Positions 1 through 50,428 of a stretch of 50,428 nt of DNA are shown here, piece after piece. The number at the start of each line of letters is the position of its first letter. Position 1 is the first letter of the stretch. Made by a program: the position numbers and the translations under genes. Under the pieces are notes generated by a model. The model ran no database searches, was not told the DNA's origin, and saw only the letters and a program-made list of their open reading frames with translations. The DNA is taken from assembly GCA_024280035.1 (NCBI GenBank), contig JAJRQV010000098.1:1-50428 (forward strand), in the 5' to 3' direction. The DNA is from Campylobacterales bacterium (GTDB lineage: Bacteria > Campylobacterota > Campylobacteria > Campylobacterales > Sulfurimonadaceae).

Positions 1-80
1 CTTAATTTAAATAACTAACTTATTCATGCCTTTTAAAAAGACAGTCGTCAACCTACTACCTATTTATTTATTTTACTTAG

Positions 81-108
81 AAATAATCACCCTTTGGGGT
101 AATTATTT
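81..108. terminator. AT-rich hairpin, possible terminator of a gene left of the window
   Basis: AAATAATCACCC and GGGGTAATTATTT pair around a TTT loop with one mismatch and one bulge. AT-rich flanks make it terminator-like in both directions. The gene it would end lies outside the window, so the role is inferred. Confidence 0.35.
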
Positions 109-115
109 ATGAGGT

Positions 116-135
116 TCTGTGGATAACTTGCTCTT
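116..135. repeat. single arm of the dispersed palindromic repeat
   Basis: TCTGTGGATAACTTGCTCTT matches the right arm of the larger copy at 310-330. TGTGGATAA (118-126) is the reverse complement of the classical DnaA box TTATCCACA. No matching left arm was seen close by, so this looks like a half copy. Confidence 0.6.
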
Positions 136-238
136 GATCTTTGATGGAGTTGGCAACTGGGTTGTTTAACTTAAGCTGTGACCCCGTGTATAGGGTTAGT
201 ACCTTATTTGCTAAGGTATTGTTTTTATGTACTGTCTT

Positions 239-331
239 TTTTATCCACAGATTAAGCGTATTTAATGGATTCTTCTTTGCTTTGCTCTTTAATTGGCTTA
301 ATCTGTTTAATCTGTGGATAACTTGCTCTTA
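239..331. repeat. dispersed imperfect palindrome, copy 1, with two DnaA-box-like cores
   Basis: The left arm is TTATCCACAGATTAAGC (241-257). The right arm is TTTAATCTGTGGATAA (306-321) followed by the conserved flank CTTGCTCTT. The interior keeps remnants of secondary repeats such as GCTTAATCTG. Related copies occur at about 20855-20939 and 40544-40630, and a degenerate arm at about 2313-2340. Each full copy could fold into a long stem. The family looks like a REP/MITE-type dispersed repeat; origin and function are unknown. Confidence 0.65.
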
Positions 332-366
332 CTCTGTTCTTTTATCCCAATCGATGAGTCCGATTG

Positions 367-389
367 AAAACCTCTATCGAGGTTTTTTT
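367..389 (+). terminator. strong intrinsic terminator without an obvious upstream gene
   Basis: AAAACCTC and GAGGTTTT (367-374, 379-386) form a perfect 8-bp stem around TATC and run straight into seven T. A smaller stem, AATCG/CGATT, lies just before it (349-365). The orientation implies rightward transcription through about 130-390, where no protein gene is convincing, so it may end a small RNA. Confidence 0.55.
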
Positions 390-652
390 AGTAGAAGTTT
401 TTAACTCCTGGTAAGGAGTTATTCATCGTTGTAATCGATTGGTGATTAAAGGGCTTATATATGTTAGTAGTTTGTTTTTTTCATCTTGATTGTATTTATT
501 GGAAATAATATTTTTAGATACTTTAAAAATATTAGATATTAAAATTAAGGGTTTTGTACATTTATTGGCTTTTAATCTTTAAAACTCAAAGTGTAAAGAT
601 TGTGTTAAATTTCTTGGAATTTGCTTTATTGTGGGACTTGATGTATAAATAT

Positions 653-667
653 GTTGCATAATGTAAC
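653..667. promoter_or_regulatory. 15-bp operator-like palindrome
   Basis: GTTGCATAATGTAAC is palindromic except for one G/T position. Its core resembles the palindrome upstream of recA (TTGCATTATGCAA). It lies about 310 bp before the FadL-type gene. A transcription-factor site is inferred only from symmetry. Confidence 0.25.
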
Positions 668-890
668 AAATAACTCACTTTATCTATTAATCTGTATCTC
701 TCAGTAAATATGTCATATGAGTAGTATTTATAACAGAAAGCGTTAAAATAGTGCTATTTTTGCTTAATTTGATAAACTATACTAATAATATTAATTATAT
801 ATCCCGTATTATTAGTTTTAGAGTGTAATTGTATAAGTTCATATTATTAATCTTAATTTTTGTTTAAGACTTGCTTTATTTTATCTCTCC

Positions 891-896
891 TATAAT
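891..896 (+). promoter_or_regulatory. -10 element of the FadL-type gene
   Basis: A perfect TATAAT follows an AT-rich stretch, as is usual for epsilonproteobacterial sigma-70 promoters, which often lack a clear -35. The start site would be near 903, giving a leader of about 75 nt. The ribosome binding site TAGGAGAA lies just before the ATG at 979. Confidence 0.5.
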
Positions 897-978
897 GCTT
901 GCAATCGAAAAGATAGCTTGTTTGGGGGATTGGCCCTCTCGCTCTTTTTTACAAACTTTTTAATTCTTAGGAGAATAG

Positions 979-2211
979 ATGACAAAAACAATTAAATTAG
1001 CTCTAGTAGCTGCAATGGCAATGGGTGCAACTTCTGCATTCGCAACAAATGGTGATAACCTAATCGGTCTTGGTGCTAAATCACGCGCAATGGGTGGAAC
1101 GGGTGTTGCTCACTTTAATGGTGCTGAGTCTGCTACAGCGAATCCTGCTCTAATTACTAAATCTAAGGGCACTTCTTTTGCTTTCGGTGGTACTTATTTC
1201 CGTCCAGATGTTGAAGTTGAAACAGGTGGTACTACATACCAAAGTGATGCTAAGCATAATGTTATTCCATATGTAGCATTAACAGAAAGCCTTGATAATG
1301 GTTTAACTATTGGTGCATCTATGTTTGGTTCAGCAGGTATGGGTGTTGATTACCGTTCAACAGGTGCAACAGATATGGCAGCAACTGGTCCAAATATGTA
1401 TTCAATGAGAACAAACCTTTTATTACTTAAGTTCTCTGTTCCGATTGCTTACGGGCAAGACAACTGGTCAGTAGGTATTGCTCCAGTAATGATGTATGGT
1501 TCATTAGACATGTCTTTAGATATGCCAGACTTTGATCCTGCTACAGGAGCTCCTCTTGGTACGCAGCATGATGTAGGAAATGGTTCTTCATCAAGTTTTG
1601 GTGTAGGTCTTGAACTTGGTGCTGCATACGAGCTTCCAGATATGGGTCTTACTTTTGGTGCTGTTTACCACTCTGAAATTGCAATGGAATATAAGGATCA
1701 GATTACTACGTTAGGTCGTGAATTTGGTTATGTAGGTGCAGCAGAATTAAGTAATAAACTTACTCAACCAGCTGAATATGCTTTAGGTGTTGATTGGACT
1801 CAAGGCGATATTTCTCTTACTTTTGACTGGAGGAATATTCGTTGGGGATCTGCTCGTGGTTATTCTGACTTCGGTTGGGAAAATCAAAGTGTTTACGCTC
1901 TAGGTGGTGAGTACAGAATGGATGACTTAACTTTAAGAGCTGGTTTTAACTACGGTAAAGACCCAATTAAAGACAGTGCAGATACTCGTCTGAACCTACT
2001 AAATCAAGGTATGTTCCCCGCAATTACACAAAGACATTATACTATTGGTGCGGGTTACCAGTTTACTAAAAATGTTGGTCTTGATGCAGCATTTACTTAT
2101 GGTGTAAGCGGAGATCGTACAGTTAATACGACTCCATTTACTGCAGGTGCAACAACTACAGCTACAAATGATCAAATTGGTCTTTCTGCAGCTATTAACT
2201 ACACTTTCTAA
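979..2211 (+). CDS. OmpP1/FadL/TodX-family outer-membrane transport protein
   Basis: This 410-residue protein starts with a clear Sec signal peptide (MTKTIKLALVAAMAMGATSAFA). The mature N-terminus begins NGDNLIGLGAKSRAMGGTGVA, the hatch-type start seen in FadL/OmpP1 proteins, and is followed by alternating beta-strand sequence ending in the terminal aromatic F (INYTF). FadL-type barrels let hydrophobic compounds such as long-chain fatty acids or aromatics cross the outer membrane; the substrate here cannot be told. TAGGAGAA before the ATG sets the start. The gene is monocistronic, with its own -10 element and a hairpin after the stop. Confidence 0.88.
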   Translation: MTKTIKLALVAAMAMGATSAFATNGDNLIGLGAKSRAMGGTGVAHFNGAESATANPALITKSKGTSFAFGGTYFRPDVEVETGGTTYQSDAKHNVIPYVALTESLDNGLTIGASMFGSAGMGVDYRSTGATDMAATGPNMYSMRTNLLLLKFSVPIAYGQDNWSVGIAPVMMYGSLDMSLDMPDFDPATGAPLGTQHDVGNGSSSSFGVGLELGAAYELPDMGLTFGAVYHSEIAMEYKDQITTLGREFGYVGAAELSNKLTQPAEYALGVDWTQGDISLTFDWRNIRWGSARGYSDFGWENQSVYALGGEYRMDDLTLRAGFNYGKDPIKDSADTRLNLLNQGMFPAITQRHYTIGAGYQFTKNVGLDAAFTYGVSGDRTVNTTPFTAGATTTATNDQIGLSAAINYTF

Positions 2212-2232
2212 AGTTTAGTTAAACCTCTTCTC

Positions 2233-2254
2233 TTTACTACCTTCGGGTGGTAAA
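2233..2254 (+). terminator. hairpin terminator after the FadL-type gene
   Basis: TTTACTACC and GGTGGTAAA pair, with one G-U wobble, around a stable TTCG tetraloop. A weak T-rich run (CTTTTAT) follows about eight bases later. Confidence 0.6.
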
Positions 2255-2312
2255 GAACTCTTTTATAGAACTTCATTTTAACTTTTCACTCTAATTTAAA
2301 TCTATTCAACTG

Positions 2313-2340
2313 GCTAAATCTGTTGATAATGCTTACTTAT
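2313..2340. repeat. degenerate arm of the dispersed palindromic repeat
   Basis: CTAAATCTGTTGATAATGCT resembles the conserved arm TTAAATCTGTGGATAACTTGCT with several changes. No second arm is recognisable. It may be a decayed copy or chance similarity. Confidence 0.3.
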
Positions 2341-2491
2341 TCCAAAATCTCATTATTATTCGTATGTTTCATATATAAGCAGATGTTTTACAATAATTTA
2401 CTATCAATCAATTTTTTAAATACGTTTATATCGGCTATGTTACACTGTAGGGATTCATATTAAGCTCAGGGTGGCTTATAAAAGGAAAAAT

Positions 2492-3460
2492 ATGTTTAGT
2501 AAAATTATTAATTGTTTAGTCATAACATTATTAACTACGAGCACATTGTTGGCACAAGATGGTATCTATTTTAATGCGGCGACAGGTGATAAAGAAGGTG
2601 CTTATAATACAATGGTGGACGAAAAGATTGAGAATATTGGTTTTATTCTTTCTGATCCTTATGAAAGAATTAATGAGGCTTACGCTCAAAAGTATTCTAA
2701 TGAAAAAGGCTATAAAGAGACTTTAGATAATTTAGGATTTTTTTCAATAAGTAATGATAAGGCATTACGTCCACTCTTATTAAAAGAGCCTCGATTGGGT
2801 GCTTTTTCTCCTTTTAATTTACTTATTTATAAATATAAAAGTGAAGATATTACACGGGTGGGTTATCTTAACCCTAGGGTAATGCTTGATATTACGGGAG
2901 TAAATAATAAGCGTGTACGAACAGACTTTATTAAGATGTTTGAACCTTTACAAAAAGTGTTAGACAGTGAGATTAGAGGAAAGCATGAGGTTGTCACCTT
3001 TGATAAACTTCCTTCTACTAAATTAATGGAGTTTGAACTAGAGTTTGAGCGTTCTGATAATATATTAGACTTTATTGAAGATTTTCAAGAGAAGTTTGAA
3101 GAAGCCTTTGATGATAATAAATACATTATCGTTGATTTTAAAAACTATTCTGAAGTGTATGCAGATATGCAGGTTGATTTTTCTAAGTATGATGCTTATT
3201 TTGTGTACGCAATATGTCATTTTCACTTCTCTTACACAGTTTTTAATGCTGGAAATGCTCAAGCGGGTATTTTTGCCCCATGTTCAATGTATATGTATAT
3301 AGAAAAAGATAAAAATATTATGCATATTGGTATGGCATATCTAGAAAACTGGATTAGTGTCGCGGGAATTACAGATCTTGAACAAGTTAAATCAATTCGT
3401 ACCTTAGATAAACAAATTATTGATATAATGACAGGTCTAGGGGCAAAATTACAATTATGA
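2492..3460 (+). CDS. exported protein with two DUF302-like repeats
   Basis: Start chosen at ATG 2492, preceded by AAAGGA; a GTG at 2471 in the same frame would only add residues ahead of a good signal peptide (MFSKIINCLVITLLTTSTLLAQ). The mature 300 residues seem to contain two copies of a DUF302-like fold. The first centres on LGAFSPFNLLIYKYK and the second on AGIFAPCSMYMYIEKDKN followed by HIGMAYLENWI. The same two-repeat plan and FAPC motif occur in the protein at 6473-7435. DUF302 function is not established; these are periplasmic proteins common in sulfur-oxidising Campylobacterota. The lipoprotein gene follows after 27 bp and probably shares its transcript. Confidence 0.7.
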   Translation: MFSKIINCLVITLLTTSTLLAQDGIYFNAATGDKEGAYNTMVDEKIENIGFILSDPYERINEAYAQKYSNEKGYKETLDNLGFFSISNDKALRPLLLKEPRLGAFSPFNLLIYKYKSEDITRVGYLNPRVMLDITGVNNKRVRTDFIKMFEPLQKVLDSEIRGKHEVVTFDKLPSTKLMEFELEFERSDNILDFIEDFQEKFEEAFDDNKYIIVDFKNYSEVYADMQVDFSKYDAYFVYAICHFHFSYTVFNAGNAQAGIFAPCSMYMYIEKDKNIMHIGMAYLENWISVAGITDLEQVKSIRTLDKQIIDIMTGLGAKLQL

Positions 3461-3487
3461 GAAGAAAATTAAGATACGGAGGCGTAA

Positions 3488-4345
3488 ATGCCAGTTAGTA
3501 AAAAAATTCTAAGTTATATAATGATTGCAATGGCAATTTTATTTAGTGCCTGTAGTACAAAGTCTACGGGTACAGGAGAAGAGAATGCTCCAAAGGTTGT
3601 TTCAGCCTATTTAATAGGTAGTATGAGCTCTGCAGAAGAGGTAAGTGCTAAATTAACTGCCGCTGGTTTTGAGGTTCTTGGAACTTACCAAATTAATAAA
3701 AAGCATAAGCTTGAAACTGTTGTTTTTACAAATAACGTCTTAAGAGCAATGGCAAATAGACCAAACCGCGGTTTTGCTGCATTGGGTCGTGTTTTAATAG
3801 ATGGTAAAAACAGTCAGATTTCTATTGCTAATCCTGTCTATTTTGGAAAAGCTTTTATGCAACAAGATATAAATTATTCTGAAATGTTAAAGTTGAAAAA
3901 GAAATTAATGTCTACCTTTACGAATCTAAGAGAATCTGAAGATAGATGGAGTTACAGAGGTCTGTCTAATTATCACTTTATGGTTTCAATGCCATATTAC
4001 CAAGATACAACAATTATTGGGGAAGGTCCTACATAGCAACTTCTTAAAAAAGCACAGGAGTATCAGAAAGGAAAGGCTTTACTCTTTACACTAAAACTTG
4101 CTGAGGGGAAATACCTTCTTGGATATAAATTATCTCGTCGTACGACTAAATTTCCTGAAAAGATAGGTATAGATAAAGCAGGTTTACTACCGTATACTAT
4201 TTTGATTAATAATAATGAAGCTCGTATAATGGCACCTAAATTCTATCTTGCGGTGTCTTATCCTCAGTTAAGTATGGGTCAATTTATGAGAATTGCCACT
4301 GTTCCTGGTGCTATAGAGAGAGATTTAAAGAAACCTTTTGAATAA
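3488..4345 (+). pseudogene. lipoprotein gene interrupted by an in-frame TAG
   Basis: The frame starts MPVSKKILSYIMIAMAILFSACS, with a lipobox (LFSAC) that would place the protein on a membrane as a lipoprotein. TAG at 4034-4036 is codon 183. The same frame continues without further stops (QLLKKAQEYQKGKALLFTLK...) to TAA at 4343-4345, giving 285 codons. The two halves look like one protein: each has a segment resembling a DUF302-like repeat, as in the gene just upstream. I do not recognise a function. A GGAGG-like site before the ATG supports the start. Either the gene is broken by one base change or the TAG is a sequence error. Confidence 0.65.
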
Positions 4346-4443
4346 GGATATGATGTTCCTAATTATTACTAAGTAAATTCTTTAAACCTTATTTATATTT
4401 TTTGTGGTTATAGTTTATTAGCTATTAAATAACGGAGTTTATA

Positions 4444-4860
4444 ATGAGTAATATTTATAAAGATGCAAAGAGTGATGAGTGGTTCTTTCCTAATGATGCT
4501 TATATTTTAAGTGAAACAGATGAGAAAGGAATGATTCTTTATGCAAATGATATTTTTTGTGAGATAGCAGGGTACACAAGAGAAGAGCTTATGGGTGAAG
4601 CTCATAATATTGTTCGCCACCCCGATATGCCTCGTATCGCTTTTAAAGGCTTATGGGATGATATTCAAAGTAAGGGTTTTTGGACAGGTATAGTTAAAAA
4701 TCTAAGGAAAGATAGGGGTTCATATTGGGTTTATGCTACAGTAATGCGACGGCTACGCTCAGATGGTACGGTGACCTATCTGTCAGTACGAACACAGCCC
4801 AGTAGAGCAGATGTAAATGCTTGTACGAGTTTATATGCAGACTTAAAAGCACAAGAGTAG
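4444..4860 (+). CDS. stand-alone PAS-domain protein (Aer/CetB-like)
   Basis: The 138 residues are almost entirely one PAS domain: ILSETDEKGMILYANDIFCE, then IAGYTREELMGEAHNIVRHPDMP and a C-terminal sheet ending YLSVRTQPSRA. The HNIVRHPDMP helix-turn is typical of the Aer/CetB type that binds FAD for energy or redox taxis. In Campylobacter, CetB works with the membrane transducer CetA; no CetA-like gene is next to this one, so its partner is unknown. There is no signal peptide, so it is cytoplasmic. The ribosome binding site is ACGGAG. It ends with a genuine TAG stop. Confidence 0.75.
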   Translation: MSNIYKDAKSDEWFFPNDAYILSETDEKGMILYANDIFCEIAGYTREELMGEAHNIVRHPDMPRIAFKGLWDDIQSKGFWTGIVKNLRKDRGSYWVYATVMRRLRSDGTVTYLSVRTQPSRADVNACTSLYADLKAQE

Positions 4861-4948
4861 TTTTCCTATCTTCTTTTTAAATTCTTTAGTTTGCAGATAT
4901 CTAAGTGATGCAGTACAATTCTATAACAAAATATAATATGGAGTTTTA

Positions 4949-5515
4949 ATGAAATATATTTATATGTTTTTAATGAGTGTTTTTTTTATTGGATGTAGCC
5001 CTGTGCAAAAGGGTGATTACATCACCTATACCAGTGATGATTATATTTTTATGCAAGACAGTTTTATTAATCAGAAGATGGATTGTTTAGAGCTTGGAAA
5101 GATGAAAGAAGGGGGACTAGATGTTAAGTATTGTGTGGGTTTTAATTATGCTTCTGCCTTAGTTCAAGGTTTTATTTTTGAACATACCTATAAAAAACCT
5201 CAAGAACGTTTTATTGGTGCTACTCTCAGTTTTAAAACAAAAGAGACCTTTGTTATGCAATGTCTCTCACAAACAGTTGATGATGCTCCTTCAGGTAAAG
5301 AGTATATAAACTGTATGATTGCTCAAAGAGACTTTCCTTTGTATGCTTTTATACAATCTTCAAAAGAAAATATTAATGGAGAATTTCGTGCACCTGTTGG
5401 TGATAGAAAAGTGTTTAAGGGAGTGATTGGAAAAGAGGGAAAAGTTCTTTTGAAAAACTTTTATAAAGAGTTAGAAAATAAACAAAGTAATAAATGGAAA
5501 AATAGAAGTCTGTGA
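4949..5515 (+). CDS. putative lipoprotein, function unknown
   Basis: The 188-residue product starts MKYIYMFLMSVFFIGCS, a short signal with the lipobox FIGC, so it is expected to be lipid-anchored. The rest has no motif I recognise; it contains several Cys residues (CLELGK, YCVGFN, MQCLSQ, INCMIA) that could pair in the periplasm. TATGGAG before the ATG supports the start. Its stop codon is inside a hairpin shared with the convergent SH3 gene. Confidence 0.6.
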   Translation: MKYIYMFLMSVFFIGCSPVQKGDYITYTSDDYIFMQDSFINQKMDCLELGKMKEGGLDVKYCVGFNYASALVQGFIFEHTYKKPQERFIGATLSFKTKETFVMQCLSQTVDDAPSGKEYINCMIAQRDFPLYAFIQSSKENINGEFRAPVGDRKVFKGVIGKEGKVLLKNFYKELENKQSNKWKNRSL

Positions 5516-5524
5516 ACTTCTATT
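5501..5524. terminator. bidirectional hairpin over two convergent stop codons
   Basis: AATAGAAGT (5501-5509) and ACTTCTATT (5516-5524) form a perfect 9-bp stem. It covers the ends of both the lipoprotein gene (+) and the SH3 gene (-), so it would act on both strands while still coding. Confidence 0.55.
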
Positions 5525-5864
5525 GACACTGCATATCAGACTTCGTTAAATAATAACTGTTTACCCAACCTGAGTCCCCATCATACTCAATATAACACCA
5601 CTCTTCTTTGGACTGGGCCAAAAAAGCTTTAATCTCTTCTTCTTGCATATTGCCCATAGCCTCAAAGTCAATGTTTTTTCCACAACCATGGTTTACAATA
5701 CAGCTAGCATCAAAAGGTATCTGACCTATTTTTTCTGATGTATAATCGGCATTTTTGCGAATATTAAGTGTATCCCATGAGAAAACCTTTTGTACCTTCC
5801 CAAAAGTAACATTCTCAGCCAGAAGTGCCGATACGAGAAGAAACGGTAAGATTAATAGTTTCAT
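5520..5864 (-). CDS. exported SH3-domain protein
   Basis: Start chosen at ATG 5864 (reading leftward), which gives a signal peptide MKLLILPFLLVSALLA and has AAGGA upstream; a longer frame to 5951 adds only implausible sequence. The mature 98 residues form one bacterial SH3-type domain: DTLNIRKNADYTSEKIGQIPF, a Cys-containing insert (CIVNHGCG), then EEWCYIEYDGDSGWVNSYYL. Such domains bind cell-wall peptides or proteins in the periplasm. The target is unknown. Confidence 0.65.
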   Translation of the reverse strand: MKLLILPFLLVSALLAENVTFGKVQKVFSWDTLNIRKNADYTSEKIGQIPFDASCIVNHGCGKNIDFEAMGNMQEEEIKAFLAQSKEEWCYIEYDGDSGWVNSYYLTKSDMQCQ

Positions 5865-5926
5865 ATTAAAAGTCCTTGAAATAAATCTTTCTTCATTATA
5901 TCTAAGTGTTTTAGAAAATTTATATG

Positions 5927-5948
5927 AATTTACACTATTTTTACATTC
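5927..5948 (+). promoter_or_regulatory. tandem 11-bp direct repeat, probable response-regulator site 1
   Basis: AATTTACACTA (5927-5937) is followed at once by TTTTTACATTC (5938-5948). A -10-like GATAAA lies at 5953-5958, so the repeats would cover the -35 region as an OmpR-family activator does. The same arrangement recurs before soxX (10477-10498). The site precedes the operon that encodes an OmpR-type regulator, suggesting autoregulation. Confidence 0.5.
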
Positions 5949-5987
5949 CAATGATAAACTCCGTAAATATCACTAAGGAGATAAGAG

Positions 5988-6452
5988 ATGAAAACAATTA
6001 TCTTATTATTTATGTTTATGCAGATGTTACAAGCGGATGAGAGTGTTGTCAAAGTTGTATTTGACCTTACAACAAGTGATATTGAAGTCTTTGAAAGAAA
6101 TGTACTTAAGGGAATTGCTTTTCATAAGACACATTATGAAGGAAGTCTAAAAGAGTTGAGTGTTGCGGTTGTTATTCATGGTGGAGCATATAAGTTTTTT
6201 ATAAAAACTCCGGATAACAAACTTATAAAACAAGATGCAATATTAATGAAAACTCATAAGAATATAGCTAAGAGGATAGCCTTGGTGGCTGACTTGTATG
6301 AGGCTGAATTTTTAATGTGTAAGGCGGGGCTTACACGACGGGGGTTAAAAGAGAAAGATATTTACAGTTTTGTGAAAATGGTGCCTACATCAACTGTAGG
6401 TTTAATAGACAAACAGGGTGAGGGGTATGCATATATCCCCATCGGAAAATAA
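5988..6452 (+). CDS. periplasmic DsrE/DsrF-like protein
   Basis: The 154-residue protein has a signal peptide (MKTIILLFMFMQMLQA) and the DsrE-like fold: VVKVVFDLTTSDIEVFER, then VAVVIHGGAYKFF, EAEFLMCKAGLTRRGL and VPTSTVGLIDKQGEGYAYIPI. The single Cys in the CKAGL turn sits where DsrE-family proteins carry their sulfur-binding Cys. Cytoplasmic DsrE relatives pass persulfide sulfur; an exported one beside sox genes suggests handling of sulfane sulfur outside the membrane, but that is inference. CTAAGGAG gives a strong start. It leads the operon DsrE-DUF302-Cache-regulator-kinase and a second exported DsrE-like gene lies beyond the sox genes. Confidence 0.75.
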   Translation: MKTIILLFMFMQMLQADESVVKVVFDLTTSDIEVFERNVLKGIAFHKTHYEGSLKELSVAVVIHGGAYKFFIKTPDNKLIKQDAILMKTHKNIAKRIALVADLYEAEFLMCKAGLTRRGLKEKDIYSFVKMVPTSTVGLIDKQGEGYAYIPIGK

Positions 6453-6472
6453 AATCATATAAAGGAGAGAAG

Positions 6473-7435
6473 ATGAGAGGTTTGAAAAAAGTAGTTTATG
6501 TAGCATGTATAATAGTAGGTTTATTTGGATTTACACAGAGTCTGAGTGCCCAAAATATAAAAGGTGATTTACATCTATTTTCAATTGAAAACAGTGATAA
6601 AAACGAGATTCCTGCACGTATAGTCAATCAATTACAAAAAGATGGTTTTTCTATTTCGGCAGATACGGATATGACAAAACCTTTTAAGATACAGTTTAAA
6701 AAAAGTGATTTTGATATTTTTCATTTGATGACTATTTATCATGATGAGTTGAGTGCAAAACTGGTTAAAAAAATACCCAATGCAGGAGTTTTTTCTCCAA
6801 TGGGAGTGGGTGTTTATCAAAGAATTGGAGATAAAGTACTTTATGTTTCTATTTTAACATCTAAGGCACAATCAAAAATCTTAGGTCTTAAAGAAGTTGA
6901 GCCTATCTTAGTTGATATTGAGACAAAATTAATGGCGTCTATTAAGAGAGCCCTTCCTGATGCAAAGATAGACTTAGAGTCTGATAATCCTCTTCCAACA
7001 GAAGGAAAACTTCTCTCTTTACATGAGATGGAGATTGAAGATGATGAGTGGGAAGATATAAAAGAAGAGTTAATAATGACACTCGAAGCAGAGTTTAAAC
7101 CCGTAGGTTTTGTTGTTGCTGCACATGCTGATTATAACAGTGTCTTAACTCAAGATGGAAGTATTCAGAGCCCTTTTGATTTTTTTGAGACCTACTCAAT
7201 TTGTAAACTAAAAGTTATCCATGCGGTAGCAAAAACGCGTCCTCAAGCTTCAGCCTTTGCTCCTTGTACCATGATACTGTACAAAGAAAAAGATAAAAAC
7301 AAGGTTGTTATGGCTTTTCCTAGTGTATATAACTGGATGAGCAGTGCACGTGTGGTAGATGAGAATGCCAAAAAAGAGTTGATGAAAGCACAAACAGATT
7401 TTGAAAATATTCTGATAGAAGCAATAGGAGAGTAA
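6473..7435 (+). CDS. exported protein with two DUF302-like repeats
   Basis: The 320-residue protein has a signal peptide (MRGLKKVVYVACIIVGLFGF to SLSA). It repeats the plan of the protein at 2492-3460: a first repeat around AGVFSPMGVGVYQRIGDKVLYV and a second around ASAFAPCTMILYKEKDKN, then VVMAFPSVYNWM. A Cys sits in FAPC in both paralogues. Function of the family is unknown. It follows the DsrE-like gene after 20 bp with the site AAGGAGAG, and is co-transcribed with it; the Cache sensor follows after 59 bp. Confidence 0.72.
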   Translation: MRGLKKVVYVACIIVGLFGFTQSLSAQNIKGDLHLFSIENSDKNEIPARIVNQLQKDGFSISADTDMTKPFKIQFKKSDFDIFHLMTIYHDELSAKLVKKIPNAGVFSPMGVGVYQRIGDKVLYVSILTSKAQSKILGLKEVEPILVDIETKLMASIKRALPDAKIDLESDNPLPTEGKLLSLHEMEIEDDEWEDIKEELIMTLEAEFKPVGFVVAAHADYNSVLTQDGSIQSPFDFFETYSICKLKVIHAVAKTRPQASAFAPCTMILYKEKDKNKVVMAFPSVYNWMSSARVVDENAKKELMKAQTDFENILIEAIGE

Positions 7436-7494
7436 TTTCCTTGCTGATATCATAAATATTTATACACCAAGACAAAATATGAATAAAAGATGTT

Positions 7495-8616
7495 ATGATT
7501 AATAAAAAGAATATGATTAATAAAAAAATTGTTTTTATCCTCTTTATTATTCCTGTTGTATTTCTACTGATTCTCTATTTTCAATTAAAAGAACAAGTGA
7601 GTGATATCTCTGTTAAAAAAATAAGTGATCAGTTCTCAGTACTACTTCGTGCAGAAATAGCCAAAGAAAAAGAGAACTCTCTTCGATATGCTCTTCTTTT
7701 ATCTAGAAACGACTCCTTAATAGCATCAATGGAAGATGATGATGAAGAGAGAGGGTATCGAATTCTTTCAGAATTAATGTTTTCTATCGAACAATATACC
7801 CATGCCATTATCCGTACACAAATTATTACTGATGATTATCTTATTTTTGCACGTAGTTGGGATAATACTTTTGCAGGCATGCCTATTGATGAATACAGAC
7901 CAGACCTGCAATACTTTCAAAAGAATAAAAAACCTCGTTCAGCTATTGAAGTAGGACGGCGTTTAGGTATTAAAGCAACGGTTCCCATCTACAAAGATGA
8001 TAAGATGCTTGGTTTTGTTGAGGTACTGCAGTTTTTTGAAAATACAACAAAATACTTTCGACAGATGGGTGTAGAGCTTTATATTTTAATGGATGAACGT
8101 TTTTATGGTATCTCTATTTTTATGCAAGATAACCCCTTTGTAGGCAAAGACTATATTATTGCCAACCGTCATTACAGCTCTATATATCTTAATGACTTGG
8201 AAGCGTTAGATATGAACAAGTTGCGTAAGAATAAAATTTCAAAACTTAATAAAAAGTATTTTTTTTATGAACCTATGATTAATGGTATTGGAGAACAAAT
8301 AGGTGCTTTTGTTATGGTTATGCCCAAAGAAAGACTTAATTACTTTGCTTCAAAAGATGACAAACTCTCATTTATGATTAATTTTACAAGAAGTGAACTG
8401 TATGAGATTACTAAACATAAATATAGTGATGCTCTGGGATATAAAAGCCGTTATGATAAAGAGTTGTTATATTTAAAAGATGTAGTGGCTCCTGAAGATA
8501 AAGAGCTATTTATGGATGAGGCACGAGATAGGCTTAATGAATACTCAAAAGAGGAACTTATAGGCATGATTCTTAATTACAATATAGCACGCCATATTGA
8601 TGGAGAAATTAGATGA
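7495..8616 (+). CDS. membrane-anchored Cache-type periplasmic sensor protein
   Basis: The 373-residue protein has one N-terminal membrane segment (IVFILFIIPVVFLLILYF) and a large periplasmic part that looks like a Cache-type ligand-binding domain: a long helix (LRAEIAKEKENSLRYALLLS), then FARSWDNTFAGMPIDEYRPDL, GIKATVPIYKDDKMLGFVEVLQFF and IGAFVMVMPKERL. It has no kinase, HAMP or receiver domain. It overlaps the regulator gene by ATGA, so sensing seems split off from the kinase encoded two genes on. The start is ambiguous: a near-repeat of 18 nt gives two ATGs (7495 and 7513) encoding MINKK twice. The ligand may be a reduced sulfur compound, by context only. Confidence 0.68.
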   Translation: MINKKNMINKKIVFILFIIPVVFLLILYFQLKEQVSDISVKKISDQFSVLLRAEIAKEKENSLRYALLLSRNDSLIASMEDDDEERGYRILSELMFSIEQYTHAIIRTQIITDDYLIFARSWDNTFAGMPIDEYRPDLQYFQKNKKPRSAIEVGRRLGIKATVPIYKDDKMLGFVEVLQFFENTTKYFRQMGVELYILMDERFYGISIFMQDNPFVGKDYIIANRHYSSIYLNDLEALDMNKLRKNKISKLNKKYFFYEPMINGIGEQIGAFVMVMPKERLNYFASKDDKLSFMINFTRSELYEITKHKYSDALGYKSRYDKELLYLKDVVAPEDKELFMDEARDRLNEYSKEELIGMILNYNIARHIDGEIR

Positions 8617-9284
8617 AAATACTGCTTTTAGAAGATGAATATACCCTCCGTATTAGTATAGAAGAATTTTTAAATGATATTGGTTATGAGGTTGATGGTT
8701 TTACTTCCAGCGAAGAGGCTTATGATGCTGTATTTGAGACGGCATATGATCTTTTACTCTTAGATGTCAGTGTACCGGGGCGTAATGGTTTTGAACTCTT
8801 AAGTGATCTTCGTAAAGAGGGTATTGGAATATCTGCAATATTTCAAACCTCCTTAACTGATATGGGTGATTTTAAAGAGGGATATAATGCAGGATGCTGT
8901 GATTATATTCGAAAACCATTTGATCTTATGGAGCTACAGTTACGAATAGAACAGGTTATAAAGAGTTGTTACCATGATAATGAATCTATTGTTACCCTAG
9001 CGAAAGGTTTAGAATATGATACTACGCACTTTAGTCTGATTTATAATAAAAAAGAAGTCGATCTTAGTAAAACTGAAGGTGATTTATTAGAAGTGTTATT
9101 AAAATATAAAAACCAAGTCGTTTCAACAGAGATATTTTGCGATGAGATATGGGGAGAGTATGTTAATCCAGCTAATATCCGTGTTCAGGTAAACAATCTG
9201 CGTAAAAAAGTGCCTATAGAGTTTATCGAAAACCGACGGGGTATTGGATATATCATACCTAATAAAGGGGAAAAGAGTGAATGA
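8613..9284 (+). CDS. OmpR-family response regulator
   Basis: The 223-residue protein has a receiver domain (1-120) with the acidic pair ED (residues 7-8), the phospho-acceptor Asp in LLLLDVSVPG (about residue 51) and the Lys in YIRKPFD. A winged-helix domain follows: LSKTEGDLLEVLLKYKNQVVS, ANIRVQVNNLRKKV and NRRGIGYII. It overlaps the Cache gene by 4 bp and the kinase gene by 8 bp. OmpR-type regulators bind direct repeats with about one helical turn spacing, and 11-bp repeats of that kind precede this operon and soxX, so it is the best candidate sox regulator here. Confidence 0.88.
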   Translation: MKILLLEDEYTLRISIEEFLNDIGYEVDGFTSSEEAYDAVFETAYDLLLLDVSVPGRNGFELLSDLRKEGIGISAIFQTSLTDMGDFKEGYNAGCCDYIRKPFDLMELQLRIEQVIKSCYHDNESIVTLAKGLEYDTTHFSLIYNKKEVDLSKTEGDLLEVLLKYKNQVVSTEIFCDEIWGEYVNPANIRVQVNNLRKKVPIEFIENRRGIGYIIPNKGEKSE

Positions 9285-10443
9285 GACCAGTTATGCCATT
9301 AAAAATGCCTTATTGTATACCCTTTTTGTAGCTATTGTCTTATTAGCCCCCTTGTATGTTTATATGGTGTATATGAAAAGTGTTTATCAGGTGCAAAATG
9401 AACTGGCATTAAAACAGCATGCGAGAATAATAATCCATGAGATGGAAGCCTTTGGGCAAAGGGATGAACCCACCTTTAATTTTCCGCGTTTTCAGCTTTT
9501 TCAAGCCGGTCTGTATACGAATCACTTTAACCCACTATTTACCCTTATTGAAGAGCCTATGGAAGACTTCTCTCCAGGTTATCATACCCAAGGTTCTTAT
9601 GTTTATTATATTATGCCTTTGCCACAAAATCGTTATTTTAGTGCCAGTTATTTAATTGTTGGAAATAAACTTTCATACAGTAGCATTTATCAGAATGTAG
9701 TTATGATTCTTGTTTCTATTATTATTTTTGTTTTTTTACTCTCCCTCTTTTTTTTAGAGCGGTTTTCTCGGCCTTTTAAGAGGGTTAATCAAAAACTTGA
9801 TAGGTTTATAAAAGACTCTATGCATGAAATTAACACGCCACTGAGTATTATTAATGTTAATATTGATCTTTTTAATAGAAAGAATCCTGAAAGCAAATAT
9901 CTTAAACGCATAAAAGCAGCGACCAAAACGCTGTCAAATATTTATAATGATATGGATTACCTTATTAAAAAACAGAGTCGAGAGTTTGAAGTACAGAAGA
10001 TAGTACTGGATAAGTATCTACAAGAGCGTATTGAATATTTTTATGAAGTTGCGGGAATGAAGAAGATATCTATAAGCTTGAATATTGATTGTACGATAAA
10101 TATTATGTTTAACAGTACAAAGCTACAGCGTATTATTGATAATAATCTATCTAATGCTATTAAATATTCTCATGAGAACTCAAAAATAGAGGTAAGTTTG
10201 GAATCTTTTGAAAACGGATGCAAGCTTAGTTTTAAAGATGAAGGCGTGGGAATAAAAAACCCCCAGCGAATTTTTGAGAGATATTACCGCGAAAAAAGTG
10301 AAAAAGGTGGTTTTGGTATTGGTCTTAATATTGTTAAACAGATTATTGATGAAGCTAATATTACCCTCAAAATTAGCTCTCAAGTAGGCAAGGGAAGCAC
10401 CTTTTCCTACTTTATTCCTGCAAGACTTCTTGCTATAAACTAA
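9277..10443 (+). CDS. membrane sensor histidine kinase
   Basis: Start chosen at GTG 9277, which has AAAGGGGAAAAG upstream and overlaps the regulator gene by 8 bp; an upstream TTG at 9244 is possible. The product is 388 residues. A first membrane helix (about 10-33), a periplasmic region of about 100 residues and a second helix (about 140-160) precede the kinase core. Motifs are the H-box FIKDSMHEINTPLSI (His about 183), N-box NNLSNAIKYSHENS, G1 DEGVGI, F-box ERYYRE and G2 GGFGIGLNI. It is complete and should phosphorylate the regulator just upstream. It probably works with the separate Cache protein. Confidence 0.87.
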   Translation: MNETSYAIKNALLYTLFVAIVLLAPLYVYMVYMKSVYQVQNELALKQHARIIIHEMEAFGQRDEPTFNFPRFQLFQAGLYTNHFNPLFTLIEEPMEDFSPGYHTQGSYVYYIMPLPQNRYFSASYLIVGNKLSYSSIYQNVVMILVSIIIFVFLLSLFFLERFSRPFKRVNQKLDRFIKDSMHEINTPLSIINVNIDLFNRKNPESKYLKRIKAATKTLSNIYNDMDYLIKKQSREFEVQKIVLDKYLQERIEYFYEVAGMKKISISLNIDCTINIMFNSTKLQRIIDNNLSNAIKYSHENSKIEVSLESFENGCKLSFKDEGVGIKNPQRIFERYYREKSEKGGFGIGLNIVKQIIDEANITLKISSQVGKGSTFSYFIPARLLAIN

Positions 10444-10476
10444 ACCCTTAATACAAAAACAATCACTCTTTCGTAA

Positions 10477-10498
10477 TTTTTACACTATTTTTACACTA
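10477..10498 (+). promoter_or_regulatory. tandem 11-bp direct repeat before soxX, probable response-regulator site 2
   Basis: TTTTTACACTA occurs twice with no gap (10477-10487 and 10488-10498). A weak -10 (TACTAT, 10505-10510) follows, so the repeats overlap the -35 region. The match to the repeats at 5927-5948 is very close. This gives a direct link between the two-component operon and the sox genes. Confidence 0.55.
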
Positions 10499-10536
10499 GC
10501 TTGTTACTATTACTCAAATAACTTGAAGGAGTGTCA

Positions 10537-11064
10537 ATGATAAAGATAGTTACATTAGTTGCGATGGCAGGAATTGCTTCTTTTGCTGTTGATTTGAAAA
10601 GTGTGATAGAAACACCTGAAGCCAAGCAGATTATTCAAAAGGATTTACTTGGTCCGGCAAAAACATTTACGATGCCAGCAGGATGTATTACAACTGATGC
10701 AGAGGCAATAGCACGTGGAAAGTTTATTTTTCATAATCTAAATGGAAAAAAAGCAAAGGGTCCTTTTCCTAAAGGCTTAGCCAAAAAGAATGCAAAGGGT
10801 AAGGCAAAACAGTACGGAAACTGTGTTGCTTGTCACAATATAGAAGGTGCAAAAGGTGGGGGAAATATTGGTCCAGATCTTAGCAATTATAAGAAGCATT
10901 TTATTGATACAAAGGTGCGTAATAGTGCATGGGTTTATCAAAAAATAGCAGATGCACGTATTGATAATGCAAACACACATATGACAATTAATCTGACAAC
11001 AGGTCTGTTTAGTAAAAAAGAAGTCTGTGAGTTAACATCATATATTGTATCTAAGAAAAAGTAG
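10537..11064 (+). CDS. soxX: SoxX, c-type cytochrome of the Sox thiosulfate-oxidising system
   Basis: Start chosen at ATG 10537, five bases after GAAGGAG; a GTG at 10531 would overlap that site. The 175-residue protein has a signal peptide (MIKIVTLVAMAGIASFA) and one haem motif, CVACH, followed by a GPDLSNY segment typical of SoxX. SoxX pairs with SoxA to form the periplasmic enzyme that links thiosulfate oxidatively to the SoxY cysteine. It is the first gene of soxXYZAB and is preceded by the tandem repeat that probably binds the upstream regulator. SoxX ends with a genuine TAG. Confidence 0.88.
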   Translation: MIKIVTLVAMAGIASFAVDLKSVIETPEAKQIIQKDLLGPAKTFTMPAGCITTDAEAIARGKFIFHNLNGKKAKGPFPKGLAKKNAKGKAKQYGNCVACHNIEGAKGGGNIGPDLSNYKKHFIDTKVRNSAWVYQKIADARIDNANTHMTINLTTGLFSKKEVCELTSYIVSKKK

Positions 11065-11074
11065 AGGAGAAAAA

Positions 11075-11542
11075 ATGCAAAGAAGAACATTTTTAAAAGG
11101 ATTTGGGGCAGCAGTCGCTGTGTCAGCGGTAGTACCATCAGTAGTATTGGCAGACGATAAAAAGCCAACAAGCCCAAATGCAATGAGTTATACAACAGCA
11201 GTTGCCGCTATTACAGGAGGCAAATCAGTGACTGTTTCAAGTAAGGTAGCGCTTAAGGCACCTGAAATTGCTGAAAATGGAGCCGTTGTTCCAGTGAAGG
11301 TAACAGTTGAGAGTCCTATGACAGATAAAGATTATGTTAAGGCTATCCATATTCTTGCTAAAAAGAATTTTAATGCCCGGTGTGCAAATGTGTTTTTAAC
11401 ACCTGCAAATGGAAAAGCAGTTTTTGGTACACGTATTAAACTGGGTGGAACTCAAGATGTTGTTGCCTTAGTTGAACTCAGTGATGGTAGTTTTATAAGT
11501 GCTTCACAAAACGTTAAGGTAACTATCGGCGGATGCGGTTGA
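11075..11542 (+). CDS. soxY: SoxY, sulfur-carrier protein of the Sox system
   Basis: Start is ATG 11075, with AGAGGAG upstream. The 155-residue protein has a twin-arginine signal (MQRRTFLKGFG...VVLA) and ends exactly in GGCG, the flexible arm whose Cys carries the sulfur intermediates of thiosulfate oxidation. Between them is the usual Ig-like domain (VPVKVTVESPMTDKDYVKAI). It forms a dimer with SoxZ, and Tat export fits a complex folded before crossing the membrane. The gene lies 10 bp after soxX. Confidence 0.93.
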   Translation: MQRRTFLKGFGAAVAVSAVVPSVVLADDKKPTSPNAMSYTTAVAAITGGKSVTVSSKVALKAPEIAENGAVVPVKVTVESPMTDKDYVKAIHILAKKNFNARCANVFLTPANGKAVFGTRIKLGGTQDVVALVELSDGSFISASQNVKVTIGGCG

Positions 11543-11584
11543 TCGCAGAGTTAAAAAATAAAAAATAGATAAGAGAGGCTAGAC

Positions 11585-11920
11585 ATGGGAAAAAGAAAAT
11601 CATTGATTAAAATCAAACCAAAAAAATATAAAACAGGCGATATCGTAAAAGTAGATTTTATGGTAATGCATCCAATGGAAACAGGGATGCGTAAAGATAA
11701 AAAAACGGGAAAATATACACCAGCTGAGTATATTACAGAAGTGAAGTTCTTCTTCAATGATGTATTATTAACAAAAATGATTATTTGGGAAGCACTTTCA
11801 ACTAATCCACTTTTCACAATTAACTTTAAAGTGACAGGTCCTGGAAAATTAAAAGTAGTTTTCAAAGATAATAAGGGCGAAGTTACAGAAAAAAGCAAAA
11901 AAATTAAACCCAAAGGATAA
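11585..11920 (+). CDS. soxZ: SoxZ, partner of the SoxY sulfur carrier
   Basis: The 111-residue protein has no signal peptide, as usual, because it is exported together with SoxY. It shows the SoxZ-type Ig-like fold: VKVDFMVMHPMETGMRKDKKTGK, the segment PAEYITEVKFFFND and a C-terminal LKVVFKDNKGE. SoxYZ presents the sulfur substrate to SoxAX and SoxB. It starts 42 bp after soxY with AGAGAGG upstream, and soxA starts three bases after its stop. Confidence 0.92.
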   Translation: MGKRKSLIKIKPKKYKTGDIVKVDFMVMHPMETGMRKDKKTGKYTPAEYITEVKFFFNDVLLTKMIIWEALSTNPLFTINFKVTGPGKLKVVFKDNKGEVTEKSKKIKPKG

Positions 11921-11923
11921 GAG

Positions 11924-12688
11924 ATGAATAAAATTATAATTTCATTAATGGCATCTGCTGTCTTAGTCTTTGGTGGTGAACAATTTGCAATGAGTGATGC
12001 TGATCGTGCTATGTATGCCGAGATGCTAGAGGCAAATCCTGCTGATATGTTTGTTGAAGAGGGAAATGAGTATCTTTAAGAGTTTGGTGGTGGAGATGAA
12101 GGTCTTGCTAAATTTCTAAACCAGAGTGAAGAGACGCTTCCCGGATATATCGCAGGCTTTCCTCGATATATTAAAAAATTTGACCGTGTTGTGGGGTTAG
12201 ATCAAGTTCTTCAGGGGCTTATGGCTGAAAATGGGCATAAACCTTTTAAGCTAAAAAGCAAAGATATGTTTGCTATGTCAGCGTATGCTAAATCTCTTGC
12301 GAATGATGAGAAGATTAATATTGATGTTACTGCGAATAAACAGATGAAAAAAGCATATGCTTTAGGTAAAGAGGTGTATGAGACAAAACGTGGCGGACGT
12401 GGGCTTTCATGTTTAAGCTGTCATTCTAAAGATGTGATTGGTGGTATCTTACGTACTCAGCCACTTCCTGATTTAGGTGCGCCAACTGTTAAAGCAGCTG
12501 CGACATGGCCAGCTTATCGTATGACAAAGTCTTCTTTACGTACGCTTCAAAGACGTTTTCAAGGCTGTATGAAAAATGCACTTTTAGCAGTACTTCCTAT
12601 TGGATCTGAAGAGATGGTTGCACTTGAGGTGTATATAACAGAGAAAGCAAAAGGCAATGAGATCGCCATTCCTGGTCTCAAGCGTTAA
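11924..12688 (+). pseudogene. soxA: soxA, interrupted by an in-frame TAA
   Basis: The frame begins MNKIIISLMASAVLVFGG, a signal peptide, four bases after soxZ. Codon 52 is TAA (12077-12079), in the phrase NEYL*EFGGGDEG. The frame then runs on intact for 203 codons and keeps all SoxA hallmarks: the haem motif CLSCH and the active-site Cys in RRFQGCMKN, followed by a helix ending LEVYI. Without the stop it would be a normal 254-residue single-haem SoxA. The lost residue is probably Glu or Lys (GAA or AAA). Internal restart codons exist downstream but would give a protein without export signal. Confidence 0.85.
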
Positions 12689-12700
12689 GGGGTAGATAGT

Positions 12701-14473
12701 ATGGATATTTCAAGAAGAGATTTTATGCAGATTGCAACAGCTCTTGGGCTAATCACCGTTGCTGGTGGTTGTGCTACAGCTGTTCCAGGTAGAAGTCTGG
12801 ATGCAATAAGCCTTAAAGATTTATATGATTTTAATACAAAAGGAAAGTTGACCCTGCTTCATATGTGTGATTTACATGCCCATATTAAGCCTTTGTACTG
12901 GAGAGAGCCCTCAACACTAATTTCGGCTCCAAACCTTGTGGGTACACCAGGTTTTTTATGTGGTGAATCTTTTGCGAAATATTATGGCTTAGAGCCAAGT
13001 TCGCTTGATGCATATTTTGATACCTATATGGACTTTGATGCCTTAGCAAACAAGTTTGGAAAAATGGGTGGGATTTCGCATATGAAGACACTTATTAATG
13101 AGATTAAGCGTCAGCGTGGTGCCCAAAATGTGTTATTCTTAGACTCGGGTGACACATGGCAGGGTACAGGTGTCGCACTAAAGACTCGTGGTGAAGCGAT
13201 TGTTAAGGCGCAAAACTATCTGGGTGTAGATGTAATGGTAGGACACTGGGAGTTTACCTATGGTAAAGAGCGTGTTCAAGAGCTTATTACTAAGTTAGAT
13301 GCGAAATTTATTTCACAAAATATTGTGGGTAATGATCCTTTTGCAGATGAATTTGAGGAGTTAATCTTTGAACCCTATACTATTGAGGAAAGAGCAGGAG
13401 CGAAGATAGGTATTATCGGTCAATCTTTTCCTTTTACATCAACAGCAAATCCAAAAGAGTTTACAGAAGGTTGGAGTTTTGGGCTTCGTTTAGATACGCT
13501 TCAAGAGTATGTAGATGAACTTCGTAATAAACATAAGGTTGATTGTGTTGTTGTTTTGTCTCATGATGGATTTAGTGTTGATCAAGAGGTGGCACGTAAG
13601 GTTAATGGAATTGACTTTATTTTAAGTGGGCATACGCATGATCCTTCTCCACAACCTATTGTGATTAATGAGACGGTCATTGTTATTGCAGGTAGTCATG
13701 GTAAGTATATTGGACGTTTAGATCTTGATATACAAAATGGAAAAGTGAATGATTATGAGTACAAACTCATTCCCATCGCTTCAAATATAATACCAGCAGA
13801 TCCTGAAGGTGAAAAGTTAGTTGCACAGCTGTATGCTCCATTTGATACAGAATTAAATGAGGTTCTTGGTAAAACAAAGGGTCTTTTATATAAACGTGAT
13901 ACCTTTCATTAGACCTTTGATCAGCTGATTAATGATGCTATTATGGATGAGATGAAATGTGATATCTCTTTTACTCCAGGTTACCGTTGGGGAACAACAG
14001 TTCTTGCAGGTGGTAATATCTTAATGGATAATGTTTATGAGATGTGTGGAATTACATATCCAAATGTGTATACTTTTGAGCTAAAGGGAGAGCGTATTGC
14101 AAGTCTTCTTGAAGATATAGCGGATAATGTATTTAATGCTAATCCTCTTTATCAACAAGGTGGAGATATGAGTCGTCTTGGTGGTATGACCTATGATATT
14201 ACGGTTGCAGCTGCAACAGGTAAGCGTATCACTAATATAAAAGTTGGTGGAAAAGCACTTGATCCTAACCGTATTTATAGTGTTTCATCATGGGGTGGAA
14301 ATCTTCAAAATGCTGGAGACAATCTGCAAGAAGATAAAATCCGTGCTGTTTATGACATTACGCGTGATTATATTAAGCGTAAGGGAGTGGTAGACGTTAG
14401 TAATGAGAGTAATGTGACTCTGCTTGATTATGACTGTGGATGTCCACAAAAAGGTAGAACAACCTGCTCTTAA
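12701..14473 (+). pseudogene. soxB: soxB, interrupted by an in-frame TAG
   Basis: The frame begins MDISRRDFMQIATALGLI, a twin-arginine signal, with AAGGGGTAG upstream. The metallophosphoesterase domain shows its metal motifs: HMCDLHAH, LDSGDTWQGTG, LSHDG and SGHTHDPSP. SoxB is the di-manganese hydrolase that frees sulfate from SoxY-bound thiosulfonate. TAG at 13910-13912 is codon 404, between YKRDTFH and TFDQLINDAIMDE; the C-terminal 5'-nucleotidase-like domain (FTPGYRWGTTVLAGG...) continues intact to TAA at 14471. The full length would be 590 residues. Truncation at 403 would remove the substrate-binding domain. Confidence 0.88.
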
Positions 14474-14640
14474 ATGGCTTGTTTTGTGGGAGTAAGGTTT
14501 TATAGATGGCTGTATGAATGATTTGATGCAGTTTAGGGTGATGGCAGCACGAACTACCATCTGTTTGTAAGTATGTTATAAGAACAAATACTACATGTTA
14601 TTATACAGACTTATTATTGAAAGTGAAATAAGGGTAATAA

Positions 14641-16137
14641 ATGAAAACGAATAAGAGTATTAAATTAGCAGCAATAGCAGCCGCGTGTTTAGTGGGTACG
14701 ACTTCAGTAAGTGCTTTAAGTACAGATAAACGTGATATGAAAAATAATATGAGTATCACTTATAAAATAAAGCCAAAGGCTGTTAATAGCGTTACCGATA
14801 TGTTTGCAGAGGGTGTTCTTTATGGTCGTTTACGCTCAAATATGTTTCATTGGGATTGGAATGCGGATAGAGCAGGTAAAACAGCTGATAACACTTCATG
14901 GGGTGTTGGTGGTAGTTTAATTTATAGTACAGCTTATTTAAATGGGTTTGGTGCAACTGCGGGTATGTATACAACGCATACGATTGCAACAGATAACCTT
15001 GAAACTTCTGGTGGAGTAACCTTTGATGCGGGTAAGGCAGGTAAAGATACCTACTCAAGAGCAGATGGAAGTGGTGCACATATTGATGTTCTTGCACTTG
15101 CATATTTAGAATATAAATTTGCAAAAAGTAATATTAAGGTAGGTCGTCAAATTTTTGAGAGTACACTTTTACGCTCTAATGATACCAAAATGATACCAAA
15201 TACATTTGAGGGTTATGCTATTGAAAGTAAAGATCTTGCGGATACAAAACTAAGGTTAGCGTATTTTACAAGACAAAAACTTCGTGATCACCGTGATTTT
15301 CACAGTATTATTGCTGTTGATGGTTTTAATGAAAATGATGATGCTGGAAAACATAAGGGCTTGAGTGTTACTAATATTTTAGCAGCTGGTGAAGATGTTG
15401 AACCTGCTATGCTGGTTGCAACTATACAAAACAAATCTATTGCGGGTTTAAAACTTAATCTTGATGGTATGTATATTGATGGTTTTGTCTCATCAATTAT
15501 TGCTGAGGCTAATTATAAGATTAAACTTGGTGATGGCTGGTCATTAACACCAGGTGCACGTTATTTTTACCAAATGGATGAAGGTGCTGGAGCTATCGGT
15601 GGTGCAGCACTTAATGGTTCTTTAGCTGGAGTGAGTGGAAGTGCAAATGGTTATGATGATGCGGGAAGTGTAGATGGTGGTGCATGGATGGCACGTTTGA
15701 AACTTAAAAAAGGTGCAGGTAGTGTTATGGTAGGGTATTCTGCTATTAATGATGATGCGGATCTTATTGCTCCTTGGCGTGGTTTCCCAACAGGTGGGTA
15801 TACACGTTCTATGGCGCAATACAACTGGGAAGCAAATACTAAATCGTATATGATTAAAGCAGGATATGACTTTGGTAAAGCAGGTATGGTTGAAGGGCTT
15901 CGTGGAGCACTTGATTATGCTGTTATGGATTATGATGAAGATAAGCTTTTAGCGGGTGGTATTAGTAAAACAGATAGAGATATCATTCACTTAGATGTAT
16001 TTAAAACCTTTGCTTCTGCTCCAAACCTTGAGTTAAAGCTTCGTGCAGCTATGATTAATGCAGATACAACTCCGGGGCAAGATCAAGATTATAACTCATA
16101 TAATGAATACCGTTTTGAAGTGAATTACTTCTTTTAA
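14641..16137 (+). CDS. Opr-family outer-membrane porin
   Basis: The 498-residue protein has a signal peptide (MKTNKSIKLAAIAAACLVGTTSVSA) and a long run of beta strands ending in EVNYFF, with the terminal aromatic residue of an outer-membrane barrel. The segment DMFAEGVLYGRLRSNMFHWDW and the motif VGRQIFESTLLRSNDT are typical of the OprD-like porins of Campylobacterota. Its place right after soxB suggests a route for sulfur compounds into the periplasm, though that is inferred. A 167-bp gap with its own promoter-like sequence (TATTAT near 14598) separates it from soxB. AAGGGTAAT gives the start. Confidence 0.83.
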   Translation: MKTNKSIKLAAIAAACLVGTTSVSALSTDKRDMKNNMSITYKIKPKAVNSVTDMFAEGVLYGRLRSNMFHWDWNADRAGKTADNTSWGVGGSLIYSTAYLNGFGATAGMYTTHTIATDNLETSGGVTFDAGKAGKDTYSRADGSGAHIDVLALAYLEYKFAKSNIKVGRQIFESTLLRSNDTKMIPNTFEGYAIESKDLADTKLRLAYFTRQKLRDHRDFHSIIAVDGFNENDDAGKHKGLSVTNILAAGEDVEPAMLVATIQNKSIAGLKLNLDGMYIDGFVSSIIAEANYKIKLGDGWSLTPGARYFYQMDEGAGAIGGAALNGSLAGVSGSANGYDDAGSVDGGAWMARLKLKKGAGSVMVGYSAINDDADLIAPWRGFPTGGYTRSMAQYNWEANTKSYMIKAGYDFGKAGMVEGLRGALDYAVMDYDEDKLLAGGISKTDRDIIHLDVFKTFASAPNLELKLRAAMINADTTPGQDQDYNSYNEYRFEVNYFF

Positions 16138-16142
16138 TCAGA

Positions 16143-16210
16143 AAAAACAGTATACTCTTAGTCCTAGGGGATTAGGAGTATAACTTTTCTATACGGTATT
16201 ACTGTTTTGT
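16143..16210 (+). terminator. nested hairpin terminator after the porin gene
   Basis: The inner stem pairs ATACTCTTAGTCC (16152-16164) with GGATTAGGAGTAT (16169-16181), with two G-U wobbles, and is followed by AACTTTTCT. An outer pair, AAAACAGTA/TACTGTTTT, encloses it up to about 16209. Confidence 0.65.
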
Positions 16211-16253
16211 ATTTTAAAATGAATGCAAAATTGTGATTCAATAAGGCAAGGTG

Positions 16254-16667
16254 ATGGTTAAGAAGATTTTAATGGGGCTACTTTTTTTATGTGCATTTGA
16301 TTCTTTACTTTATGCAGCAGAAGTACAGTGGAGAAGTTGGAAGGTTGCTATTGAAGAGGTGAAAAATACAGATAAAATTATTATGGTGGATATTATTAGA
16401 GATGGTTGCCGCTATTGTGTTAAGATGGAAAAGAATGTTTTTCATGATGAGAAGATGGTAGTGTATATACATAAGCATTTTATTCCCGTTAAAATCAATC
16501 TTTCAAAAGAAGTAGTTCCTCTAGGAATAAAGGTAGATATGACACCCTCCTTTCTCTTTTTTTCATCAGATATAAAGCTTATAAAGAAGATTCCTGGTTC
16601 ATGGAATCAAAAAGATTTTTATGATTTTCTAGATAAGATTATTGTACAGAATAAGGATACAAGATGA
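16254..16667 (+). CDS. exported thioredoxin-fold protein (SoxW-like)
   Basis: Start chosen at ATG 16254, with GCAAGG upstream. The 137-residue product has a signal peptide (MVKKILMGLLFLCAFDSLLYA) and a thioredoxin fold: DKIIMVDIIRDGCRYCVKMEKNVF with the redox pair CRYC, then a cis-Pro segment MTPSFLFF. It resembles the SoxW/DUF255-like thioredoxins that reduce periplasmic Sox or cytochrome cysteines. It overlaps the DsrE-like gene by ATGA, so the two are translationally coupled. A role in reducing the sulfur carrier or the DsrE-like neighbour is inferred. Confidence 0.75.
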   Translation: MVKKILMGLLFLCAFDSLLYAAEVQWRSWKVAIEEVKNTDKIIMVDIIRDGCRYCVKMEKNVFHDEKMVVYIHKHFIPVKINLSKEVVPLGIKVDMTPSFLFFSSDIKLIKKIPGSWNQKDFYDFLDKIIVQNKDTR

Positions 16668-17101
16668 AACAGATATTAATATTTATGTATTTAATAATCG
16701 CAACGATATTACCAGCAGATACTGTTTATGCAGAGCCTATTCCAAGCTTTATTGAACCACGCCAAGTTATTTTTTCTATGACAGGAAGCTCAGAAGAAGA
16801 GATAAATCATATATTAAGTTCTGCCAATAATGTCTTAAAGGCTTACGGACCTGAAAATGTTGAGATGCGTATAGTAGCTTATTATCATGGAATAAGAGGC
16901 TTATTAAAAAAAAACAAGGATACCGCGCTGAGAGTGAGGGTTCTTATGCAATATAATGTAGAGTTTATTGCTTGTGGAAATACGATGAAGACAAAAAAGA
17001 TTGATAAATCCGAACTAATAGAAGGTACACAGATTGTTACTGCAGGAATTGTTGAGATGATTGAACGTGTTCAGGAAGGATGGGTATATATAAAACCCTA
17101 A
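16664..17101 (+). CDS. exported DsrE-like protein
   Basis: The 145-residue protein has a signal peptide (MKQILIFMYLIIATILPADTVYA) and DsrE-like features: RQVIFSMTGSSEEEINHILSS, VEMRIVAYYHGIRGLL, then VEFIACGNTMKTKKI and a C-terminal segment GIVEMIERVQEGWVYIKP. The Cys in ACGNTM sits at the DsrE sulfur-carrying position. It overlaps the thioredoxin-fold gene, which suggests a thiol/persulfide relay in the periplasm. It is a distant paralogue of the protein at 5988-6452 on the other side of the sox genes. Confidence 0.72.
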   Translation: MKQILIFMYLIIATILPADTVYAEPIPSFIEPRQVIFSMTGSSEEEINHILSSANNVLKAYGPENVEMRIVAYYHGIRGLLKKNKDTALRVRVLMQYNVEFIACGNTMKTKKIDKSELIEGTQIVTAGIVEMIERVQEGWVYIKP

Positions 17102-17104
17102 TGT

Positions 17105-17230
17105 ACAGATATAAATATTCGAAACTGTCGATAAATAAAACAAAATGATTAAACTCTATTCTCTCCTTGGGCTATAAGCATTTTCCATCTTATATTTTAT
17201 TAATCGGCAGTTTCGAATATTTATATCTGT
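17105..17230. repeat. 126-bp inverted-repeat element (MITE-like or bidirectional terminator)
   Basis: Two 36-bp arms (17105-17140 and 17195-17230) are inverted copies with only two mismatches; each begins ACAGATATAAATATTCGAAA from its outer end. The loop is about 54 bp without a reading frame. No clear target-site duplication flanks it. It fills the gap between the convergent DsrE-like gene and prfA, so it could also stop transcription from both sides. Confidence 0.7.
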
Positions 17231-17286
17231 GAAGAGAAGAGTATTTTAGATAATGAAGTCTTAGCGCATGGATTAAGATTTATGTC

Positions 17287-18354
17287 TTATAATCCTGCTG
17301 CTTTGATTTTTTCAGCTTGAAAATGGGCTTGAAGTGGTTCAACAATTTCGTCCATAAGACCACCACCAAGAATCTCATTAAGACGGTAAAGTGTTAAGTT
17401 GATACGATGATCAGAGATACGATTTTGAGGGTAGTTGTAGGTTCTAATACGACCCGAACGGTCACCTGTTCCTACCTGTTCTTTACGTGCAGCACCATCA
17501 GCTTCCATTTTCTCTTGCATCTCTAAATCAAAAAGACGGGCTTTGAGAACTTTCATTGCCTTGTCTTTATTTTTATGCTGAGATTTTTGATCTTGATTGG
17601 TGACGACGAGACCTGTTGGTAGGTGCGTAATTCGAACCGCTGAATCGGTAGTATTTACAGACTGACCTCCACATCCGGATGAACGCATAACATCAATTTT
17701 AAGATCCGTTGCATTAATTTCAATCTCAACATCATCCACCTCTGGCATAATAGCAACAGTAATTGCTGAAGTGTGAACGCGCCCTTGAGATTCTGTTTGT
17801 GGGACACGTTGAACACGGTGTGTTCCTGCTTCATTTTTTAAGTAAGCATAAACTTTTTCACCTTTGATAAGTGCAATGACCTCTTTAAATCCACCTGCGT
17901 CACCATCAGAAGTTGACATGATTTCAATGTTCCATCCCTTAAGTTCTGCATAACGTGTATACGCGGTAAAAAGGTTTCCAACAAAGATTGCTGCCTCATC
18001 TCCACCTGCACCTGCACGCATCTCTAAGAAGATATTTCTATCATCATTAGGATCTTGAGGAACAAGCAGACCTTTTAATTCATCTTCAATAAGAGGAATA
18101 CGAGGCTCAAGTTCTTTTAACTCTTCTTTGGCAAGTTCATCCATCTCAGGGTCACCAAGCATCTCTTTATTATCTGCTATCTCTTGAATAAGCTCTGTGT
18201 ACTCTTTTGCTTTTTCAACAATAGGTAAAAGTGAAGATTGCTCTTTAGAAAGTTCTGTCATTTTTTTAATGTCTGAAGCAATATCAGGCGAGCTAAGAAG
18301 TTTAGTTAATTCATCATATCTATTAAAAAATGGTTCAAGTTTTGATTGTAACAT
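17287..18354 (-). CDS. prfA: peptide chain release factor 1
   Basis: This 355-residue protein is a full-length class-I release factor. The stop-codon recognition loop carries PQT (in [15 protein letters not shown], the PxT of RF1), and the catalytic GGQ is in [22 protein letters not shown]1 ends translation at UAA and UAG. That is of interest here because the five interrupted genes contain exactly these two stops; nothing in the RF1 sequence suggests it is impaired. It lies downstream of rpsT on the same strand, an order common in Campylobacterota. Confidence 0.95.
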
Positions 18355-18389
18355 TAAAATTCCTTGAATTTTGGTAAAGAGGTAAAGAG

Positions 18390-18464
18390 GTCTTAGCAGA
18401 GCTAAGACGGTGAGGGGGTAAGGTGGACATGAAAAAAGGTTTAGAGAATATTATCCACTTTACC
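18390..18464. other. hairpin-rich rpsT-prfA intergenic region
   Basis: GTCTTAGC/GCTAAGAC (18390-18408) is a perfect 8-bp stem with a 3-nt loop. GGTAAGGTGGA/TCCACTTTACC (18417-18427, 18454-18464) forms a second stem with one G-U or G-A exception. A third small stem (GATGC/GCATC) lies at about 18473-18485. Together they may form the structured leader of prfA; function unknown. Confidence 0.35.
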
Positions 18465-18506
18465 TTATTAAAGATGCTTTGCATCTTCCCCATCACACAT
18501 CACCAG

Positions 18507-18524
18507 AAACGTCTTAGGACGTTT
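18507..18524 (-). terminator. hairpin terminator after rpsT
   Basis: AAACGTC and GACGTTT form a perfect stem around a TTAG loop, just past the rpsT stop in the direction of transcription (leftward). T-rich sequence is short on the far side, so termination may be partial, allowing some read-through to prfA. Confidence 0.5.
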
Positions 18525-18527
18525 TAA

Positions 18528-18791
18528 TTAAGCGATTGCGTTAACAGCAGTGTGTAAACGACTTACTTTACGTGCAGCAGTCTCTTTTTTCAAGATACCT
18601 TTGCTTACGAATTTGTGAATTTGCTGGTTAGCAACTTTAAGTGCTGCACTTGCATCTTCTTTATTGCCTGCATCAATTGCAGTGCGAACGTCTTTAACAA
18701 TGTTTTTAAGACGAGTACGGTAGAAACGGTTACGTTCAGTTTTTTTGATCGTTTGACGGATACGTTTTACTGATGATTTATGGTTAGCCAT
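18528..18791 (-). CDS. rpsT: 30S ribosomal protein S20
   Basis: Start chosen at ATG 18791, giving the canonical [28 protein letters not shown] lies upstream. The 87-residue protein is basic and helical ([40 protein letters not shown]), as expected for S20, which binds 16S rRNA early in subunit assembly. Its -10 element TATAAT is at 18839-18844 on the minus strand and a hairpin follows the stop. Confidence 0.94.
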
Positions 18792-18838
18792 AGTAATTTC
18801 CTTCATGAAATTTTATTTAAGAGCCGAATAATAGCTGA

Positions 18839-18844
18839 ATTATA
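18839..18844 (-). promoter_or_regulatory. -10 element of rpsT
   Basis: Read on the minus strand the sequence is a perfect TATAAT, about 48 bp before the S20 start codon. The -35 region is only AT-rich, as usual in this group. Confidence 0.45.
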
Positions 18845-19041
18845 ATTAAACCTAAGTTAAGTATATAATATAAGTTGATTGAGCCCAGAATTTAAATCTG
18901 AAGTGCAATTTTTTCACTAGGAGGAGAAGGATAGTTATGATAGGCTTAAAAGCTGTCAAATGGTAATTTTTAATAAAAATAAACTATAAAAAAGAGAAGA
19001 AGTGGTAAAATGCTGAAATATATAATATAGATAGGATTTTT

Positions 19042-20379
19042 ATGAAATTATTTGGTACTGATGGTGTTCGTGGTGAAGCCGGTGGTTTTTTAAATGCAAC
19101 AAAAGCAATGAATGTTGCTGTTGCAGCTGGAATTTATTTTAAACAACATGCAAAGACAAAAAAGATTCTTGTGGGTAAGGATACACGCCGTAGTGGATAT
19201 ATGATTGAAAATGCCATTGTTAGTGGACTGACTGCCATTGGTTATGATGTGATTGAGATTGGACCTATGCCAACACCTGCTATCGCCTTTTTAACAGAAA
19301 ATATGCGTTGTGATGCGGGTATTATGATTTCGGCTTCACATAACCCATTTGATGATAATGGGATTAAATTTTTTGATGCTCATGGAAATAAACTAAGCGA
19401 AGAAGTTGAAGCTGAGATTGAAGCAATTTACTACAACCAAGCCTTAATGACCTCTTCGTGTGCGACTGGAAAAGAAATTGGTAAAGCGCAGAGAATTGAT
19501 GATGTTATTGGTCGTTATATTGTTCAACTTAAAAACTCATTTCCCAAAGAGCTTTCTCTTCAAGGGCTTCGTATTGTTTTAGATACGGCTAATGGTGCAG
19601 GATATAAGGTCGGACCAACAGTGCTCCAAGAATTAGGTGCAGAAGTAATCGTGATTCATGATCAACCTGATGGATTTAATATTAATGAAGATTGTGGTGC
19701 CTTACATACTAAAGACCTTGCAAATGCCGTCAGTAAATACAGAGCAGACATTGGTATTGCTCTTGATGGTGATGCAGACAGACTTGTTGTAGTTGATGAA
19801 AAAGGTGATGTGGTAGATGGGGATCAACTTCTTGGTGCTATGGGAGATTACTTGAATAAAAAAGGGGCACTCAGAGGAGGGGGTATTGTTGCTACTGTAA
19901 TGAGTAACCTTGGTCTTGAAGAATATATGAAAGGGTGTGGGCTTGAACTTTTTCGCTCAAATGTGGGAGATAAGTTTGTACTTGAGCTTATGTATGAAAA
20001 AGGTATTAACTTTGGGGGTGAGCAAAGTGGTCATGTGATCTTACATGATTATGCTAAAACAGGAGATGGGCTTATGTCAGCACTTCAACTTCTTGCTCTT
20101 ATTTTAGAATCAGGCCAAAAAGCTTCTGAAGTACTTCGTCCTTTTGCACTTTATCCACAACAGCTTCGTAACCTTAACATTAAAGAGAAAAAACCTCTTG
20201 ATAAAATTAAAGGTTTAAAAGAGCATTTAGAACATGTTGAAAAGCTCCATATGCGTCACCTTATTCGTTATTCAGGAACTGAAAATAAACTTCGTATCTT
20301 GCTTGAAGGTAAGGATGCCAAGGTGCTAGATGCTAAGATGAATGAATTGGAAGAATTTTTTGCAAAACAACTGGCTTAA
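19042..20379 (+). CDS. glmM: phosphoglucosamine mutase
   Basis: The 445-residue protein starts [14 protein letters not shown] and has the active-site serine loop [16 protein letters not shown], the Mg-binding DGDADRL and the sugar-phosphate-binding end [17 protein letters not shown]. It converts glucosamine-6-phosphate to glucosamine-1-phosphate for UDP-GlcNAc and thus for peptidoglycan and LPS. The start follows TAGGA; a TATAAT at 19021-19026 lies very close to the start codon. lspA overlaps or abuts its 3' end. Confidence 0.95.
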
Positions 20380-20866
20380 AACTTTACTTCGTAACTTTTG
20401 GCCAATGCTTCTTGCCTTGGTCGGTATCTTTATTATTGATCAAAATATTAAACAACTGTTTTTAGATGGTTTTCGTTATTACACCGATTATATGGATTTT
20501 ATCCTTACTTTTAATAAGGGCGTTGCTTTTTCAATGTTTGCTTTTTTAAAAGAGTATCTTAAATGGATACAACTGCTGATGATTACAGGTGTTGTCGTGT
20601 ATACCTTGTCGCTTAATAATAGAAGTTATTCTCTTCCTGTAGGTATCTTAGTGGGTGCGGGTTTTTAAAATGTATATGACCGTTTTACTCAAGTAGGTGT
20701 TGTGGATATGTTTTATTATCATGGATGGCCTTATCCTATAGTAGGACAAGCAGGTTTTGCGGTATTTAACTTTGCTGATATGATGATAGACTTAGCTGTT
20801 GTATGGTTATTATGGATTAATTGGCATAATGAGAAGAGAGCTAAAGAACAAGAGTCCCCAGATTAA
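20342..20866 (+). pseudogene. lspA: lspA (signal peptidase II), interrupted by an in-frame TAA
   Basis: The frame shows LspA features: a membrane segment with FIIDQNIKQLF, then the conserved LTFNKGVAFSMFAF, two more membrane spans and the catalytic pair in NVYDRF and FNFADMMID. TAA at 20666-20668 is codon 109, in GAGF*NVYDR, where a Ser is expected in this group (TCA to TAA is one C-to-A change). The frame then stays open to TAA at 20864. The full protein would have about 173 residues. The start is uncertain: ATG 20342 overlaps glmM by 38 bp and ATG 20405 seems too late. LspA cleaves prolipoprotein signals and is usually essential, and this window has several lipoproteins. Confidence 0.82.
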
Positions 20867-20939
20867 GCAGATTTATCAGATTATTTTCGCTTCGCTTTTT
20901 AATTAGCGTAATTTGTTAAATCTGTGGATACTTGCTCTT
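20855..20939. repeat. dispersed imperfect palindrome, copy 2
   Basis: The left arm CCCCAGATTAAGCAGATTTA (from 20857) includes the lspA stop codon; the right arm is TTTGTTAAATCTGTGGATA (20912-20930) followed by CTTGCTCTT. It sits between the convergent lspA and aroC, so it could also serve as a terminator. The DnaA-box-like core has one mismatch. Confidence 0.6.
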
Positions 20940-20951
20940 CGTTTTTAAGAT

Positions 20952-22025
20952 TTAGTTGTAGTAATTTTTTAAGCCATCCATTTTTCTTCCCATATTCAGA
21001 AGAAGCATATTAGCGATGACAATAGCTGCCATAGACTCAGCTACTACTGAGCCACGAATTGCAACACAAGGATCATGACGACCTTTTAATGAGAAGTGTT
21101 GTTCTGTTCCATGAGTATCAATAGTTTCTTGTTCTATAAAGATAGAAGGGGTGGGTTTGAAGTAGACACTTACATCGATGTCTTCACCATTCGAGATGCC
21201 ACCTAAGATACCACCTGCATGATTACTTACGAAGTGCTCTTTTTTGATTGGGTCATTGTTGGTAAAACCTGTGGTTCTCGCTGAGTTCATGCCATCACCA
21301 ATTTCTACGGCTTTAACGGCATTAATTCCCATCATCGCATCTGCTAATAAGGCATCAAGTTTATAATACAGAGGTTCACCTAAACCAATAGGTGCATTTT
21401 TGATTTTTACAAGGGCGACTCCCCCTACAGAATCATGACGTGTTTTTGCCTCAAGAATTGCTGCTTTTTGAGCATCTTCTGCATTTTTGTCAAGTGTATA
21501 GATTTCACTTGTTTTTACATAATCAAAATCATGTGTTTCACTTCTAATTCCTGCAATTTCAATGATGCCGGATTGAATTTCAATGCCTAGTTCAGCAATC
21601 ATAAGTTTAGCAATAGCACCTGCAGCAACACGGGCTGCGGTTTCACGTGCAGATGAACGTCCGCCCCCTCTGTAGTCACGAATACCGTATTTATTCCAGT
21701 AGGTAAAATCAGCATGCCCTGGACGAAAAATATCTTTAATATTAGTATAGTCTTTTGATTTTTGATTGGTATTATAAATTACCATAGCAATGGGAGTACC
21801 TGTACTAAACCCCTCAAAGGTTCCTGAAAGGATTTCTATCTTATCGGCTTCTTTTCTTGCCGTTGCATACTCATTTTGACCAGGTTTTCTTCTGTTTAAT
21901 TCTGATTGAATAAAGTCCTCATCAATTTTAAGCCCAGCAGGAACCCCATCAACTAAACAGCCAATCCCCGCTCCATGTGACTCTCCAAAGGTTGAGAAGG
22001 AAAATCGAATTCCAAATTTATTCAT
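20952..22025 (-). CDS. aroC: chorismate synthase
   Basis: The 357-residue protein starts MNKFGIRFSFSTFGESHGAGI and contains GVPAGLKI, RRKPGQNEYATARKE, the FRPGHADFTYWNKYGIRDYRGGGRSSARETA block and the C-terminal RHDPCVAIRGSVVAE. It makes chorismate from EPSP with reduced flavin, the last step of the shikimate pathway; aroK in this window supplies an earlier step. Its start overlaps rnc by ATGA, so the two are coupled. Confidence 0.95.
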   Translation of the reverse strand: MNKFGIRFSFSTFGESHGAGIGCLVDGVPAGLKIDEDFIQSELNRRKPGQNEYATARKEADKIEILSGTFEGFSTGTPIAMVIYNTNQKSKDYTNIKDIFRPGHADFTYWNKYGIRDYRGGGRSSARETAARVAAGAIAKLMIAELGIEIQSGIIEIAGIRSETHDFDYVKTSEIYTLDKNAEDAQKAAILEAKTRHDSVGGVALVKIKNAPIGLGEPLYYKLDALLADAMMGINAVKAVEIGDGMNSARTTGFTNNDPIKKEHFVSNHAGGILGGISNGEDIDVSVYFKPTPSIFIEQETIDTHGTEQHFSLKGRHDPCVAIRGSVVAESMAAIVIANMLLLNMGRKMDGLKNYYN

Positions 22026-22705
22026 TTTCTTTCTCCAGTGTTTAAAATATTTAAGGCAATTAAAGCAGCCTCTTGCTGAGCAACTTTTTTACTTTTGCCC
22101 TTAGCTTTTGCATACTCTTTATCTTGAATAAATACAGCAATTTCAAACTCTTTTTTATGATCATGTCCTGATGTACCTACCAGTTTATAATCAGGAGTAA
22201 CACCAAATTCAGCCTGTGTTAACTCTTGTAGTGTTGTTTTGAAGTCTTTAAAAAGAGTTGTCATGTCAATAACAGGATAGATTTCATCAAGATACCTGTG
22301 CATCAATGCTTCTACATGAGAGAGTCCAACTTGTAAATACATTGCACCCATCACAGCTTCAAAGGCATTAGATAAAAGAGAAGGTTTTTCTCTTCCATTA
22401 TTGTTTTCTTCTGCATTTGATAATAAGATGTGTTTACCAAGATTAATGTGTCTAGCCATCTTAGTAAATCCCTCTTCATTCACTAACGAAGCACGCATTT
22501 TTGAGAGTTTTCCCTCATCAAATTTTGGAAATTTTGTAAAAAGGTATTCCCCAATTACTAAGTCTAAAACAGCATCACCTAAAAATTCCAATCGCTCATT
22601 ATTGTAGGGCTGCTTGTAGCTTTTATGCGTCAGCGCTTCAATAAGGAGCTGTGGATTTTCAAAGTGATAGTCTAGATCTTTTTCTAGTTCACTAATATAT
22701 TTCAC
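22022..22705 (-). CDS. rnc: ribonuclease III
   Basis: The 227-residue protein has the RNase III signature YNNERLEFLGDAVLDLVIGEYLF near residues 35-57 and the second catalytic Glu in NAFEAVMGAMYL. A C-terminal double-stranded RNA-binding domain follows (TLQELTQAEFGVTPDYKLVG to KSKKVAQQEAALIAL). It cleaves double-stranded RNA in rRNA maturation and mRNA decay. It overlaps aroC by 4 bp, an arrangement also found in relatives. Confidence 0.95.
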   Translation of the reverse strand: MKYISELEKDLDYHFENPQLLIEALTHKSYKQPYNNERLEFLGDAVLDLVIGEYLFTKFPKFDEGKLSKMRASLVNEEGFTKMARHINLGKHILLSNAEENNNGREKPSLLSNAFEAVMGAMYLQVGLSHVEALMHRYLDEIYPVIDMTTLFKDFKTTLQELTQAEFGVTPDYKLVGTSGHDHKKEFEIAVFIQDKEYAKAKGKSKKVAQQEAALIALNILNTGERK

Positions 22706-22770
22706 TTTTTGTTCCTTTAATATCCCTAGAATAAGTATTTCTAAGAGGGTGTGATTATATCTAAAAAATG

Positions 22771-25700
22771 CTAATTATTGGATAAGCCTGTTTGTAAAAT
22801 AAGGGTGAATTCATCAGCAGGAAGAGGTTTAGAATAAAAATAACCCTGAATATTTTCACATCCATTTTCTACTAAAAAGTCTTTTTGTTCTATGGTTTCA
22901 ACACCTTCTGCAATAATTTTAAGGTTTAAACTTTTTGCTAAAGATATAACGGCTTTTGTTATTCCTGCATCTTCTTCATCATAGGGTAAGTCTTTAACAA
23001 AAATTTGGTCTATTTTTAGTTTATCAATAGGCAATCTTTTTAGGTAGGCTAAGGATGAATAACCTGTTCCAAAGTCATCAACGGCTAGCTCAATACCTAA
23101 GTTATTTATTTCAGTAAGTAGTCTAATCGCTTCATCAGGATTTGTCATAATTTGACCCTCTGTTACCTCTAGTTCAAGCCACTGTGCTTTACAACCTGTC
23201 TCTTTCATTAGTTTTTTCAATATATTTATAAAATCTTTTTGTTGGAGCTGTTTAACTGCTAAATTCATGGAAAGAATACCTGGATTTAACCCGTCTGTGT
23301 ACCATTTTACAATTTGTGTCATTGCTATTTTCATCACTAACCTGTCTAAGGCAACAATAAGCCCAGTTGCTTCGGCTAGAGGTATGAATTTAGAAGGAGA
23401 TACTAAACCTAGTGTTGGATGCTGCCATCTAACTAGGGCCTCCATCCCTATAAGTTGCCCTGTTTTAGCGTTAACTTGAGGTTGATAATAGACTAAAAAC
23501 TCTTCATTTCTTAGCGCATCTCTTAGGCTTGTTTCCATAAGAACTCTTTCAAATGCAAGCTCGGTCATCATTGAATTGTAGTATTGATAATTGTTTCTAC
23601 CCTCATTTTTTGCTTTATACATGGCTGAATCTGCATATTTTAAAAGATTTTGAGCCGACTCTCCATCATCAGGAAAAACACTTATACCGATACTGCTGGA
23701 CACATATAAAACATTATCATTTACCTGCATTGACTGAGATAAAATATGAAGAATTTTTGTGGCAATTAAAGAGGCATCTTGGGCTTCATTTAAATCTTCT
23801 AAAATCACTGTAAATTCATCCCCACCTAGTCGTGAGATAGTATCTTCTTCTCTCAAAGTTTCTTGAAGTCTTGAGGTCACTGTTTTTAAAATTTCATCAC
23901 CTATATAATGACCTAATGAGTCATTTATCTCTTTAAAGTGATCTAAGTCAATAAAGAGTAGGGCAAACTTTGAGTGATTTCTTTTCCCTTTTTCTATGGA
24001 TTGAATTAGTCTATCATTAAATAGTATTCTGTTAGGTAATTGAGTAAGTGCATCATGATGAGCTTGATGGTCTAAAATATTTTTCTGTTCAATGAGTTCA
24101 TTTTGTATTTTTTTACGTATGCTTATATCTTTAGAATAACCTATCATTCCAATAGGGTCTCCTTTTTCATCTTTTAATAATGAAAGAGATAAGTCTGCAT
24201 CTATGACTTTTCCAGAGTGTTTTTTTAAACGAACCTCAGAATGTCTCTCCCCATTTTTCATTAATAATGCAATATTATTATCTAATAGTTCAAAATCTTC
24301 TTCAGGATAAAGTAGGGTTATATGTTGACCTATGATTGCATCTGCCTTATACTCCAATAAGACTTCAGAACCATAATTAAAGCTTGTAATAATTCCATCT
24401 AAATTAGTTGATATGATACTGTCATGTATCTGCTCTATCATCTGTGATTGATACTGGGACTTAAGTTGGGCTTGTCTTAAGATTGTATTTTGCTCTTCCA
24501 GTTCATCTTCTGCTAAAACTCTATTTTCACGTGTTAGCAAAATCCACCAGACTAAGATAGTGATTAAAATAGATATGATTAAAAATAAGACACTAAAAGA
24601 CTTTTCTAAGTACAGTAAAATATCGGGTGAAAAAAGCTCAATACTTGATGAGTAAACCATCCACATCACCACAAGTAAAAGAAACAAAAGTAAAGAGGTT
24701 AAAGTGATAAAATCAAAAATTCTCAAACCTATTTTAAGAGAAACTTTTCCTAAAAAAAGTCTAACTATAAAATTTCCTATTCTCACACGAAAGGAGCTTT
24801 CTCCCTCTTTTTTACAGGTGTCATGACATAAGGAGTCTAAAGAGCAACACAAAGAACATATATTTACCTTATGTAAAGTGCAATATGCCATATCTTCTTT
24901 CTCATACTCTATCTCACACACCTTACAATGATAATGTGTTTGATCCGTTTCTTGAAATTCATTCTTACGGGCTATATAATATTTTCCTTTAGTAAGATAG
25001 GCAATTATAGGTGAGAGTAAGAAGGCTAGAAACATTGCAATAATTGATGAATAACTTTGAGCTATAGTTCCGAGGAAACCCATAAAAGAGATAATAGAAA
25101 CTATTGAAGCAATAGCCATACTCCCTGTGCCAACAGGATTAATATTATAAAGGTAAGCCCGTTTAAACTCAACAATTTTAGGACTTAAGCCCAGAGGTTT
25201 ATTAATCACTAAATCCGCAGTAATAGCTCCAATCCATGCAATAGCAACATTTGAATACAGACCAAGGACTTTTTCTAAAGCATCAAACAAACCAAGTTCC
25301 ATAAGTAGCAGAGCTATACCTATATTAAAAACCATCCAAACAACACGACCGGGATGGGAGTGGGTGACACGGGAGAAAAAATTGGACCAGGCTAAAGAAC
25401 CAGCATAAGCATTAGTAACATTGATTTTTATTTGAGAAACAATGACAAAAAATGTAGCTGCACCAAGGGCTATTCCTGGGTTTTCAAAAATATATTGATA
25501 TCCCATAAGATACATCTGGATAGGTGTTTTCGCCTCATGTATTGAGAAGCCAGCAAGGAGTACGATACCTGCAAGAAATATACCTCCCATCTGTTTTAAA
25601 AAACCAAGTATTATCCATCCTGGTCCTGCCATTAATAGTGAACTCCACCACTTAAAACGGTTCTCTTTTTTTAGGGGTGGCATAAAACGTAAATAATCGA

Positions 25701-26403
25701 CTTGCTCACCAATTTGAGCAATGAGTGCAAGTGAAACTCCTACGGCAAAACCAAAATAATGAAAATTAAACTCTGAACCTTCAGAAATAGTTCCGCTAAA
25801 ATTTAAAAAGATTGTAATAGCATCAGGTTCTTTAAGTAAGACCGCTATAAAAGGAGATATCATCATTATTAGCCAAATAGGTTGTGTCCATAATTGAAGT
25901 TTATTAATAAGTGTTATTCCATAAAAAACCAATGGAATAATAATAATGGAACTCAGCAGATATCCCCATGCTAAAGGAAGACCAAAATAGAGTTCAAGAG
26001 CTTGTGCCATAATGGCAGCTTCTAGTGCAAAAAATATAAAACTAAAAGAGGCATAAATTAAAGAGGTGATGGTAGAACCCACATAACCAAAACCAGCACT
26101 ACGTGTGATAAGGTCAATGTCTATATTGTATTTAGCAGCATGATAACTGATGGGAATGGCTGTAAAAAAGATAATTAGTGATGCGGTTAAAATTGCCCAA
26201 AATGCAGTAGTGAATCCATAACTAATTGCAATTGAAGCACCAATTGCTTCAAGTGCTAAAAAAGAGATACTTCCAATGGCTGTATTGGCAATAATAAATT
26301 CTGAAAATTTTCTAAATGATTTTGGAGTATACCGAAGAGAGTAGTCTTCTAATGTTTCATCAGCTACTAAACGATTATACTCTCTACGAACATTTTTTTG
26401 CAT
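22771..26403 (-). CDS. NCS1-type permease fused to Cys-rich, PAS, GGDEF and EAL domains
   Basis: This is one uninterrupted 1210-residue protein. Residues 1-470 look like a purine/cytosine (NCS1) permease with about 12 membrane spans. Residues 493-530 form a Cys/His cluster (CKVCEIEYEKEDMAYC, then ICSLCCSLDSLCHDTC) likely to bind zinc. Two membrane helices (565-625) and a PAS domain (650-765) follow. The GGDEF domain has an intact RLGGDEF (860-864) and an inhibitory site RxxD at 851-854. The EAL domain keeps EAL (988-990), the Asn in SMNLA, VDDFGTGYSSL, KIDQ and AEGVE. Both cyclic-di-GMP synthesis and breakdown thus look possible. I recall the same permease-plus-Cys-cluster front end fused to histidine kinases in other bacteria. 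The permease part may act as nutrient sensor. Confidence 0.85.
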   Translation of the reverse strand: MQKNVRREYNRLVADETLEDYSLRYTPKSFRKFSEFIIANTAIGSISFLALEAIGASIAISYGFTTAFWAILTASLIIFFTAIPISYHAAKYNIDIDLITRSAGFGYVGSTITSLIYASFSFIFFALEAAIMAQALELYFGLPLAWGYLLSSIIIIPLVFYGITLINKLQLWTQPIWLIMMISPFIAVLLKEPDAITIFLNFSGTISEGSEFNFHYFGFAVGVSLALIAQIGEQVDYLRFMPPLKKENRFKWWSSLLMAGPGWIILGFLKQMGGIFLAGIVLLAGFSIHEAKTPIQMYLMGYQYIFENPGIALGAATFFVIVSQIKINVTNAYAGSLAWSNFFSRVTHSHPGRVVWMVFNIGIALLLMELGLFDALEKVLGLYSNVAIAWIGAITADLVINKPLGLSPKIVEFKRAYLYNINPVGTGSMAIASIVSIISFMGFLGTIAQSYSSIIAMFLAFLLSPIIAYLTKGKYYIARKNEFQETDQTHYHCKVCEIEYEKEDMAYCTLHKVNICSLCCSLDSLCHDTCKKEGESSFRVRIGNFIVRLFLGKVSLKIGLRIFDFITLTSLLLFLLLVVMWMVYSSSIELFSPDILLYLEKSFSVLFLIISILITILVWWILLTRENRVLAEDELEEQNTILRQAQLKSQYQSQMIEQIHDSIISTNLDGIITSFNYGSEVLLEYKADAIIGQHITLLYPEEDFELLDNNIALLMKNGERHSEVRLKKHSGKVIDADLSLSLLKDEKGDPIGMIGYSKDISIRKKIQNELIEQKNILDHQAHHDALTQLPNRILFNDRLIQSIEKGKRNHSKFALLFIDLDHFKEINDSLGHYIGDEILKTVTSRLQETLREEDTISRLGGDEFTVILEDLNEAQDASLIATKILHILSQSMQVNDNVLYVSSSIGISVFPDDGESAQNLLKYADSAMYKAKNEGRNNYQYYNSMMTELAFERVLMETSLRDALRNEEFLVYYQPQVNAKTGQLIGMEALVRWQHPTLGLVSPSKFIPLAEATGLIVALDRLVMKIAMTQIVKWYTDGLNPGILSMNLAVKQLQQKDFINILKKLMKETGCKAQWLELEVTEGQIMTNPDEAIRLLTEINNLGIELAVDDFGTGYSSLAYLKRLPIDKLKIDQIFVKDLPYDEEDAGITKAVISLAKSLNLKIIAEGVETIEQKDFLVENGCENIQGYFYSKPLPADEFTLILQTGLSNN

Positions 26404-26587
26404 TTAATATCTTTTATTATTTTTCATAATTATGCTATCTTAACATTACTTATAAAATACTGCTAAGAGGTATATATTTTGAATATAAGTAAATTGATTG
26501 TTTATTGAATTTTTAGAGCCTGTTTGAAGCTTTCTTAATACAATCATAAACAAAAATTTTTCTCAATAAAAGAGTCAATATATTTAT
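26404..26587. other. AT-rich spacer between the GGDEF/EAL gene and the lapB-like gene
   Basis: No gene, strong hairpin or clear promoter was seen in this spacer. It must contain the promoter of the fusion gene to its left, read leftward, unless that gene is transcribed from the lapB-like gene. Confidence 0.4.
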
Positions 26588-27631
26588 CTATTGAAAAGAC
26601 ATATTAGCTTCAAAACTGTCTTTAGTTAGAAGCATCTCATTTCGTAAGGTATCAATACCTAAACAGTTAGGGCATCGGTTAAAAGAAAAAGGAAAAACTT
26701 GTTTACAAGAGTCACAAAGGTACTCAAACTGTAAACTTGCACCATCATAGTTTGCTTTTTTGAGGTGGATTAAAACATCAAGTTCAAAAACACTACTTGA
26801 ACTGGCTGAACTTACAATACCTTTTGCACTATAAAGTTCACGTAAATAAGCGTTTGAGGAAATAACATTTAAATCAAGGTCTTTCTCATCTAAGTTCCAT
26901 AATATGTCCGTGATACGTTGACATAAAGATTGATCAAGGTTCTCCCATGCTAAACGGGGTGCTTGTTTAAAAAGGTACTCAAATATCATATACCCCAATT
27001 GGTTATTTTGTTGATACCAGTTAAGAATTTTTTGAACACGTTTTTGTGTATGTAAAGAGAGATCATATTGCATAGATACGATACGTAGATACATAGCATC
27101 TTTACTCACCTCTAGTTCCATCTCATCTAAGGGTTCAAGTATCTCTTTGGCTTTTTCGAATTCACGCATTTTTTCATAAATAATGAGTAAAAACTGAAGG
27201 GCTGTTGGGGTACGGGGATGACGAGAAAGTACTTCTAAAAAGAGTTCCTTAGAACGTTCTAGAAAACCTGCTTTAAGATAGGCTTGACCGAGTAATATCA
27301 TGGTCTCTTTTTTTTCATCAGCAGAAAGTTTTTTATCTAAAATAGCTAAATAAATCTCTATACTTTTTTCAAAATCCCCATTTTTTAAGTAGTTAGAAGC
27401 AAGCATAAAAAGAGATTTTGTTGACAAAGATGAGGCTTGTAAAAGGTTATCTAGCTCTTTTTCAGTAGGAAGGGCATGAAAGTTTTTTACAAACTTATCC
27501 AGACTTTTTTCATCTTCTTTAGTTCGGTAGCGTCCCCACCAATAAGAAAAAAATGCAATAATAAAAACAAGAGCAAAGAAAAGGATGATTCCAAAAAGGG
27601 GATCCTTATACTCAATAAATAGACCTTCCAA
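26588..27631 (-). CDS. LapB/YciM-like TPR protein with C-terminal metal-binding domain
   Basis: I prefer the TTG start at 27631: it has AAGGA six bases upstream, puts the membrane anchor (YKDPLFGIILFFALVFIIAFFSYWW) at the N-terminus and lies about 50 nt after the expected transcript start of a TATAAT at 27689-27694. ATGs further upstream would fall at or before that point. The rest is TPR repeats (SLFMLASNYLKNGDFEKSIEIY, ETMILLGQAYLKAGFLERSKELF) and a rubredoxin-like end CDSC...CPNC. In enterics LapB anchors FtsH-dependent control of LpxC and LPS assembly; the same job here is inferred from architecture. Confidence 0.72.
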   Translation of the reverse strand: MEGLFIEYKDPLFGIILFFALVFIIAFFSYWWGRYRTKEDEKSLDKFVKNFHALPTEKELDNLLQASSLSTKSLFMLASNYLKNGDFEKSIEIYLAILDKKLSADEKKETMILLGQAYLKAGFLERSKELFLEVLSRHPRTPTALQFLLIIYEKMREFEKAKEILEPLDEMELEVSKDAMYLRIVSMQYDLSLHTQKRVQKILNWYQQNNQLGYMIFEYLFKQAPRLAWENLDQSLCQRITDILWNLDEKDLDLNVISSNAYLRELYSAKGIVSSASSSSVFELDVLIHLKKANYDGASLQFEYLCDSCKQVFPFSFNRCPNCLGIDTLRNEMLLTKDSFEANMSFQ

Positions 27632-27688
27632 TATTTTCCTTATAATAGAGACGGGGCTAATGTTTATGCCCCGAGCTTTCATTTTAAG

Positions 27689-27694
27689 ATTATA
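27689..27694 (-). promoter_or_regulatory. -10 element of the lapB-like gene
   Basis: TATAAT on the minus strand, in the context GGTATAATC. Transcription would begin near 27682, which argues against the longer reading frames reaching 27763. Confidence 0.4.
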
Positions 27695-27888
27695 CCATTT
27701 AAAGTACTTAAAGAGAATATGAGTATAATCGTTGTAATATTCATTAACGAAATAGAATATCATAGTTTATTGTTCGAATAAGTGACAATATTTGACAATG
27801 TGATATGGCTGTGAGAAAGTTTAACTACAATTAGATAAAGATTATCAATATACCCTAGCCTAATAGAGTATATAAAAAAGGATTTAAA

Positions 27889-29313
27889 ATGGCAAAAAAA
27901 GGTGCCTTAAAAGCTTCAGAGTATTTAAAAAAATGGATTCCTTTTGCAAAAATGCGTTATGTTGTTTTTGCAATAGCAACTATCATTACTATGGTTCTTC
28001 CATGGATTAAAGTGAATGGAAATCATTTTATTCTTTTAAGTTTTGAAAACTTTAAATTTCACTTCTTATTTATTAAGTTTGATATGCAAGAACTTTACCT
28101 TATGCCCTTTCTATTAATGCTTCTATTTGTTGGTATTTTTGGTATTACTGTTCTGGGTGGGCGTATGTTTTGTGGTTGGTTTTGCCCCCAAACAATTTTT
28201 CGTGTTATCTACCGAGATCTGATAGAAACAAAAATCCTAGGACTTAGAAAACGTATCTCTAATAAACAAAAAGAACCTGATTATTCAAAACCCATTAATC
28301 AAGTTAAGCGTGTTATTGCGATTTTAATGTGGACAGTTTTAGCCACGATTGCTACATCTAATCTATTGTGGTATTTTGTTCCTCCTGAACAGTTTTTTGA
28401 GCAGATTATGCATCCCAGCGAAAATGGTGTTCTTTTTGGTACGCTTGTAGGGACTGTTGCTTTTTTAGTGTATGACATCATTTTCTTAAAAGATAACTTC
28501 TGTATTTATGTTTGTCCTTACTCTCGTGTTCAATCTGTACTTTATGATGATGATACGATTATGGCAATTTATGATAATACACGTGGGGGTAGAATTTATG
28601 ATGGGCATGATAAGACGATTACTAAAGAGTCTCAACTTGCACCTGATGATTTATGTACAACCTGTGAGTCGTGTGTAACAGTCTGTCCTACCCATATTGA
28701 TATTCGCCAAGGGCTTCAGTTAGAGTGTATTAACTGCCTTGAGTGTGTAGATGCTTGTACAACGGTTATGGCAAAGTTTAATGAGCCGAGTCTTGTTAAC
28801 TGGTCAAGCATACAAGAGATTGATGTGCGTGATAGAAAAACAAACTTCTTCCGTCCTAAGATTATTGGGTATGGTGTTATTCTTGTGGGGCTTATGATTT
28901 CACTTGTAATGATGGGGCTTGAAAAAGAGTTAATGCTACTTAATGTTAATAAAGACTCTCGACTTTATGATATTGAAAAAGTTGATGGACACCTTCGTGT
29001 TGAAAATAGTTACTCAATTCTAATTCAAAACACACAAAATGAAGATCATGAGTTTTATGTTAAAGTTGAAGGAAATGATAAGATTAAAGTAGGGCAACCT
29101 TCGCATCCTTTTAAACTAAAAGCAGGTGAGCAGAAAAAGAAAACTTTGGTACTGTATACAACAAATATGTTAGCTGAAGATATGCGTAAAGATACGATGT
29201 TACAGTTAAAACTTAAGGCATATGCCCTTGATTCTAATGATACAATTAAAGTGTATAGAGATATTCGTTTTACCTACCCAAGAGAAGATATTATTCAAAA
29301 GAAAATGAAATAA
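27889..29313 (+). CDS. ccoG: CcoG/RdxA-type polyferredoxin, cytochrome cbb3 oxidase assembly
   Basis: The 474-residue protein has several membrane spans and the CcoG pattern: CGWFCPQTIFR near residue 97, IYVCPYSRVQSV near 208, then two [4Fe-4S] motifs (CTTCESCVTVCP and CINCLECVDAC) and a periplasmic Ig-like C-terminal domain. CcoG reduces copper for insertion into the cbb3-type oxidase, the main terminal oxidase of this group. AAAAGGAT precedes the ATG. The cco structural genes are not in the window. Confidence 0.9.
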   Translation: MAKKGALKASEYLKKWIPFAKMRYVVFAIATIITMVLPWIKVNGNHFILLSFENFKFHFLFIKFDMQELYLMPFLLMLLFVGIFGITVLGGRMFCGWFCPQTIFRVIYRDLIETKILGLRKRISNKQKEPDYSKPINQVKRVIAILMWTVLATIATSNLLWYFVPPEQFFEQIMHPSENGVLFGTLVGTVAFLVYDIIFLKDNFCIYVCPYSRVQSVLYDDDTIMAIYDNTRGGRIYDGHDKTITKESQLAPDDLCTTCESCVTVCPTHIDIRQGLQLECINCLECVDACTTVMAKFNEPSLVNWSSIQEIDVRDRKTNFFRPKIIGYGVILVGLMISLVMMGLEKELMLLNVNKDSRLYDIEKVDGHLRVENSYSILIQNTQNEDHEFYVKVEGNDKIKVGQPSHPFKLKAGEQKKKTLVLYTTNMLAEDMRKDTMLQLKLKAYALDSNDTIKVYRDIRFTYPREDIIQKKMK

Positions 29314-29339
29314 GACAGAGAGTTAATTACTCTCTTGTC
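29314..29339. terminator. bidirectional hairpin between ccoG and the HDOD gene
   Basis: GACAGAGAGT (29314-29323) pairs with ACTCTCTTGTC (29329-29339) with one bulged T. It begins right after the ccoG stop and serves two convergent genes. Confidence 0.5.
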
Positions 29340-29355
29340 TAACATAAACTCTCAA

Positions 29356-30918
29356 TTAAATAAGTGCTTGTAGTGCTTCTTCAAGTACGTTCTCATCAAG
29401 TTTTTCTTTTTTCATTAATGTTTTTACTGCATCTGGAATTTTGTTAAGAAGTTCTCCTTGAGGGGTGACCATCTTATAAACAATAGCATTGGCACAGGCT
29501 AATGATTGTATCTTGGGTGAACTGGCATTAAAAGGTGAATCACTGTAACGAATAGAATCAACAAGATCTTCTTCTAAACCCCAAAATTCTAAAATATCAG
29601 CAGTTACAAAAGCAGAACTTGTTTTAAGAAGTTTAACCTCGGCATGTGTAAACTCTTCTGGAGAATAGTTTTTAAATTCATCTTCTAAGCCTTGGTTATA
29701 TAACTCATGGTTAATAAGAATAACCCCTAAGTTACCTAGAATTGCTGAAGAAGAAAGAATCTTTAAATCATTTGGATTAATTCGTGTATACCACTGATTC
29801 ATAAGGGCAAGTCTTAGTCTAGAAGCTTGTTTGAACTGCTCTTCATTTATCTTATATGCACCTAAATTTAGACTCCCTAACTGAGAAGCTAAACCACTAA
29901 GGGTAAGGGCTTTAATGGTACGTTTTCCAAAAGAGACTACCGCATTATCAATAGATGAGGTTGCTTGTAAACCGTAAATAGGTAAAGAGATGGAGTGTAA
30001 GATACCTGCTGTGGTAATTGCATCAGAACTCACCACTTTAATAAGGTCTTTAATAGAACTTTCAGGGTCATCACAAAGACGGGTAATCTCCTTAGTTGAA
30101 CTGCTTAATGGATCTAAACCTTGAATAAAGTTGTAGATTTTTTGATGTGAAATAAGTGAATATACCTTCGAGAAATGAGAGCTAATGATATTATGCAATT
30201 GACGCTTTAAGTCTGGGGATTGTATAGGTGAAGCAATAGGATGGGTTAAACCTTTTAATAAGAGTCTAGATTTTTGATGGTTTTTTAGTAAAGGTACGGC
30301 TGTAATAAGAGCAATATCTGGTTTAATCTCTAGAAGCTCTTTGGCAATACTAATACTCTCCTCTTGCATATTTAATATGACAATATCATAATGATTACTA
30401 AAGATAGAGTTTTTAATCTCTTGCGGATAGCTTGCTGTAGTGACTGATTTGAAAATATGACTTAAAGGTGCCTGTGTTTTATGTGTACGAGTGGGATCGG
30501 TGTCAGCATATAAGATAGAAAGTGTCTGCATAATATCTGTAGTACTTTTAGTGTCATTTAAGATGCTTATATTAGGAAAGATAGAGGCTTGTAGTACAGA
30601 AAGTTCTTCTCCCACAAGAAGTTGATTGCACCAAATATTGAGCTGTTTTATACAACTGTTTAGCCATTTTATCTCATGCTCATTAGCATAACCTTGATGG
30701 GTACGAAGGGCATTTAAAATATTTTCACCCTGAGAAACTAAGCTATTAATACTTTTTAGTTTTAAGTAAGCAGAAGATGCTTTATAATTATGAAAATTAC
30801 GAAAAAGTTTTGCAACTGACTCGTCCTTAGTTAAGCTCAGTTTATTTACACTCTCTTGCATAAGAGGTAAGTCAGCTAAAAGTTTATAAGAAAAAATATC
30901 TAAGAGTTCTGTGTCCAT
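29356..30918 (-). CDS. HDOD-domain signalling protein with Hpt-like and receiver-like segments
   Basis: The 520-residue protein has a C-terminal HDOD domain (about 255-450): LIKVVSSDAITTAGILHSIS, GLQATSSIDNAVVSFGKRTIKALTLSG and a late region FVTADILEFWGLEEDLVDSIRY. The first 110 residues resemble an Hpt helix bundle with FHNYKASSAYLKL, where His could be phosphorylated. The middle (about 170-245) looks like a receiver without a clear phospho-acceptor (YDIVILNMQE...DIALITAVPLLKNHQKS). HDOD proteins are regulatory scaffolds in bacterial signalling; the partner is unknown. No neighbour on the same strand is functionally related. Confidence 0.72.
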   Translation of the reverse strand: MDTELLDIFSYKLLADLPLMQESVNKLSLTKDESVAKLFRNFHNYKASSAYLKLKSINSLVSQGENILNALRTHQGYANEHEIKWLNSCIKQLNIWCNQLLVGEELSVLQASIFPNISILNDTKSTTDIMQTLSILYADTDPTRTHKTQAPLSHIFKSVTTASYPQEIKNSIFSNHYDIVILNMQEESISIAKELLEIKPDIALITAVPLLKNHQKSRLLLKGLTHPIASPIQSPDLKRQLHNIISSHFSKVYSLISHQKIYNFIQGLDPLSSSTKEITRLCDDPESSIKDLIKVVSSDAITTAGILHSISLPIYGLQATSSIDNAVVSFGKRTIKALTLSGLASQLGSLNLGAYKINEEQFKQASRLRLALMNQWYTRINPNDLKILSSSAILGNLGVILINHELYNQGLEDEFKNYSPEEFTHAEVKLLKTSSAFVTADILEFWGLEEDLVDSIRYSDSPFNASSPKIQSLACANAIVYKMVTPQGELLNKIPDAVKTLMKKEKLDENVLEEALQALI

Positions 30919-31067
30919 GTAGATAATGGTATCAAATGGAGTTTTAAATATTGCTTGGAGTGGCGGGATGAGTTTTTAGTGTTAAGGGTTAAATGTTTTA
31001 GTATTTAGTGCTTTTAGGGGAGTTCTTCTTAGTGTCTAAGATGAGAAACTAAGAATGAAAAACTAAG

Positions 31068-32063
31068 TTAAGACATTTTAACGCAACGCTCTCCTGATTT
31101 GATAGTACCAATAACATAACCGTCTGAACCCGCAAGAACAGTGTTTACATTTTCATGACGTACTACAAAAACCATACCGATTCCCATATTAAAGGCTCTG
31201 TACATCTCTTCTTCATCAACATGTTGTGCAAGTAAATCAAAGATGGGAAGTGGACGAAGTTTTGATTTATCTACATCAGCATAAAGGTTCTGCGGAAGAA
31301 CACGAGGAAGGTTTTCAACAAGACCGCCTCCTGTAATATGTGCCATGGCTACTAAGTTTTCTTTTAACTCTTTAAAAAGTTTGACATAAATACGAGTAGG
31401 TTCAAGAAGAACATCAATCAAAGGACGACCATTAAAGTCATCATCAAAATTCATTCCCATTTTATCAAAGAGAACCTTTCTAACAAGAGAAAAACCATTA
31501 GAGTGAAAACCAGAACTCGGCATAGCAATTAAAACATCATCTTCTTTAACAAAAGATACACGGTCAAGTTCAGATTTTTCAGCAATACCTACGGCAAAAC
31601 CAGCAAGGTCATAATCACCTTCAGTGTACATCCCTGGCATTTCAGCAGTTTCTCCACCGATTAAAGAACATTCTGACTGTTTACAACCCTCAGCAATACC
31701 CGCAACAACAGAAGTTGCTTCATCAACACTCAGTTTAGCCGTAGCATAATAGTCTAAGAAAAAAGAAGGTGTTCCCCAGTTACAGATGAGGTCATTGACA
31801 CACATCGCTACAAGGTCAATACCAACAGTGTTATGTTTACCACTATCAATAGCCAGTTTTAGTTTTGTACCTACACCATCAGTGGCAGCAAGCATTACGG
31901 GTTGTTTATAACCTGTTGGAAGTTCGTATGCACCAGCAAAAGAACCAATTCCTCCTAAAACATGAGGTGTAAAAGTAGACTTAACTATGGGTTTGATATT
32001 ATCAACAAAACTATTTCCTGCATCAATATCAACGCCTGCGTCTTTATATGAGATTTGGCTCAT
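31068..32063 (-). CDS. purM: phosphoribosylformylglycinamidine cyclo-ligase (AIR synthetase)
   Basis: The 331-residue protein has the PurM hallmarks: YKDAGVDIDAGNSFVDNIKP at the start, LAATDGVGTKLKLAI, GIDLVAMCVNDL, LIGGETAEMPGMY, ALPSSG-like MPSSGFHSNGFSLVR and MAHITGGGLVENLPRVLP. It closes the imidazole ring in purine synthesis using ATP. Length is normal. GGAGAGA lies before the ATG. Confidence 0.95.
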   Translation of the reverse strand: MSQISYKDAGVDIDAGNSFVDNIKPIVKSTFTPHVLGGIGSFAGAYELPTGYKQPVMLAATDGVGTKLKLAIDSGKHNTVGIDLVAMCVNDLICNWGTPSFFLDYYATAKLSVDEATSVVAGIAEGCKQSECSLIGGETAEMPGMYTEGDYDLAGFAVGIAEKSELDRVSFVKEDDVLIAMPSSGFHSNGFSLVRKVLFDKMGMNFDDDFNGRPLIDVLLEPTRIYVKLFKELKENLVAMAHITGGGLVENLPRVLPQNLYADVDKSKLRPLPIFDLLAQHVDEEEMYRAFNMGIGMVFVVRHENVNTVLAGSDGYVIGTIKSGERCVKMS

Positions 32064-32330
32064 TTTCTCTCCTGAGAAGTATTTATAATATTGTCGGAAT
32101 TATAGCGTAGCGAAGATATAAATAAGTTTAGAAGTGAGTGTTAATATTACAAAACCCTTCTTTTACTGAGAAAATTGACTCTATATTTGTTTAATATTTT
32201 TATAAAATAAAAGGGTTAAAACAACAAAAGGGATGAGCTTAATAAGATAATACTCAGTAATTCTATTTTCTAATTTAAGGGTTTTATAGAATACGATATA
32301 ATATGCGTATTACTTAAAGTAAGGATTTTA
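32064..32330. other. divergent promoter region between purM and cdsA
   Basis: This AT-rich gap has no gene. The cdsA -10 TATAAT (32297-32302) lies inside a near-palindrome: AATACG (32290-32295) and CGTATT (32306-32311) flank ATATAATAT. The symmetry over the -10 could be a repressor site or chance. The purM promoter is not clear. Confidence 0.35.
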
Positions 32331-33095
32331 ATGGATTGGTTAGAAAAAAAAGGCATTGACCCTCAGCGGATAACAACCGGGATAGCTCTTCTTATCGCTG
32401 TAATTGTGATTGGTTTAATTGATAATTTTTTTGTAATGTGGGCTGTTTTTGGTGGCATTTATCTTTTGGCTTTTTATGAGGCAAATAGGCTTTTTTCTAT
32501 TGATAATAATACTCTTTATGCGTATGCTGCAATTTTATGGATTACGGCAGGTTTTTATCCTTATCCAGATGATCTATTTTTTATCGCAATTGTTCTTTTT
32601 GCAGGAACGATGGCGTATTCACGTGATTTGAAATTCAAATATTTTTATGCTTTTATTTACCCTACCGTAAGTTTTTTATTTTTATTAGCACTTTATAATG
32701 AGTACGGTGTTGTTGCTTTAGCTTGGCTTTTAGTGGTAGTTGCAGGAGCAGATATTGGTGCTTATTTTGTGGGTAAAAGTTTAGGAAAAACAAAGTTTTG
32801 TGAAACCAGCCCAAATAAGACCTTAGAAGGTGTTGCGGGTGGGGTTGTTACCTCTACACTTCTTGGTTTTTTAGTGGGGGTAACCTTTGTTGATATTGAC
32901 AAAGCGATTTTAATCTCACTTCTTGCTGGAATTGCTTCTGTTTTTGGAGACCTTTTTGAATCCTATTTAAAGCGCCGTGCAGGTGTAAAAGATAGTGGTG
33001 ATATCTTACCTGGGCATGGTGGAGTTTTAGATCGTGTTGATGGTTATTTGTTTGCGGTTATTATTATGCTAGTTCTTTTAAGAGGGCTTGTTTAA
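32331..33095 (+). CDS. cdsA: phosphatidate cytidylyltransferase
   Basis: The 254-residue membrane protein ends with the CdsA signature SYLKRRAGVKDSGDILPGHG followed by GVLDRVDGYLF. Earlier spans contain ADIGAYFVGKSLGKTKFCETSPNKTLEG, the other conserved block. It makes CDP-diacylglycerol, the precursor of all bacterial phospholipids. TAAGGATTTT precedes the ATG. dxr follows without a gap. Confidence 0.94.
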   Translation: MDWLEKKGIDPQRITTGIALLIAVIVIGLIDNFFVMWAVFGGIYLLAFYEANRLFSIDNNTLYAYAAILWITAGFYPYPDDLFFIAIVLFAGTMAYSRDLKFKYFYAFIYPTVSFLFLLALYNEYGVVALAWLLVVVAGADIGAYFVGKSLGKTKFCETSPNKTLEGVAGGVVTSTLLGFLVGVTFVDIDKAILISLLAGIASVFGDLFESYLKRRAGVKDSGDILPGHGGVLDRVDGYLFAVIIMLVLLRGLV

Positions 33096-34163
33096 TTGAT
33101 ACTTCTTGGTTCGACGGGTTCGATAGGGACAAACACCTTAGAAATAGCACGACGATTTAACTTAAATATTGATGTTTTAGTAGCCGGACGACGGATTAAA
33201 GAACTTAATGCACAAATTAAAGAGTTCTCTCCTCGTGTGGTTGTTGTGAGTGAAAAAGAGGATGTTGTTAAGGTTCAACATAAGAATGTTTTTTATGGGC
33301 AGGAAGGAATCTTAGAAGCAATTAGCTCTTCTGAAAGTAACTTGGTTATTAATGCTCTGGTCGGTTTTTTAGGCTTACGTCCAACCTTAAAAGCGATAGA
33401 GTGTGGTAAACGAGTGGCACTTGCTAATAAAGAGTCTTTAGTCGCTGGTGGGGCTTTTATTGATACATCAAAGATTCAACCCATTGATTCTGAACATTTT
33501 GGTTTGTGGTACCTCCTTAATGGGAGCAGAGAAACTCAACAGATGATTATTACGGCATCTGGTGGAGCCTTTAGAGACTGGGACTTAGATAAACTCAAAA
33601 ATGCTAGTTTAGAAGATGCTCTTAAGCATCCTAACTGGTCTATGGGACAAAAAATTACTATAGATTCTGCTTCAATGGTGAATAAGATGTTTGAACTCCT
33701 TGAAGCACGTTGGCTTTTTGGAGAGGGTGAATATGACGCGGTGATTGAGACAAAATCACTGATTCATGCTTTAATTGATTTTAAAGATGGTTCAACAACA
33801 GCACACTTTGCCCATGCTGATATGAAACTTCCTATCTCTTATGCCATTATGGGTTCTGTAGAGGAACAGATTTTAAAACCTATTGATTTAGTTAAGATAG
33901 CTTCTTTAGAATTTAGAGAAATCACAGCACAGCGTTACCCAATTTGGGAAATTAAAGATGACCTGCTTAAAAACCCTAAAAAAGGGGTAGTGGTTAATGC
34001 TGCCAATGAAGCGGCTATAGAGCTTTTTATTAAGGGTGAGAGCTCTTTCTTAGATATCTCAAAAAACATTATTAAAGCCTATCATAAGTTTGATACACAG
34101 GTTCAAAGTTTAGATGAGGTTTTTGACTTAGATAAAGAGGTAAGAGCCTATGTTAAGGCCTAA
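33096..34163 (+). CDS. dxr: 1-deoxy-D-xylulose 5-phosphate reductoisomerase
   Basis: The 355-residue enzyme starts at TTG 33096, directly after the cdsA stop, and reads ILLGSTGSIGTNTLEIARR, the NADPH-binding start. Other blocks are ALANKESLVAGGAF, PIDSEHFGLW, ITASGGAFRDW, HPNWSMGQKITIDSASMVNKMFELLEA and NAANEAAIELF. It makes MEP, the committed step of non-mevalonate isoprenoid synthesis. cdsA-dxr is a common pair in Campylobacterota. The next gene overlaps its 3' end by 14 bp. Confidence 0.95.
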   Translation: MILLGSTGSIGTNTLEIARRFNLNIDVLVAGRRIKELNAQIKEFSPRVVVVSEKEDVVKVQHKNVFYGQEGILEAISSSESNLVINALVGFLGLRPTLKAIECGKRVALANKESLVAGGAFIDTSKIQPIDSEHFGLWYLLNGSRETQQMIITASGGAFRDWDLDKLKNASLEDALKHPNWSMGQKITIDSASMVNKMFELLEARWLFGEGEYDAVIETKSLIHALIDFKDGSTTAHFAHADMKLPISYAIMGSVEEQILKPIDLVKIASLEFREITAQRYPIWEIKDDLLKNPKKGVVVNAANEAAIELFIKGESSFLDISKNIIKAYHKFDTQVQSLDEVFDLDKEVRAYVKA

Positions 34164-34692
34164 GGTCTTACTTCTTCATGGTTGGGGTGGTTCGGATTAT
34201 CCCCATTGGCAGTCATGGTTAGCGGGGGAATTGGCTAAAGATTATGGGCAGGTCTGTTTTCCTCTTTTAGATAATCCTCATTTTCCGACTAAAAATAGAT
34301 GGATGAAACAGGTGAAAGAGATTTTAGAAGAATTTAACCCTGATGTAGTTATTTGCCACTCAATGGCAAACTCTTTATGGTTTCACCTTTGTGAAGAGGC
34401 AGAAATAAAAGCTGTAAAACGACTTCTGCTTGTCTCTCCTCCACGAAACAACTTAGACCTTAGACAGATAAAAACTTTTTATCCTGCTCCCTTCCCTAAG
34501 AAACTGCATGCCAAAGAGGTAACACTGGTAACATCAACAGATGATCCTTATTTAACGCAAGATGAGGCAAAAGAGATGAGCATAGCCCTGAGTGCACCTA
34601 TGAAGGTGATTCAAAAGGGTGGACATCTTAATGCGGAGAGTGGTTATGGTGAATGGCCTTGGGTTTTACAATGGGTTAAGCAGGCTAAGTAA
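34150..34692 (+). CDS. RBBP9/YdeN-family alpha/beta hydrolase
   Basis: The 180-residue protein is a small alpha/beta hydrolase: VLLLHGWGGSDYPHWQSWLA with the oxyanion region, the nucleophile Ser in VICHSMANSLWF, the Asp in STDDPY and the His in KGGHLNAESGYGEWP. That set and the HLN-GYGEWP ending are typical of the RBBP9/YdeN family (serine hydrolases of unsettled substrate). It overlaps dxr by 14 bp and is probably translated with it. Confidence 0.82.
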   Translation: MLRPKVLLLHGWGGSDYPHWQSWLAGELAKDYGQVCFPLLDNPHFPTKNRWMKQVKEILEEFNPDVVICHSMANSLWFHLCEEAEIKAVKRLLLVSPPRNNLDLRQIKTFYPAPFPKKLHAKEVTLVTSTDDPYLTQDEAKEMSIALSAPMKVIQKGGHLNAESGYGEWPWVLQWVKQAK

Positions 34693-34759
34693 CTTTTTAA
34701 TTTAGGTGATTTTAATCCATATTTGAGTACACTAGTTATAATTATTAAAAGGTGTACTT

Positions 34760-35458
34760 ATGTTTAAACTTCTTATTTTATTTACGCTACTATTTATTTT
34801 TACAGGATGTAATGAGACTTCACCTAAAGAACAACTTGATGGAAAACTTTTATTAGAAAACAAGTGTGCCTCATGTCATAATATAGATATGCCTCCTGAA
34901 CTCTCTGATGATGAGTTAGCGCCTCCTATAATGTCTGTATCTTTTCATGTTTATGATTTTGTAAAACCTGTTACGCAAGACCAAAGAGAAGCAACAGCAA
35001 TTGATTTTGTTGTTGATTATGTTCGTAATCCTTCAGTAGAAAAATCCTTTTGTGATAAGGCAAGTTTAAAACATTATGGTTTGATGCCTTCGCAAAAGAG
35101 TAAGGTGAGTAAAGCAGAAGTTAAGGCGATTGCACAATATATGTTTGAGTTTTATACCCCCAATAATCTTTTGAAAATACAGCAAGAACAGGCTGCATTT
35201 GAAGCGCTTGCTCCAGGTGAAAAGTTAGCAATTAAGTACAAATGTTTAGGCTATCATCGTGTAAACAAAAAGGTTATTGGTCCCTCTTTTCATGATATCT
35301 CTTTACGATACACAGATAAGAAAGCAGAGATATCAAAAAGCATTAAAAATGGAACAAAAAAGAAGTGGGAGAATTCGCATAGAGCTATAATGCCCGCGTT
35401 CAAACAGTTAAATGATAATGAACTTAAGGTTTTAAGCGAATGGATTTTACAGAAGTAA
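34760..35458 (+). CDS. c-type cytochrome lipoprotein with one intact and one altered haem site
   Basis: The 232-residue protein has a lipobox (LLFIFTGCN) and two cytochrome c domains. The first has the haem motif CASCH near residue 36. The second has CLGYH near residue 155, followed by KKVIGPSFHDIS, a context that normally follows CxxCH. So the second haem Cys is Tyr (TAT; TGT would need one change). If real, the second domain would bind haem by one thioether only or not at all. A Met in the C-terminal segment AIMPAFKQL fits a sixth ligand. AAAGGTG precedes the ATG. Its stop is inside a hairpin shared with the next, convergent cytochrome gene. Confidence 0.75.
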   Translation: MFKLLILFTLLFIFTGCNETSPKEQLDGKLLLENKCASCHNIDMPPELSDDELAPPIMSVSFHVYDFVKPVTQDQREATAIDFVVDYVRNPSVEKSFCDKASLKHYGLMPSQKSKVSKAEVKAIAQYMFEFYTPNNLLKIQQEQAAFEALAPGEKLAIKYKCLGYHRVNKKVIGPSFHDISLRYTDKKAEISKSIKNGTKKKWENSHRAIMPAFKQLNDNELKVLSEWILQK

Positions 35459-35469
35459 GGGTTACTTCT
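35451..35469. terminator. bidirectional hairpin over two convergent stop codons
   Basis: AGAAGTAA (35451-35458) and TTACTTCT (35462-35469) form a perfect 8-bp stem with a GGG loop. Each arm contains the stop codon of one of the two cytochrome genes, and TTGTTTT follows on the plus strand. Confidence 0.6.
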
Positions 35470-35800
35470 TTGTTTTCATCCAGACCTTAAAGGTTTGCAA
35501 AGAATCAATATATTCGCTAACGTCTTTTATCTCCTCTTCACTAAGGGGAAGGGTGGGCATGGCGTTGGAGCTGTAACCAAACTCTCTAAACATTGAAGAG
35601 GGAGCTCTTATGTATTTTACAACATCTTCTTTATGTCTGTTATATGAGATGAGGTTAAAATCTCTTCCCATTCCCCCTTTCATTGTGGTACTGTGACACA
35701 TTACACAGTTTTGCAGATAAACATCTTTTCCTTCTTCAATATTTGCCTGCAGAGATAAAGTGGTTAACAGTAGTGAGAGTACTGTTTTAAGATTTCTCAT
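35462..35800 (-). CDS. small monohaem cytochrome c
   Basis: Start chosen at ATG 35800, with AAGGATTT upstream, giving a signal peptide MRNLKTVLSLLLTTLSLQA; a longer frame to 35848 is less likely. The mature protein of about 93 residues has CVMCH near residue 30, a following MKGGMGRDFN segment and the Met ligand in SNAMPTLPLSEEEIKDVSEYI. It should carry electrons in the periplasm. It points towards the cytochrome lipoprotein gene but is on the other strand. Confidence 0.83.
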   Translation of the reverse strand: MRNLKTVLSLLLTTLSLQANIEEGKDVYLQNCVMCHSTTMKGGMGRDFNLISYNRHKEDVVKYIRAPSSMFREFGYSSNAMPTLPLSEEEIKDVSEYIDSLQTFKVWMKTKK

Positions 35801-35964
35801 ATAAATCCTTAATCTTTTAATAAGTTTTAATGCGTGAAGTCTAACCAAGAGTTGTCACATAAATATCATACAGATTCATATATATAATGATTATCAAGAT
35901 AATAAGTATCAATCAATTCTTTGCTATACTTCGTTTAATTAAATCCTACGTTGAAAGTATTATT

Positions 35965-36942
35965 ATGATTTTATCGATTGAGAGCTCTTGTGATGATAGT
36001 GCGATTGCCATTACTGAGATAAAGAGTAAAAAATTACTTTTCCATAAAAAGATTTCTCAAGAGTTAGAACACTCTGTATATGGTGGGGGTGTTCCTGAGC
36101 TGGCTTCTCGTCTTCATGCTCAGGCTCTGCCTAAAATTCTTGAAGAGTGTCAAGCCTATTTTAAAGATTTAAAAGCAATTGCAGTCACAACGGCACCGGG
36201 TCTTAATGTTACACTTGTTGAAGGGGTGACAATGGCTAAGGCATTGTGCATATCTTTAAAACTTCCTCTTATTGCTGTCAACCATCTAAAAGGGCATATA
36301 TACTCCTTATACATTAAAAAAGAGACACAGTTCCCGCAAACGGTTCTTTTAGTTTCAGGAGGGCATACCCAAGTGATTCAAGCAAAGTCTTTAGAAGAGA
36401 TGCAGATGGTGGCAACTACTATGGATGATAGTTTTGGTGAGAGTTTTGATAAGGTCTCTAAGATGATGAACTTAGCTTACCCAGGTGGACCTGTTATTGA
36501 AAAGATGGCAAGAGAAGGAGACGAAAACAGATACCCTATGCCTCTTCCTCTTTCTCAGTCACCTCTTATTGCCTTCTCTTATTCAGGTTTAAAGAATGCG
36601 GTACGTCTTGTTGTGTTAGAAGCTGAAGAAAAAGATTATCCAGATATTGCTGCCTCATTTCAAAAAGCTGCCGTAGGGCATCTGCTTCAAAAACTGAAGA
36701 AGTATTTTAAAACAAACCCACCTAAGCATTTTTCTATTGTAGGGGGTGCTTCGGCAAACCTTTATCTAAGACAGAAGATTGAAACCCTTTTGAAACCTTT
36801 TAATGCAACACTTACTTTAGCGGAATTGCAATACTGTTCGGATAATGCAGCTATGATTGGACGCATTGGGGTTGAGATGTATGAGAAGAAAATGTTTACT
36901 CCTTTATCTGAGGTGAAAACAGAGCCCCGAACAAGCCTTTAA
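35965..36942 (+). CDS. tsaD: tRNA N6-threonylcarbamoyladenosine transferase TsaD
   Basis: Start chosen at ATG 35965, giving [16 protein letters not shown]; the longer frame from 35887 adds AT-rich sequence. The 325-residue protein shows [13 protein letters not shown], the metal site [10 protein letters not shown] (His pair), [36 protein letters not shown] and [11 protein letters not shown]. It adds the threonylcarbamoyl group to A37 of ANN-decoding tRNAs. The ribosome binding site is weak. Confidence 0.92.
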
Positions 36943-37122
36943 AATGATTAGAGCATATTTCTTCTAATAAGAGTTGAGCAAAAGGTTTTTATAATACTCT
37001 TGAAATAGGTAGTAATATTAAAACTAACTTAAACAAAATAGCCTTTTAGATAATTAATAGCATTATTATCCGATTTAAGTAGAATTTCGGCAACATAAAA
37101 ATTAAAATACAAGGAGCCAAAT

Positions 37123-37629
37123 ATGGCAACTACAAAATTCAAAGGTACTGAGGTAGAATTACTAGGTACACAAATCAATGTTGGTGACAAAGCACCTGCA
37201 ATTACTGTTGTAAACTCAGATGGTCTTGGTGACGTTACTGTTGGTGGCGCTCAAGGTAAAAAACAACTTATTATCGTTGTTCCTTCTTTAGATACTGGTG
37301 TATGTGCTACTGAAACTCGTAACTTTAACGCTAAAGCTTCTGAGCTTACTGACGTTATCACTACTGTTGTTTCTCTTGACCTTCCATTTGCTTCAGGACG
37401 TTTTTGTTCAGCAGAAGGTATCACTAACTTAACAGTTGCTTCTGATTTCCGTAACAAAGATTTCGCTAACGCTTATGGTGTTCTTCTTGGTGGATCTGTT
37501 CTTGCAGGTGTTACTTGTAGAGCAATCTTCGTAGTAGACGCTGATGGTGTTGTTACTTACAAAGAAATCGTTCCAGAAATCACTGAAGAACCAGAATACG
37601 ACAAAGCTCTTGCAGCTGCACAAGCGTAA
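37123..37629 (+). CDS. tpx: thiol peroxidase (Tpx)
   Basis: The 168-residue peroxiredoxin has the peroxidatic Cys in SLDTGVCATETRNFN and the resolving Cys in GRFCSAEGITN, the pair that defines Tpx. It reduces hydroperoxides with thioredoxin. No signal peptide. ACAAGGAGCC is a very strong ribosome binding site and codon choice is more biased (CTT, GTT, AAC, GAC) than in the neighbours, both suggesting high expression. A good terminator follows. Confidence 0.94.
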   Translation: MATTKFKGTEVELLGTQINVGDKAPAITVVNSDGLGDVTVGGAQGKKQLIIVVPSLDTGVCATETRNFNAKASELTDVITTVVSLDLPFASGRFCSAEGITNLTVASDFRNKDFANAYGVLLGGSVLAGVTCRAIFVVDADGVVTYKEIVPEITEEPEYDKALAAAQA

Positions 37630-37652
37630 TCTAACTAAATAACTTTTTATAC

Positions 37653-37674
37653 TTTTAGAGCCTCGGCTCTAAAA
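37653..37674 (+). terminator. hairpin terminator after tpx
   Basis: TTTTAGAGC and GCTCTAAAA pair around CTCG, followed by a T-rich run (CTCCTTTTCT) on the plus strand. On the minus strand the stem has only a short A/T tail. Confidence 0.65.
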
Positions 37675-37689
37675 GCTCCTTTTCTCTCG

Positions 37690-37731
37690 TTAAACTCTCA
37701 ATTTATCTCATTAAACTCTCAATTTATCTCA
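37690..37731. repeat. two tandem copies of a 21-bp unit
   Basis: The unit is TTAAACTCTCAATTTATCTC plus A and is repeated exactly at 37690-37710 and 37711-37731. It lies between the tpx terminator and the next gene. Slippage or recombination could change its copy number. Confidence 0.75.
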
Positions 37732-37794
37732 TTATTAACCTTAAGTCTAAGATTTTGTGTTATGATATTCTCACTTTTTATTTGGGAGAATTAA

Positions 37795-38568
37795 ATGTCA
37801 AAATTAGTATCAGGTATTTTATTAGTAGGGATTTTAGGCTTTAATGCACAAGCCGATATCATTCGCGTTGAGATGGGGGCAGGTATCTGGCAAAATGAAC
37901 TTAGTGGTACAATTACGAGTACAGATACAACAGGCTTAATTACAGAAACCTTTGATACAGAGCTTTTGGGTTACAGCGAAGAGAATAAAGGGTATCTTTG
38001 GATGTTTATTAAGCACCCCATTCCAATTTTGCCTAACCTACGTTTAGAGTATGCCTCTATTGATTATTCGGGTACATCTACGCAGTCGTTTGATTACCAA
38101 GGTGTTACGTATCAGACTAATACAAGGTCAGACACTACCTTAGATCAATTTGATATCATTATGTATTACAATATTTTAGATAATACGGCATGGACGACTA
38201 TAGATCTAGGTTTAGACGTGAAGATTATTCAGTCTGAATTTAATGCGGTTGATAGTCTAACTAGTATAGAAGTACATGAGAAAGAGACCTTACCTGTACC
38301 GATGGCTTATGGGCGGCTTCGTTTTGAGTTACCCTTTGATGTTGGGGTAGAGGGAATGATTAAATACGCAGCATATAAAAATTCAAAGGTGATGGATTAT
38401 ATTATTAAAGCGGATTACACCTTAACAGATATTTTACCTATAGATATTGGTCTAGAAGTAGGGTATCGTTCCCAAAAACTTGATATTGATGGGGATGATT
38501 TTAGTATTGACACCTCTGCTGATGTTGAGGTTGATGGTATTTTTGCTGGAGCGGTTCTTAGATTTTAA
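37795..38568 (+). CDS. TIGR04219-like outer-membrane beta-barrel protein
   Basis: The 257-residue protein has a signal peptide (MSKLVSGILLVGILGFNAQA) and starts mature sequence with DIIRVEMGAGIWQNELSGTI, followed by PNLRLEYASIDYSGT, INNT-like strand sequence and a C-terminal strand ending AGAVLRF. This pattern fits the TIGR04219 barrel family, whose role is unknown. TTGGGAGAA precedes the ATG. It overlaps murB tail to tail by 11 bp. Confidence 0.75.
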   Translation: MSKLVSGILLVGILGFNAQADIIRVEMGAGIWQNELSGTITSTDTTGLITETFDTELLGYSEENKGYLWMFIKHPIPILPNLRLEYASIDYSGTSTQSFDYQGVTYQTNTRSDTTLDQFDIIMYYNILDNTAWTTIDLGLDVKIIQSEFNAVDSLTSIEVHEKETLPVPMAYGRLRFELPFDVGVEGMIKYAAYKNSKVMDYIIKADYTLTDILPIDIGLEVGYRSQKLDIDGDDFSIDTSADVEVDGIFAGAVLRF

Positions 38569-39370
38569 GCAAAGGAGAGTTTTCTCCTTTGAATCGTTCG
38601 TCCACAACAATAAGCTCATTCTCTAGCCATACTCCAAACTTTTCATATACTTTTTTCTGCGCCAGTAAGATAAGTTCTATTGCCTCATCAAAGCTTCCCT
38701 CTCCTAGGTTAACTAAGAAATTTGCATGTTGTTTAGAAAAAGCCATTCTTCCAATTTGAAAACCTTTCAGACCCACTTCTTGGATAAGTCGTCCGGCGGA
38801 ATCTCCTTTTGGATTTTTAAAACAACTTCCTGCACTGGGATCAAGAGGCTGATTATCTCGCATCTTTTTAAACATCTCTAAGTGCTTTTGATTAAAACCT
38901 TTTTCAATCTCAAAGCGGGCTTCAAAAACAACACCCTTAAAGTCAGTCCATCGGTAGCCATGAGGAATTTCTTTTTTAAGAATCTCACCATCTTCGGTTA
39001 TTATAGAGTGTAAATGATTAAAAATCTCATACTCTTTTAGCCCCGCATTCATTTTAATCATGCCACCAAGACTTCCTGGAAGTTTTGGTAAAAGTTCAAA
39101 ATGAGCAATATCATGTTTTTTACAAAAGGAGAGAACACGACCACCTGCCGTAGCAGCTCCAATACAAAGAAGATTGTTTTCAACTTTTATATAATCAAAG
39201 GTTTTTCCTAAAATCATTAAAGGAGGAGGTCTGTTTCCAATAAGTACATTATTACAATGACCAAGAAGATAATTTTTTTTAGGATAATTTTTTTCTTCTA
39301 TTACAAAAACATCAAGGATGGGTCCAATTTTTATAGAAGAGTATTTAGAAAAATCTATCTGTTTTTTCAA
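38558..39370 (-). CDS. murB: UDP-N-acetylenolpyruvoylglucosamine reductase
   Basis: The 270-residue protein has FAD-binding sequence KFSS-like SSIKIGP, LPGSLGGMIKMNAGL, HGYRWTDFKG and the catalytic Ser in PSAGSCFKNP, followed by GRLIQEVGLKGFQIG and a late Glu in WLENELIVV. It completes UDP-MurNAc for peptidoglycan. It is at the short end for MurB, as in other Campylobacterota (type II-like). Its last codons are inside a hairpin that can terminate the facing gene. fliQ lies just upstream on the same strand. Confidence 0.93.
   Translation of the reverse strand: MKKQIDFSKYSSIKIGPILDVFVIEEKNYPKKNYLLGHCNNVLIGNRPPPLMILGKTFDYIKVENNLLCIGAATAGGRVLSFCKKHDIAHFELLPKLPGSLGGMIKMNAGLKEYEIFNHLHSIITEDGEILKKEIPHGYRWTDFKGVVFEARFEIEKGFNQKHLEMFKKMRDNQPLDPSAGSCFKNPKGDSAGRLIQEVGLKGFQIGRMAFSKQHANFLVNLGEGSFDEAIELILLAQKKVYEKFGVWLENELIVVDERFKGENSPLLKI
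38570..38591. terminator. bidirectional hairpin inside the 3' end of murB
   Basis: CAAAGGAGA (38570-38578) and TCTCCTTTG (38583-38591) form a perfect 9-bp stem. It starts two bases after the stop of the TIGR04219-like gene and codes for the C-terminus of MurB on the other strand. Confidence 0.55.
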
Positions 39371-39381
39371 AAAAAGACCTA

Positions 39382-39648
39382 TTAAGAGACAAATTCTGGA
39401 ATCATATTAATAACACGGGTAGTGAACTCTGTCATCATGTTTAACATCCAAGGCATTGTTACAATAATAATAAGTACTACCCCAATGATTTTTGGAATAA
39501 AAGAGAGGGTCATTTCATTGATTTGCGTAGTAGCTTGAAAAATACTCACCGCAAGTCCTAAAAACATTCCCACAAGGAGACCGGGAAGGGCTAGCATAAG
39601 AGCAATTTTAAAGGTTTCAACACCTAATGCAACAAGTTGTGAATCCAT
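39382..39648 (-). CDS. fliQ: flagellar export apparatus protein FliQ
   Basis: The 88-residue protein has two membrane helices and the FliQ pattern: LVALGVETFKIALMLALPGL, then FLGLAVSIFQATTQINEMTLSFIPK and a second helix IGVVLIIIVTMPWML. FliQ is part of the export gate of the flagellar type III system. It lies 11 bp upstream of murB and 9 bp downstream of mqnD on the same strand, so the three may form an operon. Confidence 0.93.
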   Translation of the reverse strand: MDSQLVALGVETFKIALMLALPGLLVGMFLGLAVSIFQATTQINEMTLSFIPKIIGVVLIIIVTMPWMLNMMTEFTTRVINMIPEFVS

Positions 39649-39657
39649 CTGTTTTAG

Positions 39658-40515
39658 TTAACCTTTTCTAAGTTCTGTATACTCTCTTGGAAGAGTAAAG
39701 TCTTCAGCTTTAATGAGTTCAGTGTAATAACCGTGTTTATATCCTAACTCATAAAGCTTGTTAATTGCCTTATATTGAAGAGGTGAGAGTGTAATAGAGT
39801 CATCATTTGCATACAGTTCAAGATATTTATCTAGAGTTTCACCTTCAATACGCACCAGCTCTTTTTCAACAAGAAGCTGACACAACTCCTCTTTTCTGTC
39901 GCGAGCAACTTCAACGGCTTTAGTTAAAGTGTCTTCATAGTCAAGGGCTTTGTTAAGGGGAAGAGAACGACGAATCGCCATTCCTCCAAGAGGCAGAGGA
40001 AGTGTTTTGTCTTCACATAAATCTTGCCAAATATCCCACATTTCACGTTCAACCTCTAAGGTGTCACCATAGGTTAAGATACTTTCATGAATTAAAACAC
40101 CTGCATGAACCGCACCACTTCTTACTGCTTCTTCAATATCTAAAAAATTCATGTAAGTGATACGTGCATCAGGATAAGCTATTCTAAATAGAAGGGCATT
40201 AGTGGTGTACTTTCCACTTAAAGCCACTTTGAAATTACGTTTAAGTGTTTCACCCTTACGTTTAATCAATTTAGGTCCATACCCTTCACCAAAAGAGACA
40301 GCTGTACGTAAAAGTGCATAATCATCTTTAATTAAAGGCAAAAGAGCAAAAGAGATGGCAGAGATATCATAAGTGCCTGCAAGGGCTTCAACATTTAAAG
40401 TTTCAATATCTAAGGCGATATTCTCAAACTCTACATCATCTTGGCTAACCCAGCCAAACTTAATGGCATAATACATAAAAATATCATCAGCATCTGGGGA
40501 GTGGGCAATTTTCAT
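39658..40515 (-). CDS. mqnD: MqnD-like 1,4-dihydroxy-6-naphthoate synthase (futalosine pathway)
   Basis: Start chosen at ATG 40515, giving MKIAHSPDADDIFMYYAIKF, the usual MqnD beginning; longer frames run into a repeat. The 285-residue protein also has DISAISFALLPLIKDDYALL, SFGEGYGPKLI, VALSGKYTTNALLF and VHAGVLIHESILTY. It is one of the late enzymes of futalosine-dependent menaquinone synthesis, the route used by Campylobacterota. The related MqnA shares the fold, so the exact step is slightly uncertain. Confidence 0.85.
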   Translation of the reverse strand: MKIAHSPDADDIFMYYAIKFGWVSQDDVEFENIALDIETLNVEALAGTYDISAISFALLPLIKDDYALLRTAVSFGEGYGPKLIKRKGETLKRNFKVALSGKYTTNALLFRIAYPDARITYMNFLDIEEAVRSGAVHAGVLIHESILTYGDTLEVEREMWDIWQDLCEDKTLPLPLGGMAIRRSLPLNKALDYEDTLTKAVEVARDRKEELCQLLVEKELVRIEGETLDKYLELYANDDSITLSPLQYKAINKLYELGYKHGYYTELIKAEDFTLPREYTELRKG

Positions 40516-40543
40516 CTTTGTCAATTTGTATCCTATTATAAGC

Positions 40544-40630
40544 GTCCACAGATGAAACAGATTTATCAGATTATTTATAATTATCTGAATCTGTATAATC
40601 CGTTCAAACTGTGGATAAAGGTGCTTTTCT
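40544..40630. repeat. dispersed imperfect palindrome, copy 3
   Basis: Left arm GTCCACAGATGAAACAGATT (40544-40563), right arm AATCTGTATAATCCG to CTGTGGATAAAGGTGCTTTT (40588-40629). TGTGGATAA (40610-40618) is a perfect DnaA-box-like core. The interior ATTTATCAGATTA matches copy 2, showing common origin. Confidence 0.6.
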
Positions 40631-40757
40631 TTTAAATAACAGTAGCGAACAGAAAATATTATATGAATTATAAAATTTGCACTACTAATTAGCTTTTCTA
40701 AATAAGATTTTAACCAAAGAACGCTAAAATTACGCATTATTTTCTTTCATTAGAAGA

Positions 40758-40778
40758 AATATTGCATTATGCAATATT
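40758..40778. promoter_or_regulatory. perfect palindrome upstream of recA
   Basis: AATATTGCA and TGCAATATT flank TTA with no mismatch, about 62 bp before the recA start. It could be a protein-binding operator or an RNA hairpin in the leader. Most Campylobacterota lack LexA, so a site here would be a different regulator. The core resembles the palindrome at 653-667. Confidence 0.4.
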
Positions 40779-40840
40779 ATATGATAAATATATCAATTTG
40801 TCATAAAATTGTTTCAATATTAATAAATAAGGGACATCAA

Positions 40841-41881
40841 ATGGATGCGAATAAACAAAAATCACTGGATCTGGCACTAAAGCAAATCGATAAATCATTT
40901 GGAAAAGGCGCATTAATGCGTCTTGGAGATAAGGTGGTTGAACCGATTGAAGCAATTAGTACAGGTTCGATTGGGCTTGACCTTGCATTAGGAATTGGTG
41001 GTGTTCCTAAGGGTCGTGTTGTTGAGATTTATGGACCTGAAAGTTCAGGTAAAACGACCTTAACACTGCAGATAACAGCTGAATGTCAAAAACAAGGTGG
41101 GGTATGTGCCTTTATTGATGCAGAACATGCATTAGATGTTGGTTATGCAAAGAACCTTGGTGTTGATGTAGATAACCTTTTGGTTTCACAACCTGATTAT
41201 GGTGAACAAGCCCTTGACATAGTTGAAACAATTGCCCGTTCAGGTGCGGTTGATCTAATTGTAATTGATTCTGTTGCTGCTCTTACACCTAAGGTAGAAC
41301 TAGAAGGTGAGATGACAGACCAGCAAGTAGGTGTTCAAGCTCGTCTTATGTCAAAGGCACTTCGTAAACTTACGGGTGTTTTACATAAGATGAACTGTAC
41401 AGTAATCTTTATTAATCAGATTCGTATGAAGATTGGTATGATGGGTTATGGTTCTCCTGAAACAACTACGGGTGGAAATGCCTTAAAGTTTTATGCTTCG
41501 ATTCGTATTGATATTCGTCGTATTGCAACGCTTAAGCAAGCTGAACAGCCTATTGGTAATCGAACTAAGGCTAAAATTGTTAAAAACAAGGTTGCACCAC
41601 CGTTTAAGCAAGCAGAATTTGATATTATGTTTGGAGAAGGTATCTCGAAATATGGTGAACTTGTAGATTATGGTGTTAAACTTGATATTATTGATAAAAG
41701 TGGAGCTTGGTTCTCTTATGAGGACAAAAAACTTGGTCAAGGTAGAGAAAAAGTAAAAGATGAGTTCAAGTCTAATCCTGAACTTGCAGCAGAAATTGAA
41801 GAAAAAATAAAAGTGGCTATGGGCATCTCAGGTGTTCAAAACATGGATAAAAATGAAATAAATGAGGCAGATAAAGAATGA
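40841..41881 (+). CDS. recA: recombinase RecA
   Basis: Start chosen at ATG 40841, after AAGGGAC; the longer frame from 40769 begins inside the upstream palindrome. The 346-residue protein has GALMRLGDK, the Walker [27 protein letters not shown], the L2-region [16 protein letters not shown] and [15 protein letters not shown]. It drives homologous recombination and repair. It overlaps eno by ATGA, a conserved gene pair in Campylobacterota. Confidence 0.97.
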
Positions 41882-43146
41882 TATATATTGATAATGTAAA
41901 CGCAATGGAAGTAATGGATTCACGTGGCAATCCAACAGTAAAAGCTTATGTAACCTTAAGTGATGGAACAACAGCAGAAGCAATTGTACCCTCAGGTGCA
42001 AGTACAGGTAAAAGAGAAGCTCTTGAACTACGTGATGGTGGTGACCGTTATATGGGGAAAGGTGTTCTTAAAGCTGTAGGAAATGTTAATTCTACTATTG
42101 CTGATGTCTTAATTGGTATGAGCCCTTTTAATCAAGCTGTAATTGATGCAACAATGAAAGAAGCTGATGGTACTGAAAACTATGGAAACCTTGGAGCTAA
42201 TTCAGTTCTTGGCGTTTCTATGGCAGTTGCACGTGCGGCAGCGAAGTCTCTTAGTATTCCTCTTTACCGCTACCTTGGTGGCGCTAATGCACTCACTATT
42301 CCTACACCAATGCTAAACATTATCAATGGGGGTTCTCATGCAGATAATTCAGTTGATTTTCAAGAATATATGATTGTTCCGGTAGGTTTTGAAGATTCTG
42401 CTGAAGGTTTAAGAGCATCTTCAGAAGTTTATCATAACCTAAAAGCTATTTTAAAAGCTCAAAACCATAATACAGCATTAGGTGATGAGGGTGGTTTTGC
42501 TCCTGATTTAAGCTCAAACGAAGAGCCTATTCAAATTATTATGCAAGCCATTGAAAAAGCAGGTTATAAAGCAGGCGAGCAGGTTGCCATTGCTCTTGAT
42601 GTTGCGGCATCTGAAATCGTATGTGATGGAGGATACCGACTCGAATCTGAAAGCCGTACCGTTAGTTCTGCTGAGTTAGTTGATTATTATGCTGATCTTT
42701 GTTCTAAATACCCAATTGTTTCTATTGAAGATGGTCTTAGTGAAGATGACTGGGATGGTTTTAAACTTATGACTAAAAAACTTGGTGATAAAATTCAAAT
42801 TGTTGGTGATGACCTTTTTGTTACTAATGTGAACATTCTTAATGAAGGTATCCAAAAAGGTATTGCGAACTCTATTTTGATTAAACCTAATCAAATTGGT
42901 TCTGTATCTGAGACAATGTTAACCGTTCGTCTTGCTCAAAGAAATGGTTATACCTGTGTCATGTCTCACCGCTCAGGAGAGAGTGAAGATGCTTTTATTG
43001 CTGACTTTGCAGTAGCACTTAATTGTGGGCAAATTAAAACAGGTTCAACGGCTCGTGGTGAAAGAACAGCTAAGTATAATCGTCTTTTAGAAATTGAAAA
43101 TGAAGTTGTGTATGGTGAATACCTTGGAGCAGCTCTTTTTAACTAA
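41878..43146 (+). CDS. eno: enolase
   Basis: The 422-residue enzyme has [57 protein letters not shown], the metal ligands in [14 protein letters not shown] and GDDLFVTN, and the catalytic loop [15 protein letters not shown]. It interconverts 2-phosphoglycerate and phosphoenolpyruvate, and is part of the RNA degradosome in some bacteria. Full length, coupled to recA. Confidence 0.97.
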
Positions 43147-43297
43147 GCATTTGCTTTGGTGATGAGTAGAAGGGATAAAGAGGGGATGAGGGATAAAATT
43201 AGCATAATGACTATATATTCTTCTTGCTCTTTCCTTATTCATGCATCACTACATTATCGTGCGAAGCACACTTTTGTGCCCTCATCCGGAGGACGCC

Positions 43298-43573
43298 TTG
43301 TCTGATTTACTTGATGAAATTGATTCTGTTGAAACCCTTTCTAAACGTTATCTTGGCTTAAGCTGGCAAAAACTTGGGCTTTTAGCTCTTGGTGTTATTA
43401 TCTCTGGTATTTATATCGGTATTATTCTTTTTGGTGAAAATTCCTTACAAGTTCTTTTAAATCTTGAAGAGTATGAGGTTTTTTTACAAGATGAAGTGAC
43501 TCATCTTAAGGCTGAAAATGCCTCTTTACAAAAAGAACTTTTTGAATTAAAAGAGCTTGACCCCGATAATTAA
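43298..43573 (+). CDS. small FtsB/DivIC-like membrane protein
   Basis: Start chosen at TTG 43298, five bases after the strong site GGAGG; the frame opens earlier at 43241 but that part is not protein-like. The 91-residue product has one membrane helix (LGLLALGVIISGIYIGIILF) and a short coiled coil (LQDEVTHLKAENASLQKELFELKEL). This matches the septum-formation-initiator (FtsB/DivIC) plan, and its place between eno and the AMIN gene is conserved in this group. A divisome role is inferred. Confidence 0.75.
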   Translation: MSDLLDEIDSVETLSKRYLGLSWQKLGLLALGVIISGIYIGIILFGENSLQVLLNLEEYEVFLQDEVTHLKAENASLQKELFELKELDPDN

Positions 43574-43614
43574 AAAAAACTGTATAATGTTATAAATGAC
43601 AATATAGGTTGCTT

Positions 43615-44223
43615 ATGCGTATAATTTTATTTCTATTTTTAGCGATTTCACTTTTTGGACGAGATAACCCTTTTTTCCCTGCTGACCCAAATAAAGAAAA
43701 GGTGTATACTAGTAATCGTATAGAAAAACTTCGGCCTTATACAACAGAAAAGATTTTATTTCCCAATTCTGCACGTGTGATAAAGGGCATAATCATTCGT
43801 TATCAAAACTTAGATGGTTCTATTGCAGATGCAAAAGTAGGGCTAAATTCTGAGATTGATTGGCATGAACCTTTTATTATCTCTCATAAACGTCCCTCTC
43901 AAGTGCAGGCAGAAACAAAGATAAAGACCAAAATTGTTAAAACAAAATATGTAGATTTTATTATAAGCAAAGATAAAATTAATGTAAAAACATCAGATAA
44001 ACTTTTAGAAAACTTTTTACTCACGAATCCGCATAGAGTTGTTATGGATTTTAAACGAAACACAAGCTTTAAACCACGCACTTATAAACTCAATAAAGCA
44101 CCCTTTTCAAAAATACGAATTGGTAATCATGATGGGTATTATCGCGTTGTAATTGAGTTAGATGGGCAGTATCGTTATAAATTAGAGACACGAAAGAAAG
44201 AGTATTCTATTGTTGTCTACTAA
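43615..44223 (+). CDS. exported AMIN-domain protein
   Basis: Start chosen at ATG 43615 (a TTG at 43609 is also in frame). The 202-residue protein has a signal peptide (MRIILFLFLAISLFG) and a C-terminal AMIN-type domain: VDFIISKDKINVKTSDKLLE, NPHRVVMDFKRNTSF, FSKIRIGNHDGYYRVVIELDG. AMIN domains bind the cell wall and guide envelope or division enzymes. It sits between the FtsB-like gene and aroK, overlapping aroK by 14 bp, as in relatives. Confidence 0.78.
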   Translation: MRIILFLFLAISLFGRDNPFFPADPNKEKVYTSNRIEKLRPYTTEKILFPNSARVIKGIIIRYQNLDGSIADAKVGLNSEIDWHEPFIISHKRPSQVQAETKIKTKIVKTKYVDFIISKDKINVKTSDKLLENFLLTNPHRVVMDFKRNTSFKPRTYKLNKAPFSKIRIGNHDGYYRVVIELDGQYRYKLETRKKEYSIVVY

Positions 44224-44707
44224 AATCGTATTAATTGGATTTATGGGTTCAGGTAAGAGTAGTGTTGGACGACGTTTAGCAAAACAAAAGAGTACATTTT
44301 TTTTAGATACAGATGCTTTAATTGAGAGCGCAGAGGGTAAAAGTATTAGTGATATTTTTCATGATGAAGACGAAGCCTATTTTCGTAACTTAGAAGATAA
44401 GACAGTCTCTTGGTTAAAATCGAATGTAAACAAGGCTGTTATCTCTGCTGGCGGTGGAATGCTGGTGCATTGTAAAGAACTAAAAGACTTAGGTACAATT
44501 GTTTATTTAAAGGTTCCTTTTAAAACGATACTCTCTCGTATGACAGTGCAAGAATTAGAAAAAAGACCTCTGTTTAAAGATATCGCTGAGGCAGAAAAAA
44601 CATATAATGAAAGAGATGCTATTTACGAAAAGTTAGCTGATGTAGTCATTGATGCTAATACTACAATAAATACTATTTTAGATAGACTTAATCAAGAAAA
44701 ACTTTAG
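44210..44707 (+). CDS. aroK: shikimate kinase
   Basis: The 165-residue enzyme starts at TTG 44210 inside the end of the AMIN gene. It shows the Walker A GFMGSGKSSVGRRLA, the substrate Asp in FLDTDALIE, YFRNLEDKTV, the ISAGGGML loop and the lid region EKRPLF. It phosphorylates shikimate on the way to chorismate. It ends in TAG, overlapping the facing antiporter stop by 4 bp. Confidence 0.93.
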   Translation: MLSTKIVLIGFMGSGKSSVGRRLAKQKSTFFLDTDALIESAEGKSISDIFHDEDEAYFRNLEDKTVSWLKSNVNKAVISAGGGMLVHCKELKDLGTIVYLKVPFKTILSRMTVQELEKRPLFKDIAEAEKTYNERDAIYEKLADVVIDANTTINTILDRLNQEKL

Positions 44708-45879
44708 GGTTCTTTTTTCATCTTTTTCAGTAATGCTACGGGTGGGTAAATAATCAACTTAATAGCGAGCATAACAATAATAACCTCAAATAGACTGGCT
44801 AAAATAAAAGCATAATAATGAAACTTATCAATAGTGTGTTGGTGATAAGCTAGAGTTGCAATAGCAATTAAAAGGGTTAAAGGCATGGAGTGTGAGAGTG
44901 CTAAAAGAGCAGAGTCTTTTAGTGAAGTGGCTTTTACAAAGACCACAGCAGAGATAAGACGAATACCAATCATTAATACAGTTACCAATAATGCTGTTGA
45001 GATAAGCCCATCAACTTGCAAAGCAGAGAGTTTAAATGAGCTTCCTACATGTACAAAAAAGATAGGGACTAAAAAACCAAAACCATAGGACTCTAGTTTT
45101 TTAGGGAGTTCATATTTATGCTCAAAAAAGGTAGGAATAAACATACCTGCAATAAAAGCACCAAAGGCAAGTTCTAGATTTAGGTACATCATAAGACCTA
45201 AAAATGAAAATAAAATTGCCATGGAGAGCCTAAAATCTTGATCTTTATTATCTGCATGGGGCATAAGTAAAGGGGCGATTTCTGGATACCACCAAAACAG
45301 AACTTTTAGAGCATAAAAGAGTAGGGTAATTATAATCAAGAAAAAGCTCAGTGTAAAAATAGCTTTTAGAAGTTCGTAACCAAAACCTGTATCAAAAGCT
45401 TCTGAGGCTACGGTCAAAATAGCAATAGATACTATCTCTCCAACAGAACCTACAATCATTGCTAAAGGAAGCCAAGAGGTCTCTTTCCCATACTCTTTTT
45501 TAAGTGTTGCAATAAGCCCTACTGAGATAAGTGGTAAGATAACAATAAAAACATTGGAGAGACCAAGATAGAAGGTACTAATAAAAGAGAGTAAATATAA
45601 GAGCAAAAGATAAATAAGGGCACTTCGAAGTAGACTTTTGTCAATCTTTAAAATCTTTTTAATATTAATCTCTGTTCCTGCAATAAACATAAGATATAAA
45701 AATCCAAATTCTGCAACAAGTTCAAAAAGTTTGTGGTTATGTAAAAACCCCATATACGCAAGAGTTGAACCTAATACTATCTCAACAGGAGTGGTAGGGA
45801 GTTTAAAAATTTTAGCAAGAAAAGGAGAGAAGGCGATAATAGCGGAGAGTGTTAATACCAGGCTAATATTTCCTTCCAT
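44704..45879 (-). CDS. CPA2-type cation:proton antiporter
   Basis: The 391-residue protein is all membrane, with about 12 helices. It has features of the Kef/NapA group: LPTTPVEIVLGSTLAYMG near the start, FGFLYLMFIAGTEINIKK, the span LELAFGAFIAGMFIPTFF and GFLVPIFFVHVGSSFKL. It lacks the C-terminal TrkA-N regulatory domains of KefB/KefC. It should exchange Na+ or K+ for protons; which ion cannot be told. bioB lies 9 bp upstream, so the two may be co-transcribed. Confidence 0.85.
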   Translation of the reverse strand: MEGNISLVLTLSAIIAFSPFLAKIFKLPTTPVEIVLGSTLAYMGFLHNHKLFELVAEFGFLYLMFIAGTEINIKKILKIDKSLLRSALIYLLLLYLLSFISTFYLGLSNVFIVILPLISVGLIATLKKEYGKETSWLPLAMIVGSVGEIVSIAILTVASEAFDTGFGYELLKAIFTLSFFLIIITLLFYALKVLFWWYPEIAPLLMPHADNKDQDFRLSMAILFSFLGLMMYLNLELAFGAFIAGMFIPTFFEHKYELPKKLESYGFGFLVPIFFVHVGSSFKLSALQVDGLISTALLVTVLMIGIRLISAVVFVKATSLKDSALLALSHSMPLTLLIAIATLAYHQHTIDKFHYYAFILASLFEVIIVMLAIKLIIYPPVALLKKMKKEP

Positions 45880-45887
45880 AAGAGTCC

Positions 45888-46742
45888 TTATTTATCTTCA
45901 GGATTTTTTGCAATGTGAAGCCCAAGGTTTTTTAACATTTCAAGGTCTTTTGACTTTTCACGACCACGGGTTGTTAAATAGTTACCCACAACAATTGCAT
46001 TCGCTCCTGCTTCAAAGATTTCGGCTTGACGTTCTTTAAACATCATCTCACGACCACCCGCAACCATAATTCTGTCGGCATTAGGAATAATCTTTTTACT
46101 GAGTCGAATTAAGTCAAGTGCCTCATCTGTTGTAAGCTCATTAGCTTTTAAAGGAAGCGCCTTATTATGATGATAGAAGTTAATAGGAACAGAGGTAGGA
46201 TTAAGTGTTGCTAGGGCTTGAAGCATGGAGATTCTATCGTCTTGATTTTCACCCATTCCAAAAATACCACCTGTAATAAGTACCATTCCTGCCTTATTTA
46301 CATTTAAACAGGTCTCATAACGCTCTTGCCAAGAGTGGGTAGTGCAAATCTCTTCATAATAACGCTTTGAGCTCTCTAGATTATGATTATAAGCTTTTAT
46401 TCCAGCCGCTTTAAGTTCAAGCAGTTGAGCTAGTGTAGCGGTACCGTTACAAGCGATTAAGCGTAAACGGGGAACTTCTGCTTTAACGGCTTGAGCAACT
46501 TCTTTAACAAAGTTAATTGTTTTGTCTGTAAGCCCTTTTTGCGCTGTTACAAGACAAAAACCAAGTGCACCTGATGCTTCGGCTGCTTTTGCTTCTTTTA
46601 TGATGTCTTCAATAGGTTTTTGTTTATAACGCTCTATATCGGCAGCGTATTTTACACTTTGTGAACAGAACTTACAGTCTTCATTACAAGTTCCACTGTT
46701 AATATTACAGATAGAACATAAAAATATTTTAGGACTGCTCAT
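45888..46742 (-). CDS. bioB: biotin synthase BioB, lacking one usual cluster ligand
   Basis: The 284-residue radical-SAM protein has the [4Fe-4S] motif CNEDCKFCSQS near residue 19, GFCLVTAQKGL, RLIACNGTA, YNHNLESSKRYYEEICTTHSWQERYETC and VAGGREMMF. It inserts sulfur into dethiobiotin. In most BioB proteins a Cys stands just before or in the phrase xGGIFGxGE (the third Cys ligand of the second, sulfur-donating cluster). Here it reads VLITGGIFGMGEN with no Cys. The other two Cys ligands (FC in GFCLV, AC in IACNG) are present. The other biotin genes are not in the window. Confidence 0.87.
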   Translation of the reverse strand: MSSPKIFLCSICNINSGTCNEDCKFCSQSVKYAADIERYKQKPIEDIIKEAKAAEASGALGFCLVTAQKGLTDKTINFVKEVAQAVKAEVPRLRLIACNGTATLAQLLELKAAGIKAYNHNLESSKRYYEEICTTHSWQERYETCLNVNKAGMVLITGGIFGMGENQDDRISMLQALATLNPTSVPINFYHHNKALPLKANELTTDEALDLIRLSKKIIPNADRIMVAGGREMMFKERQAEIFEAGANAIVVGNYLTTRGREKSKDLEMLKNLGLHIAKNPEDK

Positions 46743-46777
46743 AGTTTGCCTTATTGGATTGTATTTTAATGCCTTTT

Positions 46778-47302
46778 TTAGTCATTATAAAGTCTTTCAT
46801 AGATGATATGTTGTCTTTTCCACTCTTTTGACTTAAGTTTACGTGAATAGTACTCAACTTCGAAGGCACTTTTACTGATAATAAGCATAGCGCACTCACT
46901 TAAGGGTTTATTTCTTGCACAGGCTTCGCCTGGATTAATAAAGAGTGTACCATTTTTAAAGTCCGTTTCAAAAATATGAGTGTGGCCAAAGATGACAACG
47001 TCTGTATCCGGGCTCATATAATAAGGTAAATGCATCAGTTTAAATTTGACATCTTTAATTTGAAAGAGATGGGGTTCTTGAACAAGATTGTAACTGCGAT
47101 GATATTTCACCATATGGGCATCATTATTTCCATAAACTGCAAGATAAGGGATGTTTTTTTCAGCTAGATATTCAAGGACTTCAAGCTCACAAATATCACC
47201 GGCATGAATAAGATATTGTGCTCCATTTTCAATAAGTAAATCAATAACTTTTTTAGCACGACCTACTTTGGAATGGGTATCTGAAAGAATTCCTATTTTC
47301 AT
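46778..47302 (-). CDS. YfcE/MJ0936-type metallophosphoesterase
   Basis: The 174-residue protein has the calcineurin-like metal motifs in order: MKIGILSDTHSKVG, LIHAGDICE, VYGNNDAHM, and FGHTHIFETDFKNGTLFINPGEA. This is the small YfcE/MJ0936 phosphodiesterase family; the natural substrate is not settled. It lies downstream of topA on the same strand after 123 bp that contain a long inverted repeat. Confidence 0.87.
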   Translation of the reverse strand: MKIGILSDTHSKVGRAKKVIDLLIENGAQYLIHAGDICELEVLEYLAEKNIPYLAVYGNNDAHMVKYHRSYNLVQEPHLFQIKDVKFKLMHLPYYMSPDTDVVIFGHTHIFETDFKNGTLFINPGEACARNKPLSECAMLIISKSAFEVEYYSRKLKSKEWKRQHIIYERLYND

Positions 47303-47332
47303 AAAAAGCTTACCTTTTTATGAGAGAAAGGT

Positions 47333-47418
47333 GGAAAAGGAAAGAGGGCAGAGGGCTGGGAAATTATTTTTTTTATTTTTCTTTTGCCTCTTAGCAAAGT
47401 ATCCTCTTTCCTTTTTCC
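47333..47418. repeat. inverted repeat in the topA-phosphoesterase gap
   Basis: GGAAAAGGAAAGAGG (47333-47347) is the near-perfect inverted copy of CCTCTTTCCTTTTTCC (47403-47418); the arms differ by one inserted base. The loop of about 55 bp contains a long T-rich run. It could be a terminator-type structure or a small mobile repeat. Confidence 0.5.
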
Positions 47419-47425
47419 CATGAAA

Positions 47426-49648
47426 CTACGCTTCTTCTTGTGGTGTACGGTTTTTACATTTTGTACACTCATATACTTCATTATTACGATAGGTACGTTT
47501 AGCTAAGGCACCACCACAATCAGGCTCTTCACATTTTTTTAGAGTGGGCTCAAACTTAGAGATAAACTTACAATCAGGGTACTTTTCACATCCCCAAAAG
47601 GCACCACGACGAGAGCGTCTGAAAACAAGTTTTCCACCACAATCAGGACAAGGTACATCAGAAGTAGGTGCATTAGCATCATCAATGGGTTTTGTGTTTT
47701 TACAATCAGGATAAGATGAACAGGCTAAAAATTTACCATTACGGCCATTTTTAATGACCATCTCACTTCCACATTTATCACATTTTTCATCTGTTTTTTC
47801 TGCTTCTGGTCCGGCTGCTGTTTCACCATCTTCTTCAACTTGTTCTGTGTATTTACATTTTGGAAAACCTGAACAGGCGATGAAGTTCCCGTAACGACCA
47901 CCACGAAGAAGAAGCTCTTCTCCACATTTAGGACAGTTTCTTCCTAATGGTTTTGCGAGTTTTTGAGATTTTATTTTCTCTTTACCCTCCGCAATCTTTT
48001 CCATAAAAGGGAAGTAAAATTCATGAAGAACCTTTTGCCAATCCTTACCCTGTTCAGCAATTTCATCAAGTACTTCTTCCATATTTGATGTAAATTCTGC
48101 ACTTACAATATCAGCAAAATGTTCTTCTAGCATGACAGTAACTTTAAAAGCGACCTCAGTAGGAATAATTTGACGTTTTTCAATATCAATGTACATACGT
48201 GCTTGAAGTGTAGAGATAGTTGGTGCATAGGTTGATGGTCGACCAATTCCTTCGGCTTCAAGTTTTTTAATTAAAGAAGCTTCTGAGTATCGAGAAGGAG
48301 GTTCTGTAAAGGGTTGTTCTGTTTTAAGTGAGCTTAACTCTGCAGATTCACCCTCTTTTAAAATAGGAAGAAGTTTATCTTTGTCATCTGTACCCATTAC
48401 CTTATAAAAACCATCAAATACTAATTTACGCCCATTGGCTTTAAATTCAGAACTTTCAGTCTTAAAGATAATACTTTGCTGTTCAAACTGTGCATCTGTC
48501 ATTTGACAAGCAAGGAAACGATTATAAATAAGTGTGTAGAGTTTTAATTCATCAGGTTTAAGATAATCTTTGGCAATAAAAGGTGTAAAAGAGAGCATTG
48601 TAGGACGAATAGCCTCATGTGCTTCTTGTGCACCTTTTGCTTTTTTAACATAAGACTTTGACTCTTTTGGTAAGTACTTGTCACCATAATGTGTAGCAAT
48701 GTGCTCACGTGCCGCTTCAACGGCTTCTGCTGCCATATTAAGTGAATCTGTTCTCATATAAGTAATTACACCTGAAGTTCCTTCAGTTGTTTTAACACCC
48801 TCGTAAAGCGTTTGTGCAATGATCATCGTTCTTTTGGGAGAAAGAGAGAGTTTAGATGAAGCAGTTTGTTGAAGGGTAGAAGTCATAAATGGTGGGGGTG
48901 TAGATGTTTTACGCTTTTTAGTCTCAATAGAAGCAACAGTAAAGTCTTCACCTTTAAGGGTTTCTACAATTGCCTTAGCATCTTTCTCATTGTTTATTGA
49001 GAGTTTATTCATCTTCTCATTTTTGTAGGTATGAAAGGTAGCATCAATTGTTTTATTAAAGATAGAGTCAATTGACCAGTATTCTTGAGGAATAAAGGCT
49101 TTAATCTCACGCTCTTTATCAACAATGATTTTAAGAGTTGAGGATTGAACACGACCTCCTGAAAGACCTTTTTGGATTTTAGAAGCTAATAAAGGAGAGA
49201 GTTTATACCCTACAATACGGTCAAGAAGACGACGGGTTTGTTGTGCATTTACCATATCCATATCAACCGTACGTGCATCTTCTAAGGCGTGGGCAATCGC
49301 CGTTTTTGTAATCTCATGGAAAACAATACGGGGCAGTGTTGCAGGATCTTTTTTAATGGCATGGGCAATATGCCAACCAATAGCCTCACCCTAGCGATCC
49401 TCATCGGTCGCGATATAGATGGTATCTGCTTTTTTTGCAAGATCTCTAATCTTTTTAACCGTAGGGGCATTCTCTTTGGCAACTGAATACTCAGGAGTAA
49501 GACTATTATCTTCTCCCACTTTAATTCCAAAACGTGACTTAGGTAGATCACGGATGTGACCTTTAGAAGCGATCACTTCATAATCCTTACCTAAAAAGTT
49601 TTTAATGGTTCGTGCTTTTGCTGGTGATTCCACAATGATTAAATTCAA
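47426..49648 (-). pseudogene. topA: topA (DNA topoisomerase I), interrupted by an in-frame TAG
   Basis: The frame starts at TTG 49648 after AAGGTAAG and reads NLIIVESPAKARTIKNFLG, the Toprim domain. At 49391-49393 codon 86 is TAG in the phrase ATDEDR*GEAIGWHIA, where family members have Glu; DxDREGE is the Toprim metal motif, and GAG to TAG is a single G-to-T change. The frame then stays open for over 650 codons, keeping the active Tyr in GVITYMRTDS and four C4 zinc-ribbon repeats at the C-terminus (CPKCGEEL, CDKCGSEM, CPDCGGKL, CEEPDCGG). The full length would be 740 residues. TopA is normally essential, so a true null is unlikely. Confidence 0.88.
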
Positions 49649-49787
49649 TGCTTACCTTTTGTCTATACTATATATATGAAATTTGTAATTAATTTCGAAA
49701 GTGTAACAAAAAAAAAGAAGAATCACATAAAAGTTTTAAATTAGCGTATCACTTTCTTATCAAATTGTAAAAATTACTGTTTTTAAC

Positions 49788-49814
49788 TAAAGCTTTTTTT
49801 AGAGCTGTCGATAA
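49788..49814 (+). promoter_or_regulatory. sigma-28 (FliA) promoter of the flagellin gene
   Basis: TAAAGC (49788-49793) and CGATAA (49809-49814) are separated by 15 bp, matching the sigma-28 pattern TAAA-N15-CGATAA. Transcription would start about 55 bp before the flagellin ATG. A ribosome binding site (AAAAGGAT) lies before the start. Confidence 0.75.
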
Positions 49815-49879
49815 TACTAATAACAGCAAGGATGCTGAACAAAAAATAGAAGCACTCGCTTCAGATAAAAGGATTTATC

Positions 49880-50428
49880 ATGGGTTTTAGAATTAATACA
49901 AACATTGCGGCACTTACCGCACAAAGAAATGCTACACAAACGAATCTTGCGTTAGATAGTAGTCTCCAAAAGTTAAGTTCAGGTTTAAGAATTAATAATG
50001 CAGCAGATGATGCAGCAGGTATGACAATTGCCGACAGCTTACGTTCACAAGCCAATGGTCTTGGACAAGCGATTAATAATGCAAATGATGGTATTGGTGT
50101 TGTTCAAACAGCTGATGGTGCTCTTTCTGAGTATATTGGTATTGTTGATTCAATTCGTACCAAATCAATTCAAGCAGCGTCTGATGGTCAAAGTTCAGAT
50201 TCACGTGCCGCTATTCAAGCTGATATTGATCGTCTTTTAGAAGAGGCTCAAAATATTGCAGCGACTACGTCTTTTAATGGTAGTACACTTCTGAATGGTT
50301 CTTTTGAAAATAAAGCATTTCATATTGGTGCATATTCAGGTGAAACAGTAAATATCTCTATTGGAGATACACAGACTGCAGCAGTTTCTGAATTTGCCTT
50401 AATTGATGCAACAGGAGCTGCTACAGCA
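49880..50428 (+). CDS. flagellin (N-terminal part; runs off the window)
   Basis: The open frame codes for 183 residues and has no stop before the window ends. It starts [20 protein letters not shown] and shows the conserved flagellin N-terminal helices: [58 protein letters not shown], and [10 protein letters not shown]. It forms the flagellar filament after export by the system to which FliQ belongs. The sigma-28 promoter supports late-class expression. Whether it is the flaA or flaB type cannot be told from the N-terminus. Confidence 0.93.

Follow-up and report, generated by a model that had tools for sequence, protein, structure and literature searches.

Two tandem repeats and the genes around them

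Two short tandem repeats in a 50,428-nucleotide stretch of DNA from the Sulfurimonadaceae, referred to here as a whole as the window, raise the question of whether a regulator encoded between them controls both its own operon and the neighbouring soxXYZAB genes. The first repeat, candidate operator 1, occupies 5927..5948 on the plus strand (AATTTACACTA followed by TTTTTACATTC) and lies upstream of a dsrE-DUF302-dCache-RR-HK operon. Candidate operator 2, at 10477..10498 on the same strand (TTTTTACACTA followed by TTTTTACACTA), lies upstream of soxXYZAB. Both are tandem 11-bp repeats, and both were found at the positions given in the initial annotation. It had called them identical, which holds for the 17-bp core TTTACACTATTTTTACA common to both sites but not for the full 22-mers, which differ at 4 positions. 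It had also placed a -10-like element about 5-7 bp past each repeat, and we found that the gap from the end of the tandem to the -10 hexamer is exactly 6 bp at both. The two hexamers, TAAACT (5955..5960, plus strand) and TACTAT (10505..10510, plus strand), fit one pattern in a single, conserved register; the first completes an exact match to TTTACAYWNWYTTTACA-N9-TANNNT, and the second is likewise a pattern match.

When all positions of the 50-kb window were scored with a motif model from other genera, the two reported sites ranked first (30.6 bits, 10477-10498) and second (22.1 bits, 5927-5948), with two weaker minus-strand matches at 590 and 43970. The genome search suggested in the initial annotation, run as a pattern search over the 2.51-Mb genome, found TTTACACTANNTTTACA perfectly matched at two places, namely the two reported sites. 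Matches with 2 mismatches in the same genome were near background (22 versus 14 for the control), and the pattern of the initial annotation with 3 mismatches allowed gave 302 matches versus 332 for the reversed control. Specificity is therefore found only in the full tandem together with its -10 element and not in that loosened pattern. The genome has two clear sites only, and no convincing site was detected near its own YeeE gene (C61:2747-3787). The occurrence of two such sites in the window is more than chance, and the related genomes described below confirmed it independently.

Five genes lie between the sites, all on the plus strand. They encode a DsrE-family protein (154 aa, 5988..6452; PF02635, 3.4e-11), a DUF302 protein (320 aa, 6473..7435; PF03625, 8.2e-6), a dCache_3 sensor protein (373 aa, 7495..8616; PF14827, 2.9e-10), a response regulator of 223 aa (8613..9284; PF00072 and PF00486) and a histidine kinase (9277..10443; PF00512 and PF02518), for which a GTG start at 9277 is proposed and which was read from 9280. 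All four domains of the regulator and the adjoining kinase scored above their cut-offs, and the receiver motif LLLLDVSVP was found in the regulator. By its domains (receiver, Trans_reg_C winged helix, adjacent histidine kinase), the pair is predicted to be a two-component system of the OmpR/PhoB family. Two other identities were rejected. PhoB itself, the phosphate regulator, was dismissed at 97.5 bits against TIGR02154, far below the cut-off of 296.2, and an ArsR- or CsoR-type regulator linked to sox was dismissed at this locus because the regulator adjoining sox is of the OmpR type.

The dCache protein, first member of the dCache-RR-HK triad, is periplasmic with one N-terminal anchor and has no kinase domain. 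In its structure model (mean pLDDT 84.7), a long helix at the N terminus is accompanied by two Cache lobes, and the model matches dCache domains, that of DctB among them; by sequence, no relative was found among solved structures.

Beyond the second site, on the plus strand, follow soxX (10537..11064; TIGR04485, 78.7 bits, cut-off 61), soxY (11075..11542) and soxZ (11585..11920), the latter two assigned by gene order and the conserved cluster of the family, and then soxA (11924..12688) and soxB (12701..14473). In this assembly soxA and soxB each contain one nonsense codon, TAA at 12077-12079 and TAG at 13910-13912, respectively; either the control region is intact with broken enzymes, or the assembly is wrong at these codons.

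Conservation and geometry of the repeat upstream of soxX

Within the family, which includes Sulfurimonas indica, the regulator has widespread orthologs, and the usual gene order is dCache-RR-HK-soxXYZAB. We extracted 150 bp upstream of soxX for 33 loci from 13 genera, that of the window included. The tandem TTTACA-N5-TTTACA-N9-TAnnnT or a variant of it preceded soxX in all 33, although the flanking DNA had diverged. The form TTTTACAYWAWTTTTACAY-N7-GTTACAAT was conspicuous in 32 of these upstream regions, and in the remaining locus (L063) extra sequence has pushed the motif away to about 380 bp upstream. The exact TTTACA-N5-TTTACA occurred in 27/33 regions against 0.011 expected from dinucleotide shuffles, with none of 2000 shuffles giving more than 1. 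Furthermore, models that left out one genus at a time scored the soxX sites at 16.0-30.6 bits. The comparison with the sox promoters of relatives that the initial annotation had proposed thus showed that the motif is kept at soxX across genera. Counterparts of operator 1 also precede dsrE in G003 and G004 and in further genera.

The geometry was equally constant. Pairs of TTTACA before soxX were spaced by 11 bp in 27 cases, with any other single spacing seen at most 3 times, and TAnnnT followed the second TTTACA at a step of 9 bp in 27/27; the C of the half-site was present at 91-97%. Direct repeats one helical turn apart (11-bp pitch) are therefore kept across 13 genera. The two TTTACA copies lie 20 and 9 bp from the -10 element, so neither is a normal -35 hexamer, and no -35 hexamer was found at the standard distance (16-18 bp from -10) at the soxX tandems. 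By analogy with PhoB-type promoters, we infer a layout in which a regulator dimer would stand in for the contact at -35.

Co-occurrence of the motif with the regulator

The initial annotation had named the regulator encoded between the sites as their binder. We scanned 200 genomes of the family, 97 with and 103 without the regulator, for the exact tandem with its -10 element. The motif was present in 77/97 regulator-positive and 5/103 regulator-negative genomes (Fisher 7e-30, a value in which kinship overstates independence). The 139 genomes outside the pattern design behaved alike, with 48/61 versus 3/78 (1.5e-21, overstated by kinship in the same way), and a reversed-pattern control gave about 10 matches over all 200 genomes. 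The association repeats in many genera. Four of the five regulator-negative exceptions are probably contig cuts: in G029, G189 and G198 the RR and/or HK gene is truncated at a contig edge, and in G035 the contig starts 74 bp before the site. The fifth, G238, looks like a background match. Among the 20/97 regulator-positive genomes without an exact match, six loci were read (G003, G004, G019, G021, G046 and G057), and all carried a variant site at soxX.

The position of the motif pointed the same way. Of 107 exact matches, 62 were 1.16-1.30 kb downstream of the RR gene on the same strand and two were at 3.8 kb, the distances at which soxX starts in the loci read. Three genomes (G085, G098 and G050) have the triad and lack soxB; in these the motif stands before a paired-CXXCH multiheme cytochrome gene, which in G085 and G098 lies near the triad and in G050 lies elsewhere. 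The motif thus goes with the regulator rather than with sox. The recognition-helix segment (D/E)PA(N/T)(I/V)RVQ(I/L)NNLRKK is conserved, also in the triad genomes without soxB.

The motif does not accompany every sox cluster. None of 30 soxC loci (the soxCDYZ cluster), from genomes with and without the triad, had a site, the best score being 8.7 bits. Distant sox clusters (about 40% SoxB identity, L124-L131) had no site near their sox genes, but they are weak controls in which the first promoter may sit elsewhere; the soxC loci serve better as a negative control. Taken together, these observations link the motif to genomes that have this regulator, which is accordingly the predicted binder, and the motif is not equally common before unrelated genes, an outcome that would have counted against the initial annotation.

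Genes that carry the motif

We then tallied the targets of the 107 exact matches in the 200 genomes, the gene being inferred from distance for unread matches at the soxX position. The targets were soxX (71), DsrE (11), DUF302 (4), the YeeE/PF04143 transporter (4), a dCache_3 chemoreceptor (4), FadL-like genes (2), other outer-membrane porins (2), a 144-residue protein without a Pfam match (2), a multiheme cytochrome (1) and a rhodanese (1), with 5 unclear. A triad-positive genome thus has about one exact match, in most cases before soxX. The FadL-type genes count only as possible targets because their sites lie 375-450 bp upstream. The target chemoreceptors and the opening gene of the triad share one sensor family, dCache_3. 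In the genus of the window and in G133, a dsrE with its own site heads the triad, an arrangement that would give autoregulation. The sulfur regulon proposed in the initial annotation is borne out to the extent that the other targets are mostly sulfur genes and that the motif is absent from the other sox cluster, soxCDYZ. Its proposal of an OmpR-family operator likewise agrees with the sequence evidence, namely the conservation at soxX, the co-occurrence with the regulator and the change of target in genomes without soxB.

A model of regulation and its alternatives

Collectively, these data make it likely that both tandem repeats are operators of the OmpR/PhoB-family regulator at 8613-9284, which would activate a SoxXYZAB regulon. 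In this model the phosphorylated regulator would bind as a head-to-tail dimer on one helix face of the tandem and take the place of the -35 element, a class II activation as at pho boxes. Once bound, it would switch on soxXYZAB and, in the genus of the window, also its own dsrE-DUF302-dCache-RR-HK operon, creating a positive feedback loop. An external cue would be perceived by the kinase together with the periplasmic dCache protein, and the targets suggest thiosulfate or some other reduced sulfur species as the most probable one. The switch would extend in relatives to DsrE, DUF302, YeeE-type thiosulfate transporters and the dCache_3 chemoreceptor, but not soxCDYZ. The broader reading, somewhat favoured here, is that Sulfurimonas and its relatives have a dedicated regulator of the SoxXYZAB thiosulfate branch, in which a three-part sensor (dCache, kinase and regulator) and one operator code coordinate oxidation, periplasmic sulfur handling, thiosulfate import and chemotaxis, with soxCDYZ left out.

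The signal is the part of the model most exposed to another explanation. The regulator may bind and activate as described and yet respond to redox state, to an electron acceptor or to some other small molecule that dCache senses. The dCache domains that match the structure model have very diverse ligands, and the cytochrome targets in triad genomes without soxB would also suit a signal other than sulfur. However, sulfur genes make up most of the recurrent targets (sox, DsrE, the PF04143 transporter and rhodanese), and we consider a non-sulfur signal possible but rather unlikely. Less probable still is that the regulator binds as a repressor relieved by sulfur. Repression is indeed how characterised sox regulators act, SoxR of Hyphomicrobium among them (PMC10451225). 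The tandem, however, occupies the place of a -35 hexamer that is missing, a position that fits an activator providing the contact otherwise made by such a hexamer.

HsrA-type regulators are widespread in Campylobacterota. The motif of the orphan regulator HP1043, TTTAAG-N5-TTTAAG, shares the 11-bp architecture and has a similar half-site (PMC5253667), and a regulator of this type could in principle be the binder here. Its binding should be independent of the triad, but hardly any triad-negative genome has the motif, and mainly on this distribution we rejected the reading. Moreover, HP1043 controls several basic-process genes, whereas the motif here occurs about once per triad-positive genome, and the half-site is TTTACA, with its conserved C, rather than TTTAAG; membership of an HP1043/HsrA regulon is very improbable. 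Least plausible of all is that the repeat belongs only to the core promoter, as a -35-like hexamer in two copies, and has no dedicated regulator: TTTACA resembles TTGACA, but this reading was rejected on the spacing from -10 given above, and 107 exact matches in 200 genomes, dependent on the triad, do not make a general promoter motif.

Relation to known systems

Activation by the OmpR/PhoB-type regulator would bear on how sox genes are used in nature, where the two sox systems are differently expressed (PMC9122950, PMC10470523, PMC10045233). In the Black Sea, soxCDYZ was expressed about 100-fold above soxXYZAB (PMC9122950), and cold-seep Sulfurimonas had hardly any soxABX expression (PMC10470523). 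Such separate expression could be explained by a regulator that serves soxXYZAB and not soxCDYZ, and with a regulator and an exact operator named and the targets listed, differential sox expression becomes testable. The operator may also serve as a sequence tag that predicts genes co-regulated with soxXYZAB in vent and redoxcline genomes.

PhoB binds the pho box as two direct repeats with 11-bp pitch that replace the -35 element at a fixed distance from -10, and it has a paired kinase. The system described here resembles it in all these features and in its OmpR-type regulator, and differs in its half-site (TTTACA versus CTGTCAT), in its sox targets and in the extra dCache protein of the same operon. 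HP1043/HsrA of Helicobacter (PMC5253667) is likewise of the OmpR family and the same phylum, with a centre distance of 11 bp, but the last two half-site positions differ, and HP1043 is an orphan, whereas the regulator here co-occurs with a kinase and soxXYZAB. PceP/PceS of Sulfurospirillum (PMC7755780), an OmpR-family two-component system of the same phylum, also has direct-repeat sites near -35, but its site is CTATW-N17-CTATW and its role is tetrachloroethene respiration.

Other regulators act on sulfur oxidation itself. SoxR (ArsR type, PMC10451225) and TTHA1953 of Thermus (CsoR type, PMC10318464) also control sox genes, but unlike the system here they are not two-component systems. SoxR is reported to be strictly confined to Proteobacteria (PMC10451225) and is therefore not expected in Campylobacterota, for which no sox regulator or operator was found in the literature searched, with partial coverage. 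An OmpR-type two-component system is also tied to thiosulfate oxidation in Acidithiobacillus caldus, where RsrS-RsrR is a positive regulator of that process (PMC5093147); it belongs to another phylum, and RsrR targets tetH of the tetrathionate pathway rather than sox, through a 19-bp site, AACACCTGTTACACCTGTT. The kind of system is thus already known, and what is new is its target and phylum, a predicted OmpR-type operator and two-component system for sox in Campylobacterota.

At three loci, about 2.6 kb of additional sequence lies in the interval between the response regulator (RR) and histidine kinase (HK) genes or in that between the HK gene and soxX (L048 of genome G028, 9175-11776; L058 of G010, 9881-12615; L070 of G046, 10147-12710). 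We found that the tandem site, a paired 11-bp repeat predicted to be an operator, remains beside soxX at all three despite this extra DNA. At L063 (G038), about 320 additional bases between 10930 and 11310, which include a GC-rich inverted repeat, separate the predicted operator from soxX, and the operator sequence is intact despite this separation.

In the window, soxA and soxB each contain one in-frame stop. That of soxA is a TAA at 12077-12079, a codon that specifies Glu in many relatives, and that of soxB is a TAG at 13910-13912, where every relative read has Ser. The copies of both genes read from the same genus are open reading frames without these stops. The two interruptions reflect either recent decay or an assembly error.

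A second triad of dCache protein, RR and HK, located away from sox, was found at L081, L082 and L083, in genomes that have the sox-linked triad as well. Its RR shows 47-50% identity.

The window also carries a cassette (979-4036) in which the gene for a FadL-like protein precedes those for two proteins of the DUF302 type. Near this cassette the sole motif match was weak and inverted, at 590 (18.6 bits). At L204, a tandem site lies 453 bp upstream of a homologous cassette.

In two genomes (L196 of G140 and L198 of G124), a gene for a protein of 144-145 residues was found downstream of the motif; the one of the two that was scanned gave no Pfam matches. This protein is possibly an uncharacterised member of the regulon proposed for the triad's RR. 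The motif also precedes genes for dCache_3 methyl-accepting chemoreceptors in four genomes (L143, L145, L197 and L199), and a domain scan of one of these, L143, revealed a zinc-binding CZB domain. The chemoreceptors behind the motif may mediate chemotaxis towards the same cue.
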